DNA of 53,600 nucleotides. Origin: Lachnospiraceae bacterium. Lineage in GTDB: Bacteria > Bacillota > Clostridia > Lachnospirales > Lachnospiraceae. The DNA is taken from the NCBI GenBank assembly GCA_017618195.1, contig JAFZUW010000044.1, positions 1-53,600 of the forward strand. The letters are read 5' to 3'. Below, piece after piece: positions 1 to 53,600 of the stretch. Positions within the stretch are counted from its first letter, which is position 1. Each line of letters opens with the position of its first letter. The notes below the pieces were generated by a model that was not told the DNA's origin, searched no databases, and worked only from the letters and a program-made list of their open reading frames with translations. Made by a program: the position numbers and the translations under genes.

Positions 1-6
1 AAAGAA

Positions 7-948
7 ATGTCAAGAATTGCGCTGGGAACACATCTCGGTGATGCAAATGACGAAGTATCCGCTTCGTATCGGAATGCTATCAAATATGCTGTACAAAATG
101 GTATCTATACTATTGATGGAGCAATCAATTATCGAGGTATGCGCTCGGAAAAGGATGAAGGAATTGCCATTAGAGAGCTTATTGAAAGCGGAATTGTTAA
201 GAGAGAGGATTTTTTTGTAACTTCTAAGGCCGGTTTACTGTTTGGGGATATAACCGAGAGAATGAATCCAAAGATGTATCTTGAAAATATCTTAAAACCG
301 CAGGGGATAACAGAATCAGATTTTTCTGAATATGACGGTCTTAGACAAACTTTAAATCCGGCATTTTACGAGATTGCGCTTAACAAGAGCTTAGAAAACC
401 TTGGCCTTGAAACTCTTGATCTGCACTACATCCATATTCCGGAAATCACACGTGCCGGAATGGATGAAACAGTTTTCTATGATGAAATGGAGAAGCTGTT
501 TGCTTGGTATGAGGGTAAGGTGACGGAAAATAAGATCAGAAATTATGGTATCGCTCTTGAATTTATGGGAGAAGAACCGGAGGATGTAAAGTGGCACTTT
601 GAGCTTGAAGAGTTGAAAAGGCGTGCGGACATAGTAGCTGGCGGGAAAAGCCATTTAAAGTACGTTATTTTTGAGTACAACATGCTTTGCCCTTATCCTC
701 GGTCAGTACTTAGCCAGCATGTTAATGGAGAAGCATTGACTCTTGCCGAGGCATGTCACAAGCTGGGCTTTAAGACCGTAGCAAGTATGCCTCTAGCTAT
801 GGGTGATGCGTTAAAAGAACACTCCCTAAATGAACTTTTGGAATTTGCTTTGGATGGTTGTGACCATATAATTGTCGGTAGCAAAAATACAGATCACATA
901 AAGGAACTGCTTTCATTTTTAGAGTACCCGAGGTGCAAGACTAATTGA
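7..948 (+). CDS. Aldo/keto reductase
   Basis: Predicted NAD(P)H-dependent carbonyl reductase of the aldo/keto reductase superfamily, cytoplasmic TIM barrel. The catalytic tetrad can be placed: D37 and Y42 (in INYRG), K74 (in VTSKAG) and H143 (in LHYIHIP). The 313-residue length is normal for the family. The start at 7 gives the expected N-terminal strand, but the ribosome site lies outside the window, so a slightly longer protein cannot be excluded. The gene is clearly more A+T-rich than pheS, ileS and most genes to its right, which suggests recent acquisition. The natural substrate cannot be read from the sequence. Confidence 0.85.
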   Translation: MSRIALGTHLGDANDEVSASYRNAIKYAVQNGIYTIDGAINYRGMRSEKDEGIAIRELIESGIVKREDFFVTSKAGLLFGDITERMNPKMYLENILKPQGITESDFSEYDGLRQTLNPAFYEIALNKSLENLGLETLDLHYIHIPEITRAGMDETVFYDEMEKLFAWYEGKVTENKIRNYGIALEFMGEEPEDVKWHFELEELKRRADIVAGGKSHLKYVIFEYNMLCPYPRSVLSQHVNGEALTLAEACHKLGFKTVASMPLAMGDALKEHSLNELLEFALDGCDHIIVGSKNTDHIKELLSFLEYPRCKTN

Positions 949-959
949 TTTGCACCTCG
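930..959 (+). terminator. Perfect hairpin over the stop codon of the reductase gene
   Basis: CGAGGTGCAA (930-939) and its exact reverse complement (950-959) enclose a 10-nt loop that contains the stop codon. Only a short run of T follows, so this is at best a weak terminator. It may instead mark the right boundary of the A+T-rich segment. Confidence 0.45.
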
Positions 960-1023
960 TTTGCACCTTAAAAACAGGTCTGAAAACTCTAAAAAAAAAG
1001 CAAGTCAGGAGCAGAAAAACATT

Positions 1024-1521
1024 ATGATAAAAGTATTATTTGTCTGCCACGGCAACATCTGCCGATCGCCGATGGCAGAGTTCATATTGAAGGATATGGT
1101 CGAGAAGCAGAGGCTGACGGACTGTTTTGAGATTGCTTCGGCGGCCACGAGTACCGAGGAAATCTGGAACGGACGTGGCAATCCGGTGTATCCGCCGGCA
1201 AAGGAAGTGCTTCGGCGGAACGGCATCGGGAAGACCGCCTATACTGATTTTTCGGGGAAGCGCGCAAGACAACTTGAGAAAAATGATTATAACTGTTATG
1301 ATTATCTCATTGGGATGGACGGCATGAATATGCGGAACATAGAGCGGATGACGGGCCATACCAAGGCGGAGGGCAAGATATATAAGATGCTCACATTTGC
1401 CGGTTCGGACCGCGACGTCAGCGACCCGTGGTACACGGACAATTTCGATCAGGCGTACCGCGACATCGAGCAGGGCTGCAGAGGCTTTCTGACATATTTG
1501 AAGGAACAGGGGATTCTTTAA
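1024..1521 (+). CDS. Low-molecular-weight protein-tyrosine phosphatase
   Basis: Dephosphorylates phosphotyrosine on proteins, in bacteria often on tyrosine kinases of surface polysaccharide synthesis. The N-terminus carries the P-loop CHGNICRS (nucleophile C8, R14), and the C-terminal part has the DPW segment with the general-acid aspartate. The 165-residue length is typical. I chose the ATG at 1024 because AGGAG lies at 1007-1011 and the P-loop then sits at its usual position; an upstream in-frame start at 961 would add an unconserved Lys/Ser-rich tail. The ABC transporter follows 22 bp later, so the two are probably cotranscribed. Confidence 0.88.
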   Translation: MIKVLFVCHGNICRSPMAEFILKDMVEKQRLTDCFEIASAATSTEEIWNGRGNPVYPPAKEVLRRNGIGKTAYTDFSGKRARQLEKNDYNCYDYLIGMDGMNMRNIERMTGHTKAEGKIYKMLTFAGSDRDVSDPWYTDNFDQAYRDIEQGCRGFLTYLKEQGIL

Positions 1522-1543
1522 TCCGGAACACTTGGAGGTTTTC

Positions 1544-3220
1544 ATGGGAAAATCAATCAAATACATGCTGCGCGCCATTGACCGCAAAGACCGGCGGAGA
1601 CTGTTCGGACAGACGCTCCTCGGCCTTCTCGGTCCGGTTATTGACGTGTTCAGTATTTCCATGCTGCTTCCGATTCTTTCGGACATGGCGGACGGTCAAT
1701 CCGGCTCCGACCTTTTGATAAAAGTAATCGGAATCGGTCTGCTGCTTGTTTTGAAGACCGGTTTCGATCTGGTGCTGTCGTCTGCGGAGAACTCCTTCCG
1801 CTATGACGCGGGGCACAAGCTTTCGCGGAAAATGTATGAGCTCCAGCTGAAGGAGGAACTGTCCGTACACAGGAAGATCAACTATGCGCAGAATCTGGCA
1901 CGCGTGCGCCGCGACGTTTTGAGCTCGGTCGGCATCCTGTTAAGCGCAAAGGGACTTTTCCTCGGTTTTGCGACGATGGCGGGTTATGCGGTCGTGCTGA
2001 TGGTTTCGTCCGGAATGGCGGGTGTTGCAAGTATTGCCGCGGTACTCGTATTGATGGTGATCTTATATCTGATCAACCGCATCCGTGTCGGAAGCTACAG
2101 TGAGCGCGTGCGCGAACTTGAAATCCGCACCAACGAAACAATTTACAATACGTTCGGATCCTATAAAGAAGTCAAAGTAAGCGACGGAAAGCAGGAACTG
2201 ATCCGCAGATTTGACGACGTCAACGGACAGCTGGTAAGGGAGCAGAAGAAGTTTGCGATGTTTTCGCAAATCGTATCCGTCATTACGGCGGACATCCTGC
2301 AGGCGGTCGTATTCTTCCTGCTTGCGATTCTGATCGCGCTCCGTGTGGATATCAGCGGACATCTCTCGGCGTGCGTCGTATTTGTCACGGTGCTTGTAAA
2401 GATGCTTCCGCTCTCGGGAGGAATACTACGGAACCTGGTCGCGATCGGATTTGCAGAAGCCGGATTCCTGCGGTTTAAGGAGAGCATGGAAGCTTATGAA
2501 GAAATGCTGTCCCGCGCGGACGGCGCTTCCGTGAAGCACGTGCCGACATTTGATAAGGAAATCCGCGTCGAAGGGCTGACGTTTTGCTATGAAGACAGTG
2601 ATACGCCGATCTTCTCGGAGGCGGACATCATAATCCCGAAAGGAAAGACCGTGGCGGTCACGGGCTCTTCGGGAATCGGAAAGACGACGTTCCTTGACCT
2701 GTTGCTCGGACTGTTCACGCCGCAGGCAGGTAAGATCCTCTATGACGGATACGACATCGCTGCAAACGGCGGAAACCTCGGTTCGATCATCAGCTATATT
2801 CCGCAGGAAGTCTATCTCGGCGGTTTCTCCATCCGAGACAATGTGACGTTTATGACCGATCCGGATATTGCGGATGAGCAGAGGGTGATTGAATGCCTGA
2901 AATGCGCCCATCTGTACGACGACGTATGCGCGATGGCGGACGGGCTTGATACGCTGGTCGGCAACAACGGCGTAAGACTTTCGGGAGGACAGCGCCAGAG
3001 GCTTGCGCTTGCAAGAGCGCTTTATAAGGACTTTGAACTGCTTGTTCTTGATGAGGCAACGGCTTCTCTTGATATGGAAACCGAGGAGGCAATCCTTGAG
3101 TCGCTTCGCGAACTGCGCGGAGGCAAAACCGTTCTGATGGTGACGCATCACGCAAGTCTTGCGGAAGCGTGCGAGATCATTTACCGTCTCGAGGACCGCA
3201 AATTCACAAGAGTCCGTTAG
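1544..3220 (+). CDS. ABC exporter with fused membrane and ATPase domains
   Basis: Half-transporter of 558 residues: an N-terminal transmembrane domain (about residues 1-320) followed by an ATPase domain. Walker A GSSGIGKTT is near residue 373, the signature LSGGQ near 479 and Walker B LLVLDEA near 500, followed by an H-loop THH. This domain order is that of MsbA/PglK-type exporters, which act as homodimers on lipids, lipid-linked sugars, peptides or drugs; the substrate is not evident. The ATG at 1544 has GGAGG at 1534-1538 and is preferred to the TTG at 1532. It lies 22 bp after the phosphatase. Confidence 0.85.
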   Translation: MGKSIKYMLRAIDRKDRRRLFGQTLLGLLGPVIDVFSISMLLPILSDMADGQSGSDLLIKVIGIGLLLVLKTGFDLVLSSAENSFRYDAGHKLSRKMYELQLKEELSVHRKINYAQNLARVRRDVLSSVGILLSAKGLFLGFATMAGYAVVLMVSSGMAGVASIAAVLVLMVILYLINRIRVGSYSERVRELEIRTNETIYNTFGSYKEVKVSDGKQELIRRFDDVNGQLVREQKKFAMFSQIVSVITADILQAVVFFLLAILIALRVDISGHLSACVVFVTVLVKMLPLSGGILRNLVAIGFAEAGFLRFKESMEAYEEMLSRADGASVKHVPTFDKEIRVEGLTFCYEDSDTPIFSEADIIIPKGKTVAVTGSSGIGKTTFLDLLLGLFTPQAGKILYDGYDIAANGGNLGSIISYIPQEVYLGGFSIRDNVTFMTDPDIADEQRVIECLKCAHLYDDVCAMADGLDTLVGNNGVRLSGGQRQRLALARALYKDFELLVLDEATASLDMETEEAILESLRELRGGKTVLMVTHHASLAEACEIIYRLEDRKFTRVR

Positions 3221-3263
3221 CAGAAAAGGACAAAAACGGGTTTTTCTTATATCGTATAAGACA

Positions 3264-3292
3264 TTGCAACGCTTATTTTCTTGGGCTATGAT
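3264..3292 (+). promoter_or_regulatory. Sigma-A type promoter for the MATE gene
   Basis: TTGCAA (3264-3269), 17-bp spacer, TATGAT (3287-3292). Transcription would start near 3299, which argues against the in-frame ATG at 3297 and for the ATG at 3321. Confidence 0.7.
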
Positions 3293-3320
3293 TGGGATGC
3301 TTTTGAGAAAGGTGAATCCC

Positions 3321-4703
3321 ATGACGACGATTAAGCGCAGCAATATAGTAAACATGACGGAAGGCAGTCCCGCGAAGCTGATCCTCGCATTTGCCCTTCC
3401 GATGCTTCTCGGCAACCTGTTCCAGCAGTTTTATAACATGGTGGACTGTATCGTTGTCGGCAAATGTGTCGGAGACAATGCGTTGGCAGCAGTAGGCGCG
3501 ACGAGTTCCGTCAATTTCTTTTTCTTCTCCATCAGCAACGGTATCGGAACAGGTGTCGGAATCGTAGCCGCCCAGTTCTTCGGGGCGGGCGATCACGACC
3601 GCGTGCGCCGTTCGATCGCCAACAGCGTCTACGTTGTCGGCCTGGTCGGGCTTTTGATGAGTGCACTCGGATTTCTTTCCGCATTCCCGCTTCTTCATCT
3701 GTTGGATACGCCGGCGGACTGTGTCGATATGTCGATCACCTATATGCAGATTACGTGCGGATGCAGCCTTGCGGTTGTCGGCTACAACACGGTTTCCTCG
3801 CTTCTTCGGGCACTCGGAGACTCGAAGACGCCGCTGATCTTCCTGGTTGTTTCCTGTATTTTAAACGTTATTCTCGACCTGACATTTGTTATGGCGCTCG
3901 GCCTCGGAGTTGCCGGCGTTGCATGGGCGACCGTTATCGCGCAGGTGTTCTCAACCGTTGCGTGCGTCGTATTTGCCCGCATCCATAACCCGTATTTCCG
4001 GCTTACGAAAGAGGACCGCAGACCGGATACGGACATTATCAAAAAGTCTTTCGCAATCGGCGTTCCGATCTCGTTCATGATGTCGACGATTTCCGTTTCG
4101 TGTATCGCGCTGCAGTGGGTTGTCAACGGCTTCGGACCGGTTGTCGGCGCTGCCAATACGGCAATCGTGAAGATCGAGCAGATCATCCAGCAGCCTTACG
4201 GTTCCTTAAGCGCGGCGCTCTCTTCCTACGCGGGGCAGAACCTCGGCGCCGGAAAGATCGACCGGATCAAGAAGGGATACCGCGTCGGCGTTCGCTTCGT
4301 TTTGATCTTCTCCGCAGTCATGTTTTTGATCCCGAAAATATTCGGCCGCCAGATCATCGGTATCTTCGTCAACGACCCGCAGGCGATTGAAATCGGCGCA
4401 AAGGGTCTTCTGATCAGCAGTTCGTTCTACGCGCTTCTCGGCATGATCTACATCAGCCGCGGCACGCTGAACGGCATCGGAGACAGCAAGTACGCCATGC
4501 TGAACGGGTTCACGGAGCTCGGCTGCCGCTGCGCACTGCCGAAACCGATCACTTCCGTTCCGCAGATCGGCAAATGGGGCATCTGGATCACGACCGGACT
4601 GACATGGTCGATTACCGGCATTATGAGCCTGATCCGTTACCGCATTAAGATGCGGCAGATGTCGTGGAAAGAAGTATTTGACAAATCTGCCGAGTTGCAA
4701 TAG
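3321..4703 (+). CDS. MATE family multidrug/cation efflux transporter
   Basis: Predicted 460-residue, 12-helix Na+- or H+-coupled exporter of cationic drugs or metabolites. The first helix region has the DinF/NorM-like pattern ALPMLLGNLFQQFYNMVD, and the two-fold repeat is visible in a second half beginning around residue 240. The ATG at 3321 is preceded by an AAAGGTG ribosome site and fits the promoter at 3264-3292; the reading frame is open further upstream but that part is not conserved. The last 26 bases carry the pheS promoter. Confidence 0.88.
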   Translation: MTTIKRSNIVNMTEGSPAKLILAFALPMLLGNLFQQFYNMVDCIVVGKCVGDNALAAVGATSSVNFFFFSISNGIGTGVGIVAAQFFGAGDHDRVRRSIANSVYVVGLVGLLMSALGFLSAFPLLHLLDTPADCVDMSITYMQITCGCSLAVVGYNTVSSLLRALGDSKTPLIFLVVSCILNVILDLTFVMALGLGVAGVAWATVIAQVFSTVACVVFARIHNPYFRLTKEDRRPDTDIIKKSFAIGVPISFMMSTISVSCIALQWVVNGFGPVVGAANTAIVKIEQIIQQPYGSLSAALSSYAGQNLGAGKIDRIKKGYRVGVRFVLIFSAVMFLIPKIFGRQIIGIFVNDPQAIEIGAKGLLISSSFYALLGMIYISRGTLNGIGDSKYAMLNGFTELGCRCALPKPITSVPQIGKWGIWITTGLTWSITGIMSLIRYRIKMRQMSWKEVFDKSAELQ

Positions 4704-4706
4704 AAT
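4678..4706 (+). promoter_or_regulatory. Strong promoter of the pheS T-box, inside the end of the MATE gene
   Basis: TTGACA (4678-4683), 17-bp spacer, TAGAAT (4701-4706). The -10 element includes the TAG stop codon of the MATE gene, so phenylalanyl-tRNA synthetase has its own promoter with no dedicated intergenic space. Confidence 0.75.
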
Positions 4707-4712
4707 AGACGC

Positions 4713-4963
4713 ATGTTAGGCGTTGAATGTACGTCAGTACGTAAGCGGAATGCAACAGAGATGAGGTGTCACCGGCTGAAAGCACTTCACAGGAACCTTG
4801 CGGAATCTTCAGTACGGGAGCCTTCCGGCGAAAAGCATGTGCGTTAAGCCGGATGTACGTGTAGCAAACATTTTTACACAGAAGAGTGCAGAACACAGAG
4901 TTCTGAAATAGGGTGGTACCGCGGTATTTAATCGTCCCTTGCTGTAAAGCAGGGGACTTTTTT
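4713..4963 (+). promoter_or_regulatory. T-box riboswitch, tRNA-Phe type
   Basis: This leader senses uncharged tRNA-Phe and allows pheS-pheT transcription only when charging is low. The canonical T-box core runs from 4906 to 4924 (AGGGTGGTACCGCGG). TGGT pairs with the ACCA end of an A-discriminator tRNA such as tRNA-Phe. Upstream, the CAGAGATGAGG and GGCTGAAAGC segments (about 4756-4787) match the stem I distal region. The best specifier is TTC (Phe) at 4808-4810, followed by the usual purine. The core is followed by an intrinsic terminator at 4934-4963. The stem I base pairing was not fully resolved by eye. Confidence 0.9.
4934..4963 (+). terminator. Regulated terminator of the Phe T-box
   Basis: A 10-bp stem, 4934-4943 with 4948-4957 (one G-T pair), loop GTAA, then six T (4958-4963). 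The 5' arm CCCTT overlaps the bases needed for the antiterminator. Confidence 0.88.
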
Positions 4964-4978
4964 GCGTGATAAGCGAGT

Positions 4979-5127
4979 GCAATCCCTACGTCGAAGACGT
5001 CGGGCATTCGCATACGGCACGCGAAAGCATCGCTTTCGGCGGGACGAAGGCGAATGCCCGTAAGCGGTCGAAGACCGCGAGGGATTGCCGAGCGAACAGT
5101 CATCGAGCAAACGAAGTTTGCTCGATG
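4979..5127 (+). repeat. Multibranched palindromic element with GAA triloops
   Basis: Between the T-box terminator and pheS the + strand folds into a closed multibranch structure. The outer stem pairs 4979-4987 with 5080-5088 (9 bp). Inside are a hairpin ACGTC-GAA-GACGT (4988-5000), an 11-bp arm 5001-5011 with 5050-5060 holding an inner CGAAAGC/GCTTTCG hairpin (5022-5038), and GCGGTC-GAA-GACCGC (5064-5078). A separate 12-bp perfect hairpin with a GAA loop follows (5101-5112 with 5116-5127). Three of the five hairpins have a GAA loop. No protein is encoded. It may be a mobile palindromic repeat or a structured part of the pheS leader. Confidence 0.75.
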
Positions 5128-5179
5128 AAACACGATAGCAAAGAATTTCACATTTGTCTCTACAAAGAAAGGAGTCATT

Positions 5180-6217
5180 ATGAAGGATAAGATCGAAAGT
5201 ATTCTGTCGGAAGCGAAAGCAAGAATTGCCGCTGCGGCCGATGAGAATGAGCTGCAGAAGGTCCGCAGTGAAGTAATCGGTAAGCAGGGCTCACTGACCC
5301 TTCTTCTGAAGGAACTTCCGAAGGTTGACGCAGCGGAAAGACCGGAGATGGGTAAGCTTCTGAACCTGGCGAAGAACGAGGTTACGGAGCTGATCGATTC
5401 AACGAGAACGGAGCTGAAGCTGAAGGCTTCCGAGGTTTCACCCGATTTCGACTGCTCGGTTCCGGGCGTTATGCCGATGAACGGAGGACTCCATCCGATT
5501 ACCCAGATGTGCTACGATCTGAATGACGCGTTCCGCTCCATGGGATTTGAAGTATATCAGGAAGATGACATTACGAGTGAGATGTATGCGTTCGACAAGC
5601 TGAATTTCCCGCAGAACCATCCCGCCCGTGAGAGCATGGATACGTACTGGCTCGCAGGACATGACAGCGGCAGCACGAACGAGAAGCTCTGCCTGCGTCC
5701 TCACCTGACCGGCGGAAGCGTTCGTTACATGCAGACCCATAAGCCTCCGTACCGTTTCGTATACCCGGGCCGTGTATACCGGAACGAGACGACCGACGCG
5801 CACCATGAGCGCGCGTTCTTCCAGTACGAGGCTCTGATCGTTGATAAAGACATCACATTTACCTCCGGTAAGGTGCTGATCAAGAGTATTTTAAGCAAGG
5901 TTTTCGGTACGGACGTACCGGTCCGCATGCGTTCCGGTTTCTTCCCGTTCGTTGAGCCCGGATTCGAAATCGACATGCAGTGTCAGGTTTGCGGCGGCAA
6001 AGGCTGCAGCGTATGTAAGCATGTCGGCTGGATCGAGGTTATGCCCGGCGGTTCGCCGCATCCGAACGTACTCCGCGCGGCAGGTCTTGACCCCGACGAG
6101 TACACCGGCTTCTATGTAAACATCGGTCTGGATCGTCTTGTTATGATGCGCTACGGCGTGGATGACGTTCGTCTGTTCCACAGTGCGGACCTCAGATTCC
6201 TGAAACAGTTCCGATAA
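5180..6217 (+). CDS. pheS: Phenylalanine--tRNA ligase alpha subunit
   Basis: Catalytic alpha subunit of the cytoplasmic (alpha-beta)2 enzyme that charges tRNA-Phe. The protein has 345 residues, normal for bacterial PheS: an N-terminal coiled-coil tRNA-binding arm (about 1-85), then the class II core with GRVYRNE (motif 2), FFQYE, and motif 3 near the C-terminus (GLDRLVMMRYGVDD). A CxxC...GCxxCK cysteine cluster is present, as in other Firmicutes PheS. AAAGGAG at 5168-5174 fits the ATG at 5180. It is expressed from the T-box leader and followed by pheT 79 bp later. Confidence 0.97.
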   Translation: MKDKIESILSEAKARIAAAADENELQKVRSEVIGKQGSLTLLLKELPKVDAAERPEMGKLLNLAKNEVTELIDSTRTELKLKASEVSPDFDCSVPGVMPMNGGLHPITQMCYDLNDAFRSMGFEVYQEDDITSEMYAFDKLNFPQNHPARESMDTYWLAGHDSGSTNEKLCLRPHLTGGSVRYMQTHKPPYRFVYPGRVYRNETTDAHHERAFFQYEALIVDKDITFTSGKVLIKSILSKVFGTDVPVRMRSGFFPFVEPGFEIDMQCQVCGGKGCSVCKHVGWIEVMPGGSPHPNVLRAAGLDPDEYTGFYVNIGLDRLVMMRYGVDDVRLFHSADLRFLKQFR

Positions 6218-6296
6218 GAGAAAAGAACATTTTCTCAATCGTACCAAGACGAAACGGCAGGCGTTGTGCGTGCCGGAACACTATAGGAGGAAGCAA

Positions 6297-8735
6297 ATGA
6301 AACTCTCATTATCCTGGATTAAAGATTATGTTAGTCTTCCCGATGACGCGGACCTGAAGAAGCTGGCTTATGACCTGACGATGGACACCGTTGAGGTGGA
6401 AGATGTGGAATATCTCGGAAAGCGTTTCGAGAAAATGGTTGTCGGTGTGATCGAGGCGGTTAATCCGCATCCGAATGCCGACAAATTAAGAGTCTGCACG
6501 GTAGATATCGGCGACGGCGAGAGCAAGGAGATCGTCTGCGGCGGAATCAATCTGGCTGCAGGCATGAAGGTAGCCGTTTCCGTTCCCGGCGCGATCGTAC
6601 GCTGGCACGGCGAAGGCGAGCCCGTTGAGATTAAGAAGAGCAAGCTTCGCGGCGTAGAGTCCTACGGTATGATCTGCGCATCCGAAGAAATCGGTCTCGG
6701 AGACCTGTTCCCGTCGAAGCAGGAGGCGGAGATCCTCGACCTTTCGTTCCTCGACGTACCCGCCGGTACGAATATCGCGGACGCGCTTGATCTGAACGAC
6801 GTTCTTCTCGAGATCGATAACAAGTCGATGACGAACCGCCCCGACCTCTGGGGCCATTACGGAATCGCACGTGAAATCGCGGCTCTTTACAATCTTCCGA
6901 TGAAGAAGATAGAGCCGGTTAAGATTGACGCCCCGTCCGATTTCAAGGTGGAGATCAAGGATATCGACCGCTGCCCGCGCTACATCGGCGTGGAGATGGA
7001 CGGCGTATCGGTAAAGCCGTCACCGTTTAAGATGCAGAGCCGTATCTGGAGAGTCGGTATGCGTCCGATTAACGCTCTCGTGGACATTACAAACTACGTT
7101 ATGCTTGCAACCGGAAACCCGACGCACGCATTTGACGCAGACAATATTGAAGACCATATTACGGTAAGACGCGCCGAGAAGGCGGAGAAGCTTCTGCTTC
7201 TGAACGGCAAGGAACTCGAGCTTTGCGAGGATGACCTTGTTATCGCGGACGGCGAAGGTGCCGTTGCTCTGGCAGGCGTTATGGGCGGAGCGAAGGATTC
7301 GATCCTTCCGAAGACGACCCGCGTTATCCTCGAGGTTGCGAACTTCGAATCGACCGGTATCCGCAGAACCGCACTCCGTTACGACAACCGTACCGAGGCT
7401 TCGTCCCGTTACGAGAAGGCGGTTGATCCCGAGCGTTGCGACCAGGCTCTGGCGCTTTCCGTTGAATTTTTCAAAGAACTGTATCCCGAGCTTAAGATCA
7501 CCGGTTATTGCGACCGTTACGAGAAGAAGCTTGAGCGCGCCGAGATCGACGTAAGCCTTACCTGGCTTGCAAAGCGTCTCGGAAAGAATCTGACGAACGA
7601 TGTGATTCAGGCAAAGCTTGAGAAACTCGGATTTGACGTTAAGATTGACGGCGACAACATGCATGTAACCGCACCGACCTGGCGTTCCACCGGCGACATC
7701 TCCATCAAGGACGACGTCATGGAAGAAGTTGCCAGAATGTACGGCTACGATAATTTCGAGGCTACTTCGTTCACGACGAGTTTCGAAGGCGCGATCAACC
7801 AGAAGGAGATCAGCCTTGTCAGAAACATCAAGGAGTATCTGGCAATCCGCTGCGGCATGCAGGAGATTTACACCTACCCCTGGATGAACGACACATTTGT
7901 CAACGCCGTAATGCAGGATACGGCGGGAATGCTGAAACTGTCGACGCCTCCGGCTCCCGAGCTCAGCTACCTTCGTTCCTCGCTTCTGCCGAACATGTGC
8001 GAAGCGGTTGTAAAGAACGAGCGTTACTTCAACGAGTTCTCGATGTTCGAAGAGGCGCAGGTATTTACCGATACCGATTATACGTCTCCTTATGACTCGA
8101 CGGAGTCCCTTCCGAAGCAGAGACGCAACATCGCGGCCTCGGTAGCGAGCGCGACAAAGGATGCGAACACCCTGTTCCGCGAAGTAAAGGGCTACCTTGA
8201 GTACATGCCCCGCTACACGCATATGGAAGGCTTCACATTCCGTAAGGACGTTAAGCCCGTGTGGGCCGATAACGTTGTATGGCAGAACATCTATGTCGGC
8301 GACGTGAAGGTCGGAGACCTCGGGCTTGTAGCGAAGAAGGTTACGATGGACTGCGGTATCAAGAACCTCACGGTTATGGTATTTGAGATGGATACAACGC
8401 TTCTTAAGCCGCTCATCTCGAGAACCAACCGGTTTACGCATCTTGCCGAGTATCCGGAGACCGATTACGATATCTCGATGCTGTTCGATTCGTCCGCAAC
8501 CTGGGAAGAGATCAACAGTATCATCGCGAAGAAGGAAGCAGGTCCCGTGAAGAACGCAAGCTTCGTTGACGAGTACCGCGGAAAGCAGATCCCTGCCGGC
8601 AAGAAGTCGGTAACGATCCGCCTGACCATCGGTTCGAAGGAGAAGACGCTTACTTCCGACGAGATCGAGAATGCAGCCAACAGCGTAATGAAGCAGCTCA
8701 GCAAGCGCATGGGCGCGGAGCTGAGAACGCAGTAA
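6297..8735 (+). CDS. pheT: Phenylalanine--tRNA ligase beta subunit
   Basis: Beta subunit of PheRS, 812 residues, the usual size. Domains in order: N-terminal strand-helix segment, EMAP-II-like tRNA-binding domain (about 40-150, with NPHPNADKLRVC), B3/B4 editing domain that hydrolyses Tyr-tRNA-Phe (about 215-390), B5 domain, catalytic-like core, and the C-terminal FDX-ACB anticodon-binding domain (about 715-812). AGGAGG at 6285-6290 selects the ATG at 6297 over the upstream in-frame codon at 6264. It forms an operon with pheS and ends at a strong terminator. Confidence 0.96.
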   Translation: MKLSLSWIKDYVSLPDDADLKKLAYDLTMDTVEVEDVEYLGKRFEKMVVGVIEAVNPHPNADKLRVCTVDIGDGESKEIVCGGINLAAGMKVAVSVPGAIVRWHGEGEPVEIKKSKLRGVESYGMICASEEIGLGDLFPSKQEAEILDLSFLDVPAGTNIADALDLNDVLLEIDNKSMTNRPDLWGHYGIAREIAALYNLPMKKIEPVKIDAPSDFKVEIKDIDRCPRYIGVEMDGVSVKPSPFKMQSRIWRVGMRPINALVDITNYVMLATGNPTHAFDADNIEDHITVRRAEKAEKLLLLNGKELELCEDDLVIADGEGAVALAGVMGGAKDSILPKTTRVILEVANFESTGIRRTALRYDNRTEASSRYEKAVDPERCDQALALSVEFFKELYPELKITGYCDRYEKKLERAEIDVSLTWLAKRLGKNLTNDVIQAKLEKLGFDVKIDGDNMHVTAPTWRSTGDISIKDDVMEEVARMYGYDNFEATSFTTSFEGAINQKEISLVRNIKEYLAIRCGMQEIYTYPWMNDTFVNAVMQDTAGMLKLSTPPAPELSYLRSSLLPNMCEAVVKNERYFNEFSMFEEAQVFTDTDYTSPYDSTESLPKQRRNIAASVASATKDANTLFREVKGYLEYMPRYTHMEGFTFRKDVKPVWADNVVWQNIYVGDVKVGDLGLVAKKVTMDCGIKNLTVMVFEMDTTLLKPLISRTNRFTHLAEYPETDYDISMLFDSSATWEEINSIIAKKEAGPVKNASFVDEYRGKQIPAGKKSVTIRLTIGSKEKTLTSDEIENAANSVMKQLSKRMGAELRTQ

Positions 8736-8774
8736 GAAGCAGTCTGCACTGTTGCTGAGCGTTAAGAATTATAA

Positions 8775-8814
8775 CGGGCCGTGACTCCGTTTCCGGGGCC
8801 ACGGCCCGGTTTTT
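8775..8814 (+). terminator. Intrinsic terminator of pheS-pheT
   Basis: CGGGCCGTG (8775-8783) pairs exactly with 8800-8808, followed by G and five T (8810-8814). Confidence 0.88.
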
Positions 8815-8867
8815 CTGTCTGCGGATGACTGCTGCGGAATTCCAGACCTGCTTTGGGCTCCTACGGT

Positions 8868-9251
8868 TGAGGTGGTTTCCCCAAAATACGGCAGTCTCCA
8901 CCGCAATTTGTGCTTGTTGAAGTATCAGACGGGGCATGAAATGGTTTGTATTCTCAAAAAAGGCGGTGGGTTGCTTGGAATGTTTCGAAAAACACCGCAC
9001 GACTCCGTTTGTTGGACTCTTGGAAAAGGCTTTTTCCGAAAAAACGTGCGGTGGTTATTCTTGTCTTTCTTAGTTTTCACCGTTATTTTGGGGTGGGCTT
9101 ATTTCCGGAGCGCTTGGATTCCAAAAACCATGCGGCGGAATTCCTTGTTCTTCTCCGTTCCCACCGCATTTTTACGGAAGCCGGTTTTTTGGCATGTCGG
9201 GAAATCCGCCATGCACGGCGGATTTCCCGGAATCAGTGAGATTCCACCGCA
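8868..9251. repeat. Array 1: five ~84-bp units with inverted TGCGGTG/CACCGCA motifs
   Basis: Ten motif positions alternate in orientation. Forward motifs start at 8868, 8962, 9047, 9131 and 9214; inverted motifs start at 8899, 8993, 9078, 9162 and 9245. Five are exact, three have one mismatch, one has two and one (9214) has three. The forward-to-inverted distance is always 31 bp, and the step to the next unit 83-85 bp, except one step of 94 bp. Intervening sequence is not conserved, though some spacers hold their own hairpins (for example 9200-9229). The 207-codon frame across this stretch lacks a ribosome site and protein-like composition. The array fills the gap between the pheT terminator and the ileS promoter. 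Confidence 0.8.
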
Positions 9252-9435
9252 CTGCTTTATTTCTTTCGGAGGAATCCTAAAGCAGAAATACCGTATTTCT
9301 ACCGGCGCTGACGGGACAAGTTTCTCTTCTTGCAGCAAAGCCATGCAAAAGGACATAACAGAAAACAAAAAAACCGGTGTCTTCAATTCAAGCAGGTCAG
9401 GCGGGCTTTTTGGCGGTACGATTGGATTTTGTATC

Positions 9436-9465
9436 TTGACATTTTCCATATGCATGGTCTATATT
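9436..9465 (+). promoter_or_regulatory. Promoter of the ileS T-box leader
   Basis: TTGACA (9436-9441), 18-bp spacer, TATATT (9460-9465). Transcription would start near 9472, just before the T-box stem I. Confidence 0.75.
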
Positions 9466-9471
9466 ATCTTG

Positions 9472-9802
9472 CATAGGAGCAACCCCGCGGCGTAAGCATC
9501 GGTGTTGCGATTATAAAAGCAGAGAAAGACGAAGACGGAGACAGTATCCTGTGTGACCGATCCAAAGCGAGCCGGGGGCGGTGAAAGCCCGGTGAGAATG
9601 TGCGCAGGGGAAGATCACTCCCGAGTCGTGTGAGCAAAAGGAAGCAGGGGCGAAGCCGCAAGCCGGCAGAACGTCAACCGAGTAGTCCGCACCGGACCGT
9701 CCGCCGTTATCGGACAACGTATTTCCGCAAGGGCGGCGTACGCAAAAAGGTGGTTATGAGTTATTATGTCCTCATCCTTTTTGGATGGGGATTTTCTTTT
9801 TT
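9472..9802 (+). promoter_or_regulatory. T-box riboswitch, tRNA-Ile type, with unusual antiterminator
   Basis: Stem I is recognisable from GCGAGCCGGGGGCGGTGAAAG (about 9567 on), the conserved distal loop region, and from the specifier ATC (Ile) at 9614-9616 followed by A. The antiterminator departs from the consensus: AAAAAGG (9744-9750), bulge TGGTT (9751-9755) and ATGAG (9756-9760) pair with CTCAT (9771-9775) and CCTTTTT (9776-9782). TGGT still matches the ACCA tRNA end, but the usual ACCGCG half is missing. The competing terminator is TCCTCATCC (9769-9777) with 9783-9791, then a T-rich tract to 9802. It should induce ileS when tRNA-Ile is uncharged. Confidence 0.85.
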
Positions 9803-9860
9803 CAACCATCCGGCGCAGGCGACAACGCGGATCAGGAAGATATAAAAGGAGGGCAAATGT

Positions 9861-12800
9861 ATGTACAAGAAGGTAGATGCCAACATGGATTTCGTCGGGC
9901 GTGAGAAAGAAACGCTGAAATTCTGGCAGGACAATGACATTTTCCGTAAGAGCATGGAGTCAAGAAAGGAAGGTCCGACTTATACGTTTTATGACGGACC
10001 GCCGACCGCGAACGGCAAGCCGCACATCGGTCACGTTCTGACCCGTGTTATCAAAGATATGATCCCGCGTTACCGTACCATGAAGGGCTATATGGTACCC
10101 CGTAAGGCCGGTTGGGACACGCATGGTCTCCCGGTTGAGATCGAGGTCGAGAAGCTTCTCGGCATCAACGGAAAGGACCAGATCGAGTCGTACGGTCTTG
10201 AGCCTTTCATCGACAAATGTAAGGAATCCGTTTGGAAATACAAGGGCATGTGGGAGGATTTCTCCGGCACCGTAGGTTTCTGGGCGGATATGGACAACCC
10301 ATATGTAACGTATCACGATGACTATATCGAGTCCGAGTGGTGGGCGCTTCGTCAGATCTGGGACAAGGGCCTTCTTTACAAAGGCTTCAAGATCGTTCCT
10401 TACTGCCCGCGCTGCGGTACGCCTCTTTCTTCGGCTGAGGTTTCGCAGGGCTACAAGACCGTTAAGGAGCGCTCTGCCGTCGTACGTTTCAAGGCAGTCG
10501 GCGAGGACGCTTACTTCCTTGCATGGACGACCACGCCGTGGACGCTTCCTTCGAACGTTGCGCTCTGCGTAAACCCGAGCGACACGTATGTGAAGGTTAA
10601 GGCTGCCGACGGTTATACCTATTATCTTGCCCTGGCACTTGCTGACACGGTTCTGGCACCTCTTTCGAAGGACGGTGCACCGGCTTATGAAGTAATCGAA
10701 ACATTCAAGGGAACCGATCTTGAGCGCCGCGAGTACGAGCCGCTCTATCAGTGCGCTGCCGATGAGGCGAAGAAGCAGGGCAAGAAGGCTTTCTACGTAA
10801 CCTGTGATGATTACGTTACGATGTCCGACGGTACCGGTATCGTTCATATTGCGCCGGCATTCGGTGAAGACGACGCCAACGTAGGCCGTAACTATGATCT
10901 TCCGCTTGTACAGATGGTAAATGAGAAGGGTGTTATGCTTGACGTGACACCGTTCGCAGGCATGCGCTGCAAGCCTACCGCTGCCGAGATGGAAAAGGGC
11001 GCGGTCAGTGCCGATCCCGAGGTGATCAAGGACCTTTCATCGAGAAAGCTTCTGTTTGATGCACCGAAGTTCGAGCATGAGTATCCGCACTGCTGGCGTT
11101 GTGATACTCCTCTTATCTACTATGCGCGTGAGTCCTGGTACATCCGTGAGACCGCCGTACGCGATGACCTCGTGCGCAACAACAATACCGTTAACTGGAT
11201 CCCCGAGTCCATCGGTAAGGGTCGTTTCGGCAACTGGCTTGAGAACATTCAGGACTGGGCAATCAGCCGTAACCGTTACTGGGGAACACCTCTCAATATC
11301 TGGGAGTGCGAGTGCGGCCACCGCGAGTGTATCGGAAGCCGTGCGGAACTCGCCGAGCGTTCCGGCAACCCGGACGACGCGAAGGTAGAGCTGCATCGTC
11401 CGTACATCGACGGCGTCACATTTGCCTGCCCGAAGTGCGGCAAGACGATGCACCGTGTGCCCGAGGTTATCGACTGCTGGTTTGACTCCGGCGCGATGCC
11501 TTTTGCACAGCATCATTATCCGTTTGAGAATAAGGACCTCTTCGAGGCACAGTTCCCGGCCCAGTTTATCTCCGAGGCCGTTGACCAGACCCGCGGATGG
11601 TTCCATTCACTGATGGCGGAGTCGACGCTTCTTTTCAACAAGGCTCCTTATGAGAATGTTATCGTACTCGGTCATGTTCAGGACGAGAACGGCCAGAAGA
11701 TGAGCAAGAGTAAGGGCAACGCGGTAGATCCGTTCGAGGCTCTTGCAACGCACGGTGCTGACGCAATCCGCTGGTACTTCTACATCAACAGCGCACCGTG
11801 GCTGCCGAACCGTTTCCATGACAAGGCCGTAACCGAAGGCCAGAGAAAGTTCATGGGAACGCTTTGGAACACCTATGCGTTCTTCGTATTGTACGCAAAC
11901 ATCGATAACTTCGATGCAACCAAATACACGCTTGACTACGATAAGCTTCCGGTCATGGACCGCTGGCTTCTGTCCCGTCTCGAGACGACCGTAAAGACCG
12001 TGGATGATCACCTTTGGAATTACCGTATTCCGGAGGCTGCCCGTGCGCTCGATTCGTTCGTTGACGAGATGAGCAACTGGTATGTGCGCCGCGGCCGTGA
12101 GCGTTTCTGGGCAAAGGGCATGGAGCAGGATAAGATCAATGCTTACATGACGCTTTACACCGCGCTTGTAACGATCGCAAAGGCTTCGGCTCCGATGATC
12201 CCGTTCATGAGTGAAGCAATCTACCGCAACCTTGTATGCTCGATCGATGCATCCGCTCCCGAGAGCGTACATCTCTGCGATTATCCGGTTGTTCATGAGA
12301 ACTGGATCGATGCGGATCTTGAGAAGAACATGGAAGAGGTTCTCGATATCGTCGTACTCGGCCGTGCCTGCCGTAACGCCTCGAACATCAAGCAGCGTCA
12401 GCCGATGTCTGAGATGTATGTGAAGAACGATCTTGCTTTGAACGAATTCTATAAGGAAATCATCGAGGACGAGCTGAACGTCAAGGAAGTAACCTTCCGC
12501 GACGATGTCAGCGAGTTCACCGGTTATACCTTCAAGCCGCAGCTCCGTACGCTCGGAAAGCGTTTCGGAAAGCAGATCAATGCCGTGAAGGAAGCCCTTC
12601 TCGCACTGGATTCGGCTAAGGCCATGGCAGAGCTGAACGCAACCGGTTCCGTTACCGTAAACGTTGACGGTGTTGACGAGCAGATTGCAAAGGATGACCT
12701 GCTGATCGAAGCCAAGAAGGTTGACGGATACGTATCCGATTCCGACGGCAAGGTAACGGTTGTCATGAATACAACGCTTACGCCTGAACTCATCGAGGAA

Positions 12801-13061
12801 GGTTACGTTCGTGAGGTTATCAGCAAGGTTCAGACGATGCGTAAGGATGCCGACTTCGAAGTTATGGACCACATCACTCTTGCACTGACCGGCAACGACA
12901 AGATCGCCGAGATCTGCAAGCGCAACGATGCGTTCATCAAGAAGACCGTTCTTGCCGATGAGCTGAAGTTTGAGCCTGTCACCTTCGCAGAAGGCGCCGG
13001 CCAGACGAAGGACTGGAACCTGAACGGCGAGGATGTCACCATCACGGTGGTGAGAAAGTAA
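9861..13061 (+). CDS. ileS: Isoleucine--tRNA ligase (long, type 2-like)
   Basis: Class I cytoplasmic enzyme that charges tRNA-Ile. HIGH is at residues 55-58 and KMSKS at 613-617. A CP1 editing domain with WTTTPWTLPSN lies between them, then the anticodon-binding domain and a C-terminal extension. The 1066-residue length, HIGHVLTRVIKD and the C-terminal part fit the eukaryote-like type 2 IleRS, a group that includes mupirocin-resistant enzymes; that phenotype is inferred from class only. AGGAGGG at 9848-9853 selects the ATG at 9861. It is controlled by the T-box upstream and is monocistronic between two intrinsic terminators. Confidence 0.96.
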   Translation: MYKKVDANMDFVGREKETLKFWQDNDIFRKSMESRKEGPTYTFYDGPPTANGKPHIGHVLTRVIKDMIPRYRTMKGYMVPRKAGWDTHGLPVEIEVEKLLGINGKDQIESYGLEPFIDKCKESVWKYKGMWEDFSGTVGFWADMDNPYVTYHDDYIESEWWALRQIWDKGLLYKGFKIVPYCPRCGTPLSSAEVSQGYKTVKERSAVVRFKAVGEDAYFLAWTTTPWTLPSNVALCVNPSDTYVKVKAADGYTYYLALALADTVLAPLSKDGAPAYEVIETFKGTDLERREYEPLYQCAADEAKKQGKKAFYVTCDDYVTMSDGTGIVHIAPAFGEDDANVGRNYDLPLVQMVNEKGVMLDVTPFAGMRCKPTAAEMEKGAVSADPEVIKDLSSRKLLFDAPKFEHEYPHCWRCDTPLIYYARESWYIRETAVRDDLVRNNNTVNWIPESIGKGRFGNWLENIQDWAISRNRYWGTPLNIWECECGHRECIGSRAELAERSGNPDDAKVELHRPYIDGVTFACPKCGKTMHRVPEVIDCWFDSGAMPFAQHHYPFENKDLFEAQFPAQFISEAVDQTRGWFHSLMAESTLLFNKAPYENVIVLGHVQDENGQKMSKSKGNAVDPFEALATHGADAIRWYFYINSAPWLPNRFHDKAVTEGQRKFMGTLWNTYAFFVLYANIDNFDATKYTLDYDKLPVMDRWLLSRLETTVKTVDDHLWNYRIPEAARALDSFVDEMSNWYVRRGRERFWAKGMEQDKINAYMTLYTALVTIAKASAPMIPFMSEAIYRNLVCSIDASAPESVHLCDYPVVHENWIDADLEKNMEEVLDIVVLGRACRNASNIKQRQPMSEMYVKNDLALNEFYKEIIEDELNVKEVTFRDDVSEFTGYTFKPQLRTLGKRFGKQINAVKEALLALDSAKAMAELNATGSVTVNVDGVDEQIAKDDLLIEAKKVDGYVSDSDGKVTVVMNTTLTPELIEEGYVREVISKVQTMRKDADFEVMDHITLALTGNDKIAEICKRNDAFIKKTVLADELKFEPVTFAEGAGQTKDWNLNGEDVTITVVRK

Positions 13062-13150
13062 GAAAATCACTGTTGCTTTTGTACAATTTGAAGTTTGTTT
13101 TTTGTGAAAACAGCAGACTTGTATCCCGATAATTCATGATGTATTCTAAA

Positions 13151-13185
13151 CCCGCGAGGGCATTGCCTCTCGCGGGTTTCTTGCG
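13151..13185 (+). terminator. Intrinsic terminator after ileS
   Basis: CCCGCGAG (13151-13158) pairs with CTCGCGGG (13169-13176); the tract that follows is T-rich but interrupted. Confidence 0.7.
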
Positions 13186-13277
13186 TTTTCTTTTATTCTT
13201 CTTAGCCGGTTCGCCGCTATTTCGGCCGTTATTTCCACTGTTCATCTGAGACTATTCGCTGTAATGCCGGTATGTGT

Positions 13278-13651
13278 TGCGGTGGGAATTCTCTAAATAT
13301 GCCTTTATCACCGTAAAGCTCCCGGTTTGAGACTTGTTTAAAAATCTGTTTTTGGAAATCTGCGGTACGAAGAGAGAAAAGAAGAAAAACCACCGCACAA
13401 TGCTGCCTTCTCTGGCCCGAGAAAAAACGGGCACTCTGAAAAATGCGGTTTGAAAAGAAAGAAACAAAAAGTTTCACCGCACGATTGCTGGAGGGGAATC
13501 TTTTTCGATGGGTCGATTTCACAAGATGTGCGGTGGAACTTACGAATTATACCGCAATTATACCGCAATATTTCCAGAACTGATTCTTTGTGAACTGTTC
13601 TTCCGGGAAATCATGCGGTGAAAAAACCAGAAAACTCATGATACCACCGCA
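13278..13651. repeat. Array 2: five ~84-bp units with inverted TGCGGTG/CACCGCA motifs
   Basis: Same architecture as the array at 8868-9251. Forward motifs start at 13278, 13361, 13444, 13529 and 13614; inverted motifs start at 13309, 13391, 13475, 13561 and 13645. Six are exact and four have one mismatch. Forward-to-inverted distance is 30-32 bp and unit steps are 82-86 bp. A stray extra ACCGCA lies at 13551. Some in-unit spacers are purine-rich on the + strand (13368-13390, 13451-13474). The array begins about 90 bp after the ileS terminator and ends 60 bp before the likely start of the nuclease-like gene. No credible reading frame crosses it. Confidence 0.85.
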
Positions 13652-13710
13652 AAAAGAAAAATCGAACAATTCGTTCAAAAATCATATTGTCTGGAAAGGG
13701 GGATTTTATT

Positions 13711-14512
13711 GTGAGAAGTGAACTGAATTCTGATTTGCAGGAACTGATCAAAGAAGAGAAAAAAACTGTTGAAACGAGTGGAAAGAGGTTTGAGTAAATA
13801 TCCGGCGGGAACATTGGAAATGGGGATGGTTAGAAACAAGTATATCCAATTCCATGTTGTTTCCGTTGAGAAAGGGAAACGAGTCAGAAAATATGTTTCT
13901 CGGAAAAGCAAACTGGTACCCCAACTTGCCCAAAAGTCATATGAACAAAAGCTCAAGCGGGAATTGCTGAAAAGGAAGAAGGTTTTGGAAAAGGCATATG
14001 AAGTCCTCAAGAATACGAGTCCTGCTGCGGTTTATGAGCGGGAATCTCCGGACCGAAAGAAACTGATATCGCCGCTCATCCCAACGGAGGAACAGCTTAT
14101 CGAGCAATGGTATGATGAACATCGCGGTGAGCAAAATACATATCCTATGGGGACTTCATATACGACGATCCGCGGTGAGACAGTTCGCTCTAAATCCGAA
14201 AAAATGATTGCAGATACTTATTATATGGCCGGGATTCCGTATGTTTATGAGCCGTCCCTTATTATGGCGAACGGACATGGGCGGAAGCCTGACTTTGCCG
14301 TTTTTAATGTCAGGCGCAATAAGACATTGTATCATGAACATTTTGGGATGATGGATGATGACGAATATCGCCAGCATGCCATTCTGAAAATGCGTGAGTA
14401 TAACCGTAATGGTTTTATTTCGGGGGATGTGATGATATATACTTTTGAGGGAGAGGGAATTCCGTTTGACCAGGATGAGCTTTCCGGGTTAATCAAAGCG
14501 TATCTGATGTGA
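13711..14512 (+). CDS. PD-(D/E)XK nuclease-like protein, apparent frameshift near the N-terminus
   Basis: The long frame (from a TTG at 13769, 247 codons) has features of a restriction-endonuclease fold: E144 in RSKSE, E161, D175 in RKPDF and E190-H191 in YHEHFGM, where the usual Lys of ExK is His. A basic coiled-coil-like stretch precedes it (residues 50-85). Upstream, a GTG at 13711 with a strong AAAGGGGG site opens a second frame (start VRSELNSDLQELIKEEKK) that runs into seven A at 13759-13765 and stops soon after. Removing one A would join both frames into a continuous N-terminus of the kind seen in this clostridial family. Slippage, a real mutation or a sequencing error could explain it. 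Base composition is A+T-richer than its neighbours. The target is unknown. Confidence 0.7.
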
Positions 14513-14621
14513 TAAGATCAAGCATATTGGACATGCATCTTTGTAAGATGATGGGCTTCTGTTTGCGGATACGGTTCCATGACGGTTCATGGCAAAGCGT
14601 CTCTTAAGCATCGTTATGAAC

Positions 14622-14650
14622 TTGTTATTTTTCGCTTCCTTTGGTATACT
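14622..14650 (+). promoter_or_regulatory. Promoter of the amidase gene
   Basis: TTGTTA (14622-14627), 17-bp spacer, TATACT (14645-14650). A 9-bp perfect hairpin (14662-14670 with 14678-14686) lies in the 5' untranslated region and lacks a T tract. Confidence 0.6.
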
Positions 14651-14708
14651 GTCTTTAATTGTTTCCGCGTTCTGAGGACGCGGAAATAAGTACTGTGGGA
14701 GGATAGAA

Positions 14709-15665
14709 ATGAACAGAAAAAACAGATTAAGCATATGCGCGTTTTTCAGGAAGATGTGGCCGGTCCTTTTCGCTGTGATCATCTGTGTTGCAGCAGGCTG
14801 CGTCCAGGAGGCTGCAAAGAAAGACATTACTACGCCGACGTCATCCGGTAATAAGCCGACCGAAGCAACCGCACCCCCTACCCCTGAGATTATGGAACCG
14901 GACAATACACCGACAACCGTTCCGACTGCGGAGCCGACCGTGACGCCGACCCCTGCATCGACACAGGCGCCGACCCCGGCACCCACATCTGCTCCGACCG
15001 TGACGCCTGCGCCGACGGAGGGTCAGAAAGACGCAAAGCTTGTCGTGATCGATGCGGGACATCAGCGCAAGGGGAATAATGAGAAGGAGCCCGACGGGCC
15101 CGGATCGTCGACGATGAAAGCCAAGGTTAGTTCCGGCACGACGGGGCATTTTACGGGGATTCCGGAATATGAGCTGAATCTGATCGTATCGCAGAAGCTT
15201 GAGGCAATCCTGCTCGAGCGAGGGTACCGTGTCATCATGATCCGCGAAACGCACGATGTCGACATCAGCAACAGCGAGCGCGCGGAGGTCGCGAACAAGG
15301 CGGGAGCGGACGCATTTGTCCGGATCCATGCCAACGCGCACGACAACAGCGACGTGAACGGCTGCGAGACGCTTTGTCAGACGAAGAATAACCCGTACAA
15401 CGGGGATCTGTATGCGAAGAGCCGAAAGCTTTCGGAGACGATTCTCAACGCAATCTGCGACAAATGCGGATGCAAGAAGCGAAGCGTTGTTGAAACCGAC
15501 ACGATGAGCGGCATCAATTGGTGCAAGGTGCCCGTGACGATCGTCGAGATGGGATTCATGACCAATGAAAAGGAAGACCGTCTCATGGCGACCGACGAAT
15601 ACCGCAACAAGCTTGCCGAAGCAATCGCCGACGGCATCGATGCTTATTTTGCGTCGCAGCAGTAA
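14709..15665 (+). CDS. N-acetylmuramoyl-L-alanine amidase, lipoprotein (Amidase_3)
   Basis: Zinc-dependent cell-wall hydrolase that cuts the MurNAc-L-Ala bond. Residues 1-36 form a lipoprotein signal with box VAAGC. A Thr/Pro/Ala-rich linker follows (about 40-105). The catalytic domain (about 112-318) shows the metal ligands and acid of the family: H in VIDAGHQ, a Glu shortly after, H in VRIHANAH and E in TIVEMGFMTN. The ATG at 14709 has a GGGAGG site. It is probably anchored to the outer face of the membrane, with the linker spanning into peptidoglycan. It may act in growth, daughter-cell separation or sporulation. Confidence 0.9.
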   Translation: MNRKNRLSICAFFRKMWPVLFAVIICVAAGCVQEAAKKDITTPTSSGNKPTEATAPPTPEIMEPDNTPTTVPTAEPTVTPTPASTQAPTPAPTSAPTVTPAPTEGQKDAKLVVIDAGHQRKGNNEKEPDGPGSSTMKAKVSSGTTGHFTGIPEYELNLIVSQKLEAILLERGYRVIMIRETHDVDISNSERAEVANKAGADAFVRIHANAHDNSDVNGCETLCQTKNNPYNGDLYAKSRKLSETILNAICDKCGCKKRSVVETDTMSGINWCKVPVTIVEMGFMTNEKEDRLMATDEYRNKLAEAIADGIDAYFASQQ

Positions 15666-15751
15666 CGAAAGCGCGGCCGAGGCGGGAAGGAAGCATATCC
15701 GTTTCGACGTAATGCCGCAGCGGACTTTGCCGCCCGGCCGGAGGAAGGAAA

Positions 15752-16219
15752 ATGGGAGAATACATTAAAGAAATCCGCGCACTTGTCGGACACAGACCGA
15801 TCATATACAGCGCGGGAAGCATAATCATTGAAAACGAAAAGGGACAGATCCTTCTCGGGAAGCGGACGGACAATCACCTTTGGGGATACTCCGGCGGCGG
15901 GATCGAGATCGGCGAAACGATTGAAGAGTGCGCGCGCAGAGAACTCCGGGAGGAAATGGGACTCGAGGCGGACGAACTCGAACTGTTCCGGATTCACTCC
16001 GGTGAGGAAGCCCACATGGTTTATCCGAACACGGATGAGGTTTATTATGTGGAGATTGTCTACCTTTGCCGCCGGTATCACGGCGAGCTCCACAGACAGG
16101 AAGAGGAACTGGAGGAACTCCGGTTCTTCGACCCGTCGGAGATTCGTCTTGACATGATTTCACCGGGAATCCGCAAAGTGATAAAAGACTATTTAGAGGA
16201 GCGCGGCGTCAATGTCTGA
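15752..16219 (+). CDS. NUDIX hydrolase
   Basis: Small (155 residues) Mg2+-dependent hydrolase of nucleoside diphosphate-linked compounds. A complete Nudix box starts at GGGIEIGE and continues through RRELREEMGL, with the catalytic Glu residues intact. GGAGGAAGG precedes the ATG. The next gene also has a Nudix domain, with only 92 bp between them, so both may belong to one transcript. The substrate cannot be predicted. Confidence 0.88.
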   Translation: MGEYIKEIRALVGHRPIIYSAGSIIIENEKGQILLGKRTDNHLWGYSGGGIEIGETIEECARRELREEMGLEADELELFRIHSGEEAHMVYPNTDEVYYVEIVYLCRRYHGELHRQEEELEELRFFDPSEIRLDMISPGIRKVIKDYLEERGVNV

Positions 16220-16311
16220 AAGAAACACAGAGGAAGGGCCGGGGCGAAGCGGAAAAGGAACGGATCAGCCGGCCGGGAAGGCTTCAATCGAAATCAGGAG
16301 GGAGTTCGGGA

Positions 16312-17568
16312 ATGAAGGAACTGTTTACCATCGACACACATGATTACAATTCGGACGGGCACGTGCATGTCCGGCCGTCCGCACGGGCAATCATTGAAAA
16401 AGACGGCCGTTTTCTTGTGATGCATTCACGCAAATACGACTACTACAAATTCCCGGGCGGCGGCATTGAAGCCGGCGAGACGCCCGAGCAGGCACTGATC
16501 CGGGAAGTTCGAGAGGAGAGCGGATATTTCGTGAAGCCCGAAACGATTGAAGAGTTCGGCAGAGTTCTCCGCAGAAACCGTGACGCAAAGGATCCGGACG
16601 CAATCTTCGAGCAGCATAACTATTACTATTTCTGCGAGATCGGCGAGGAACGCGTGCCGATCACGCAGGAGGATTACGAGATTGAAGAAGGCTTTGAGCC
16701 GCTCTGGGTGGAATGTCTGTTTGCTCTTACACGGTTCAACCGGGACGCTCTTCGGAGGAAGGTAGGAGATCCGGCACTGATTGAGCGGGAGATGCGCATG
16801 TTCGACCTTGCTGACGAGGCTATGCGGAAAAGGCTATTTGCGCGCGATGAGGCGGGGGCAATCCGCGCGCTCGGAAAGATCTCGCAGGACGGTTCCCCGA
16901 CGGAAGCGGGGCAGGCCGTTCCGGACTACGCGGACATGCTCTCATTTGTCAAAGAGACGCTGGAACCCGTGCAGACGGAGGGCGAAGGCGGAATCGGCGC
17001 GCACAAGCTTGAGTTCGGCTACAGCCGGTTTGAACATACAAAGAGGGTTCTCGGCTGGTCGCATAGGCTTTATGAGAGGACTCCCGACAAGACCGGACTT
17101 CGTTATGAGGACCTGATGATCGCGACGATATTCCATGACGTCGGTCGTGCGGTTTCGGCCGTGTCGGGCGGCGACCATGCGGCGGAGGGTGTTCCGATCA
17201 CAAGAAAGTATCTGCTTTCGCACGGCTATCCCGAGGACCGGACCGAATACATCTGCGGACTCGTGGCGGATCATTCGTGCAAATGGCGCATGAACGACCC
17301 GGACATCGACCGGAACCTGCTGATGCTGATGGAGGCGGACCTTTTAGACGACATGGGCGTTCTCGGACTTGTCATGGACAGCATGATCGTCCGCGGGCGG
17401 AAGGAAGATGCGACGTTCTTCGACTGCTACAACCATTACTGCCGCTACACGCTTCCGATGCAGAAGGAATCGCCGATGGTAACGCCGGAAGGACGGTTCT
17501 TCTGGGATGAGAAGACGGAGATTGTTGAACGCTTCGTGGAGCTGCTGCACCGCGATATCACAATTTGA
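16312..17568 (+). CDS. NUDIX hydrolase fused to an HD phosphohydrolase domain
   Basis: A 418-residue cytoplasmic protein with two hydrolase domains. The N-terminal Nudix domain (about 1-140) has a full box beginning GGGIEAGE and ending REESGY. The C-terminal part (about 230-400) is an HD domain: H in FEHTKR, HD in TIFHDVGR, a further H in GGDHAAEG, and a late Asp in MEADLLDD. Sequential cleavage of a nucleotide-type substrate is a plausible inference. AGGAGGGAG before the ATG at 16312 supports this start. It directly follows another Nudix gene and is followed by a 37-bp tandem repeat. Confidence 0.85.
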   Translation: MKELFTIDTHDYNSDGHVHVRPSARAIIEKDGRFLVMHSRKYDYYKFPGGGIEAGETPEQALIREVREESGYFVKPETIEEFGRVLRRNRDAKDPDAIFEQHNYYYFCEIGEERVPITQEDYEIEEGFEPLWVECLFALTRFNRDALRRKVGDPALIEREMRMFDLADEAMRKRLFARDEAGAIRALGKISQDGSPTEAGQAVPDYADMLSFVKETLEPVQTEGEGGIGAHKLEFGYSRFEHTKRVLGWSHRLYERTPDKTGLRYEDLMIATIFHDVGRAVSAVSGGDHAAEGVPITRKYLLSHGYPEDRTEYICGLVADHSCKWRMNDPDIDRNLLMLMEADLLDDMGVLGLVMDSMIVRGRKEDATFFDCYNHYCRYTLPMQKESPMVTPEGRFFWDEKTEIVERFVELLHRDITI

Positions 17569-17595
17569 GAAACGGCAGCAGCCGTTCACGGCTGC

Positions 17596-17716
17596 GATGA
17601 GACGGTGTGTCTGCCGAAAGCACGGCGGCATAGATGAGACGGTGTGCCTGCCGAAAGCACGGCGGCTTAGATGAGACGGTGTGCCTGCCGAAAGCACGGC
17701 GGCTTAGATGAAACGG
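17596..17716. repeat. 37-bp tandem repeat, three full copies plus a partial fourth
   Basis: Units begin at 17596, 17633, 17670 and 17707 with GATGAGACGGTGTG (the fourth as GATGAAACGG, then diverging). Copies differ by only a few bases. Each contains GCCG-AAAGCA-CGGC, a possible small hairpin. A perfect 8-bp hairpin (GCAGCCGT/ACGGCTGC, about 17577-17594) sits between the stop codon of the NUDIX-HD gene and the first copy. There are no spacers between copies, so it is not CRISPR. Confidence 0.85.
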
Positions 17717-17736
17717 TCCGTGACGCGATAAAACTG

Positions 17737-17765
17737 TGGCAATCATCCGCGACATGTTATATAAT
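17737..17765 (+). promoter_or_regulatory. Promoter upstream of the FGGY kinase
   Basis: TGGCAA (17737-17742), 17-bp spacer, TATAAT (17760-17765), directly after the tandem repeat. Confidence 0.6.
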
Positions 17766-17853
17766 GATTAGTGCGTGATATAAAACCCGGGATTGCGTCC
17801 GGGGGCGCTTCGGCACGGCGGCGGATTGCATGCCGCTTCCGGAACAGCGAAAC

Positions 17854-17941
17854 ACAAATCACAAACACCGCTCCGTCACGGTGCGGAAATAAAGAAAACA
17901 AATCACAAAACCCGCTCCGTCACGGCGCGGAAATAAAGAAA
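17854..17941 (+). repeat. Duplicated 44-bp leader segment before the FGGY kinase
   Basis: Two copies (17854-17897 and 17898-17941) each start ACAAATCACAAA and end AAATAAAG. Each has a CCGC...GCGG hairpin around CTCCGTCACGG. The few differences (ACC/GGT versus CCC/GGC) tend to keep pairing. The second copy ends at the ribosome site of the kinase. Confidence 0.75.
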
Positions 17942-17952
17942 AAGGAAGGTAT

Positions 17953-19533
17953 ATGGGGATGGATAAGAAAACGATTCTTGCGGAAGGCAAGGCGATTCTC
18001 GGCATCGAGTTCGGTTCGACGCGTATCAAGGCGGTTGTGATTGACGATCGGGGCGACGTTCTGGCGCAGGGCGGCCACGGCTGGGAAAACCGTTACGAGA
18101 ACGGCGTATGGACTTACAGCGAGGAGGATATCCGAAACGGACTCCGCAGCTGCTATTCCGATCTTCGGGCAAATGTGAAGAACGAGTACGGCGTGGATCT
18201 TAAGAACTTTGCCGGCATCGGCATTTCCGCAATGATGCACGGATACCTCGCATTTGACGCGGCCGGAAAGCTGCTTGTACCGTTCCGCACATGGCGGAAT
18301 ACGATTACCGAGGACGCTGCAGGCGTTCTCACGAAGGCATTTGACTTCAACATCCCGCAGAGATGGAGCATTGCGCACCTGTATCAGGCAATGCGCAACG
18401 GCGAGAGCCACGTTAACTCAATCGCGCATTTCACGACGCTTGCAGGCTGGGTTCATGAGCAGCTGACCGGCGAGAAGGTGCTCGGCGTCGGCGATGCTTC
18501 GGGTATGTTCCCAATCGATTCTGCAACCGGCGACTACGATGCGCGCATGCTTGACATTTTCGATACGCTTCCGGAAGCAAAGGCGGTACCGTGGAAGCTC
18601 CGCGATATCCTTCCGAAGGTTCTTTCCGCAGGCGAAAGCGCAGGCGTTCTGAGTGCGGAAGGCGCTGCATTCCTCGATGCGTCCGGCACGCTTCAGGCGG
18701 GCATCCCCGTATGTCCTCCCGAAGGCGACGCGGGAACCGGTATGGTTGCCACGAACAGCGTAGGTCTCCGCACCGGTAACATTTCCGCCGGAACGAGCGT
18801 ATTTGCCATGGTCGTTCTGGAGAAGCCTCTCAGCAAGGTATATCCCGAGATCGATCTCGTAACGACGCCCGACGGCGCGGCGGTTGCGATGGTTCATTGC
18901 AACAACTGTACTTCCGATATCAATGCATGGGTGAACCTGTTCGGTGAATTCGGCAAGCTGATGGGATACGATATCCCGGCAGGCGATCTCTTCACGAAGC
19001 TTTATTCCGTAGCGCTTGAGGGCGATGCGGACTGCGGCGGACTTCTTTCCTACAACTTTGTTTCCGGCGAGCCGGTTGTCGGAGTGGAAGAGGGCGCTCC
19101 TACGGTGAAGCGTACGGCCGAAAGCCGCTTCACGCTTGCCAATTTCATGCGTATGCACATGTATTCCGCGCTCGGCGCGCTGAAGGTCGGTCTTGATCTT
19201 CTTCTTAAGAAGGAAGGCGTTAAGGTTGACAAGATGCTCGGCCACGGCGGATACTTCAAGACTCCCGTTGTCGGCCAGAAATTCGCCGCTGCTGCAGTAG
19301 GCGCACCCGTTTCCGTTATGGAAACCGCGGGCGAAGGCGGCGCATGGGGTATCGGTCTTCTTGCGGCTTACATGCTTGCGAAGAAGAACGGCGGAGCGGG
19401 AACGCTTCAGGAATACCTGGACGCAGTCGTATTTGCCGACCGCAAGGCTGTTGCGATCGATCCCGACGCAAAGGACGTTGCCGGCTTCGAAGCATTCATG
19501 GATAGCTTCCGCGCAGGCCTCGGTCTGAAATAA
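17953..19533 (+). CDS. FGGY-family carbohydrate kinase
   Basis: Predicted ATP-dependent sugar kinase (526 residues) of the family of xylulokinase, ribulokinase and gluconokinase. The N-terminal phosphate-binding segment is [17 protein letters not shown], and the C-terminal half has the ATP-site glycines around HGGYFKTP and GEGGAWG. The exact sugar is uncertain; relatives occur in pentose (arabinose/xylose) pathways. AAGGAAGG is at 17943-17949. The ATG at 17959 has better spacing than the one at 17953, so the protein may start MDKK. No other pentose gene is adjacent. It has its own promoter, a duplicated leader and a downstream terminator. Confidence 0.82.
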
Positions 19534-19618
19534 GAGGGGTAAGCGGATATCGGGAGCCTTTTCGGAAGCTTCGACTCCCGCAGCAGGTCCCGTCTGTAAG
19601 CGCATGGTACATCTTGCC

Positions 19619-19665
19619 ACGGTAAATGTAACCGCATATTACATCCCGTTACGGCAAATGTAACC
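19619..19665. repeat. Direct repeat ACGGYAAATGTAACC
   Basis: Two 15-bp copies differing at one base lie at 19619-19633 and 19651-19665 (32-bp period, about 3 helical turns), with an inverted TTACAT between them at 19639-19644. This could be a regulator site cluster upstream of the small gene at 19811; no regulator is identified. Confidence 0.5.
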
Positions 19666-19715
19666 CCGTTTTACCTTTGACGGATTTCAAGTCGCAAAAG
19701 ATGAAAAAGTGTCAG

Positions 19716-19758
19716 AAGGACATTTCCGCCCGAATCTATCGGGTTGAAATGTCCTTTT
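19716..19758 (+). terminator. Terminator after the FGGY kinase
   Basis: AGGACATTTC (19717-19726) pairs with GAAATGTCCT (19746-19755), with an inner CCCGA/TCGGG extension and a following T tract. Confidence 0.8.
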
Positions 19759-19772
19759 CCGTCTGTCATAAT
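19744..19772 (+). promoter_or_regulatory. Promoter overlapping the kinase terminator
   Basis: TTGAAA (19744-19749), 17-bp spacer, CATAAT (19767-19772). The -35 element lies in the 3' arm of the terminator hairpin. It would serve the small gene at 19811. Confidence 0.6.
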
Positions 19773-19810
19773 GATAATAGGTTAATCTTGCGAAACGGGG
19801 TGAATCGCAA

Positions 19811-20002
19811 ATGGATACGAAAGTAATCCTGCTCGCGGAATATTGCGAGCGTAAGAAGGCTGCCGCGCAGCTTTATGATGAGGCGGAAGCCAGGGCCGCC
19901 GAACTGGCCATGGAAGAATTCGACCGGGTGGATGCGTTTCTGGATGAAGAGAAGATGGAAGCATATCTGCTTGGTACGTTAGACTCCAAATATATCGGAT
20001 GA
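19811..20002 (+). CDS. Small acidic hypothetical protein (63 aa)
   Basis: Unrecognised. The product is Glu/Ala-rich and probably helical throughout (AAAQLYDEAEARAAELAME), with no membrane segment or signal. It has its own expression signals: a promoter at 19744-19772, a GGGGTGA ribosome site before the ATG, and a strong terminator that overlaps its stop codon. These make it more likely real than a chance frame. A small cytoplasmic regulator or adaptor is possible, but nothing in the sequence tells which. Confidence 0.6.
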   Translation: MDTKVILLAEYCERKKAAAQLYDEAEARAAELAMEEFDRVDAFLDEEKMEAYLLGTLDSKYIG

Positions 20003-20034
20003 CGGGAGACGGGAGCTGTCTCCCGTTTCTTTTT
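20002..20034 (+). terminator. Terminator of the 63-aa gene
   Basis: ACGGGAGAC (20002-20010) pairs exactly with 20018-20026, followed by TTCTTTTT. It begins at the last base of the stop codon. Confidence 0.85.
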
Positions 20035-20163
20035 GCGCGTTCTGACAAGGGGTTTTCGGGGCGCATTTCGGACCTTTTGTTGAAATTGTCCAAAAACCAT
20101 TTCAAAACGAAAGATATCTGTACAAAATGTCAAAATCATGCTTGAAAAAGTAAAAGATTTACA

Positions 20164-20191
20164 TTTACTTAGTGCAAAATAATACTATAAT
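20164..20191 (+). promoter_or_regulatory. Promoter of the small lipoprotein gene
   Basis: TTTACT (20164-20169), 16-bp spacer, TATAAT (20186-20191) in a strongly A+T-rich stretch. Confidence 0.6.
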
Positions 20192-20293
20192 CAACTTAAC
20201 GAGTGTGGGATAAGAGCAGAAAAGGTACGTTTTCGTGCATTTTTGACCGGTTTTTGGTAGTTTTAACGAAAACGGAGAGAGGCAGAGATTCTT

Positions 20294-20851
20294 ATGAAAG
20301 TAAAGAAGGTGCTTGCACTTTTCCTTGTTTTGGTATTCTGCACCATGGCATTTGCCGGATGCGAGAAGTCCAAGAAGGTTGTTGAGCAGTGGGCGTATCC
20401 GCATGACGAAGAGAAAGCAATCCTTTCCTTCTACAAAGACGGCAGCGCCGAGTTTGACGGAAAGAGTTACAAGCGGTACGAGATCGCAAACAACGTCATC
20501 ACGCTTTTCGGCGACAATGACGAGAAGGTCGAAATGACATACGTCGATCAGGACGACAAGCGGTTTTTGTTCCGTACAATGATCTACCACTACAATAAGG
20601 ACTACGGCAGCGACAGTTCGAAGGTTCAGGGCGTTTGGGAAACCGACGACAACTTCTCGTTTGAATTTACCGAGAAGGGAACGTTCCTTGAGGACGGAGT
20701 TCTTCCGGGTTACTATTATGTGGATGAAGAAAAGGGAACGATTACATTAATGTACAACGATCCCATAGATGACACCGTCATCTACTATTCCCTTGAGAAC
20801 GGCGACATGATCGTCGAGTATCCTTGGCCGCTCATCAAGATGGGAAAATAA
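20294..20851 (+). CDS. Hypothetical lipoprotein (185 aa)
   Basis: Residues 1-22 are a lipoprotein signal (VKKVLALFLVLVFCTM then AFAGC). The mature part is hydrophilic and rich in Asp, Tyr and Lys, and looks like a beta-rich domain with two similar stretches (EFDGKSYKRYEIANNVITLFGD and EFTEKGTFLEDG...GTITLMYND, each a strand-turn pattern). I do not recognise a named family. It is presumably anchored outside the membrane. The sugar-binding protein gene starts 82 bp downstream, so the two may be cotranscribed and work together. Confidence 0.75.
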   Translation: MKVKKVLALFLVLVFCTMAFAGCEKSKKVVEQWAYPHDEEKAILSFYKDGSAEFDGKSYKRYEIANNVITLFGDNDEKVEMTYVDQDDKRFLFRTMIYHYNKDYGSDSSKVQGVWETDDNFSFEFTEKGTFLEDGVLPGYYYVDEEKGTITLMYNDPIDDTVIYYSLENGDMIVEYPWPLIKMGK

Positions 20852-20863
20852 CACGGTCGCAAG

Positions 20864-20877
20864 CGGAAACGCTTTCG
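20864..20877. promoter_or_regulatory. Candidate catabolite-repression (cre-like) site
   Basis: CGGAAACGCTTTCG matches the central pattern GNAANCGNWNNC of CcpA sites but not the outer T and A. The same bases 20871-20877 also pair with 20887-20893 as a hairpin, so another explanation exists. Confidence 0.35.
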
Positions 20878-20932
20878 ATATATCAGCGAAAGCTGAAAAA
20901 AATTATTTTTCATTTCTTTAAAGGAGGAAATC

Positions 20933-22177
20933 ATGAAAAAAATTCTTGCAACACTGCTTGTGATTGCAACCGCAATTTCTCTTTGCGCTTGTAATCCGAA
21001 AGGCGACGACAAGATCACTCTTACCATGTGGTGTATCGCTACCAAGAGTGACTCTAACCGTGCATCCTACGAGAAGGCCATCGAGGAGATGGGCAAGAAG
21101 TATCCGGACATCAAGCTTGACTGGTCCGCTACCGAGAACGAGGCTTACAAGACCAAGATTAAGACCGCTGTTTCCGGTAACAGCATGCCTGATATCTTCT
21201 TTACATGGTCCTGCGCATTCCTTGGCGATTTCGTAAAGGCTGATAAGGTTTACTGCCTTGACACCGCATATGCTAAGTTCGCTAATGATCTTGACGCTAA
21301 GATGTGCAAGAACACGACCTACGACGGCAAGAAGTACGGTGTTCCGCTTACCATGAACATCGTTGGTCTCTTCGCTAACATGGACATCCTTAAGGAAGTT
21401 GGTTACAACGACGTTCCCGGCACCTATAAAGAACTCATCGAGTGCTGCGATAAGCTCGTTGCTGCCGGCAAGATTCCTTTCGGTTGTGCTGGTAAAGAGA
21501 CTTGGTGCGTAACTGAGTACCTTGAGTCCATCATCGAGAAGAGCTGCGGCGCTAAGACGCTTGATGACATCTTCGTAAATGGTGCTACTTGGGATAACGC
21601 AGACGTAGCTAAGGCTGTTGATATCTTCCAGGAGATGATTACTAAGAAGTACTTCGATCCCAATGGTGTTGCCCTCTCCAACGATGAGATTAAGGCTAAC
21701 TTCATGGCTGGTAAGTATGCTTTCTACATGAACGGTACTTGGAACTGTGCTGATTTCGCTAAGACTGAGGGCCTTAATGTTAAGGTTGCTGAGTTCCCCG
21801 TTATCGACTCCAGCAAATCTAAGCTTGGACAGTTGATCGGTGGACCTTCCGATACTCTTGCTGTAGCTAAGTCCTCCAAGAACGCTGAGAAGGCTGCTGA
21901 GTACACATTCGAACTTGGTAAGCTCATCTGCAAGTATGGATATCTTGATGGTTGTGGTCTCCCTGCATGGAAGGTTGACTATGATGAGTCTTCTGTTAAC
22001 GCTCTTACTCAGTCTGTAGCTAAGATCGTTGCAGCATCTGATTACATGGTTCTCTTCGGCGACACCGCTATGCCGTCCGAGGAAGCTCAGAAGTATCTTG
22101 AATTCGTTGCTAAGGTTTACACCAGTGAAGTAAACGGCAAGCAGTTCACCGACGGCCTCAAGGCTGCCATCAGATAA
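20933..22177 (+). CDS. Sugar ABC importer, substrate-binding lipoprotein
   Basis: Extracellular family 1 solute-binding protein (414 residues) that delivers a carbohydrate to the permeases encoded next. A lipoprotein signal (box SLCAC) covers residues 1-20; the mature part begins with the typical KITLTMWCIATKSDS strand and contains DIFFTWSCAF and the hinge region GTWNCADF. Codon use is strongly biased (GCT for Ala, CTT for Leu, GTT for Val) compared with neighbours, as in very highly expressed genes. AAAGGAGG precedes the ATG. A terminator between this gene and the permeases would keep the binding protein in excess. Confidence 0.9.
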   Translation: MKKILATLLVIATAISLCACNPKGDDKITLTMWCIATKSDSNRASYEKAIEEMGKKYPDIKLDWSATENEAYKTKIKTAVSGNSMPDIFFTWSCAFLGDFVKADKVYCLDTAYAKFANDLDAKMCKNTTYDGKKYGVPLTMNIVGLFANMDILKEVGYNDVPGTYKELIECCDKLVAAGKIPFGCAGKETWCVTEYLESIIEKSCGAKTLDDIFVNGATWDNADVAKAVDIFQEMITKKYFDPNGVALSNDEIKANFMAGKYAFYMNGTWNCADFAKTEGLNVKVAEFPVIDSSKSKLGQLIGGPSDTLAVAKSSKNAEKAAEYTFELGKLICKYGYLDGCGLPAWKVDYDESSVNALTQSVAKIVAASDYMVLFGDTAMPSEEAQKYLEFVAKVYTSEVNGKQFTDGLKAAIR

Positions 22178-22208
22178 TTATTGGGCACGGTAGTTAGATA
22201 ATTAATTT

Positions 22209-22244
22209 GTGGCCTTTCCAAAGTTCGGAGAGGCCACATTTTTT
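22209..22244 (+). terminator. Attenuating terminator between binding protein and permeases
   Basis: GTGGCCTTTCC (22209-22219) pairs with GGAGAGGCCAC (22227-22237, one G-T), followed by A and six T. The permeases have no visible promoter, so partial read-through is expected. Confidence 0.85.
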
Positions 22245-22262
22245 AGGAAGGCAGTGCGTATC

Positions 22263-23183
22263 ATGACGAAAAGAAAATTTGACGGAATTACAATCTTTCT
22301 GTTTCTGCTTCCTGCATTGATTCTGTTCATCGGAATTCTGGTTGCTCCGCTTGTAACATCGGGCTACTACAGCTTCTTTGAATGGAAGGGATTCGGAGAT
22401 TCGACTTTTATTGGAATAGACAATTACAAAGTTTTATTTAAAACCTTTACACATAAAAATGCCGAGGTGCCTTTCCTTTGGGCAGCCCGCAACGCTTTGA
22501 TCCTTGCTCTTTGCTCCCTTTTGATCCAGCTGCCCATCTCTCTCGGATTGGCACTGCTTCTCGGTAAGGGATTCAAGGGCGAGCGTTTCTTCCTTTCCGT
22601 AAACTTCCTTCCGGTACTGATCTCCACCGTAGTTATCGGTCAGTTGTGGAAGAAGATTTACTATCCGGACGGCGGTCTTTTGAACACCATCCTGAGAAAG
22701 GTCGGATATTTGAAGGCAGACCAGCCTGATATTACCTGGCTTGCCGAAAAAGGTGCCGACGGTAAGAGCTACCTGCTTGGTTCCGTTATCGTTCCGATGC
22801 TGTGGCAGTATGTAGGTTATCACATGCTCCTTATGTATGCGGGCGTTAAGAGCGTTCCTCCGGAACTCCGTGAGGCCGCCAAAATCGACGGTGCTACCGA
22901 TTGGCAGGTTGACCGCTTCATCGTTATTCCTTCCATGAAGCAGATCATCAAGGTAAGCGTTATCTTCTCGGTAACCGGTTCCTTGAAGTCCTACGACTTG
23001 GTTGCAATTTTGGGAACAAATAAGACACGTGTGGCCGCAGTACCCAGTACACTCCTCATGGACCAGATGACGGCATGGGGACGTTACGGTATGGGTAGTG
23101 CCATCGCCGTACTGCTGATTATCATGTGCTTCTTCTTTGCAATCCTGATCGGCGAGCTGTTCAAGGATAGAGAGAAGGTGTGA
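22263..23183 (+). CDS. Sugar ABC importer permease (MalF/UgpA type)
   Basis: Inner-membrane subunit (306 residues, about six helices) of the carbohydrate uptake importer. The EAA loop that docks the ATPase is EAAKIDGATDWQVDRFIVIP, near residues 218-237. The ATG at 22263 has AGGAAGG at 22245-22251; an in-frame GTG at 22254 is too close to that site. The partner permease starts 1 bp after the stop codon. Confidence 0.9.
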   Translation: MTKRKFDGITIFLFLLPALILFIGILVAPLVTSGYYSFFEWKGFGDSTFIGIDNYKVLFKTFTHKNAEVPFLWAARNALILALCSLLIQLPISLGLALLLGKGFKGERFFLSVNFLPVLISTVVIGQLWKKIYYPDGGLLNTILRKVGYLKADQPDITWLAEKGADGKSYLLGSVIVPMLWQYVGYHMLLMYAGVKSVPPELREAAKIDGATDWQVDRFIVIPSMKQIIKVSVIFSVTGSLKSYDLVAILGTNKTRVAAVPSTLLMDQMTAWGRYGMGSAIAVLLIIMCFFFAILIGELFKDREKV

Positions 23184-23184
23184 T

Positions 23185-24063
23185 ATGGCAAAGAATACTT
23201 ATACCGGAAGCGATATTTCGAAATATGAAGTAGGCAAGACCAGCGTAACGGCAAAGGTTTTCATCTGGATCTTCATGATCATATGGGCTATCATTAACCT
23301 TTATCCGTTGTTCTGGATGTTTACCTTCTCTTTGAAGGACAATATGCAGATTTGGACGACCAACCAGTTCGGTCTCCCGAATCCGGCACATTGGGACAAC
23401 TATAAGAAGGCATTGAATGCAGGCCCGATTATCCGTTACTTCCTGAACAGCGTATTTGTAACGGTTATCACCATCATTGTAACGCTGATCGCAGCATTGA
23501 TGGCAACTTATGCTCTTACCCGTATCCATTGGAGAATGAGCAAAGCGGTTGAGAAGATGTTCATGCTCGGTATCACGATCCCGATCCAGGCATCCATCAT
23601 CCCCGTCTTCATCGTATTGAGACAGATCGAAATGCTTGATTCCTATCAGGCATTGATCATTCCGTATTCCGCATTCGCTTTGGCGATGGCGATACTGATC
23701 TGTACCGGCTTCATGACCGAGATCCCGATCTCACTCGATGAAGCTGCATACATCGACGGCTGCGGACGTGCAGGCGTATTCTTCAAGGTTATCCTGCCGC
23801 TGATGAAGCCGGCAATGGCGACTGCCAGCATTTATACGTTCCTGCAGTGCTGGAACGAGCTGATTTTCGCTCAGACATTTAACAACAAAGACGAGTATAT
23901 GACACTCCCTGCAGGTATCATGCAGATGGTCGGAACCCATACGACTGACTGGGGCCCGGTAGGTGCCGCTCTTGCAATTGCAACGTTCCCGATGCTGATC
24001 GTATATGTTCTTCTGAGCAGAAGAATTCAGGACAGCTTTATCGCAGGTGCAATCAAGGGTTAA
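23185..24063 (+). CDS. Sugar ABC importer permease (MalG/UgpE type)
   Basis: Second membrane subunit (292 residues, six helices). The EAA loop is DEAAYIDGCGRAGVFFKVIL, near residues 188-207. It begins 1 bp after the stop of the first permease, with its ribosome site inside that gene, so translation is coupled. No ATP-binding subunit is encoded in this operon; a shared MsmK/UgpC-type ATPase elsewhere is needed. A strong terminator follows. Confidence 0.92.
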   Translation: MAKNTYTGSDISKYEVGKTSVTAKVFIWIFMIIWAIINLYPLFWMFTFSLKDNMQIWTTNQFGLPNPAHWDNYKKALNAGPIIRYFLNSVFVTVITIIVTLIAALMATYALTRIHWRMSKAVEKMFMLGITIPIQASIIPVFIVLRQIEMLDSYQALIIPYSAFALAMAILICTGFMTEIPISLDEAAYIDGCGRAGVFFKVILPLMKPAMATASIYTFLQCWNELIFAQTFNNKDEYMTLPAGIMQMVGTHTTDWGPVGAALAIATFPMLIVYVLLSRRIQDSFIAGAIKG

Positions 24064-24090
24064 TCACGAAACATATATGATGTCGATTTA

Positions 24091-24121
24091 ACGGAGCAGT
24101 TTTCGGACTGCTCCGTTTTTT
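24091..24121 (+). terminator. Terminator of the sugar importer operon
   Basis: ACGGAGCAGT (24091-24100) pairs exactly with 24107-24116, then a run of T. Confidence 0.9.
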
Positions 24122-24182
24122 CGTGCCGAGCCGGCGGCCGTCAGCCTGACACGAGCCGGAGCTGCTTCTTCCTTCTTACTCC

Positions 24183-24211
24183 TTGTCAACCGGTTCAAAG
24201 CATGTTAAGAT
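24183..24211 (+). promoter_or_regulatory. Promoter of the sensor kinase gene
   Basis: TTGTCA (24183-24188), 17-bp spacer, TAAGAT (24206-24211). Confidence 0.65.
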
Positions 24212-24246
24212 AAAAGAATCAAATCGGCCGTACAAAGGAGCATGTT

Positions 24247-26058
24247 TTGAGAAAACGCGAGAAGGCAAAGGAGAAGATATTGAGCATTACCGGAATGGAC
24301 CGCGGGAACGAGTCGCTTTCCGCCGGTATGATCAAAGTACTGCGTCTGGGTCTGTTGATCCTTTCGCTTGCCTTTTTGTGCTCATTTTTCATCATCATCT
24401 CGAAGGAACGCCGCGACCACGAATTAAAAGAAGCTGAGACGTATCTGTACAGCGTGGAAAGCAGCGTTCATTCCGCGATGGACAACTATGTGGAAATCTC
24501 ACAGCTGATTTTGATGAACGACGACGTTCGGACGTTTTTAAGTGCGGAAAAGGTGGACAAGGGCCTCATTAACGACACGAAGTACAGTGTTTTGAATATC
24601 CTTGCGGTGTGCAACAACATCGATTCCGTGCACATTTTCCGTAACGACCTGGATTATATGAAGACTTCCAAGTCGGAATACCGCGTCGATTTCGACCGGA
24701 TGAAGCAGCCGGAGTGGCAGAATCTGATCGCCAATAAAAAGGGCGGTCCGGTCGTAAGGATCAACGGTTTTGACGCGCTGTTCAGCTTTGACGGAAAGAC
24801 GCTTATGACGATCTGCCGCGTGATCAATGATTACAACACGCAGCAGCAGACGGGCATCCTTCTGATGAGCATCGACGACAGCCTTCTAAATATGATCCTG
24901 CATGCCCAGAAGAACGAGCATATGTGCATCCTTACGGACCGCGGCCAGTTCCTTGCGGGCGATGAGGAGCTGATGAAATACTACGATAAGTCCTTCCGTT
25001 CGGAGACCGAGCATTCGAAGACCGTCTGGAAGGGACTCAGCAGAGGCACCATGGTCGGCCGCAAAGTGGATGAGCTGCCGATCATTATCCTCAGTTATTC
25101 GAGTTCGAGCCTGAAGGCGATTTCCTGGGAAAGCATCTTCGGACTCATGCTGATGGCGCTCGCATTCGGCGGCGCGGTACTGCTTGCCGGATCTTACATC
25201 TCGAAGCGGATCACGCGTCCGCTTGCGGATCTTACCGCGGAGATTAACCGCAACAAGTTCGCCGGAGGTCTTGAAAAACTTTCCGTAAAGCTGCCGGAAA
25301 ATGAGATCGGTGAGCTCGGAGAGAACTACAACGACATGATCGACCATCTGAAGGAACTGATCGAAAGCCTTCTTGAAAAAGAGAAAACGATTCAAAGGGC
25401 GGAAGTGTGGGCGCTGCATGAACAGATCAAGCCGCATTTCCTGTACAATTCGCTTGAAACGATCAGCGCCATGGCGATTGACGACGGCGCGGAAGACGTC
25501 CATTTTGCGCTTGAGACACTCGGGCGGTTCTTCCGGAATTTCTTAAGTAAGGGCGACCGCGAGATCCCGCTTGAGCGCGAGGTTCACATAATCCAGGACT
25601 ACCTGAAACTTTTGAAGCTCCGCTACGGCGATATCATTAACGACGAGTACGAGATCGACGAAGAAGCGAAGAACTGCGTAATCCCGAAACTGATCCTGCA
25701 GCCGCTTGTCGAGAACGGAATCTATCACGGCATCCGGATGAAAGGCGAGCCCGGATCGGTAAAGATCAAGGCGTTCTTTGAAGGCGAAAACCTGCATATT
25801 TCCGTAAGAGACAGCGGTGTCGGAATGCCGCAGGAAGAGATCGAGAAGATCCTGAACCAGAAGCGGACCGCGAAGAACGAAGACGATCTGAACCAGTTCG
25901 GTTTCGGACTTTGGGGAACCATCGAGCGTGTGAAGTATTTCTGCGACAAAGAAGACGTCGTACGCATCGAAAGCGTGATCGGAGACCATACCGAGATCGA
26001 GTTCATCATCCCGAAAGAGAAAACCGTGCGGAATCCTTCCGGAACAAGGGAAGCATGA
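24247..26058 (+). CDS. YesM/LytS-type sensor histidine kinase
   Basis: Membrane sensor kinase of 603 residues. A helix near residues 28-48 and another near 295-315 bracket a large extracellular sensor region; a HAMP linker follows, then the His_kinase domain with LHEQIKPHFLYNSLE (phospho-accepting H397) and a HATPase domain with LVENGIYHGIR and DSGVGMP. Such kinases usually pair with an AraC-type response regulator and control sugar uptake genes, but none is adjacent here. Translation appears to start at TTG 24247 with AAAGGAG at 24234-24240; the ATG at 24242 is out of frame and closed at once. It lies just after the sugar importer and may sense the same substrate. Confidence 0.9.
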   Translation: MRKREKAKEKILSITGMDRGNESLSAGMIKVLRLGLLILSLAFLCSFFIIISKERRDHELKEAETYLYSVESSVHSAMDNYVEISQLILMNDDVRTFLSAEKVDKGLINDTKYSVLNILAVCNNIDSVHIFRNDLDYMKTSKSEYRVDFDRMKQPEWQNLIANKKGGPVVRINGFDALFSFDGKTLMTICRVINDYNTQQQTGILLMSIDDSLLNMILHAQKNEHMCILTDRGQFLAGDEELMKYYDKSFRSETEHSKTVWKGLSRGTMVGRKVDELPIIILSYSSSSLKAISWESIFGLMLMALAFGGAVLLAGSYISKRITRPLADLTAEINRNKFAGGLEKLSVKLPENEIGELGENYNDMIDHLKELIESLLEKEKTIQRAEVWALHEQIKPHFLYNSLETISAMAIDDGAEDVHFALETLGRFFRNFLSKGDREIPLEREVHIIQDYLKLLKLRYGDIINDEYEIDEEAKNCVIPKLILQPLVENGIYHGIRMKGEPGSVKIKAFFEGENLHISVRDSGVGMPQEEIEKILNQKRTAKNEDDLNQFGFGLWGTIERVKYFCDKEDVVRIESVIGDHTEIEFIIPKEKTVRNPSGTREA

Positions 26059-26076
26059 CAATTATCCCGTCATTCA

Positions 26077-26115
26077 AACCATCCCCGTTTTGACCGAAAA
26101 CGGGGGTGGTTTTTT
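26077..26115 (+). terminator. Terminator of the sensor kinase gene
   Basis: A 15-bp stem (26077-26091 with 26097-26111, one G-T pair) followed by a T tract. Confidence 0.9.
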
Positions 26116-26147
26116 GTGATTTTTGTATGGTTTCTCTATTTGTCTTG

Positions 26148-26156
26148 TGATATAAT
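26148..26156 (+). promoter_or_regulatory. Extended -10 promoter of glgP
   Basis: TG-A-TATAAT at 26148-26156; no good -35 is visible, as is common with extended -10 promoters. Confidence 0.6.
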
Positions 26157-26212
26157 GACAAAGACTTTACGCAAAAATACGGAGCCAACCGTTTTAGAAG
26201 AGAGGCAATGGT

Positions 26213-28663
26213 ATGGTTATTAACAAAAAGGACTTCAAAAAGAACGTACAGGATTACCTGAAAACGTTCTACCGCAGAACCGTAGAGGACGCTTCCCAGC
26301 AGCAGATATTCTCCGCAGTGGCATTTGCCGTGAAGGATTATATCGTGGACCGTTGGGCGGCAAGCCAGAAGGAGTTCGAAAAGCAGGATGCGAAAACCGT
26401 GTACTACCTGTCCATGGAATTCCTGATGGGACGTGCCCTCGGCAACATCATTATCAACCTGAAAGCGAACAAGGAAATCCGCAAGGCTCTTGAGGAGCTC
26501 GGACTCGACCTTGACACGATAGAAGACCAGGAGCCCGATGCGGCGCTCGGCAACGGGGGCTTAGGCCGTCTTGCGGCGTGCTTCCTCGATTCCCTGGCAA
26601 CCCTCGGGTACCCGGCATACGGCTGCGGAATCCGCTATAAGTACGGTATGTTCAAGCAGGAGATCAAGGACGGTTTCCAGGTTGAGCGCCCGGATGACTG
26701 GCTTGCGGACGGGAACCCGTTCGAGATCAAGCGTCCCGAATACGCATGCGAAGTTAAGTTCGGCGGCTATGTACGCTACTCAAGAGACGAGAACGGCCGC
26801 GAACATTTTACGCAGGAGGGCGCACAGTCCGTACGCGCCATTCCTTACGACCTGCCGATCGTAGGTTACGGTAACAATGTTGTTAACACGCTCCGTATCT
26901 GGGATGCGGAAGCGATCGACAACTTCAACCTCGAGAGCTTTGACCGCGGCGATTATCATAAGGCCGTAGAGCAGCAGAACCTTGCGAGACTGATCTGCGA
27001 GGTGCTTTATCCGAATGACAATCACTACGCCGGCAAGGAGCTCCGCTTAAAGCAGCAGTACTTCTTCGTATCCGCAAGCATCCAGCGCGCGGTTGCGAAG
27101 TACATGAGCACACACGACGACATTCACGGTCTTCCCGACAAGGTCGTATTCCAGCTGAACGATACGCACCCGACCGTAACGGTTCCGGAGCTTATGCGTA
27201 TCCTGATGGATGAGTACTACCTCAGCTGGGACGAGGCATGGAGCATCACGAACCGCTGCTGCGCATACACGAACCACACGATCATGTCCGAAGCGCTGGA
27301 GAAATGGCCGATCGAGCTCTTCTCGAGACTCCTTCCCCGTGTTTACCAGATCGTTGAGGAGATCAACCGCCGGTTCGTAGAGCAGATCAAGGAGCGCTAC
27401 CCGAACAATTACGAGAAGATCCAGAAGACCGCAATCCTGATGGACGGTCAGGTGCGCATGGCCAACATGGCGATTATCGCAGGCTTCTCCGTAAACGGTG
27501 TGGCAAGACTTCATACCGAGATCCTTAAGAAGGAGCAGCTCCGCGACTTCTATGAGATTTATCCCGAAAAGTTCAACAATAAGACGAACGGTATCACACA
27601 GCGCCGTTTCCTGCTGCACGGCAACCCGCTTCTTGCAAACTGGGTGTCCGGCAAGATCGGCGACGAATGGATCACCAACCTGCCGCATATCAACGAACTT
27701 TCGATTTACGCTTCCGACCGCAAATGCCAGAAGGAGTTCATGAACATCAAGTATCAGAACAAGCTTCGCCTTTGCGCTTACATCAAGGAGCACAACGGAA
27801 TCGACGTGGATCCGAGATCGATCTTCGACGTGCAGGTTAAGCGTCTGCATGAGTACAAGAGACAGCTTCTGAACATCATGCACGTGATGTACCTTTACAA
27901 TAAACTCCGTGAGAATCCGGAGATGGATTTTTATCCGAGAACGTTTATCTTCGGTGCCAAGGCAAGCGCCGGCTACCGCAGAGCAAAGGCAATCATCAAG
28001 CTGATCAACAGCGTCGCGGACGTTGTCAACAACGATAAGTCCATCAAGGGAAAGATCAAAGTCGTATTTATCGAGAACTACCGCGTTTCGAACGCCGAGT
28101 GGATCTTCGCCGCTGCCGACGTATCCGAGCAGATTTCGACGGCAAGTAAGGAAGCATCCGGTACCGGCAACATGAAGTTCATGCTGAACGGTGCGGTAAC
28201 CATCGGAACGATGGACGGCGCGAACGTGGAAATCGTGGAAGAGGTCGGCGCGGACAACGCATTTATCTTCGGCCTTTCCTCCGATGAGGTTATCAACTAC
28301 GAGAACAACGGCGGATACGAGCCCCGCGAGATTTACAACACCGATCAGGATATCCGTGCGGTAATGACGCAGATGGTGAACGGCTTCTACAGCCCCGAGG
28401 ATCCGGACCGTTTCCGCGAGCTTTACAATTCGCTTCTTGAGAGAAACGGCGGCGAGCGTGCGGACCAGTACTTCATCTTAAAGGATTTCCGTTCTTACGC
28501 TGCAGCACAGGAGCGTGTTGAGGAAGCTTACCGCGATGAAGAGCGCTGGGCGAAGATGGCGATTCTGAACGTAGCGAAGTCCGGCAAATTCAGTTCGGAC
28601 CGTACGATCGAAGAGTACGTTGAGGATATCTGGCACCTGAACAAGGTTACCGTGGAAGTTTAA
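26213..28663 (+). CDS. glgP: Glycogen/alpha-glucan phosphorylase
   Basis: Cytoplasmic PLP enzyme releasing glucose 1-phosphate from glycogen or maltodextrin. The 816-residue length is typical. YYLSMEFLMGR and the glycine-rich ALGNGGLGRLAACFLDS lie in the N-terminal domain; the PLP-binding lysine is K655 in GTGNMKFMLNG, followed by TIGTMDGANVEI. The ATG at 26213 is preferred over an out-of-frame ATG at 26208. The gene is monocistronic: its own promoter and a long terminator bound it. Confidence 0.96.
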   Translation: MVINKKDFKKNVQDYLKTFYRRTVEDASQQQIFSAVAFAVKDYIVDRWAASQKEFEKQDAKTVYYLSMEFLMGRALGNIIINLKANKEIRKALEELGLDLDTIEDQEPDAALGNGGLGRLAACFLDSLATLGYPAYGCGIRYKYGMFKQEIKDGFQVERPDDWLADGNPFEIKRPEYACEVKFGGYVRYSRDENGREHFTQEGAQSVRAIPYDLPIVGYGNNVVNTLRIWDAEAIDNFNLESFDRGDYHKAVEQQNLARLICEVLYPNDNHYAGKELRLKQQYFFVSASIQRAVAKYMSTHDDIHGLPDKVVFQLNDTHPTVTVPELMRILMDEYYLSWDEAWSITNRCCAYTNHTIMSEALEKWPIELFSRLLPRVYQIVEEINRRFVEQIKERYPNNYEKIQKTAILMDGQVRMANMAIIAGFSVNGVARLHTEILKKEQLRDFYEIYPEKFNNKTNGITQRRFLLHGNPLLANWVSGKIGDEWITNLPHINELSIYASDRKCQKEFMNIKYQNKLRLCAYIKEHNGIDVDPRSIFDVQVKRLHEYKRQLLNIMHVMYLYNKLRENPEMDFYPRTFIFGAKASAGYRRAKAIIKLINSVADVVNNDKSIKGKIKVVFIENYRVSNAEWIFAAADVSEQISTASKEASGTGNMKFMLNGAVTIGTMDGANVEIVEEVGADNAFIFGLSSDEVINYENNGGYEPREIYNTDQDIRAVMTQMVNGFYSPEDPDRFRELYNSLLERNGGERADQYFILKDFRSYAAAQERVEEAYRDEERWAKMAILNVAKSGKFSSDRTIEEYVEDIWHLNKVTVEV

Positions 28664-28676
28664 AAGAAATATTGAA

Positions 28677-28764
28677 ACCGGAGATACAAAGCGGCAGCCG
28701 GAAACGGCGCGCCGCGGCGGGACCGCAAAGGGCGGGGCCGTCAAGTCTTGCATCTCCGGTTTTT
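28677..28764 (+). terminator. Terminator of glgP with a long loop
   Basis: ACCGGAGAT (28677-28685) pairs with ATCTCCGGT (28752-28760), followed by T. The 66-nt loop holds further G+C-rich inverted segments (about 28691-28740). Confidence 0.75.
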
Positions 28765-28776
28765 CTGTATTAGAAT
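28748..28776 (+). promoter_or_regulatory. Promoter of cca, overlapping the glgP terminator
   Basis: TTGCAT (28748-28753), 17-bp spacer, TAGAAT (28771-28776). The -35 and spacer contain the 3' arm and T tract of the terminator. Confidence 0.7.
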
Positions 28777-28872
28777 GAGAACAGGCAGGCGCCGTTAATC
28801 GAAGGCGCCGGATCACATCGCTGCGAGAACCCGCATTATTCCGGGGCGTTTCGCGGCACGGAAGGAGGACCC

Positions 28873-30255
28873 ATGGCATTTCGGCTGACGCTCCCCGAAA
28901 AGGTAACGAAGCTGATTTCAATCATCGAAAAGGCCGGCTACGAAGCATATGCGGTAGGCGGCTGTGTTCGTGATGCCATTCTGGGACGAGTTCCGCAGGA
29001 CTGGGACGTTACGACTTCCGCCACGCCGGAGCAGGTAAAGGCGCTCTTTGCGCATACCGTGGATACCGGCATCGCGCACGGAACGGTAACGGTTCTCATG
29101 AACCGGGAGGGTTTTGAGGTGACGACCTACCGGATTGACGGAGCCTACGAGGACTGCCGCCACCCGAAGGAAGTAACCTTCACTAGAAGCCTCGAAGAAG
29201 ACCTGAAGCGCCGTGATTTTACGGTAAATGCGATGGCTTATAACGATAAGACCGGACTTGTCGACCTGTTCGGCGGCCGGGAGGACCTTACAAACGGGAT
29301 TATCCGCGCGGTCGGAGATCCGAATGAGCGGTTTCAGGAGGATGCCCTTCGGATATTCCGGGCAATTCGCTTTGCCGCGCAGTTAGGGTTTTCGATTGAT
29401 CCGGAAACCGAGAAGGCGATGTCCTCATTTGCCGGCAACCTGCAGGCTGTGAGTGCGGAACGGATCCGTGAGGAACTGACCAAGCTTTTAGGGTCGGACC
29501 ATCCGGAGGAACTGATCCGCGCATCGGAAATCGGACTTACCGCGTACTGGCTTCCCGAGTGGGATACGATGCTTGCGACCCCGCAGGAGAACATCCATCA
29601 CATCTACGATGTCGGCAGGCACACGATTGAGAGCATCCGCGCGATGCACGCATCTGATACCTACCGGAATGCGGACCGGCACACGCGCACGATTCTCGAT
29701 TACACGATGCTTCTGCATGACTGTGCGAAGCCGGCGTGCAAGACTTATTACGAGGACGGCTCGGCGCATTTTAAGGGGCATGAGCACCTGAGCGCGAAGC
29801 TCGGCCGTATCGTGCTCCGCAGACTGAAATTCGACAACGAAACGATCGATACGGCGGAAAAGCTGATCGACAATCACGACTGCCGCCTGAAGCTGAAACA
29901 TCAGAAGATCGATCATATGCTCCGGCGCGTCATGAACCGGATCGGCGAGGACAACATGCCGCTGCTGTTCGAGGTGCAGAGGGCGGATGCCCATGCGCAT
30001 GCGCCCGCGTTTCTTGAGGGAAACCTGACGGTAATCGGACGGATGGAGGAAGCCTGCAGCCGGATTATCGAAGAAGGGCAGTGTGTCAGCTTAAAGACGC
30101 TCGCCGTGAAGGGAGCCGACCTGATGGCGATCGGATTTGCCCCGGGACCGAAGCTCGGGGAGATTCTTTCGCAGCTCCTCGAGGACGTGCTTGAGTTTCC
30201 GGAGCACAACACGAAGGAATATCTGCTCGATACGGCAAGGAAAATGAAGGAATAA
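28873..30255 (+). CDS. cca: CCA tRNA nucleotidyltransferase
   Basis: Adds or repairs the 3' CCA of tRNAs. Class II (bacterial) architecture: head domain with GGCVRD (residues 29-34) and the metal-binding DWD (43-45), neck motif RRDFTVNAMAY, the ERFQEDALRIFRAIRFAAQLG signature, then an HD phosphohydrolase domain (TRTILDYTMLLHDCAK). The HD part, with 460 residues in all, suggests a protein with extra phosphatase or phosphodiesterase activity. GGAAGGAGG precedes the ATG. Confidence 0.94.
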   Translation: MAFRLTLPEKVTKLISIIEKAGYEAYAVGGCVRDAILGRVPQDWDVTTSATPEQVKALFAHTVDTGIAHGTVTVLMNREGFEVTTYRIDGAYEDCRHPKEVTFTRSLEEDLKRRDFTVNAMAYNDKTGLVDLFGGREDLTNGIIRAVGDPNERFQEDALRIFRAIRFAAQLGFSIDPETEKAMSSFAGNLQAVSAERIREELTKLLGSDHPEELIRASEIGLTAYWLPEWDTMLATPQENIHHIYDVGRHTIESIRAMHASDTYRNADRHTRTILDYTMLLHDCAKPACKTYYEDGSAHFKGHEHLSAKLGRIVLRRLKFDNETIDTAEKLIDNHDCRLKLKHQKIDHMLRRVMNRIGEDNMPLLFEVQRADAHAHAPAFLEGNLTVIGRMEEACSRIIEEGQCVSLKTLAVKGADLMAIGFAPGPKLGEILSQLLEDVLEFPEHNTKEYLLDTARKMKE

Positions 30256-30356
30256 CGGTTTTACAAAGCCGCGCCTATTCGAAACGGCACGCGGAATGAC
30301 GGACCGGCCGTACCGGCTCTTTGCGGCGCGGAGACACACAATATAAGAAGATTTCG

Positions 30357-30392
30357 AAAAAGCTTTTTGGATGCAAACAAAAAGCTTTTTTT
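30357..30392 (+). terminator. Terminator after cca
   Basis: AAAAAGCTTTTTG (30357-30369) pairs exactly with 30378-30390, ending in seven T. The stem is nearly palindromic, so it may work on both strands. Confidence 0.85.
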
Positions 30393-30393
30393 C

Positions 30394-30422
30394 GTGACAT
30401 ATCGGGGCGTTTGTGCTATAAT
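30394..30422 (+). promoter_or_regulatory. Promoter of the surface-glycan operon
   Basis: GTGACA (30394-30399), 17-bp spacer, TATAAT (30417-30422) with an extended TGC just before it. It starts directly after the cca terminator. Confidence 0.72.
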
Positions 30423-30451
30423 ATATCCGATTATGGGCTAAGGAGAGCGTT

Positions 30452-31054
30452 ATGTTAAGCTATCTCGGAATTTTTGAAACGGACAGAGACATTTTGTTAT
30501 ACGTACAGGACCATTGGCGTACCGGCATTTTAGACGGATTCTTCAAGGCAGTCACCCATTTGGGCGATGCCGGAATCTTCTGGCTGATCCTTACCGCCGT
30601 TCTGCTCTGCTTCAAAAAAACGAGGAAGGCCGGCGCATTTTCCGCCGGAGCATTGATCGGATCGGTGCTTCTCAACAACGTGATTCTGAAAAACGCTATC
30701 GGACGTGTGAGACCGTACGAAATGATCCCGGAGCTTGAGCTGATCATCGCGAGGGCAAAGGACGCATCGTTCCCGTCGGGACACACGGCGGCAAGCTTCG
30801 CTTCGTGCGTTGCAATCCTTCCGAACGTAAAGAAACGTTACTGGGCGCCGCTTATAATCACGGCCTGTCTGATCGCATTTTCCCGCGTCTATGTCGGGAT
30901 TCACTATCCGTCCGACATCCTCGGCGGATTTCTGAGCGGCCTGTTCCTCGGAATCCTGGCCAATGTGATCGGTAACAGGGTAATTCAATGGTGGGAGAAA
31001 AGAAAAGCCTCCGAAACCGCCGCTGCCGAGGGCAATGAAGAGACCGAAGCGTAA
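30452..31054 (+). CDS. PAP2-family membrane phosphatase
   Basis: A 200-residue integral membrane phosphatase, about five or six helices, with the three acid-phosphatase motifs: GRVRPYE, FPSGHTAAS and SRVYVGIHYPSD. Such proteins dephosphorylate lipid pyrophosphates; undecaprenyl pyrophosphate recycling is the likeliest role, given the GT2-GtrA gene 29 bp downstream. A charged Glu/Ala-rich tail follows the last helix. AAGGAGAG precedes the ATG. Confidence 0.88.
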   Translation: MLSYLGIFETDRDILLYVQDHWRTGILDGFFKAVTHLGDAGIFWLILTAVLLCFKKTRKAGAFSAGALIGSVLLNNVILKNAIGRVRPYEMIPELELIIARAKDASFPSGHTAASFASCVAILPNVKKRYWAPLIITACLIAFSRVYVGIHYPSDILGGFLSGLFLGILANVIGNRVIQWWEKRKASETAAAEGNEETEA

Positions 31055-31083
31055 AGGCGAACCGGAGGGAAAGTGAGTACGAC

Positions 31084-32142
31084 ATGAAGACTACGGTAAT
31101 TGTTCCGTCCCTGAATCCGGACGAGAAGATGGTGAATACCGTGAAAAGCATTCTGGAGGAAGGCTTTGATGACATTATCGTCGTGAATGACGGAAGCGCG
31201 CCGGAATACTGCGGACGTTTTGACGAGGTGGCAGTTCTGCCCGGCGTTACCGTGCTGACGCACGAAGTAAACCGAGGCAAGGGGCGCGCCATGAAGACGG
31301 CGTTTGAGTATGTGCTTAACAACCGTCAGGACATTCTCGGCGTCATCACCGTCGATGCGGACGGGCAGCATCTTCCGAAGGACATGCGTGCCTGTGTGGA
31401 AGCGATGGAAGCGCAGCCGGACAAAGTAATCCTCGGCGTCCGCGATTTCTCGCAGCCGCAGGTTCCGTTCAAGTCAAAGGCCGGAAACAACATTACGAAA
31501 GCCGTATTCCGCTTCGCGTGCGGAATCAAGATCAGCGATACACAGACGGGGCTCAGAGCCATTCCGTACCGGCATCTGCCGGTCATGATCGGAATCGAAG
31601 GCGATCGTTACGAGTATGAGACAAATCAGCTTCTCGTTATGAAGAAGCAGGGCATCGGATTTGACGAAGTGGTCATCGACACGGTGTACATCGACGATAA
31701 CGCTTCTTCGCATTTTCATCCGTTCCGCGATTCCATGCGGATCTATATGACCATTCTGAAGTTTATCGGAAGCTCGATTGCATCGTTCCTTGTGGATTTC
31801 GTGATCTTTACGATCCTCAATCTGCTGATCGGCGACAGCATGGAGGAGACGACGCGAATCGCCGTTGCGACGGTCGGTGCGCGTATCGTCAGTTCGATTT
31901 TCAATTATACGCTGAATCGGAAGGTCGTATTCAAATCCGATGCGGACATGAAGAAGTCGCTCGTCCGGTATTTTCTGCTTGCGATCTGTCAGGTAACGGT
32001 ATCGTTCCTGCTGGTTGATCTGATCGCGGAGAAATGGCTCGGACTCGGCGCAAGCTTCCTTGAGTCCGTCATTAAGATGGTTGTTGATCTCGTACTCTTC
32101 ATGATCAGCTACCAAATCCAGCAGCGGTGGGTATTCCGCTGA
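31084..32142 (+). CDS. Family 2 glycosyltransferase fused to a GtrA-like membrane domain
   Basis: A 352-residue fusion. Residues 1-225 are a GT2 catalytic domain (TVIVPSLN, VVNDGS, VDADGQH with the metal-binding DxD). Residues 226-352 form a four-helix GtrA-like domain (SIASFLVDFVIF, NYTLNRKVVFKS, MISYQIQQRWVF). In known systems GT2 enzymes place a sugar on undecaprenyl phosphate and GtrA-like proteins flip it; here both roles appear combined. Neighbours are a lipid phosphatase and a phosphodiester glycosidase. Confidence 0.88.
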   Translation: MKTTVIVPSLNPDEKMVNTVKSILEEGFDDIIVVNDGSAPEYCGRFDEVAVLPGVTVLTHEVNRGKGRAMKTAFEYVLNNRQDILGVITVDADGQHLPKDMRACVEAMEAQPDKVILGVRDFSQPQVPFKSKAGNNITKAVFRFACGIKISDTQTGLRAIPYRHLPVMIGIEGDRYEYETNQLLVMKKQGIGFDEVVIDTVYIDDNASSHFHPFRDSMRIYMTILKFIGSSIASFLVDFVIFTILNLLIGDSMEETTRIAVATVGARIVSSIFNYTLNRKVVFKSDADMKKSLVRYFLLAICQVTVSFLLVDLIAEKWLGLGASFLESVIKMVVDLVLFMISYQIQQRWVFR

Positions 32143-32206
32143 GATGCAGTTCATTTGACCGCCCGCGCGGATAAGGTCCGCACGAGGCATAAAGGAGAGA
32201 GCAGTA

Positions 32207-33307
32207 ATGAATTGGAAAAGAGTATTAAAGTATGTGGGGAGAGTGTTTCTGGTTATCTTCGTTACGCTTTTCATCGTGGTCGGAATCCTCTATCTTGTAT
32301 TGAACAAGATCTGCCACGGTCCGTCCGAAGCGGCGCGTGACGAGCTCGGGTCCTCCCTTCTTGAAAGCGGACAGCTGAAGTTTGTTGCAAGCCTCGTACT
32401 TTCCAAGGAAGAAATCAAAGAAATCCAGAACAAGAACAGCCGCAAGGCAATGGATACGGAAGCACTGAATAAGAATCTGATCCATATTGAAAACAGGGAA
32501 GCGGATCCCGACGATCCCGATGAACCGAAGCCGGATACTACGGAAGTGTTTGATGAGAACGGCATTCGGATTGAGAAGATTGCGGGCAGTTCGTTCCTTG
32601 CAACGATGATGATCATAAAAGACCCTTCGCAGGTATGTGTCGGAACGACCTATCCGTGGGGCGAGTACGGTAAGGAACTTGAAGAAGTCGTAAAGGGTGC
32701 CAATGCGATCGGCGGTGTAAACGGCGGATTGTATGAATCGACCGGCAACAAGGGCGGACAGCCTCTCGGCGTAGTCGTTCAGGACGGTAAGATTACATGC
32801 AACCGGCCCGGATCCAACAAAGGTCTTTATATGATCGCGATGAATGAAGACGATCTTCTGATCATCAAGGACATCAACGGCTGGAGTACGGGGGATGTCA
32901 CCAAGTATGTTCAGGAAGAACGCATCCGCGATGCGGTATGCTTCCAGGAAGAGGCATCCGATAAGAATAACCATTTTGTTCCGCTTGTCATCAACGGAGT
33001 GGGACGTGAGCTGAACGGCACCGGTTCCGGAGCAAACCCGAGAACCGCAATCGGACAGCGTGCCGACGGCGCAATCCTGCTGCTTGTAACCGACGGCCGC
33101 GGCGCGAGCGGACATCTCGGTGCAACGGCATCCGACCTGATCGGACTGATGCTCAAGTACGGTGCGGTAAATGCGGCCAACCTTGACGGCGGAAGTTCTT
33201 CCAGCATGTATTATAACGGCAAATACGAAATGACAAGTACGACGTTCTATTATCAGAACTCGTCCTGGAGATTACCGACGGCATACGTTGTACGTGCGAA
33301 GAAGTAA
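32207..33307 (+). CDS. Phosphodiester glycosidase (NAGPA domain) membrane protein
   Basis: A 366-residue protein with one N-terminal membrane helix (about 8-30) and an extracellular NAGPA domain (about 130-366). The conserved segments GVNGGLYE, NPRTAIGQ, VTDGRG and ANLDGGSSSSMYYNG are present. This domain removes sugars linked through phosphodiesters; in bacteria it is associated with exopolysaccharide or wall teichoic-type polymers. An acidic linker (DPDDPDEPKPDT) separates the helix from the domain. It is the third gene of the operon. Confidence 0.85.
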   Translation: MNWKRVLKYVGRVFLVIFVTLFIVVGILYLVLNKICHGPSEAARDELGSSLLESGQLKFVASLVLSKEEIKEIQNKNSRKAMDTEALNKNLIHIENREADPDDPDEPKPDTTEVFDENGIRIEKIAGSSFLATMMIIKDPSQVCVGTTYPWGEYGKELEEVVKGANAIGGVNGGLYESTGNKGGQPLGVVVQDGKITCNRPGSNKGLYMIAMNEDDLLIIKDINGWSTGDVTKYVQEERIRDAVCFQEEASDKNNHFVPLVINGVGRELNGTGSGANPRTAIGQRADGAILLLVTDGRGASGHLGATASDLIGLMLKYGAVNAANLDGGSSSSMYYNGKYEMTSTTFYYQNSSWRLPTAYVVRAKK

Positions 33308-33318
33308 GGAGGGGAAAG

Positions 33319-34893
33319 ATGACAGAGCTCAATAAGGACGATTTTTCCCCGAGTTCTCCGGGGCGCTTCCGCGATGAAAGCGAGCGGAAGCTGTATGAAG
33401 CGCTTCGCCGGAATCCGAATCTCGATTACGATCCCGATGAGGACGAAGTAACGGCGGAGCAGTATAAGGCGATTACGGAACGCAGAAGACTTATGGAGGC
33501 GCGCAGGGAAGCAAAGCGCGCACAGGCGGCTTCCGCGAACCGCTCGGCCGATAATGCAGGCGGAGCACGTAAGGTTCCCGCTTCGACCAAGCCTGTTTCG
33601 AAGAACGCGCAGGCATCCCGGTCCGCAACCTCCTCAAAGCAGGCAGATGTGCCGAAGAGCCTTGCGGAAAGACGAGCAGCGGCCCGTCAGGCGGCTGCCG
33701 AGAAGGCCAACAGGCTCGGACGCAGGATTTTCTACATTTCCCTCGGCGTATATGCCCTGGTGCTGATCATCCTCGGCGTGGTATTCCTTCGGTATACGGA
33801 CAAGTGTCTCAGACGTTATGAGGCATCCCGTTACGAGAACGTAATCGAAAGCAAGGTTGCCGAATTTGTCGCAAAGGTTAAGGATGGTTCGGTTCTTGAT
33901 ATGATAGAGCTTCCTCCGCACGCCTGTGTGTTTGAAAGCGAAGACCTGTACCGGTCAACCTATCTGAGCAACCTGCGTGCGAGCGGAACGTTTACTTACG
34001 AGAAAGACAAGAACAGCTACGATACGACCCATCCGGTTTTCGACATTTATGATTCGAACGGCGAGATGGTTGCGCAGATGAAGCTGAAGCAGACCAATCT
34101 GAAGACGATCTTCGCGATCCTTACGGTAAGCGATTGGGAAATCGACAGCATTGAGCCGGTTTTCAGCGCAACGACCAACACCTATCGGATTTCCATACCC
34201 GACAACTATAAGGTTACCATTAACGACATTGCGGTTACCGCCGAGTTCCGTAAGGGCGAACCGAAGAAGGTTGAGACCGACTTAAGCGAGAACATTCTGC
34301 AGTATGTACAGGTTCCGGCAATCGTAACATATGAGATTGAGGGACTTGCCGAGAAGCCGGAGATTAAGATTTACGATTCGCTCGGCGAGGAAGTCGCATT
34401 TGCCCCGGACGAGAAAGGCAATATCAAGATTGACGCCATGGTAGGCATTCAGCCCGCCGAGATGCCTCAGGACCGTCACGAGTTTGCGTTGGAAACCGTG
34501 CAGATGTGGGCGGATTTCGTAACGAAGGATCTGAGCGGTGCGCAATACGGACTCAGCAAGATCCGCAAACGTCTGGCGAAAGACTCCTTCCTCTATACGG
34601 AGTCGGCGCATTACGCAACCGACGTGGATATTACGTTTATCAGCGACCACAGGTTTGACAACCCGAAATACAGCGATGTTTCCGTTACCGAATATACCGA
34701 ATACAGCGACATCTGCTACTCCTGCCACGTTAAGTTTACGAGAAACATGATCTTAAACAAGACCGGCGGAAAGCGAACCGACCAGACGAACAGCATATTC
34801 TTCTTCGTATATGTGGACGATTCGGATGATGACGTGATCAACCCGCACTGGTGCATGGCTGAGGAAAAGGCATACATCGCAACGAACAATTAA
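33319..34893 (+). CDS. Unknown single-pass membrane protein
   Basis: Not recognised. The first 130 residues are cytoplasmic, charged and low in complexity (Ala/Arg/Lys/Ser-rich, with RRLMEARREAKRAQAA). One membrane helix follows (about 140-160, FYISLGVYALVLIILGVVFL), then a large extracellular part of about 360 residues with several strand-rich segments and a final YSDICYSCHVKF region reminiscent of NTF2-like folds. It starts 11 bp after the glycosidase gene and ends at a strong terminator, so it should serve the same surface pathway, perhaps as a scaffold. Confidence 0.75.
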   Translation: MTELNKDDFSPSSPGRFRDESERKLYEALRRNPNLDYDPDEDEVTAEQYKAITERRRLMEARREAKRAQAASANRSADNAGGARKVPASTKPVSKNAQASRSATSSKQADVPKSLAERRAAARQAAAEKANRLGRRIFYISLGVYALVLIILGVVFLRYTDKCLRRYEASRYENVIESKVAEFVAKVKDGSVLDMIELPPHACVFESEDLYRSTYLSNLRASGTFTYEKDKNSYDTTHPVFDIYDSNGEMVAQMKLKQTNLKTIFAILTVSDWEIDSIEPVFSATTNTYRISIPDNYKVTINDIAVTAEFRKGEPKKVETDLSENILQYVQVPAIVTYEIEGLAEKPEIKIYDSLGEEVAFAPDEKGNIKIDAMVGIQPAEMPQDRHEFALETVQMWADFVTKDLSGAQYGLSKIRKRLAKDSFLYTESAHYATDVDITFISDHRFDNPKYSDVSVTEYTEYSDICYSCHVKFTRNMILNKTGGKRTDQTNSIFFFVYVDDSDDDVINPHWCMAEEKAYIATNN

Positions 34894-34901
34894 GCAAACA
34901 G

Positions 34902-34938
34902 AAAAGCAGAAGCAGGCTTGCCCCGCTTCTGCTTTTTT
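34902..34938. terminator. Terminator between converging operon and AraC gene
   Basis: AAAAGCAGAAGC (34902-34913) pairs exactly with 34925-34936, then T. The minus strand also reads a short T run, so it may stop both transcripts. Confidence 0.88.
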
Positions 34939-34954
34939 ATGTCTTTATGCGCCG

Positions 34955-35833
34955 TTACCGGATACGGCTCCGTCTGTGGTAGTAGATCTTATACTCGGAC
35001 GGCGTGCAGTTCTTCGCCTGGCGGAATACCCTGTTGAAGGTTGCAATCGAGGTGAAGCCGGACTGCATGGCCACGTCGGTTACGGACAGGTGCGGATTCA
35101 GCAGCAGCGATTCGGCCGCTTTGACGCGCCGCTGGTTTAAATAGTTGTAGAAGGACTGTCCGGTAAACTGTTTGAACAGCCGCGAAAAATGAAACTTCGA
35201 AAAGCCCGCAAGGGAGGCTGCCTTTTCAAGCGAAATCTCTTCGGCAAAATTGGAATTTATATACGAAACGACGTTGTTGAGCTTCTCTACGTATTCCATC
35301 TGCTTCCCGAGACGTACCTCGGGGAAGATCACGTCCGCACGGATGTGCTGCCGCCCGAGATACACGAAGAACTTCAGCAGATAGGAGTAGATCATCGTGA
35401 TGCGCATCGGCTCGGAACGGTGCTGGTATTCTTCAATGATCTTCTTTAAAATGTCGATTTCGATATCATGGATCTCCGAATTGGAATCCGGCGTGATGAG
35501 AATCGGTTGGGAGAGGATCGGCGTGATGGTCGAAAAGTCCTCAAAAGCGCTGAGAACGGACAGGTCAAACATCAGAATGAGCCTTTGTCCGGTCGGCGGA
35601 GCACTGAGCGTATGCAGCTCACCGGGCGGAATGAACAGGATGTCCTGCGGTACGAGCGTGTATTGACGTTCATTGGTCACAACCCGGTAGTCATTCTCAA
35701 TCGGCATGATGATTTCAGCGGCGGTGTGCCAGTGTGTATCGTAGTTCACATTCTGCCGATTGACATATAATAAGACAGAACGATTGTCTTCATAGGCCAC
35801 TTTTTCACGTGTGCCTTCCAATTCACGCGCCAT
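34955..35833 (-). CDS. AraC-family transcriptional regulator
   Basis: A 292-residue regulator with a cupin-like sugar-binding N-terminus (THWHTAAEIIMPIEN, IPPGELHTL) and a C-terminal pair of helix-turn-helix motifs: SLEKAASLAGFSKFHFSRLF and SVTDVAMQSGFTSIATFNRVF. AraC proteins of this type usually activate nearby sugar-use genes when their ligand is bound. It is divergent from the large import operon, with 365 bp between the start codons, and is the likely local controller. A GAGG site lies before the ATG at 35833. Confidence 0.9.
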   Translation of the reverse strand: MARELEGTREKVAYEDNRSVLLYVNRQNVNYDTHWHTAAEIIMPIENDYRVVTNERQYTLVPQDILFIPPGELHTLSAPPTGQRLILMFDLSVLSAFEDFSTITPILSQPILITPDSNSEIHDIEIDILKKIIEEYQHRSEPMRITMIYSYLLKFFVYLGRQHIRADVIFPEVRLGKQMEYVEKLNNVVSYINSNFAEEISLEKAASLAGFSKFHFSRLFKQFTGQSFYNYLNQRRVKAAESLLLNPHLSVTDVAMQSGFTSIATFNRVFRQAKNCTPSEYKIYYHRRSRIR

Positions 35834-36198
35834 ATTTCAACCTCACGTTTCATTATTTGCATTTGAAATCGGGTAAAACCAAATGTTGCTAAATCGAAAA
35901 CGGATAAAATGCACAAAAACAGGGGGTGTTTTTAGGGGATTTTGTGTACAGAAAGGGTAAATGATGGAGGTAAATGCCATTTATCATCTCGATTTTTTGC
36001 ACAAAATCGACCGAAAAACATCGAAAAAAACCGTCGAAAAAATTGTTTTAGCAATATTTGATTATAATATAGCAAAAAATGAAGTGCATTTGCAATACTT
36101 TTTTTATATAATGTTTGCACATCATGGTGATTTCTGGGGTGGTTTGCGCGCTGAAATACCGAAGAAGTGCTCAGAACACCGGCAGAACGGAGGTTCCA
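35834..36198. promoter_or_regulatory. Divergent control region, AraC gene / import operon
   Basis: No protein gene is credible here; a 118-codon frame starting at 35961 overlaps the true operon start and lacks protein features. The stretch is very A+T-rich. -10 candidates are TATAAT at 36063-36068 and at 36107-36112, neither with a convincing -35, as expected for an activator-dependent promoter. Repeated elements: an inverted repeat at 35989-36010, a near palindrome GGTAAATG-C-CATTTATC (35969-35985), and CGAAAAA at 36012, 36022 and 36035. Confidence 0.6.
35989..36010. promoter_or_regulatory. Operator-like inverted repeat
   Basis: TCGATTTT (35989-35996) and AAAATCGA (36003-36010) are exact inverses around TTGCAC. 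It lies about 55 bp upstream of the first -10 candidate and could be the regulator site. Confidence 0.5.
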
Positions 36199-39186
36199 AT
36201 GTTAAAACTTTTAAAGAAAAAGAGTGTATACTGGTCGGCTATCATCATAGCCGTCATTGTGGTACTCCTGGTTTGGAACGGAGTCACAAAGAAGACGGAC
36301 TATTCCGACAAGTATAAGGGCTTCGATTTTTCACAAATAGAAGCCGAAGGCCGTCAGGACTCTTATGCTGCTTTTCTTTCGCGTTATAAGGATGCTGCCT
36401 ATCCTACCGAAGAAATTTCGGTGGATCTGAAGGCGGATCTTTCCGGCGGCGAGGAGTACAAGTATATCGACATAGGGTCCAAGAAGAATGTTTTGGCATC
36501 TTATGAGAACGGCTATGTAGAGTTCAAGGTTAACGTTAAGAATGCCGGAATGTATAACCTTATGCTCACCTATTATCCGGATACGGATGCGAAAACGTCC
36601 CGCGGAGTAGAAATTCAGAGAGAGCTTCTGATCAACAACGAGGCACAGTATAACGGTGCTACGCAGATCGCTTTCCCGAGAATGTACGCGGACGAACCCG
36701 GCGAGATTCAGGAAGACACCCAGCACAATCAGCTTCGCCCGAAGCAGATTGAGGTTCCCCGCTGGGAAACCGTCTACATCAAGGACGATCTCGGTTATAT
36801 TACCGAGCCGTACTGCTTCTATTTTAAAGAAGGCGATAACTATATCCGCCTGAACGGCACGCAGGAGACGCTCATTCTGAGCGAGCTTTCTCTTAAGGCG
36901 GTACAGACGAGAGACGACTACAAGAGTTATCTCAGCAAGATGGAAAGCCAGCACGGCAACAGCAGCGCTGCCAATAAGACGAGCGTGCGTCTCGAGGGTG
37001 AAAAGGCTACTCTTCGTTCCGAGCAGTCCCTGTTCCCGACTTATGACAGATCCTCCGCAGTCACCTATCCTTACAGCGTAACCAGACAGGTCTTCAACAT
37101 GATCGGCGGCGAGAACTGGAAGAAGCCCGGTCAGTGGATCGAGTGGGAGTGCGAAGTTCCTGCGGACGGTTACTATGAGATTACCCTGAAGGCAAGACAG
37201 AACTACAACCGTGGTTTCGTGTCGTGTCGTTCTTTGTATATCAACGGCGAGATCCCGTTTGAAGAAGTTTCCGCAATCAAGTTCGCGTTCAGCAGCGACT
37301 GGAAGATGCAGAAACTGGCTGATGAAAAGGGCAACGCTTATAAGTTCTTCCTTCATAAGGGCGTTAACTACATCCGTCTCGAGGTTACCCTCGGAGAGAT
37401 GGGCGACCTTTTGAACCGCATGAACGACAGCGTGTTCCGTATGAACAGCATGTATCGTCAGATCCTCGTTCTTACCGGTACGAACCCGGACGAGTATCGT
37501 GACTACAATATTGCTCAGAAGTATCCCGGCGTTATGACCGCCATGGAGAAAGAGTACAAGGTTCTCTACAAACTGATCGATGATCTTGTTGCGTATACCG
37601 GTGAGAAAGGTTCCCAGGTTACGGCATGTCTTACTCTTGCCGATCAGCTTGAGAAGTTCTCCAAGGATGAACGTAAGATCCCGAAGAACCTTGTTGCATT
37701 TAAGAGTAACGTAAGCTCGCTCGGTTCCGCAATCCTTACCCTCAGCGATTCCCAGCTTGATATCGACTACATCATCGTATCCGGCGCGGATTACAAGGTT
37801 AAGAAGGATACCGCGAACTGGTTCCAGAGAGCCTTCCATGAAATTAAGGCATTCCTTGCTTCCTTCACGGTTGACTACAACGCAATCGGTAACGTTTACG
37901 GTGATGATATGGAAACCATTACGGTTTGGATCTTCAGCGGACGTGACCAGAGTACGATTCTGAAGCAGATGATCGACTCCGAGTTCGTTAAGAAATACAG
38001 CATCGGCGTTAACCTCGACCTGATCACAGCGGACGTTCTTCTTCCCGCGACGGTTGCCGGAACGGGACCTGACGTGGCGCTCGGCGTTGCCGGCGGTGAA
38101 CCGGTTAACTATGCTTTGCGAGGCGCCGCATGCGACCTGACGCAGTTCAAGGGCGACGGAGGCGATATCCTCGGATTTGACGAGGTAATCTCCGAATTCA
38201 CAGAGTCTTCGTGGGTTCCTTATAAATACGAAAAAGGTGTTTACGCGATTCCGGAAACCCAGTACTTCAATGTAATGTTCTATCGTACCGATATTTTCGA
38301 AGAACTCGGGCTTGAAGTTCCGCAGACATGGGACGATCTGATTACGATTCTTTCCGAATTGCAGAAGTCTCACATGGATGTCGGTATCCCTTCGACAGAG
38401 CGTAAGATCAACAACGTTGCGAACCCGGATATGAACGGATTCTACGCGCAGCTGTATCAGCGCGGCGCATCCCTTTATACGGATGACCTTTCCAGAGTAA
38501 ATCTGGATTCGGATGTCGCAATCGAAGCGTTCGCGGCTTACACGAAGTTCTTCACACATTACAACACTCCTCGAGATTATACATTCGTTGACCGATTCCG
38601 TACCGGTGAGATGCCGATCGGTTTCGTAGACTACAATACCTTCAATACCCTTTGCGTTTCCGCTCCCGAGCTTCGCGGTTTGTGGGATATGGCTCTCATC
38701 CCCGGAACATATGTTACGGACGAGAACGGCGACAAGGTTGACCGCGACGGCGACGGCGAGTATGATATCGACCGCAGCGTTCAGTGCTGGGGCGTTTGCT
38801 CGATGATGCTTGAGAAATCCAAGAAGCATGAAGAAGCATGGACGTTCCTTCAGTGGTGGGCGAGCGCAGACGTGCAGGCTGCATACGGTATCCAGCTTGA
38901 GGCTGTTATGGGTGAGTCCGCTCGATATGCTCCGGCCAACATGAGTGCGTTTGACCAGCTCGCATGGAGCACCAAGCAGAGAGAAGTTCTTCTTGCCCAG
39001 AGAGAATGGATCGTAGGTACTCCGGAAGTTCCCGGCGGATACTACACATCCAGACATATCGTTAACGCGGTCCGCCGTGTTATCAACATGAACGAAGATC
39101 CTCGTGAGACGCTGCTTGACTACACTCGTGATATTAACGAAGAGATCAAGAAGAAGAGAATCGAATTCGGTCTCGAGAAAGAATAG
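36199..39186 (+). CDS. Very large extracellular substrate-binding protein (995 aa)
   Basis: First gene of the import operon. A membrane helix (about 11-29) replaces the usual lipobox, so the protein is probably anchored by an uncleaved helix. Two strand-rich, carbohydrate-binding-like modules follow (about 90-230 and 270-420), then a helical linker (about 430-560) and a family 1 solute-binding domain (about 600-995). The latter contains QTWDDLITIL and QWWASADVQAAYGIQ. A calcium-type loop DRDGDGEYDID sits near residue 850. Ordinary binding proteins have about 420 residues. GGAGG precedes the ATG at 36199. Confidence 0.85.
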   Translation: MLKLLKKKSVYWSAIIIAVIVVLLVWNGVTKKTDYSDKYKGFDFSQIEAEGRQDSYAAFLSRYKDAAYPTEEISVDLKADLSGGEEYKYIDIGSKKNVLASYENGYVEFKVNVKNAGMYNLMLTYYPDTDAKTSRGVEIQRELLINNEAQYNGATQIAFPRMYADEPGEIQEDTQHNQLRPKQIEVPRWETVYIKDDLGYITEPYCFYFKEGDNYIRLNGTQETLILSELSLKAVQTRDDYKSYLSKMESQHGNSSAANKTSVRLEGEKATLRSEQSLFPTYDRSSAVTYPYSVTRQVFNMIGGENWKKPGQWIEWECEVPADGYYEITLKARQNYNRGFVSCRSLYINGEIPFEEVSAIKFAFSSDWKMQKLADEKGNAYKFFLHKGVNYIRLEVTLGEMGDLLNRMNDSVFRMNSMYRQILVLTGTNPDEYRDYNIAQKYPGVMTAMEKEYKVLYKLIDDLVAYTGEKGSQVTACLTLADQLEKFSKDERKIPKNLVAFKSNVSSLGSAILTLSDSQLDIDYIIVSGADYKVKKDTANWFQRAFHEIKAFLASFTVDYNAIGNVYGDDMETITVWIFSGRDQSTILKQMIDSEFVKKYSIGVNLDLITADVLLPATVAGTGPDVALGVAGGEPVNYALRGAACDLTQFKGDGGDILGFDEVISEFTESSWVPYKYEKGVYAIPETQYFNVMFYRTDIFEELGLEVPQTWDDLITILSELQKSHMDVGIPSTERKINNVANPDMNGFYAQLYQRGASLYTDDLSRVNLDSDVAIEAFAAYTKFFTHYNTPRDYTFVDRFRTGEMPIGFVDYNTFNTLCVSAPELRGLWDMALIPGTYVTDENGDKVDRDGDGEYDIDRSVQCWGVCSMMLEKSKKHEEAWTFLQWWASADVQAAYGIQLEAVMGESARYAPANMSAFDQLAWSTKQREVLLAQREWIVGTPEVPGGYYTSRHIVNAVRRVINMNEDPRETLLDYTRDINEEIKKKRIEFGLEKE

Positions 39187-39201
39187 GGAGGAGGGAAAAG
39201 T

Positions 39202-40134
39202 ATGAGTTATGCAAATTGGCGCAGACGCAAACAGCTTCAGCGCAAATTTATGTGGAGAGACGTCAGAACATACAGAACATGCTACCTTTTTCTTGCTCCT
39301 TATGCGATCATCTTCACCTTGTTTTATGTCGTACCGGTTCTTGTTTCCATGTGGTACGGTTTTACCTATTATAACGTTCTGCAGCCCGCACGTTTCATCG
39401 GTATGCGGAACTACATCAACCTGATTCTGGTAGATGACATTTTCCTTACCGCAGTTAAGAACACGTTCCTGATTGCGGCAATCACCGGCCCGATCGGATA
39501 CATCGCGGCATTCCTGTTCGCATGGCTGATCCACGAGCTGCCGAAACGTATCCGTGCAATCGCGGTATTGATCTTCTATGCACCTACCATTTCCGGTCAG
39601 GTTTACCTGATCTGGACCTTCATCTTCTCCGGTGACTCTTACGGCTACGCAAACGCGATAGGAGTAAACCTGGGGTTGTTGGAGAAACCCCGAATGTGGC
39701 TGACAGACCCCACATACATGATGACGATCGTTATTATCGTAATCCTGTGGGCGTCCCTCGGTACCGGCTTCCTTTCCTTCATTGCAGGTCTTAATACCAT
39801 TCCGGATGACCAGTATGAAGCAGGATATGTGGACGGTGTTAAAAACCGTTGGCAGGAGCTTTGGTACATTACCCTTCCGAACATGAAGTCCATGCTTATG
39901 TTCGGTGCCGTAATGTCCATTACGACCGCATTCAACACCGCGGACGTTACGATGGCTCTTTGCGGATTCCCGAGTACCGACTATGCCGCACGTACCGTTG
40001 TTACCCACCTGATCGACTATGGCCAGCAGCGTTTCGAAATGGGATACGCTTCCGCCATTGCAACAGTGCTCTTCCTTGTAATGTACCTGTGTAACAAGTT
40101 CATTCAGAAGGCACTCAGCAGACTTGGAACCTGA
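39202..40134 (+). CDS. ABC importer permease, first pair (MalF-like)
   Basis: Membrane subunit (310 residues, six helices) of a carbohydrate importer, preceded by the giant binding protein and followed by its partner permease 15 bp later. The EAA-like loop is EAGYVDGVKNRWQELWYITL. GGAGGAGGG precedes the ATG. It probably heterodimerises with the next gene product and uses a shared ATPase. Confidence 0.9.
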   Translation: MSYANWRRRKQLQRKFMWRDVRTYRTCYLFLAPYAIIFTLFYVVPVLVSMWYGFTYYNVLQPARFIGMRNYINLILVDDIFLTAVKNTFLIAAITGPIGYIAAFLFAWLIHELPKRIRAIAVLIFYAPTISGQVYLIWTFIFSGDSYGYANAIGVNLGLLEKPRMWLTDPTYMMTIVIIVILWASLGTGFLSFIAGLNTIPDDQYEAGYVDGVKNRWQELWYITLPNMKSMLMFGAVMSITTAFNTADVTMALCGFPSTDYAARTVVTHLIDYGQQRFEMGYASAIATVLFLVMYLCNKFIQKALSRLGT

Positions 40135-40149
40135 TAGGAGGGAATGACG

Positions 40150-41016
40150 ATGAAAAAGATTAAAGCTGGAAGACAGCCTAACCGATCCCTCGCGGGTGAT
40201 ATCGGTGTAGGAATTGTCCTCGTATTATTCGGATGCTTTTTCGCATTCCCGTTGGTATACGTTATCAACTCCGCGTTTAAACCGCTCGACGAGTTGTTCG
40301 TATTCCCGCCGAGACTCTTCGTTCGTAACCCTACGACGAAGAACATCAGCGACATGTTCCTCTTGATGAACAAGCAGGGCGTTATCACATTTACCCGTTA
40401 CGCGTTCAACTCTTTGCTGATTACGGTTGTCGGAACGGCAGGACACATCCTGATCGCATCCATGGCAGCATACGTACTTGCGAAGTACCGCTTCCCGGGT
40501 TCCCTCACCTTCTTCAAGATGGTAACCGTAGCACTTATGTTCACCGGTTATGTTCTTGCCATTCCGAACTACCTGATCATGGCCAGGCTCGGATGGGTTA
40601 ACACATATCTGGCACTGATCATTCCGGCATTTGCTTCCCCGATGGGACTCTTCCTGATGAAACAGTTCATGGAATCCAGTATCCCCGACGTACTCGTCGA
40701 AGCAGCCAAGATTGACGGTGCAAGAGAAGGCCGTATCTTCTTTACGATTGTAATGCCGCTTGTTAAGCCGGCTATCCTCACCCTGATGATCTTCTCTATC
40801 CAGGGCCTGTGGAACAACGTAGGAACGACCTACATTTACTCCGAAGAACTGAAGACACTTCCGTTCGCATTACGTACATTGGCTGCGGGCGGTGTTGCCC
40901 GAACCGGTGTATCTTCGGCATCTACATTGTTCATGATGATCTTGCCTGTTGTATGCTTTATTCTTGCACAGAGCAACATCGTAGAGACAATGGCAAGTTC
41001 CGGTATCAAAGAGTGA
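40150..41016 (+). CDS. ABC importer permease, first pair (MalG-like)
   Basis: Membrane subunit of 288 residues with six helices and the EAA loop EAAKIDGAREGRIFFTIVMP. AGGAGGG at 40136-40142 places the start at ATG 40150; the in-frame ATG at 40144 is too close to that site. Tightly linked to the preceding permease and to the NHL-type gene 13 bp later. Confidence 0.9.
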   Translation: MKKIKAGRQPNRSLAGDIGVGIVLVLFGCFFAFPLVYVINSAFKPLDELFVFPPRLFVRNPTTKNISDMFLLMNKQGVITFTRYAFNSLLITVVGTAGHILIASMAAYVLAKYRFPGSLTFFKMVTVALMFTGYVLAIPNYLIMARLGWVNTYLALIIPAFASPMGLFLMKQFMESSIPDVLVEAAKIDGAREGRIFFTIVMPLVKPAILTLMIFSIQGLWNNVGTTYIYSEELKTLPFALRTLAAGGVARTGVSSASTLFMMILPVVCFILAQSNIVETMASSGIKE

Positions 41017-41029
41017 GGAGGACGGTTAT

Positions 41030-42895
41030 ATGAAGAAAAGAATTATTACACTTCTCATCCTGCTGTGCCTTGTCGTTACCGGAGTTCCTTCTGCGGATGC
41101 CAGTGATGATTGGTATACATATACTTACAATTACTGGGGTGATGAGACCGCATCTCCGGATGCATACTCCGTAACGAACGTTTTCTACGGCCGCAACTTC
41201 GGCGATGAAGTCGGAACGTTCAATGATGCGGAAGGAATGTTCGTAATTGAGGATCTTGTTTACATCTGTGATACAAAGAACAACCGGATTGTGGAACTCC
41301 AATATAATCAGGGGAGTTTCGAGCTTATCAGAATAATCTACACGCTCAATGTTTCCCTGAAGAATAAGGATATGATGGATCCGTACGAGCTGGTTGACCT
41401 TTCGACGGATGAGAAACCGAATTATAAGGTTTGGATGCAGGGAGAAAACGAAATTGTTCTTACCCTGAAGTCTCCTTATGATATTCACGTTGTTAAGATG
41501 TCTCCCGAGAAACGCGAGAAGATGTACGGAAGCGATCATCTCGGTGAGAAGTATATTCCTCCGGTACCCGTTGTCGAGCCCGACGACGATGTAACCGATA
41601 CACCCGAAGACGGTGAGGCTGCCGACACAAGCGCAACCACTTCCGATTCCGAAGATTCCGCAGACGGAGACTCCGATACCGAGGAGCCCGGCGAAGGAGA
41701 AGGAGAGGGTGAAGGAGAAGGCGAAGCCGAAGCCGAGAAGGAAGCACCTAAGGTATTGGAAAATGTTATAAAGAAGGATCTGGACCGCGATTATGACATT
41801 TTCATTGCCGATACCGAAAACCATCGAATCATCCATTGCGATTACAACCTGAACGTTATCGGAGTTGTACAGCATCCCGAGGATGAAACCCTTAAAGAGG
41901 ATTATGAGTTCCTGCCTTCCAAATTTGTTGTCGATGATGTAGGCCGCTACTATGTACAGGCCAAGAACATCAACGCAGGTTTGATGGAATTCAATAAGGC
42001 CGGCGAATTCACGACTTACGTCGGAGCAAGCCCGGTAACGGTTTCCCTGATTCAGAGACTGTGGAGAAGAATCCAGACGAAGGAACAGTGGAAACGAAGC
42101 AAACAGTATGTACCTACCGAGTATAACAACGTTGCACTCGATTCGGAAGGATTCCTCTATGTTACCACTTCGACACTTACCGAAGCGGAACTTACCTCCC
42201 ATAACGGAAAGCCCGTCCGCAAACTGAACGCGATGGGTCAGGACATCCTGATCCGTAACGGTTCCAGTTTCCCGATCGGCGACGTCGTATGGGGTGATAC
42301 CGAGCAGGTATCCGGTGCATCCGCATTTGTCGATGTAACCGTTTTCGAGAACGAAACATACTGCTGTCTTGATAAGACGCGCGGAAAGATTTTCTGCTAT
42401 GACTTCCAGGGCAATCTGCTTTATGCTTTCGGTAACTACGGTATGAATGCCGGATGTTTCGCAAACCCGGTTGCAATTGACAGACTCGATGAGCAGACGC
42501 TTATCGTTCTGGATAAGAAGTGCGGAACGCTTACAATCTTCGCAATGTCCAACTTCGGCAAGCTCATCAAGGAAGCACTTGACCTGTACCGCATCGGTCA
42601 TTACGATGATTCCGCTGTAGTTTGGCGTGATGTACTGAAGTATAACGGTAACTATGATCTGGCTTATGTCGGCGTAGGACGCGCATTGCTCCGTCAGGAA
42701 AAATACAAAGAGGCAATGGATATGTTCGAAGTTGTAAGAGACGGCACGAACTATTCCAAGGCATTTAAGAAGTACCGCGAGCAGCAGGTTGAAAAACATA
42801 TTGTTCTGTTTATCATAATCATTGCTGTTCTGTTTGTGGTTCCGAAGGTTATTCGGACGATTATCAGACTGAGAAAGGAGATTAAGGAAGCATGA
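41030..42895 (+). CDS. NHL-repeat-like secreted protein with C-terminal membrane anchor
   Basis: A 621-residue protein: signal peptide (1-24), six-bladed NHL-type beta-propeller segments (VYICDTKNNRIVEL, IFIADTENHRIIHCDY, FCYDFQGNLLYAFG), interrupted by an acidic Glu/Gly-rich linker near residues 185-245. A TPR-like helical part (about 505-580) precedes a terminal helix (about 590-610). It probably sits on the outer face and may help the importer capture or organise substrates. It overlaps the next gene by 4 bp (ATGA). Confidence 0.8.
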   Translation: MKKRIITLLILLCLVVTGVPSADASDDWYTYTYNYWGDETASPDAYSVTNVFYGRNFGDEVGTFNDAEGMFVIEDLVYICDTKNNRIVELQYNQGSFELIRIIYTLNVSLKNKDMMDPYELVDLSTDEKPNYKVWMQGENEIVLTLKSPYDIHVVKMSPEKREKMYGSDHLGEKYIPPVPVVEPDDDVTDTPEDGEAADTSATTSDSEDSADGDSDTEEPGEGEGEGEGEGEAEAEKEAPKVLENVIKKDLDRDYDIFIADTENHRIIHCDYNLNVIGVVQHPEDETLKEDYEFLPSKFVVDDVGRYYVQAKNINAGLMEFNKAGEFTTYVGASPVTVSLIQRLWRRIQTKEQWKRSKQYVPTEYNNVALDSEGFLYVTTSTLTEAELTSHNGKPVRKLNAMGQDILIRNGSSFPIGDVVWGDTEQVSGASAFVDVTVFENETYCCLDKTRGKIFCYDFQGNLLYAFGNYGMNAGCFANPVAIDRLDEQTLIVLDKKCGTLTIFAMSNFGKLIKEALDLYRIGHYDDSAVVWRDVLKYNGNYDLAYVGVGRALLRQEKYKEAMDMFEVVRDGTNYSKAFKKYREQQVEKHIVLFIIIIAVLFVVPKVIRTIIRLRKEIKEA

Positions 42896-43569
42896 GTAAC
42901 TTTATCTCCCGCATCATAGGATTCTTCACAGGCGAGGGCTTCAAGCGCTATCTGAAGACCCTGAAATACAGCCTGTACATGATTCTCCATCCGTTTGACG
43001 GCTCCTGGGATCTGATCCATGAAGGACGCGGTTCCATGGCTGCGGCGCATACGATCGTAATTCTCGCTTTGCTTACGAGATTGTGGGACATGCGTTTTGC
43101 AAACTTCATGGTAAATAACACGAGATGGAGCGAAGTAAATATCATCAAGGAACTGGCCAGCGTTTTGGTACCTCTGTTCATCTGGGTATTGGCAAACTGG
43201 TGTCTTACCACTCTTATGGATGGTAAAGGACGTTTCAAGGATATTTACATGGCAACGGCATACAGCTTTACGCCGTATGTTCTCATCGGTATTCCGATGA
43301 TCTTTGTAAGTAATGTTGTTACACTGGAAGAGGGCGTTTTCTACACCTACTTCAATATCTTTTCATTGATCTGGTGTGTATTCCTTATTCTGTGTGCAAT
43401 GATGATGATTCACGATTACGGCCTTCTCAAGGGTCTCGGATCATCCATCCTGTCCGTTGCAGGTATGGCGATCATCATTTTCGTTGTATTGCTGTTCTTC
43501 AGTTTGATCAGTGATGCAGTAGCGTATTTCATTTCGCTTTATAAAGAGATAACACTTAGAGCCAGCTAA
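42892..43569 (+). CDS. Yip1-family membrane protein
   Basis: A 225-residue integral membrane protein, about five helices, with the Yip1 pattern (DGSWDLIHEGRGSMAAA before the first helix, then FKDIYMATAYSFTPYVLIGIP). Its function in bacteria is unknown. The ATGA overlap with the NHL gene and its place between two ABC permease pairs suggest a role in import complex assembly. Confidence 0.8.
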   Translation: MSNFISRIIGFFTGEGFKRYLKTLKYSLYMILHPFDGSWDLIHEGRGSMAAAHTIVILALLTRLWDMRFANFMVNNTRWSEVNIIKELASVLVPLFIWVLANWCLTTLMDGKGRFKDIYMATAYSFTPYVLIGIPMIFVSNVVTLEEGVFYTYFNIFSLIWCVFLILCAMMMIHDYGLLKGLGSSILSVAGMAIIIFVVLLFFSLISDAVAYFISLYKEITLRAS

Positions 43570-43589
43570 CTTAGGAGGGTATGAACAAC

Positions 43590-46148
43590 ATGAAAAGATT
43601 CATTATTACAGCGTCAATCCTCTTAGTTATCATTGGCGTATTCCTTCTTGTCGTTATCAAATTCGGTAACACCGGGGATAAGGAAGAGGAACCGATTACC
43701 GCATATCGTTACGATTCCGATATGGATTCGGAGCCCCAGACGATTCAGTCCGGTAAAGTTAAACTCGTATTTGATCCCGTAACGGCAACATTCACTTATA
43801 CCGATAAATACGGTAATGAGTGGAGATCCAATCCGGAAGGCGCTGAAGATGGCATAAGTGATGCCGCTAAATCACTGCTGCTTCTGGAATACAGAAACAG
43901 CTCCGGTGCAAAGAACTATCTGAGCAGCCGTGAGCACAGCGTAAACAAAGGAAACTATACATACGAAGTAGTGGACAGTTCCACAATCCGCATCGACTTT
44001 ACGATCGGTCTGATTTCGAAGACCTATTACATTCCGACCGTATTGTCCGAGGCAAGATTCAACGAACTTTCCGAGATGGTTTCTCCGGAAACAAAGAGCG
44101 TTCTGAAGTCCCGTTATAAGAAGTACGATCCCGAGAAACTGAAAGACGGCGACGCGGACACCTGGAAGAAGCTTTCCGAGAAGTATCCCGACCTTTTGGA
44201 AGGCAAGCTCGTGTATGAGATGTACGATAACACGAAGGACTACCTGAAGGAAGAGCTCGAGGAACTCCTTATTCAGGACATCAACTATTCGCATGAAGAT
44301 TGGGAAAAGGATAATGAGTACGGCCAGGTGGAAGGCAAGCATACCGTTCTTCCTACCGTAAACGTATCGCTGTATCTGAAACTTGAGAATGACGAACTGG
44401 TTGTTGAAGTTCCGTTTGATTCGATCGAGTACTATCAGGCTTATCCGATTACCGAGCTTCGCGTGCTTCCGTTCTTCTGCGGTTCCAACACGAACCAGAA
44501 CGGTTATCTGTTCGTTCCGGACGGATCCGGCGCATACATTAACTTCAACAACGGTAAGACGACACAGTCCGTATACTCCGCAAAGATGTACGGCTGGGAT
44601 TACGGTCAGAGCAGAGAGATCGTTATTTCCGACCCGACTGCAAGATTCCCGGTTTACGGTGCGGCTTATACCGATACAGACACCTCGCTTCTTTGCGTAA
44701 TCGAATCAGGCGACGCATATGCGGGTGTTGAAGCGGATGTTGCGGGAAGACAGTACAATTTCAACTATGTTACAGGCATTTTCACAATCGTTCATAACCA
44801 GCTTGCCGATGTAGGATCCAGATCCATTCACGGCTTCCAGGTTTACGAAGAGAAACTCCCGAAGGGCGAGAAGATTTCCCTTCGTTATTTAGGAATTGAT
44901 TCCTCCGATTACGTGGATATGGCGAAGACTTATCGCGAATATCTGCTGAACCGTTATCCTGAACTCAATCAGAAGGCGGAAGGAGATCTTCCGGTTGCTG
45001 TGGAATTGCTCGGAGCGGTTGCGAAGATGCAGCACGTTCTCGGATTCCCGAAGGAATTGCCTTATGCATTGTCCACTTACAATGAGATGGACGCAATTCT
45101 TACAGACCTTAAGAACAGCGGCTGGACCGACCTGAACGTAGTCCTGAACGGATGGTTTAATAAGGGTATCGATCATAAGTGGGCAGATGACATCAGCCTG
45201 ATCGGTAAGCTCGGAAAGAAGAAAAATTTCAAGAACCTGTTGAGCAATGCCGCTTCGATGGGTTATAATGTATCATTGAAGGCGGACTTCATGTTCGAAA
45301 GAAAAGATACGCTGCTTGATTCCTACCATGTAAAGCGTGACTCCAGCAGATTCCTTTCCAGAGAGGTTGCGGCTTTCCGTCCGATCAGTAATATCTGGTA
45401 CGGTGAGATCGAAGACGAAGAGAAGTACTACTTCGCTAAGCCTTCCGTAACATTGAAGACAATTGACAGCTTCCTGAAGGATGCTTCATCCCTCGGATGC
45501 AAGAGTATAGCATTTGCCTCCATCGGAAATAAGCTCGGTGCCGATTATTACCGAAAGAAACCCGAGAGCCGTCAGAGCGCTCTGAACGGACAGGTTAAGA
45601 AGCTGGCAGAGCTGAAGGGCAACAACAATGTTATCTACAACGGAAACGCTTACGCGATTCCTTATGCGGATATCGTTCTTGACTTCCCGATTAAGGCTTC
45701 CAATGTAAGTATTGAAGACGGTTCCATTCCGTTCTTCCCGATTGCACTTCACGGATATGTGCGCTATACCGGCGATTCCGTTAACATTACCAATGACTAT
45801 ATTACGAACCTTCTGAACTCTGCCGAAACCGGTGCAGGCCTCTACTTCATCTTTATGGATGCCGCAACGGACGAGCTTCAGGAATCCGCGCATACCGAAT
45901 ACTTCGGTGCAAGCTACGGAACCTGGGCAACGCAGGCGAAGGAACTGTATAACCGGTACAAGAATGACTTCGGTCACCTTACCGGTAAGACCATCGAGAA
46001 CCATAAGGAGATTAACGATAATGTTTATCTTACCGAGTATTCCGATGGAACAATGGTATATGTTAACTACAGAACGACGGATTATAAATTCTCTGACGGC
46101 TTCAAAATTCCCGCACAGGATTGGGTCGTTGTGAAAGGAGGAAACTAG
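43590..46148 (+). CDS. DUF5696-type extracellular protein
   Basis: An 852-residue protein with an N-terminal membrane helix (about 4-26) and a long extracellular part. The middle (about 300-800) reads like a glycoside-hydrolase-type barrel: FVPDGSGAYINFNN, LNVVLNGWFNKGIDH, SLKADFMFE and IAFASIGNKLGADYY. Association with NHL and Yip1 genes and ABC sugar permeases fits the DUF5696 family as I remember it; catalytic activity has not been established by the sequence. AGGAGGG selects ATG 43590 over 43581. Confidence 0.7.
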   Translation: MKRFIITASILLVIIGVFLLVVIKFGNTGDKEEEPITAYRYDSDMDSEPQTIQSGKVKLVFDPVTATFTYTDKYGNEWRSNPEGAEDGISDAAKSLLLLEYRNSSGAKNYLSSREHSVNKGNYTYEVVDSSTIRIDFTIGLISKTYYIPTVLSEARFNELSEMVSPETKSVLKSRYKKYDPEKLKDGDADTWKKLSEKYPDLLEGKLVYEMYDNTKDYLKEELEELLIQDINYSHEDWEKDNEYGQVEGKHTVLPTVNVSLYLKLENDELVVEVPFDSIEYYQAYPITELRVLPFFCGSNTNQNGYLFVPDGSGAYINFNNGKTTQSVYSAKMYGWDYGQSREIVISDPTARFPVYGAAYTDTDTSLLCVIESGDAYAGVEADVAGRQYNFNYVTGIFTIVHNQLADVGSRSIHGFQVYEEKLPKGEKISLRYLGIDSSDYVDMAKTYREYLLNRYPELNQKAEGDLPVAVELLGAVAKMQHVLGFPKELPYALSTYNEMDAILTDLKNSGWTDLNVVLNGWFNKGIDHKWADDISLIGKLGKKKNFKNLLSNAASMGYNVSLKADFMFERKDTLLDSYHVKRDSSRFLSREVAAFRPISNIWYGEIEDEEKYYFAKPSVTLKTIDSFLKDASSLGCKSIAFASIGNKLGADYYRKKPESRQSALNGQVKKLAELKGNNNVIYNGNAYAIPYADIVLDFPIKASNVSIEDGSIPFFPIALHGYVRYTGDSVNITNDYITNLLNSAETGAGLYFIFMDAATDELQESAHTEYFGASYGTWATQAKELYNRYKNDFGHLTGKTIENHKEINDNVYLTEYSDGTMVYVNYRTTDYKFSDGFKIPAQDWVVVKGGN

Positions 46149-46151
46149 CAG

Positions 46152-47057
46152 ATGGCGAAAGCAAAACGTAGAGACCTGGCGAGAGGTAATGCGATTGCCG
46201 GATACATGTTTATCCTGCCTTTCATCATCGGTTTCGTACTCTTCCTCCTGATTCCGCTTGTGAGCTCCCTCTATATGTCATTTACGGAAGTAGATGCACT
46301 CGGTAAGCAGGGATTCACTTACACGTGGATAGGATTAAAGAACTATAACGAAGTATTTTTCATCAATGAAAAGTATGTTCCGAACCTGTTGACACAGTTA
46401 AAGAACATGGCGCTGTTTGTACCCGGTATCTTGGTATTCAGTTTCTTCATGGCGGTCCTGCTGAATCAGGACTTCCATGGAAGAACTTTCGTAAGAGCGG
46501 TGTACTTCCTCCCGGTTATCCTTTCCTCCGGTATCATGGTAGGTCTGGAAACCAACAACTCCCTGCTCAGCAGCATGAAGGATCTGATTGAGGCGGATAC
46601 TTCGTCCGTAAGTATCACGAAGACATTGGAGAGCATCCTTCTGACAGGACAAAGCGCAAGTAAGTTTTTCCAATACGTTATCGACCTGGTAAACCAGGTA
46701 TATGATATCGCAATCGCATCCGGTATCCAGATCATCATCTTCCTGTCCGGTTTGCAGACGATTTCACCTTCCATGTATGAAGCCGCAAAGATTGAGGGCT
46801 GTACCGCTTGGGAAAGTTTCTGGAAGATCACATTCCCGATGATCAGCTCGATGATCCTTGTAAATATGGTTTATACCATCGTGGATTTCTGTACGAAGTC
46901 GAACAGCGATCTGATGACCTTGATCACCAACACATTGTATATGAACTTCGAATACGGTTTGACAGCCGCAATGTCGTGGGTATACTTTGTAATCATAATG
47001 GGAATACTCGGCATTCTCTCATTTATTCTAACAAGGTGGGTATACTATTATGACTAA
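46152..47057 (+). CDS. ABC importer permease, second pair (MalF-like)
   Basis: Membrane subunit of 301 residues, six helices, with EAAKIEGCTAWESFWKITFP as the ATPase-docking loop. Overlaps the next permease by 8 bp, indicating translational coupling. It lies 3 bp after the DUF5696 stop codon. Confidence 0.9.
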   Translation: MAKAKRRDLARGNAIAGYMFILPFIIGFVLFLLIPLVSSLYMSFTEVDALGKQGFTYTWIGLKNYNEVFFINEKYVPNLLTQLKNMALFVPGILVFSFFMAVLLNQDFHGRTFVRAVYFLPVILSSGIMVGLETNNSLLSSMKDLIEADTSSVSITKTLESILLTGQSASKFFQYVIDLVNQVYDIAIASGIQIIIFLSGLQTISPSMYEAAKIEGCTAWESFWKITFPMISSMILVNMVYTIVDFCTKSNSDLMTLITNTLYMNFEYGLTAAMSWVYFVIIMGILGILSFILTRWVYYYD

Positions 47058-48066
47058 AGATGGACGCATATCATTTTGGGAGAGAAACCGTAAGTCCGGC
47101 GGATACCTTTTACGAAAGAGGATTGGTGAGTATATCTTTCGTTTTTGCCGAGCGGTATTGCTTTTCGGACTTTGTTTCCTTATCCTGCAGCCGTTGCTTC
47201 ATAAGTTCTCCATCTCGATGATGACGGAGAAGGACTTGTACGATAAGACAGTCATAAATATCCCGAGACACTTCTCGACGGAGCCGATTAAGACCGCATG
47301 GCATTATCTGCACGGCATTACACCGTTCTTTACATCCCTTCGTATCGGTATTGTCGTAGGTATTCTGCAGGTTCTGTCCTGTACGCTTGTCGGATACGGA
47401 TTTGCAAGATACAAGTTCCCGTTGAAGAACTTCTGGTTCGGTTGTGTAATTCTTTTGATCGTAGTTCCTGCACAGACTTTGATCACACCTTTGCAGCTGC
47501 TGCTTGCAGACTGGGACTTCCCCGGTATCCGCGGTGTCGGTATTCTGCACCTGATCACAGGACACGGTCTTAAGCTGACCGGTAAAGAGTTTGCATACTA
47601 CGTTGTATGTGCAGGCTGCGCCGGTTATAAGAGTGGTTTGTACATTTACATGATGCGTCAGCATTTCCGTAATGAGCCTAAGGAATTGGAAGAAGCTGCT
47701 TATGTTGACGGATGTAACAGATGGACGACGTTCTGGAAGATTCTTCTTCCCGGCGCGAGACCGATGATGGCATCCTGCTTCCTGTTCTCCTTCGTATGGT
47801 GGTGGACCGACGGCGTTTACTCCCGTGTATTCTTCGCAAAGGGTAATAACTGGGTAACCATCGCAAACGCTCTGAACGGTTTGGTTGAAAACATGGGTCA
47901 TGATATGGAAAGAATTATGGGACGCGGATATATCGTTCCCGCGGCTCGTTCCAATCAGATCCTTTCGACCGGTACTTTGCTGACATTGATTCCGTTGATT
48001 GTTATCTACGTACTTGCTCAGAAGAGTTTCGTAGAAAGTATCAGTCAAAGCGGTATCAAAGGGTGA
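47050..48066 (+). CDS. ABC importer permease, second pair (MalG-like)
   Basis: Membrane subunit of 338 residues, six helices, with EEAAYVDGCNRWTTFWKILLP as the docking loop. A longer N-terminus (about 40 charged residues) precedes the first helix. It is the partner of the previous gene. A structured 157-bp gap separates it from the second binding protein. Confidence 0.9.
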   Translation: MTKDGRISFWERNRKSGGYLLRKRIGEYIFRFCRAVLLFGLCFLILQPLLHKFSISMMTEKDLYDKTVINIPRHFSTEPIKTAWHYLHGITPFFTSLRIGIVVGILQVLSCTLVGYGFARYKFPLKNFWFGCVILLIVVPAQTLITPLQLLLADWDFPGIRGVGILHLITGHGLKLTGKEFAYYVVCAGCAGYKSGLYIYMMRQHFRNEPKELEEAAYVDGCNRWTTFWKILLPGARPMMASCFLFSFVWWWTDGVYSRVFFAKGNNWVTIANALNGLVENMGHDMERIMGRGYIVPAARSNQILSTGTLLTLIPLIVIYVLAQKSFVESISQSGIKG

Positions 48067-48098
48067 CGACCGAAGCGTAAAGCTTCCCTATATTCGAA

Positions 48099-48190
48099 TT
48101 AAAGTCGTGACGACGGCTTTAAGATAAACGGCTCCGGGACGCGGGGGCGCCCTTCATGCTTGGGAACGAAAGTTCTTGAGATGGTCCCGG
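48099..48190 (+). promoter_or_regulatory. Structured leader upstream of the second binding protein
   Basis: Two folded parts: TTAAAGTCGT (48099-48108) with 48113-48122, and a branched element closed by CCGGGAC (48134-48140) with GTCCCGG (48184-48190). The latter holds a hairpin with a GAAA loop (about 48159-48180). No T tract follows directly. It may protect the 5' end of the binding-protein message. Confidence 0.55.
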
Positions 48191-48223
48191 CAGTTGAATA
48201 ATTTTTTAAAGGAGGATCCTTAA

Positions 48224-49624
48224 ATGAAAAACGCAAAGAAACTCGTCCTGGCTGCTGCTCTTGTAGGAAGCATGCTTCTTGCAGTTGGCTGTAAGCCCAA
48301 GACAACTCCGACCCCTACGGCTACGACGGCTCCGACGTCGACGGTTACTGACGTTCCTACGACTCCGCCGAGAAATCTGGGGGGTCTCGAAGTTACCCTT
48401 ATCGACTGGTGGTCAGGCGATAACTGGAACGAGGCTACCAATGCATATCAGGAAGCTTACTGGGAAATGCAGAACAAGGCAATGAAGGATCACAACTACA
48501 CCTTCAAGCGTGCTGCTAACGGCTCTTGGAGATGGGAATGGTCTGAGGAATTCCTCGTTGGTGTAAGTGAGAACAACCCCATGGGTTCCATCGTTACTTT
48601 CGATAACCGTTGGGTTCCGTCCCTTCTTACTACCGGTGCTTTCCTTGATGTTTCCAAGCTTCCTTCCATCAACTGGAGCGATGCTAAGTTCAACCAGGCT
48701 GTTATCGACGTTATGACCTATGGTGGCGGTACCTACGGTTTCGCTGCTGGTCTTGAGCCCAGAACCGGTGTATTCTTCAACAAGGCGCTCCTTAAGGCAG
48801 CTGGTGTTCCTGAAGAACTTCCTTACGACCTTCAGGCATCCGGCGAGTGGACCTTCGCTAACTTCAAAGAACTCTGCAAGAAGCTCACGAGAGATATCGA
48901 CAGTGATGGTGTTACCGACGTTTACGGTGTAACCGGTCAGAACGTTGTATTCTTCCAGGGTCTGTTGATTGCTAATGATACTTTCATTATCACTCTTGAG
49001 AACGGCAAGCTTGTTATGAACGCTTCTGATAAGAAGGTTCTCGAAGCTCTTAACTTCGGTAACGAGATCATCGCTGAGAACTACTTCCAGCCGCAGCCCG
49101 AGGGCGCTGACTGGGATTACTTCAAGGCTGGTTTCTATGAAGGTAAGGCTGCAATGTTCGTAGAAGAGCAGTATGCTTGTGATAACATCAACGATCAGGC
49201 TCCTGATATGGAATACGGTTTCGTTAACATTCCTAAGGGACCGTCCGCAAAGGATTACGTTGCTGTATGTCGTGAGAACATTCTTGTTATGCCTAACTGC
49301 GACAAGATTAAGAACGTTGCTGATGACATCGCTTTCGTTTACAACATCTACACCAACGTTCCGGATGAGTACAAGGACGATGATGCAAGATGGAAGGGCA
49401 ACCTTGAGAACCGTTTCAAGGATAAGAGATCCGTATCTGAGACCTGTAACTGGATGATCAACAAGTGGAACATGTACATGGCAGCTCCCGATGTTTACAT
49501 CTCCGGTTTCGATCCTCAGTGGCTGTATGACCTTGGCGGCGGAAAGACTCCTCAGGAAGTTATCGAAGCTTTCTCTACCACCTGGCAGACTCAGGTTGAC
49601 GAGTTCAACGCTAACTTGAAATAA
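48224..49624 (+). CDS. Extracellular sugar-binding lipoprotein, second importer
   Basis: A family 1 solute-binding lipoprotein of 466 residues. Lipobox VGC at about residue 23, then a Thr/Pro linker (about 27-50) and the binding domain starting with LEVTLIDWWSGDNW. As with the binding protein at 20933, codon use is strongly biased (GCT, CTT, GTT), unlike the adjacent permeases. AAAGGAGG precedes the ATG. It is bounded by a structured leader and a strong multi-hairpin terminator, so its dosage should exceed that of the permeases. Confidence 0.9.
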   Translation: MKNAKKLVLAAALVGSMLLAVGCKPKTTPTPTATTAPTSTVTDVPTTPPRNLGGLEVTLIDWWSGDNWNEATNAYQEAYWEMQNKAMKDHNYTFKRAANGSWRWEWSEEFLVGVSENNPMGSIVTFDNRWVPSLLTTGAFLDVSKLPSINWSDAKFNQAVIDVMTYGGGTYGFAAGLEPRTGVFFNKALLKAAGVPEELPYDLQASGEWTFANFKELCKKLTRDIDSDGVTDVYGVTGQNVVFFQGLLIANDTFIITLENGKLVMNASDKKVLEALNFGNEIIAENYFQPQPEGADWDYFKAGFYEGKAAMFVEEQYACDNINDQAPDMEYGFVNIPKGPSAKDYVAVCRENILVMPNCDKIKNVADDIAFVYNIYTNVPDEYKDDDARWKGNLENRFKDKRSVSETCNWMINKWNMYMAAPDVYISGFDPQWLYDLGGGKTPQEVIEAFSTTWQTQVDEFNANLK

Positions 49625-49658
49625 TCAGCTAAATTAATTTTGACTCTTTTCCCTTTGG

Positions 49659-49743
49659 GAGGGGAATTTCCTCGGAAATTCCCCTCTTATCTCAGAAGGC
49701 ATGGTAATGCCTTCTGAGATAAGAGACAACCGAGGGATTTTTT
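49659..49743 (+). terminator. Compound terminator with a 19-bp perfect stem
   Basis: First hairpin GAGGGGAATTTC-CTCG-GAAATTCCCCTC (49660 region; 49659-49686). Second hairpin 49684-49702 with 49707-49725, a 19-bp perfect stem with loop GGTA. CCTCGG (49670-49675), in the loop of the first, can instead pair with CCGAGG (49730-49735) directly before TTTTTT (49738-49743). Confidence 0.8.
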
Positions 49744-49800
49744 ATTTCTAAAAGCGTATTTAAACCGGTACGGCGTGCCGGACAGTATAAGGAGGAACTT

Positions 49801-51951
49801 ATGGGAAAAGCATACTCGGACGAGACGAAATCCTTTAAGGAAAGAGCCGCAGCGCTTGTTTCGGAGATGACTCTTGAAGAGAAGGTATTTCAGACACTGT
49901 TCAATGCACCCGAGATTGAAAGACTCGGCGTGAAGGCATATAACTATTGGAATGAAGCTCTTCACGGTGTTGCCAGAGCCGGTGTTGCCACGGTATTCCC
50001 GCAGGCGATCGGATTGGCCGCCGCATTTGACGAAGACATGATGGAAGAGGTTGGAGACACCATTTCAACGGAAGCTCGGGCCAAATTCAACATGCAGGCT
50101 AAATACGGGGATCGTGATATCTACAAGGGCCTGACCTTCTGGTCACCGAACGTGAACATGTTCCGTGACCCGAGGTGGGGGCGCGGCCATGAAACATACG
50201 GCGAGGATCCGTATCTGAGCGGCCGCTTGGGCGTACGGTTCATCGAAGGTCTGCAGGGACATGATCCGAAATACATGAAGGTAGCGGCGTGCGCAAAGCA
50301 TTTTGCGGTGCACAGCGGACCGGAAGACCTGCGTCACCAGTTCAACGCAGTGGTATCCAAGCAGGATCTTTATGAGACTTACCTTCCCGCATTTGAAGCG
50401 TGCGTAAAGAATGGAAAAGTGGAAGCGGTCATGGGTGCATACAACCGTACGAACGGTGAGCCCTGCTGCGGAAGCAAGACGCTGCTCGGGGACATTTTAA
50501 GAGGCGACTGGGGATTTGACGGACATGTGACTTCAGACTGCTGGGCGCTGAAGGATTTCCACGAATTCCATATGGTAACGAAGAATGAAGAGGAGACCGT
50601 TGCGCTTGCCATGAACAACGGGTGTGACCTGAACTGCGGAAACATGTATGTACATCTTCTGCAGGCGGTTCGTGACGGACTTGTGGAGGAGAAGACGATT
50701 GACCGCGCTTTGACGAGGCTCTTTACGACGCGGATGAAGCTCGGCTTGTTTGATAAGCCGGAAGAGGTTCCGTTCAGTAAGATCGGATACGATCAGGTAG
50801 ATACCGCGGCGAGCCGTGAATTGAACCGGAAGGTTTCGGAGAAGACGATTGTTCTTTTGAAAAATGCGGACAAACTGCTTCCGCTGAAACTGGATGAAAT
50901 CAATACCATCGGAATTGTCGGGCCCAATGCGGATAACCGAAAGGCATTGGTAGGAAACTATGAAGGAACATCTTCGGAGTATGTGACCGTTCTTGAGGGA
51001 ATCCGGGAATATGTCGGAGACCGCGCGCGGATCATGTATTCGGAAGGATGCCATTTGTTCCGGGACCGCGTTCAGGGACTTGGGCAGGCAAATGACCGTA
51101 CCGCTGAGGCAAGGGCCGTAGTGGATATGAGTGATGTCGTGATTGCCGTAATGGGACTGGATCCGGGCTTAGAGGGCGAGGAAGGCGACCAGGGTAATGA
51201 ATTTGCCTCGGGCGATAAGCCGAATCTGAAACTGCCGGGCATTCAGGAGGATATACTGAAAGTTCTTGCAGAAAGCGGAAAGCCGGTTGTACTGGTACTT
51301 CTTTCGGGAAGCGCGCTTGCGATTCCGTGGGCCGATGAGAACATTCCCGCAATCGTGCAGGGCTGGTATCCGGGTGCGCAGGGCGGACGTGCGGTTGCAC
51401 GCATGCTGTTCGGCGAATTCAGTCCGGAAGGGAAGCTCCCCGTAACGTTCTACCGGACAAGCGAGGAACTGCCCGCATTTACCGACTATGCAATGAAAGG
51501 CCGCACCTACCGCTATATGACCAATGAAGCACTGTATCCGTTCGGATACGGTCTCAGTTACACGGACTTTGCATTCACGGATGCGGTGATTATCGGTTCC
51601 GCCGAGGACGGAGCAGAAGTATCGGTTACCGTGACGAACCAAGGTACGATGGACGGAGCCGAGACGGTTCAGGTTTATGTGAAATCGCCGATGGCGGGAG
51701 CACCCAATGCACAGCTGAAGGGCCTTCGCAAGGTGCGTTTAAAGGCGGGAGAGTCGAAGCGGGTAACGTTGTATTTGCCGTCAAAGGCATTCGGAGTGTA
51801 TAATGAAAATGCGGAACGCGTAATTGTCAAGGGACAATACGAAGTGTATGTCGGATCGTCCGCACCGGACAAGAGAAGCGTAGCCTTGATGAAGAAGGCG
51901 CCGGCTTGTCTTACGATCCGTTATGACGGCGAGACAAGAATCGTGGAATAA
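49801..51951 (+). CDS. Glycoside hydrolase family 3 exo-glycosidase
   Basis: A 716-residue cytoplasmic enzyme with no signal peptide. It has the two GH3 domains and a C-terminal fibronectin-III-like domain (about 610-700). The catalytic nucleophile is D246 in GHVTSDCWA; KHF, DPRWGRG and the QGWYPGAQGG segment are conserved. The N-terminal YWNEALHGVARAG is typical of beta-xylosidase-like members, so xylosidase, glucosidase or arabinofuranosidase activity are all possible. It would cleave oligosaccharides brought in by the adjacent importers. AAGGAGG precedes the ATG. Confidence 0.9.
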   Translation: MGKAYSDETKSFKERAAALVSEMTLEEKVFQTLFNAPEIERLGVKAYNYWNEALHGVARAGVATVFPQAIGLAAAFDEDMMEEVGDTISTEARAKFNMQAKYGDRDIYKGLTFWSPNVNMFRDPRWGRGHETYGEDPYLSGRLGVRFIEGLQGHDPKYMKVAACAKHFAVHSGPEDLRHQFNAVVSKQDLYETYLPAFEACVKNGKVEAVMGAYNRTNGEPCCGSKTLLGDILRGDWGFDGHVTSDCWALKDFHEFHMVTKNEEETVALAMNNGCDLNCGNMYVHLLQAVRDGLVEEKTIDRALTRLFTTRMKLGLFDKPEEVPFSKIGYDQVDTAASRELNRKVSEKTIVLLKNADKLLPLKLDEINTIGIVGPNADNRKALVGNYEGTSSEYVTVLEGIREYVGDRARIMYSEGCHLFRDRVQGLGQANDRTAEARAVVDMSDVVIAVMGLDPGLEGEEGDQGNEFASGDKPNLKLPGIQEDILKVLAESGKPVVLVLLSGSALAIPWADENIPAIVQGWYPGAQGGRAVARMLFGEFSPEGKLPVTFYRTSEELPAFTDYAMKGRTYRYMTNEALYPFGYGLSYTDFAFTDAVIIGSAEDGAEVSVTVTNQGTMDGAETVQVYVKSPMAGAPNAQLKGLRKVRLKAGESKRVTLYLPSKAFGVYNENAERVIVKGQYEVYVGSSAPDKRSVALMKKAPACLTIRYDGETRIVE

Positions 51952-52008
51952 CAGAACTGAAGGAAGAGGCATAACCGGGCGATGTCCGGTGTATGTCGGG
52001 GGAGACAA

Positions 52009-52803
52009 ATGGAAAACGATATGTTGGAACCGAAGAACGAAGGCGCGGAAACCGATGCGGAAGTAAAAGGTCTTGAAGCGGAAGCGCCGAAGATCGGCGA
52101 GACGGCTGAAGAGATTGCGGATGAGACGACGGTAGGAACGGAAGCAATCGAAAAACACGCTGCGGAGAAGGACAGCGCGGCTGCGGCGGAGACCGCTGAA
52201 GGAATCGAAGCCGTAACGGACGGGGAAGCCGAGGATGTGACGGCGGAGACCGGCGAAGAGGACGGGGAACTCGAGGAGGAGACTCCGGAGGAGAGGGGGC
52301 GCCGCAAACGCAAGGAGATAATCGGCGATCTGATCTTCTTCGTCGTGAGTTTTGTCGTTATCTTTACGATCTTTAAGATTTTCCCGCCGTACCGCGTGAG
52401 CGGCGATTCGATGAATATGACGCTTAAGGACAAGGCATTTGGCTTCGGAACGATTTACTTTACTCCGGATTACGGCGATATCGTGGTGCTTCACGGCGAC
52501 CAGAACAAGACAAATGACAGCGATTTTATCAAGCGCATAGTCGGCAAACCGGGCGACGTTTTGGAAATTACGGACGGCGTGGTCGTGCGTAACGGCAAGC
52601 AGATTACGGAGAGTTACGCGTATTACGATCCCGAGTATACTTACAAGACCGGGATGACGCAGCGGATCGTGCTCGGAGACGGCGAATACCTTGTGCTCGG
52701 AGACAACCGTTACCACTCCATGGACGGGCGGTATTTCGGCGCTATCAAGAGGTCGGAAATGAAGTGCAAAATGCTGTTCTTCCTTTGGGGAAAGAAGCGC
52801 TGA
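52009..52803 (+). CDS. lepB: Signal peptidase I with long acidic N-terminal extension
   Basis: Membrane serine protease that removes signal peptides. One membrane helix (about residues 108-128) precedes the catalytic SGDSMNM (S134); the general base is K175 in DFIKRIVGKPGD, and LGDNRYHSMDGR closes the site. The first about 95 residues are Glu/Ala-rich and strongly acidic, longer than usual for the family. The GGGGGAG ribosome site selects ATG 52009 over the in-frame ATG at 51982. No terminator with a T tract follows. Confidence 0.92.
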   Translation: MENDMLEPKNEGAETDAEVKGLEAEAPKIGETAEEIADETTVGTEAIEKHAAEKDSAAAAETAEGIEAVTDGEAEDVTAETGEEDGELEEETPEERGRRKRKEIIGDLIFFVVSFVVIFTIFKIFPPYRVSGDSMNMTLKDKAFGFGTIYFTPDYGDIVVLHGDQNKTNDSDFIKRIVGKPGDVLEITDGVVVRNGKQITESYAYYDPEYTYKTGMTQRIVLGDGEYLVLGDNRYHSMDGRYFGAIKRSEMKCKMLFFLWGKKR

Positions 52804-52855
52804 CAGAGGCTTTTCTCGGCACTTTGGCCGACGGAAAAGGGGAAGTATTTCGATA

Positions 52856-52884
52856 TTGCAAAGGGTAACCGTTTCTGCTATAAT
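52856..52884 (+). promoter_or_regulatory. Strong promoter of the aldolase gene
   Basis: TTGCAA (52856-52861), 17-bp spacer, TATAAT (52879-52884) with an extended TGC before it. Confidence 0.8.
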
Positions 52885-52941
52885 TGTTTCGGTTATGCGA
52901 ATGCATAAAAAATCAGTATTATTAAGAAAGGACGATATATT

Positions 52942-53600
52942 ATGGCTTTAGTTACTACAAAAGAAATGTTTGCAAAAGCTTATGACGGCGGATACGCTAT
53001 CGGTGCTTTCAATGTAAACAACATGGAAATCGTTCAGGGTATTACCGAAGCTGCAGGCGAGCTGAACAGCCCTGTTATTCTTCAGGTATCCAAGGGTGCC
53101 CGCGCATATGCGAACCACACCTATCTTGTTAAACTTGTTGAGGCTGCCGTAATCGAGAATCCTCAGATCCCGATCGCTCTTCACCTTGATCACGGTGACA
53201 GTTTCGAGCTTTGTAAGTCCTGCATCGACGGCGGTTTCACTTCCGTTATGATCGATGCTTCCAGCAAGTCTTTCGATGACAACGTTGCTCTTACCAAGCA
53301 GGTTGTTGAGTATGCACATGCTCACGGTGTTGTTGTTGAGGCTGAGCTCGGTACCCTTGCAGGTATCGAGGATGAGGTTGTAGTTGAGTCCGGTAAGGAA
53401 AGCTACACCCGTCCTGAAGAGGTTGAGGAATTCGTTGCAAGAACCGGTTGTGACTCTCTTGCAATCGCTATCGGAACCTCTCACGGCGCATATAAGTTCA
53501 CGGCTGCACAGTGCACGAGAAATGCTGACGGCATTCTTGTTCCCCCGCCGCTCCGTTTCGACGTACTCGAAGAGTGCATCAAGAGACTTCCCGGTTTCCC
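52942..53600 (+). CDS. fba: Class II fructose-bisphosphate aldolase, 5' part
   Basis: Zinc-dependent glycolytic aldolase cleaving fructose 1,6-bisphosphate. The first 219 codons are present before the window ends, with no stop. Zinc and catalytic residues are visible: HLDHGDS (catalytic Asp and His ligand), EAELGTLAG and IGTSHGAYK (ligand His). AGAAAGGAC precedes the ATG. Codon use is strongly biased (GTT, CTT), matching high expression. Confidence 0.94.
   Translation, partial: MALVTTKEMFAKAYDGGYAIGAFNVNNMEIVQGITEAAGELNSPVILQVSKGARAYANHTYLVKLVEAAVIENPQIPIALHLDHGDSFELCKSCIDGGFTSVMIDASSKSFDDNVALTKQVVEYAHAHGVVVEAELGTLAGIEDEVVVESGKESYTRPEEVEEFVARTGCDSLAIAIGTSHGAYKFTAAQCTRNADGILVPPPLRFDVLEECIKRLPGF

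Follow-up and report, generated by a model that had tools for sequence, protein, structure and literature searches.

In ParB-parS, MatP-matS and the plasmid iterons, a protein is paired with clustered palindromic or repeated DNA sites on which bridges or higher-order complexes are formed, while in the specificity subunits of type I restriction systems the target-recognition domain is exchanged and the rest of the protein stays. The PDC-S68 proteins, compiled by PADLOC as candidate defence proteins, are presumably of the helicase type; we know of no DNA array associated with them, and no literature naming PDC-S68 was found. Clustered inverted pairs in extragenic DNA are a feature of the REP and BIME sequences with their RAYT genes (REPINs), where the chromosomal gene seemingly does not move itself (PMC3116915). 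The two arrays flanking ileS in the window analyzed here, the whole stretch of 53,600 nucleotides from a Lachnospiraceae bacterium, are one example of an apparently undescribed two-part element of many Lachnospiraceae, which combines the gene of a nuclease-like protein with an array of probable binding-site pairs, phased at whole helical turns and of gene-specific motif. An earlier, sequence-only reading of the same DNA knew of no named element with this layout, and none came to light in Rfam (at gathering scores), Pfam, PHROGs, NCBIfam, PADLOC or the searched literature, most subscription journals lying outside the reach of the latter. The arrays, their phasing, their linkage to the gene and the covariation of motif and protein domain were computed directly.

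Both arrays are built from inverted pairs with the ideal form TGCGGTGG-N22-CCACCGCA, the palindromic pairs being 37-39 bp long, with an arm offset of 31 bp in most of them and of 30 and 32 bp in two pairs of array 2. The steps between pair starts amount to 94, 85, 84 and 83 bp in array 1 and to 83, 83, 85 and 85 bp in array 2. The coordinates, spacing and counts of phased inverted 7-bp motifs given by the sequence-only reading all hold on recount. The same is true of its tally of half-sites: among the 20 of both arrays, 11 are exact and 7 carry one mismatch, with the remaining 2 off by two or three bases. Exact TGCGGTG occurs 15 times in the window (6.3 expected), 11 of these copies residing inside the two arrays. 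Shuffled DNA of equal composition had been named as the touchstone for the periodicity, and dinucleotide shuffles were run at a loose pair criterion (≤3 mismatches in 14, offset 30-32 bp); each array region holds five pairs, a number reached in 0 of 2000 shuffles of either region, which on average gave 0.043 pairs (maximum 2) for one region and 0.026 (maximum 1) for the other. A chance origin of the arrays is rejected by these shuffles. The rest of the window contains seven more pairs at this criterion, in scattered positions. The features of the locus are compiled in the following table.

Table. Features around ileS in the window (positions counted from the first letter of the window)
Feature	Position	Strand	Description
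Terminator-like stem and T-run	8793..8814	+	3' of pheT, just 5' of array 1; consensus match
Array 1	8868..9251	.	Five inverted 38-bp TGCGGTG/CACCGCA pairs; extra array without adjoining family gene
Pairs of array 1	8868-8905, 8962-8999, 9047-9084, 9131-9168, 9214-9251		
Sigma-70-like promoter	9436..9465	+	3' of array 1, 5' of the ileS leader; 11/12 matches
Terminator-like stem (13 pairs) and T-rich tail	13148..13189	+	3' of ileS, 5' of array 2; consensus match
Array 2	13278..13651	.	Five inverted pairs; cis array, family gene directly 3'
Pairs of array 2	13278-13315, 13361-13397, 13444-13481, 13529-13567, 13614-13651		
Probable 5' end of family gene	13711..13768	+	GTG at 13711 after purine-rich site 13693-13704; other frame than the rest
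Family gene, 247-aa open frame	13769..14512	+	Variable N-terminal domain and C-terminal PD-(D/E)XK-like domain
N-terminal domain, about residues 1-50	13769..13918	+	Proposed motif reader, from covariation with the motif
Nuclease-like domain, about residues 125-247	14141..14509	+	Conserved RSKSE, PDF, EH.G.M; alignment and PADLOC matches

Pfam models identify pheS and pheT in the window, with an N-acetylmuramoyl-L-alanine amidase farther downstream; the name of ileS was taken over from the sequence-only reading and accepted on sequence. Array 1 is placed between a terminator-like site 3' of pheT and a promoter-like site 5' of ileS, both of which are consensus matches only and no commoner than in shuffles: terminator-like sites number 6 in the region against 5.7 in shuffles, and promoter-like sites number 5 against 4.0. 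In a strict scan of 19 genomes, the genome of the window was the only one with an array upstream of ileS. The ileS leader (9490-9860 of the window), which has the look of a T-box leader, is similar to the leaders of the relatives L028-L030 and matched no Rfam family at gathering score.

The sequence-only reading recognized the arrays and suggested a protein bound to them, the former being confirmed and the latter supported, but it missed the likely binding protein encoded beside array 2, as well as the gene-specific nature of the motif. The frames of this gene part at a run of seven A (13759-13765), while the relatives fetched mostly have one open frame across the 5' part and a few show stops or no clear start; the window's copy may reflect a broken gene, an assembly error or frameshifting. 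The conserved residues of the family are RSK.E, PDF and EH.G. In alignments of 28 and 64 sequences the E, the D and the EH are invariant and a K farther on is nearly so, the usual lysine of ExK being absent from its place. PADLOC models of PDC-S68 matched all 28 members and the HEAT_CxxC_PD-DEXK model 26 of them, with residues 121-245 of the window protein aligning to positions 1090-1218 of the 1221 in PDC-S68. Judged from these alignments, the C-terminal domain is PD-(D/E)XK-like and may have nuclease activity. Pfam, NCBIfam, PHROGs and the PDB, searched by sequence, gave no confident family for the gene product; a Pfam scan of 28 members revealed no Y1 (HUH) transposase family, Pfam and NCBIfam no ParB, MatP or initiator family among the same number, and no Cas family was matched. 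No homolog of the N-terminal domain was detected, and a relation to the arm-binding domain of integrases (AP2-like, PF14657) received no profile support, the hhalign probability being 0.1 against three members. No neighbor family that might represent a partner gene recurred in more than 10 of 80 loci, the neighbors being labeled by eye; a gene resembling, again by eye, a SAM-dependent methyltransferase lies nearby in four of the 80 (L112, L124, L138, L159). Carriage by plasmids or phages was rejected: eight plasmid records, for the most part labeled as AAA ATPases or helicases, and seven viral contigs show similarity to the nuclease part only, and no viral contig matched a chain of three arms of this motif (exact matches only). 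One of the three unannotated phage records matched, a 4.2-kb 'Bacteriophage sp.' from human faeces (H9, MT839528.1), aligns in positions 380-907 with residues 76-247 of the window protein at 30.5% and, from this alignment, may be a true relative.

Of the 22 genomes of the genus, 15 contain the family, as do 50 of the 295 sampled from the order; in the other 245 it was not detected. The best 80 loci of at least 569 relatives carry Lachnospiraceae names, among them Butyrivibrio, Pseudobutyrivibrio, Lachnospira, Oribacterium, Acetatifactor and Lachnoclostridium. The de novo search for arrays paired each word with its reverse complement at a fixed distance and linked such pairs into chains of at least three units with a steady period. 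Such chains were found upstream of 80 of 110 genes in the raw loci (6 duplicates and 6 short upstream regions included). Native control segments gave them in 8 of 146 cases and shuffles in 1 of 545; 4 of the 8 control chains resemble true phased arrays near the same genes. When proteins were clustered at 70% identity and at least 450 bp of upstream DNA was demanded, a strict array, usually with a motif of its own, preceded 55 of 76 clusters. The 21 clusters without one include the window's degenerate array 2 as well as L074, L078, L081 and L086, where chains are visible under a looser search, and L061 (56 bp) and L109 (46.5 bp), whose chains resemble other repeats and were kept in the period fit below; several clusters still lack an array after a relaxed scan, and in family f8 only one of five loci with usable upstream DNA has one. 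The end of the cis array lies ≤60 bp from the script-assigned start codon in 29 of 80 chains, and arrays comprise up to 16 pairs (L093). At L131 the array is located downstream of the gene, with 63-bp steps, while L134 and L135 carry arrays of about 52-53 bp on both sides of the gene. Four distinct chains occur in 783 kb of sequence taken from the contig starts of three genus members in which no family gene was detected (G004, G006, G017): G004 has a clear five-unit array with 53-bp steps where a contig ends, G006 has three units at 54 bp, and two further chains have periods of 39 bp and 122-123 bp. The 485 shuffled tiles gave none. In 294 kb of the window's own genome, about six chains have steps divisible by three, as coding-DNA repeats would give. 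The motif is better kept than the spacer in 12 of 14 orthologous array pairs.

The periods of the arrays fall into clusters at 52.6, 62.7, 73.5, 84.8, 94.5, 104.4 and 115 bp (the 56-bp chain being counted with the first of these), with single chains at 42 and 46.5 bp. The periods are best described by a repeat of 10.52 bp (n=76, two non-family repeats among them; R=0.877). With the cluster means as the unit, uniformly drawn periods match the fit in 10 of 5000 draws when the repeat is set to 10.5 bp and in 118 of 5000 when it is fitted. Outside the common 5-turn class, 24 of 25 periods (70% set) lie ≤0.1 turn from a whole number of 10.5-bp turns. The periods of 104-106 and 115 bp cannot simply be read as 10 and 11 turns, as three of the five arrays concerned (L103, L112, L154) resolve into 53 + 62 bp or about 2 x 52.5 bp. 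Of 400 steps, 27 depart by more than 4 bp from the array median, and these show a phase coherence of R=0.694 at 10.5 bp, 15 of them coming from L103 (9), L112 (4) and L154 (2); L103 alternates 53- and 62-bp steps, L092 has 74-bp steps within a 53-bp array, and a few, such as a step of 99.5 bp in L079, do not fit. L084, L155, L061, L109 and duplicates were left out of this step analysis. For each array there is a register in which half-sites lie about 31 bp apart in one of the two possible pairings; this register is unambiguous in 8-turn arrays and favored by the choice itself in those of 5 and 6 turns.

The spacers are unconserved in base identity, as the sequence-only reading had stated, but across 71 family arrays A/T-only steps are phase-locked to the pair center. 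Over the 399 dyads of these arrays, the fraction of A/T-only dinucleotide steps is 0.66 at the dyad and about 0.25 at 4-5 bp away from it, a contrast attained by 0 of 300 circular-shift nulls. Among the periods tried, the AT power is largest at 10.5 bp, above all 300 nulls, with 8.5, 9 and 10 bp also above all of them. Within the inner spacer and immediately beyond the arms, complementarity stays near background (0.24). Taken together, the A/T peak at the dyad and the background complementarity speak for bent DNA more than for a hairpin; given this complementarity and the absence of an Rfam match at gathering scores, neither RNA hairpins nor Rfam families are supported. A protein on one face of the DNA, the choice of the sequence-only reading, is favored by the periods at multiples of 10.5 bp, by deviant steps that are mostly whole turns, and by the background complementarity of the arm spacers.

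The link between motif and protein is best seen at ileS, where the flank was scanned in 19 of 22 genus genomes, all of them drafts, some flanks being cut by contig ends. Nine of the 19 carry the gene, and all nine have an array with steps of 82-86 bp, seven found by the de novo scan (one at a relaxed setting only) and two (G000, G002) by motif. In the ten genomes without the gene the scan yielded no array of 82-86 bp; G019 has one chain of 48 bp and another of 60 bp, a chain in G016 steps by 112-113 bp, and G008 shows array-like inverted motifs by eye that the scan did not score. Next to ileS in G019 (G019:C58:39360-39494), 45 residues of the family gene survive as a remnant with 53% identity. 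The motifs in the nine species with the gene downstream are TGCGGTG (three), TCTGTTG (two), TACTACA, TGCTAC, TCCAATG and TTTCAATG; the comparison with related genomes proposed by the sequence-only reading thus reveals a geometry that other species of the genus keep, with the same motif or a different one. The nuclease domain follows the species tree at ileS, its tree and that of ileS agreeing largely, and the N-terminal tree groups by motif, placing TCCAATG near TTTCAATG and TACTACA with TGCTAC (47 residues, support 50-53, with 29-53 at most nodes). Between G002 and G007, whose motifs differ, the nuclease domain is 90% common and the N-terminal domain 43%. Across 74 arrays (L079, L155 and array 1 dropped, arrays of L060 and L061 set by hand), motif similarity correlates with N-terminal distance at rho -0.196 and with nuclease distance at -0.158, and controlling for the nuclease domain leaves a partial rho of -0.164 (permutation p 0.001), the reverse partial being -0.115; the correlation is modest and array pairs are statistically non-independent. 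The columns most associated with the motif are 43, 40, 73 and 42 (L088 numbering), all within residues 31-80, a segment that holds 8 of the best 20 columns in 48 of the 249 compared, while the nuclease domain holds 8 in 101.

With a probability of roughly 0.7, the protein whose gene adjoins array 2 has the array as its cognate DNA, bound by dimers on the same face that join in a higher-order complex, through which the gene is controlled and the nuclease domain positioned. What goes beyond the computed features, from binding, bending and bridging to self-regulation, nuclease activity and the biological role, we infer along the following lines. One dimer would occupy each 38-bp palindrome, each N-terminal domain reading one half-site of 7-9 bp. 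The two half-sites of a palindrome, three helical turns apart, would be on the same face, with the A/T-rich center presumably bent. As successive palindromes are whole turns apart, the dimers would all face one way and could join in a higher-order complex, whether through bridges between arrays or through a planar curvature of the DNA. The complex probably also controls the gene, considering how close to the start many cis arrays end, and extra arrays such as array 1 may serve as further docking sites. The N-terminal domain and the array appear to switch specificity jointly while the nuclease-like domain stays, as if by cassette exchange.

Extra arrays bring an alternative to the fore. Arrays of the TGCGGTG motif are found at three places in the window's own genome, the third being C78, and recur at several places in G002 and G005, while arrays of TCTGTTGA occupy four places in G005. 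This dispersal would be expected if the gene product, in the manner of REP/RAYT, multiplied and spread the arrays as mobile intergenic repeats, the phasing being needed by the enzyme complex, and the near-identical units inside some arrays, which suggest local duplication, the arrays on both gene sides at L134 and L135 and the inverted duplication that makes up two arrays of G002 point in the same direction. The latter, a recent duplication of about 430 bp (L015, 3721-4154 and 7491-7925), contains, besides the array, another tandem repeat, of about 64 bp, and on a short contig it flanks a gene that by eye resembles a glycoside phosphorylase gene. Such spreading is nevertheless unlikely, as there are few arrays per genome (G001 has its motif at a single place), the three own-genome arrays share only short, weak similarities outside the motif, gene and array are fixed at ileS in nine species, and none of 28 members matched the Y1 transposase family.

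It can further be asked whether the arrays organize the chromosome in the manner of MatP or ParB, bridging distant loci with a nuclease-like domain that is structural only. The same-face phasing would suit bridging, as would the several arrays of some genomes and the position of array 1 between terminator-like and promoter-like sites, but the invariant or nearly invariant residues of catalytic type, the presence of several different motifs in one genome (three in G001, for example) and a family undetected in most sampled genomes of the order make this rather improbable. Not better placed is an operator array for autoregulation alone, where the protein represses its own gene and the extra arrays are decayed relics or decoys. 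It would account for arrays upstream of the gene and near its assigned start, and orphan arrays do resemble relics: TTACTAC-type arrays of about 85-bp period occur in the window's own genome at L253 12284-12495 (G000 C79), adjoining a unit of TACGGTGG type, and at L252 ~8880-9125 (G000 C49), with no family gene in the 20-kb stretches read, and are perhaps left from an earlier specificity. Yet up to 16 pairs exceed the needs of repression, independent operators need no whole-turn spacing over long gaps, and the array of L131 lies downstream of its gene. An RNA element or CRISPR-like guide array, with inverted arms that could pair in RNA and a nuclease-like gene downstream, can be dismissed with near certainty on the background complementarity, the fit of the periods to the pitch of B-DNA (10.5 bp), the lack of an Rfam match at gathering scores and the siting of array 1 between terminator-like and promoter-like sites.

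Returning to the array as the cognate DNA of a nuclease-like protein, the joint switch of N-terminal domain and array with a constant nuclease suggests a role in conflict, as a defence system or a selfish gene, in which the array would be the self scaffold of the nuclease. A conflict role, at a little less than even odds, is favored by the combination of a fixed locus, joint exchange, several motifs per genome and a nuclease domain common to defence candidates. Tentatively, and at somewhat less than even odds, the element may be a new class in which a nuclease with an exchangeable recognition domain and its own phased array is inherited as a cassette, with several motifs per genome, and acts in conflict (defence or selfish maintenance), the array being both self mark and assembly platform. 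If the conflict reading is true, this is a kind of bacterial system that would probably escape repeat and defence finders, because the repeated parts are just 7-9 bp long and the motif varies between loci. An unnamed multi-copy protein family of the Lachnospiraceae, present also in cultured strains such as Pseudobutyrivibrio xylanivorans MZ8 (L128) and P. ruminis CF1b (L096), is hereby tied to a probable DNA target that is recognizable in the sequence itself. Its dozens of natural protein-motif pairs, with periods from 5 to 9 turns, constitute a natural experiment on the use of helical phase, and the family offers a ready set of DNA-binding specificities and a direct route to the function of the gene.

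The comparison with known systems can be drawn as follows. CRISPR arrays have near-identical repeats of 20-50 bp, unrelated spacers and Cas genes, in contrast to arms of 7-9 bp in alternating orientation. With regard to homing endonucleases, genomes without the family gene at ileS exist. The C-terminal nuclease-like domain of all 28 members matches the PDC-S68 models, but the family protein is small and stand-alone and lacks the other 1090 positions. As in the type I specificity subunits, the N-terminal domain appears to be swapped and the rest kept; in contrast to them, the array of sites adjoins the gene, and in the 80 loci with neighbors labeled by eye no methyltransferase recurs beside most family genes. 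ParB-parS, MatP-matS and the iterons differ from the family in that it has a nuclease-like domain, no match to ParB, MatP or initiators, and several protein-array pairs of different motif per genome. With REP/RAYT (PMC3116915), the family shares clustered inverted extragenic pairs tied to a chromosomal gene. In contrast to REP/RAYT, its arrays are phased at whole turns and few per genome, its protein has no Y1 match, its arms of 7-9 bp enclose unpaired spacers instead of forming hairpins, and its motif changes with the N-terminal domain at one and the same locus.
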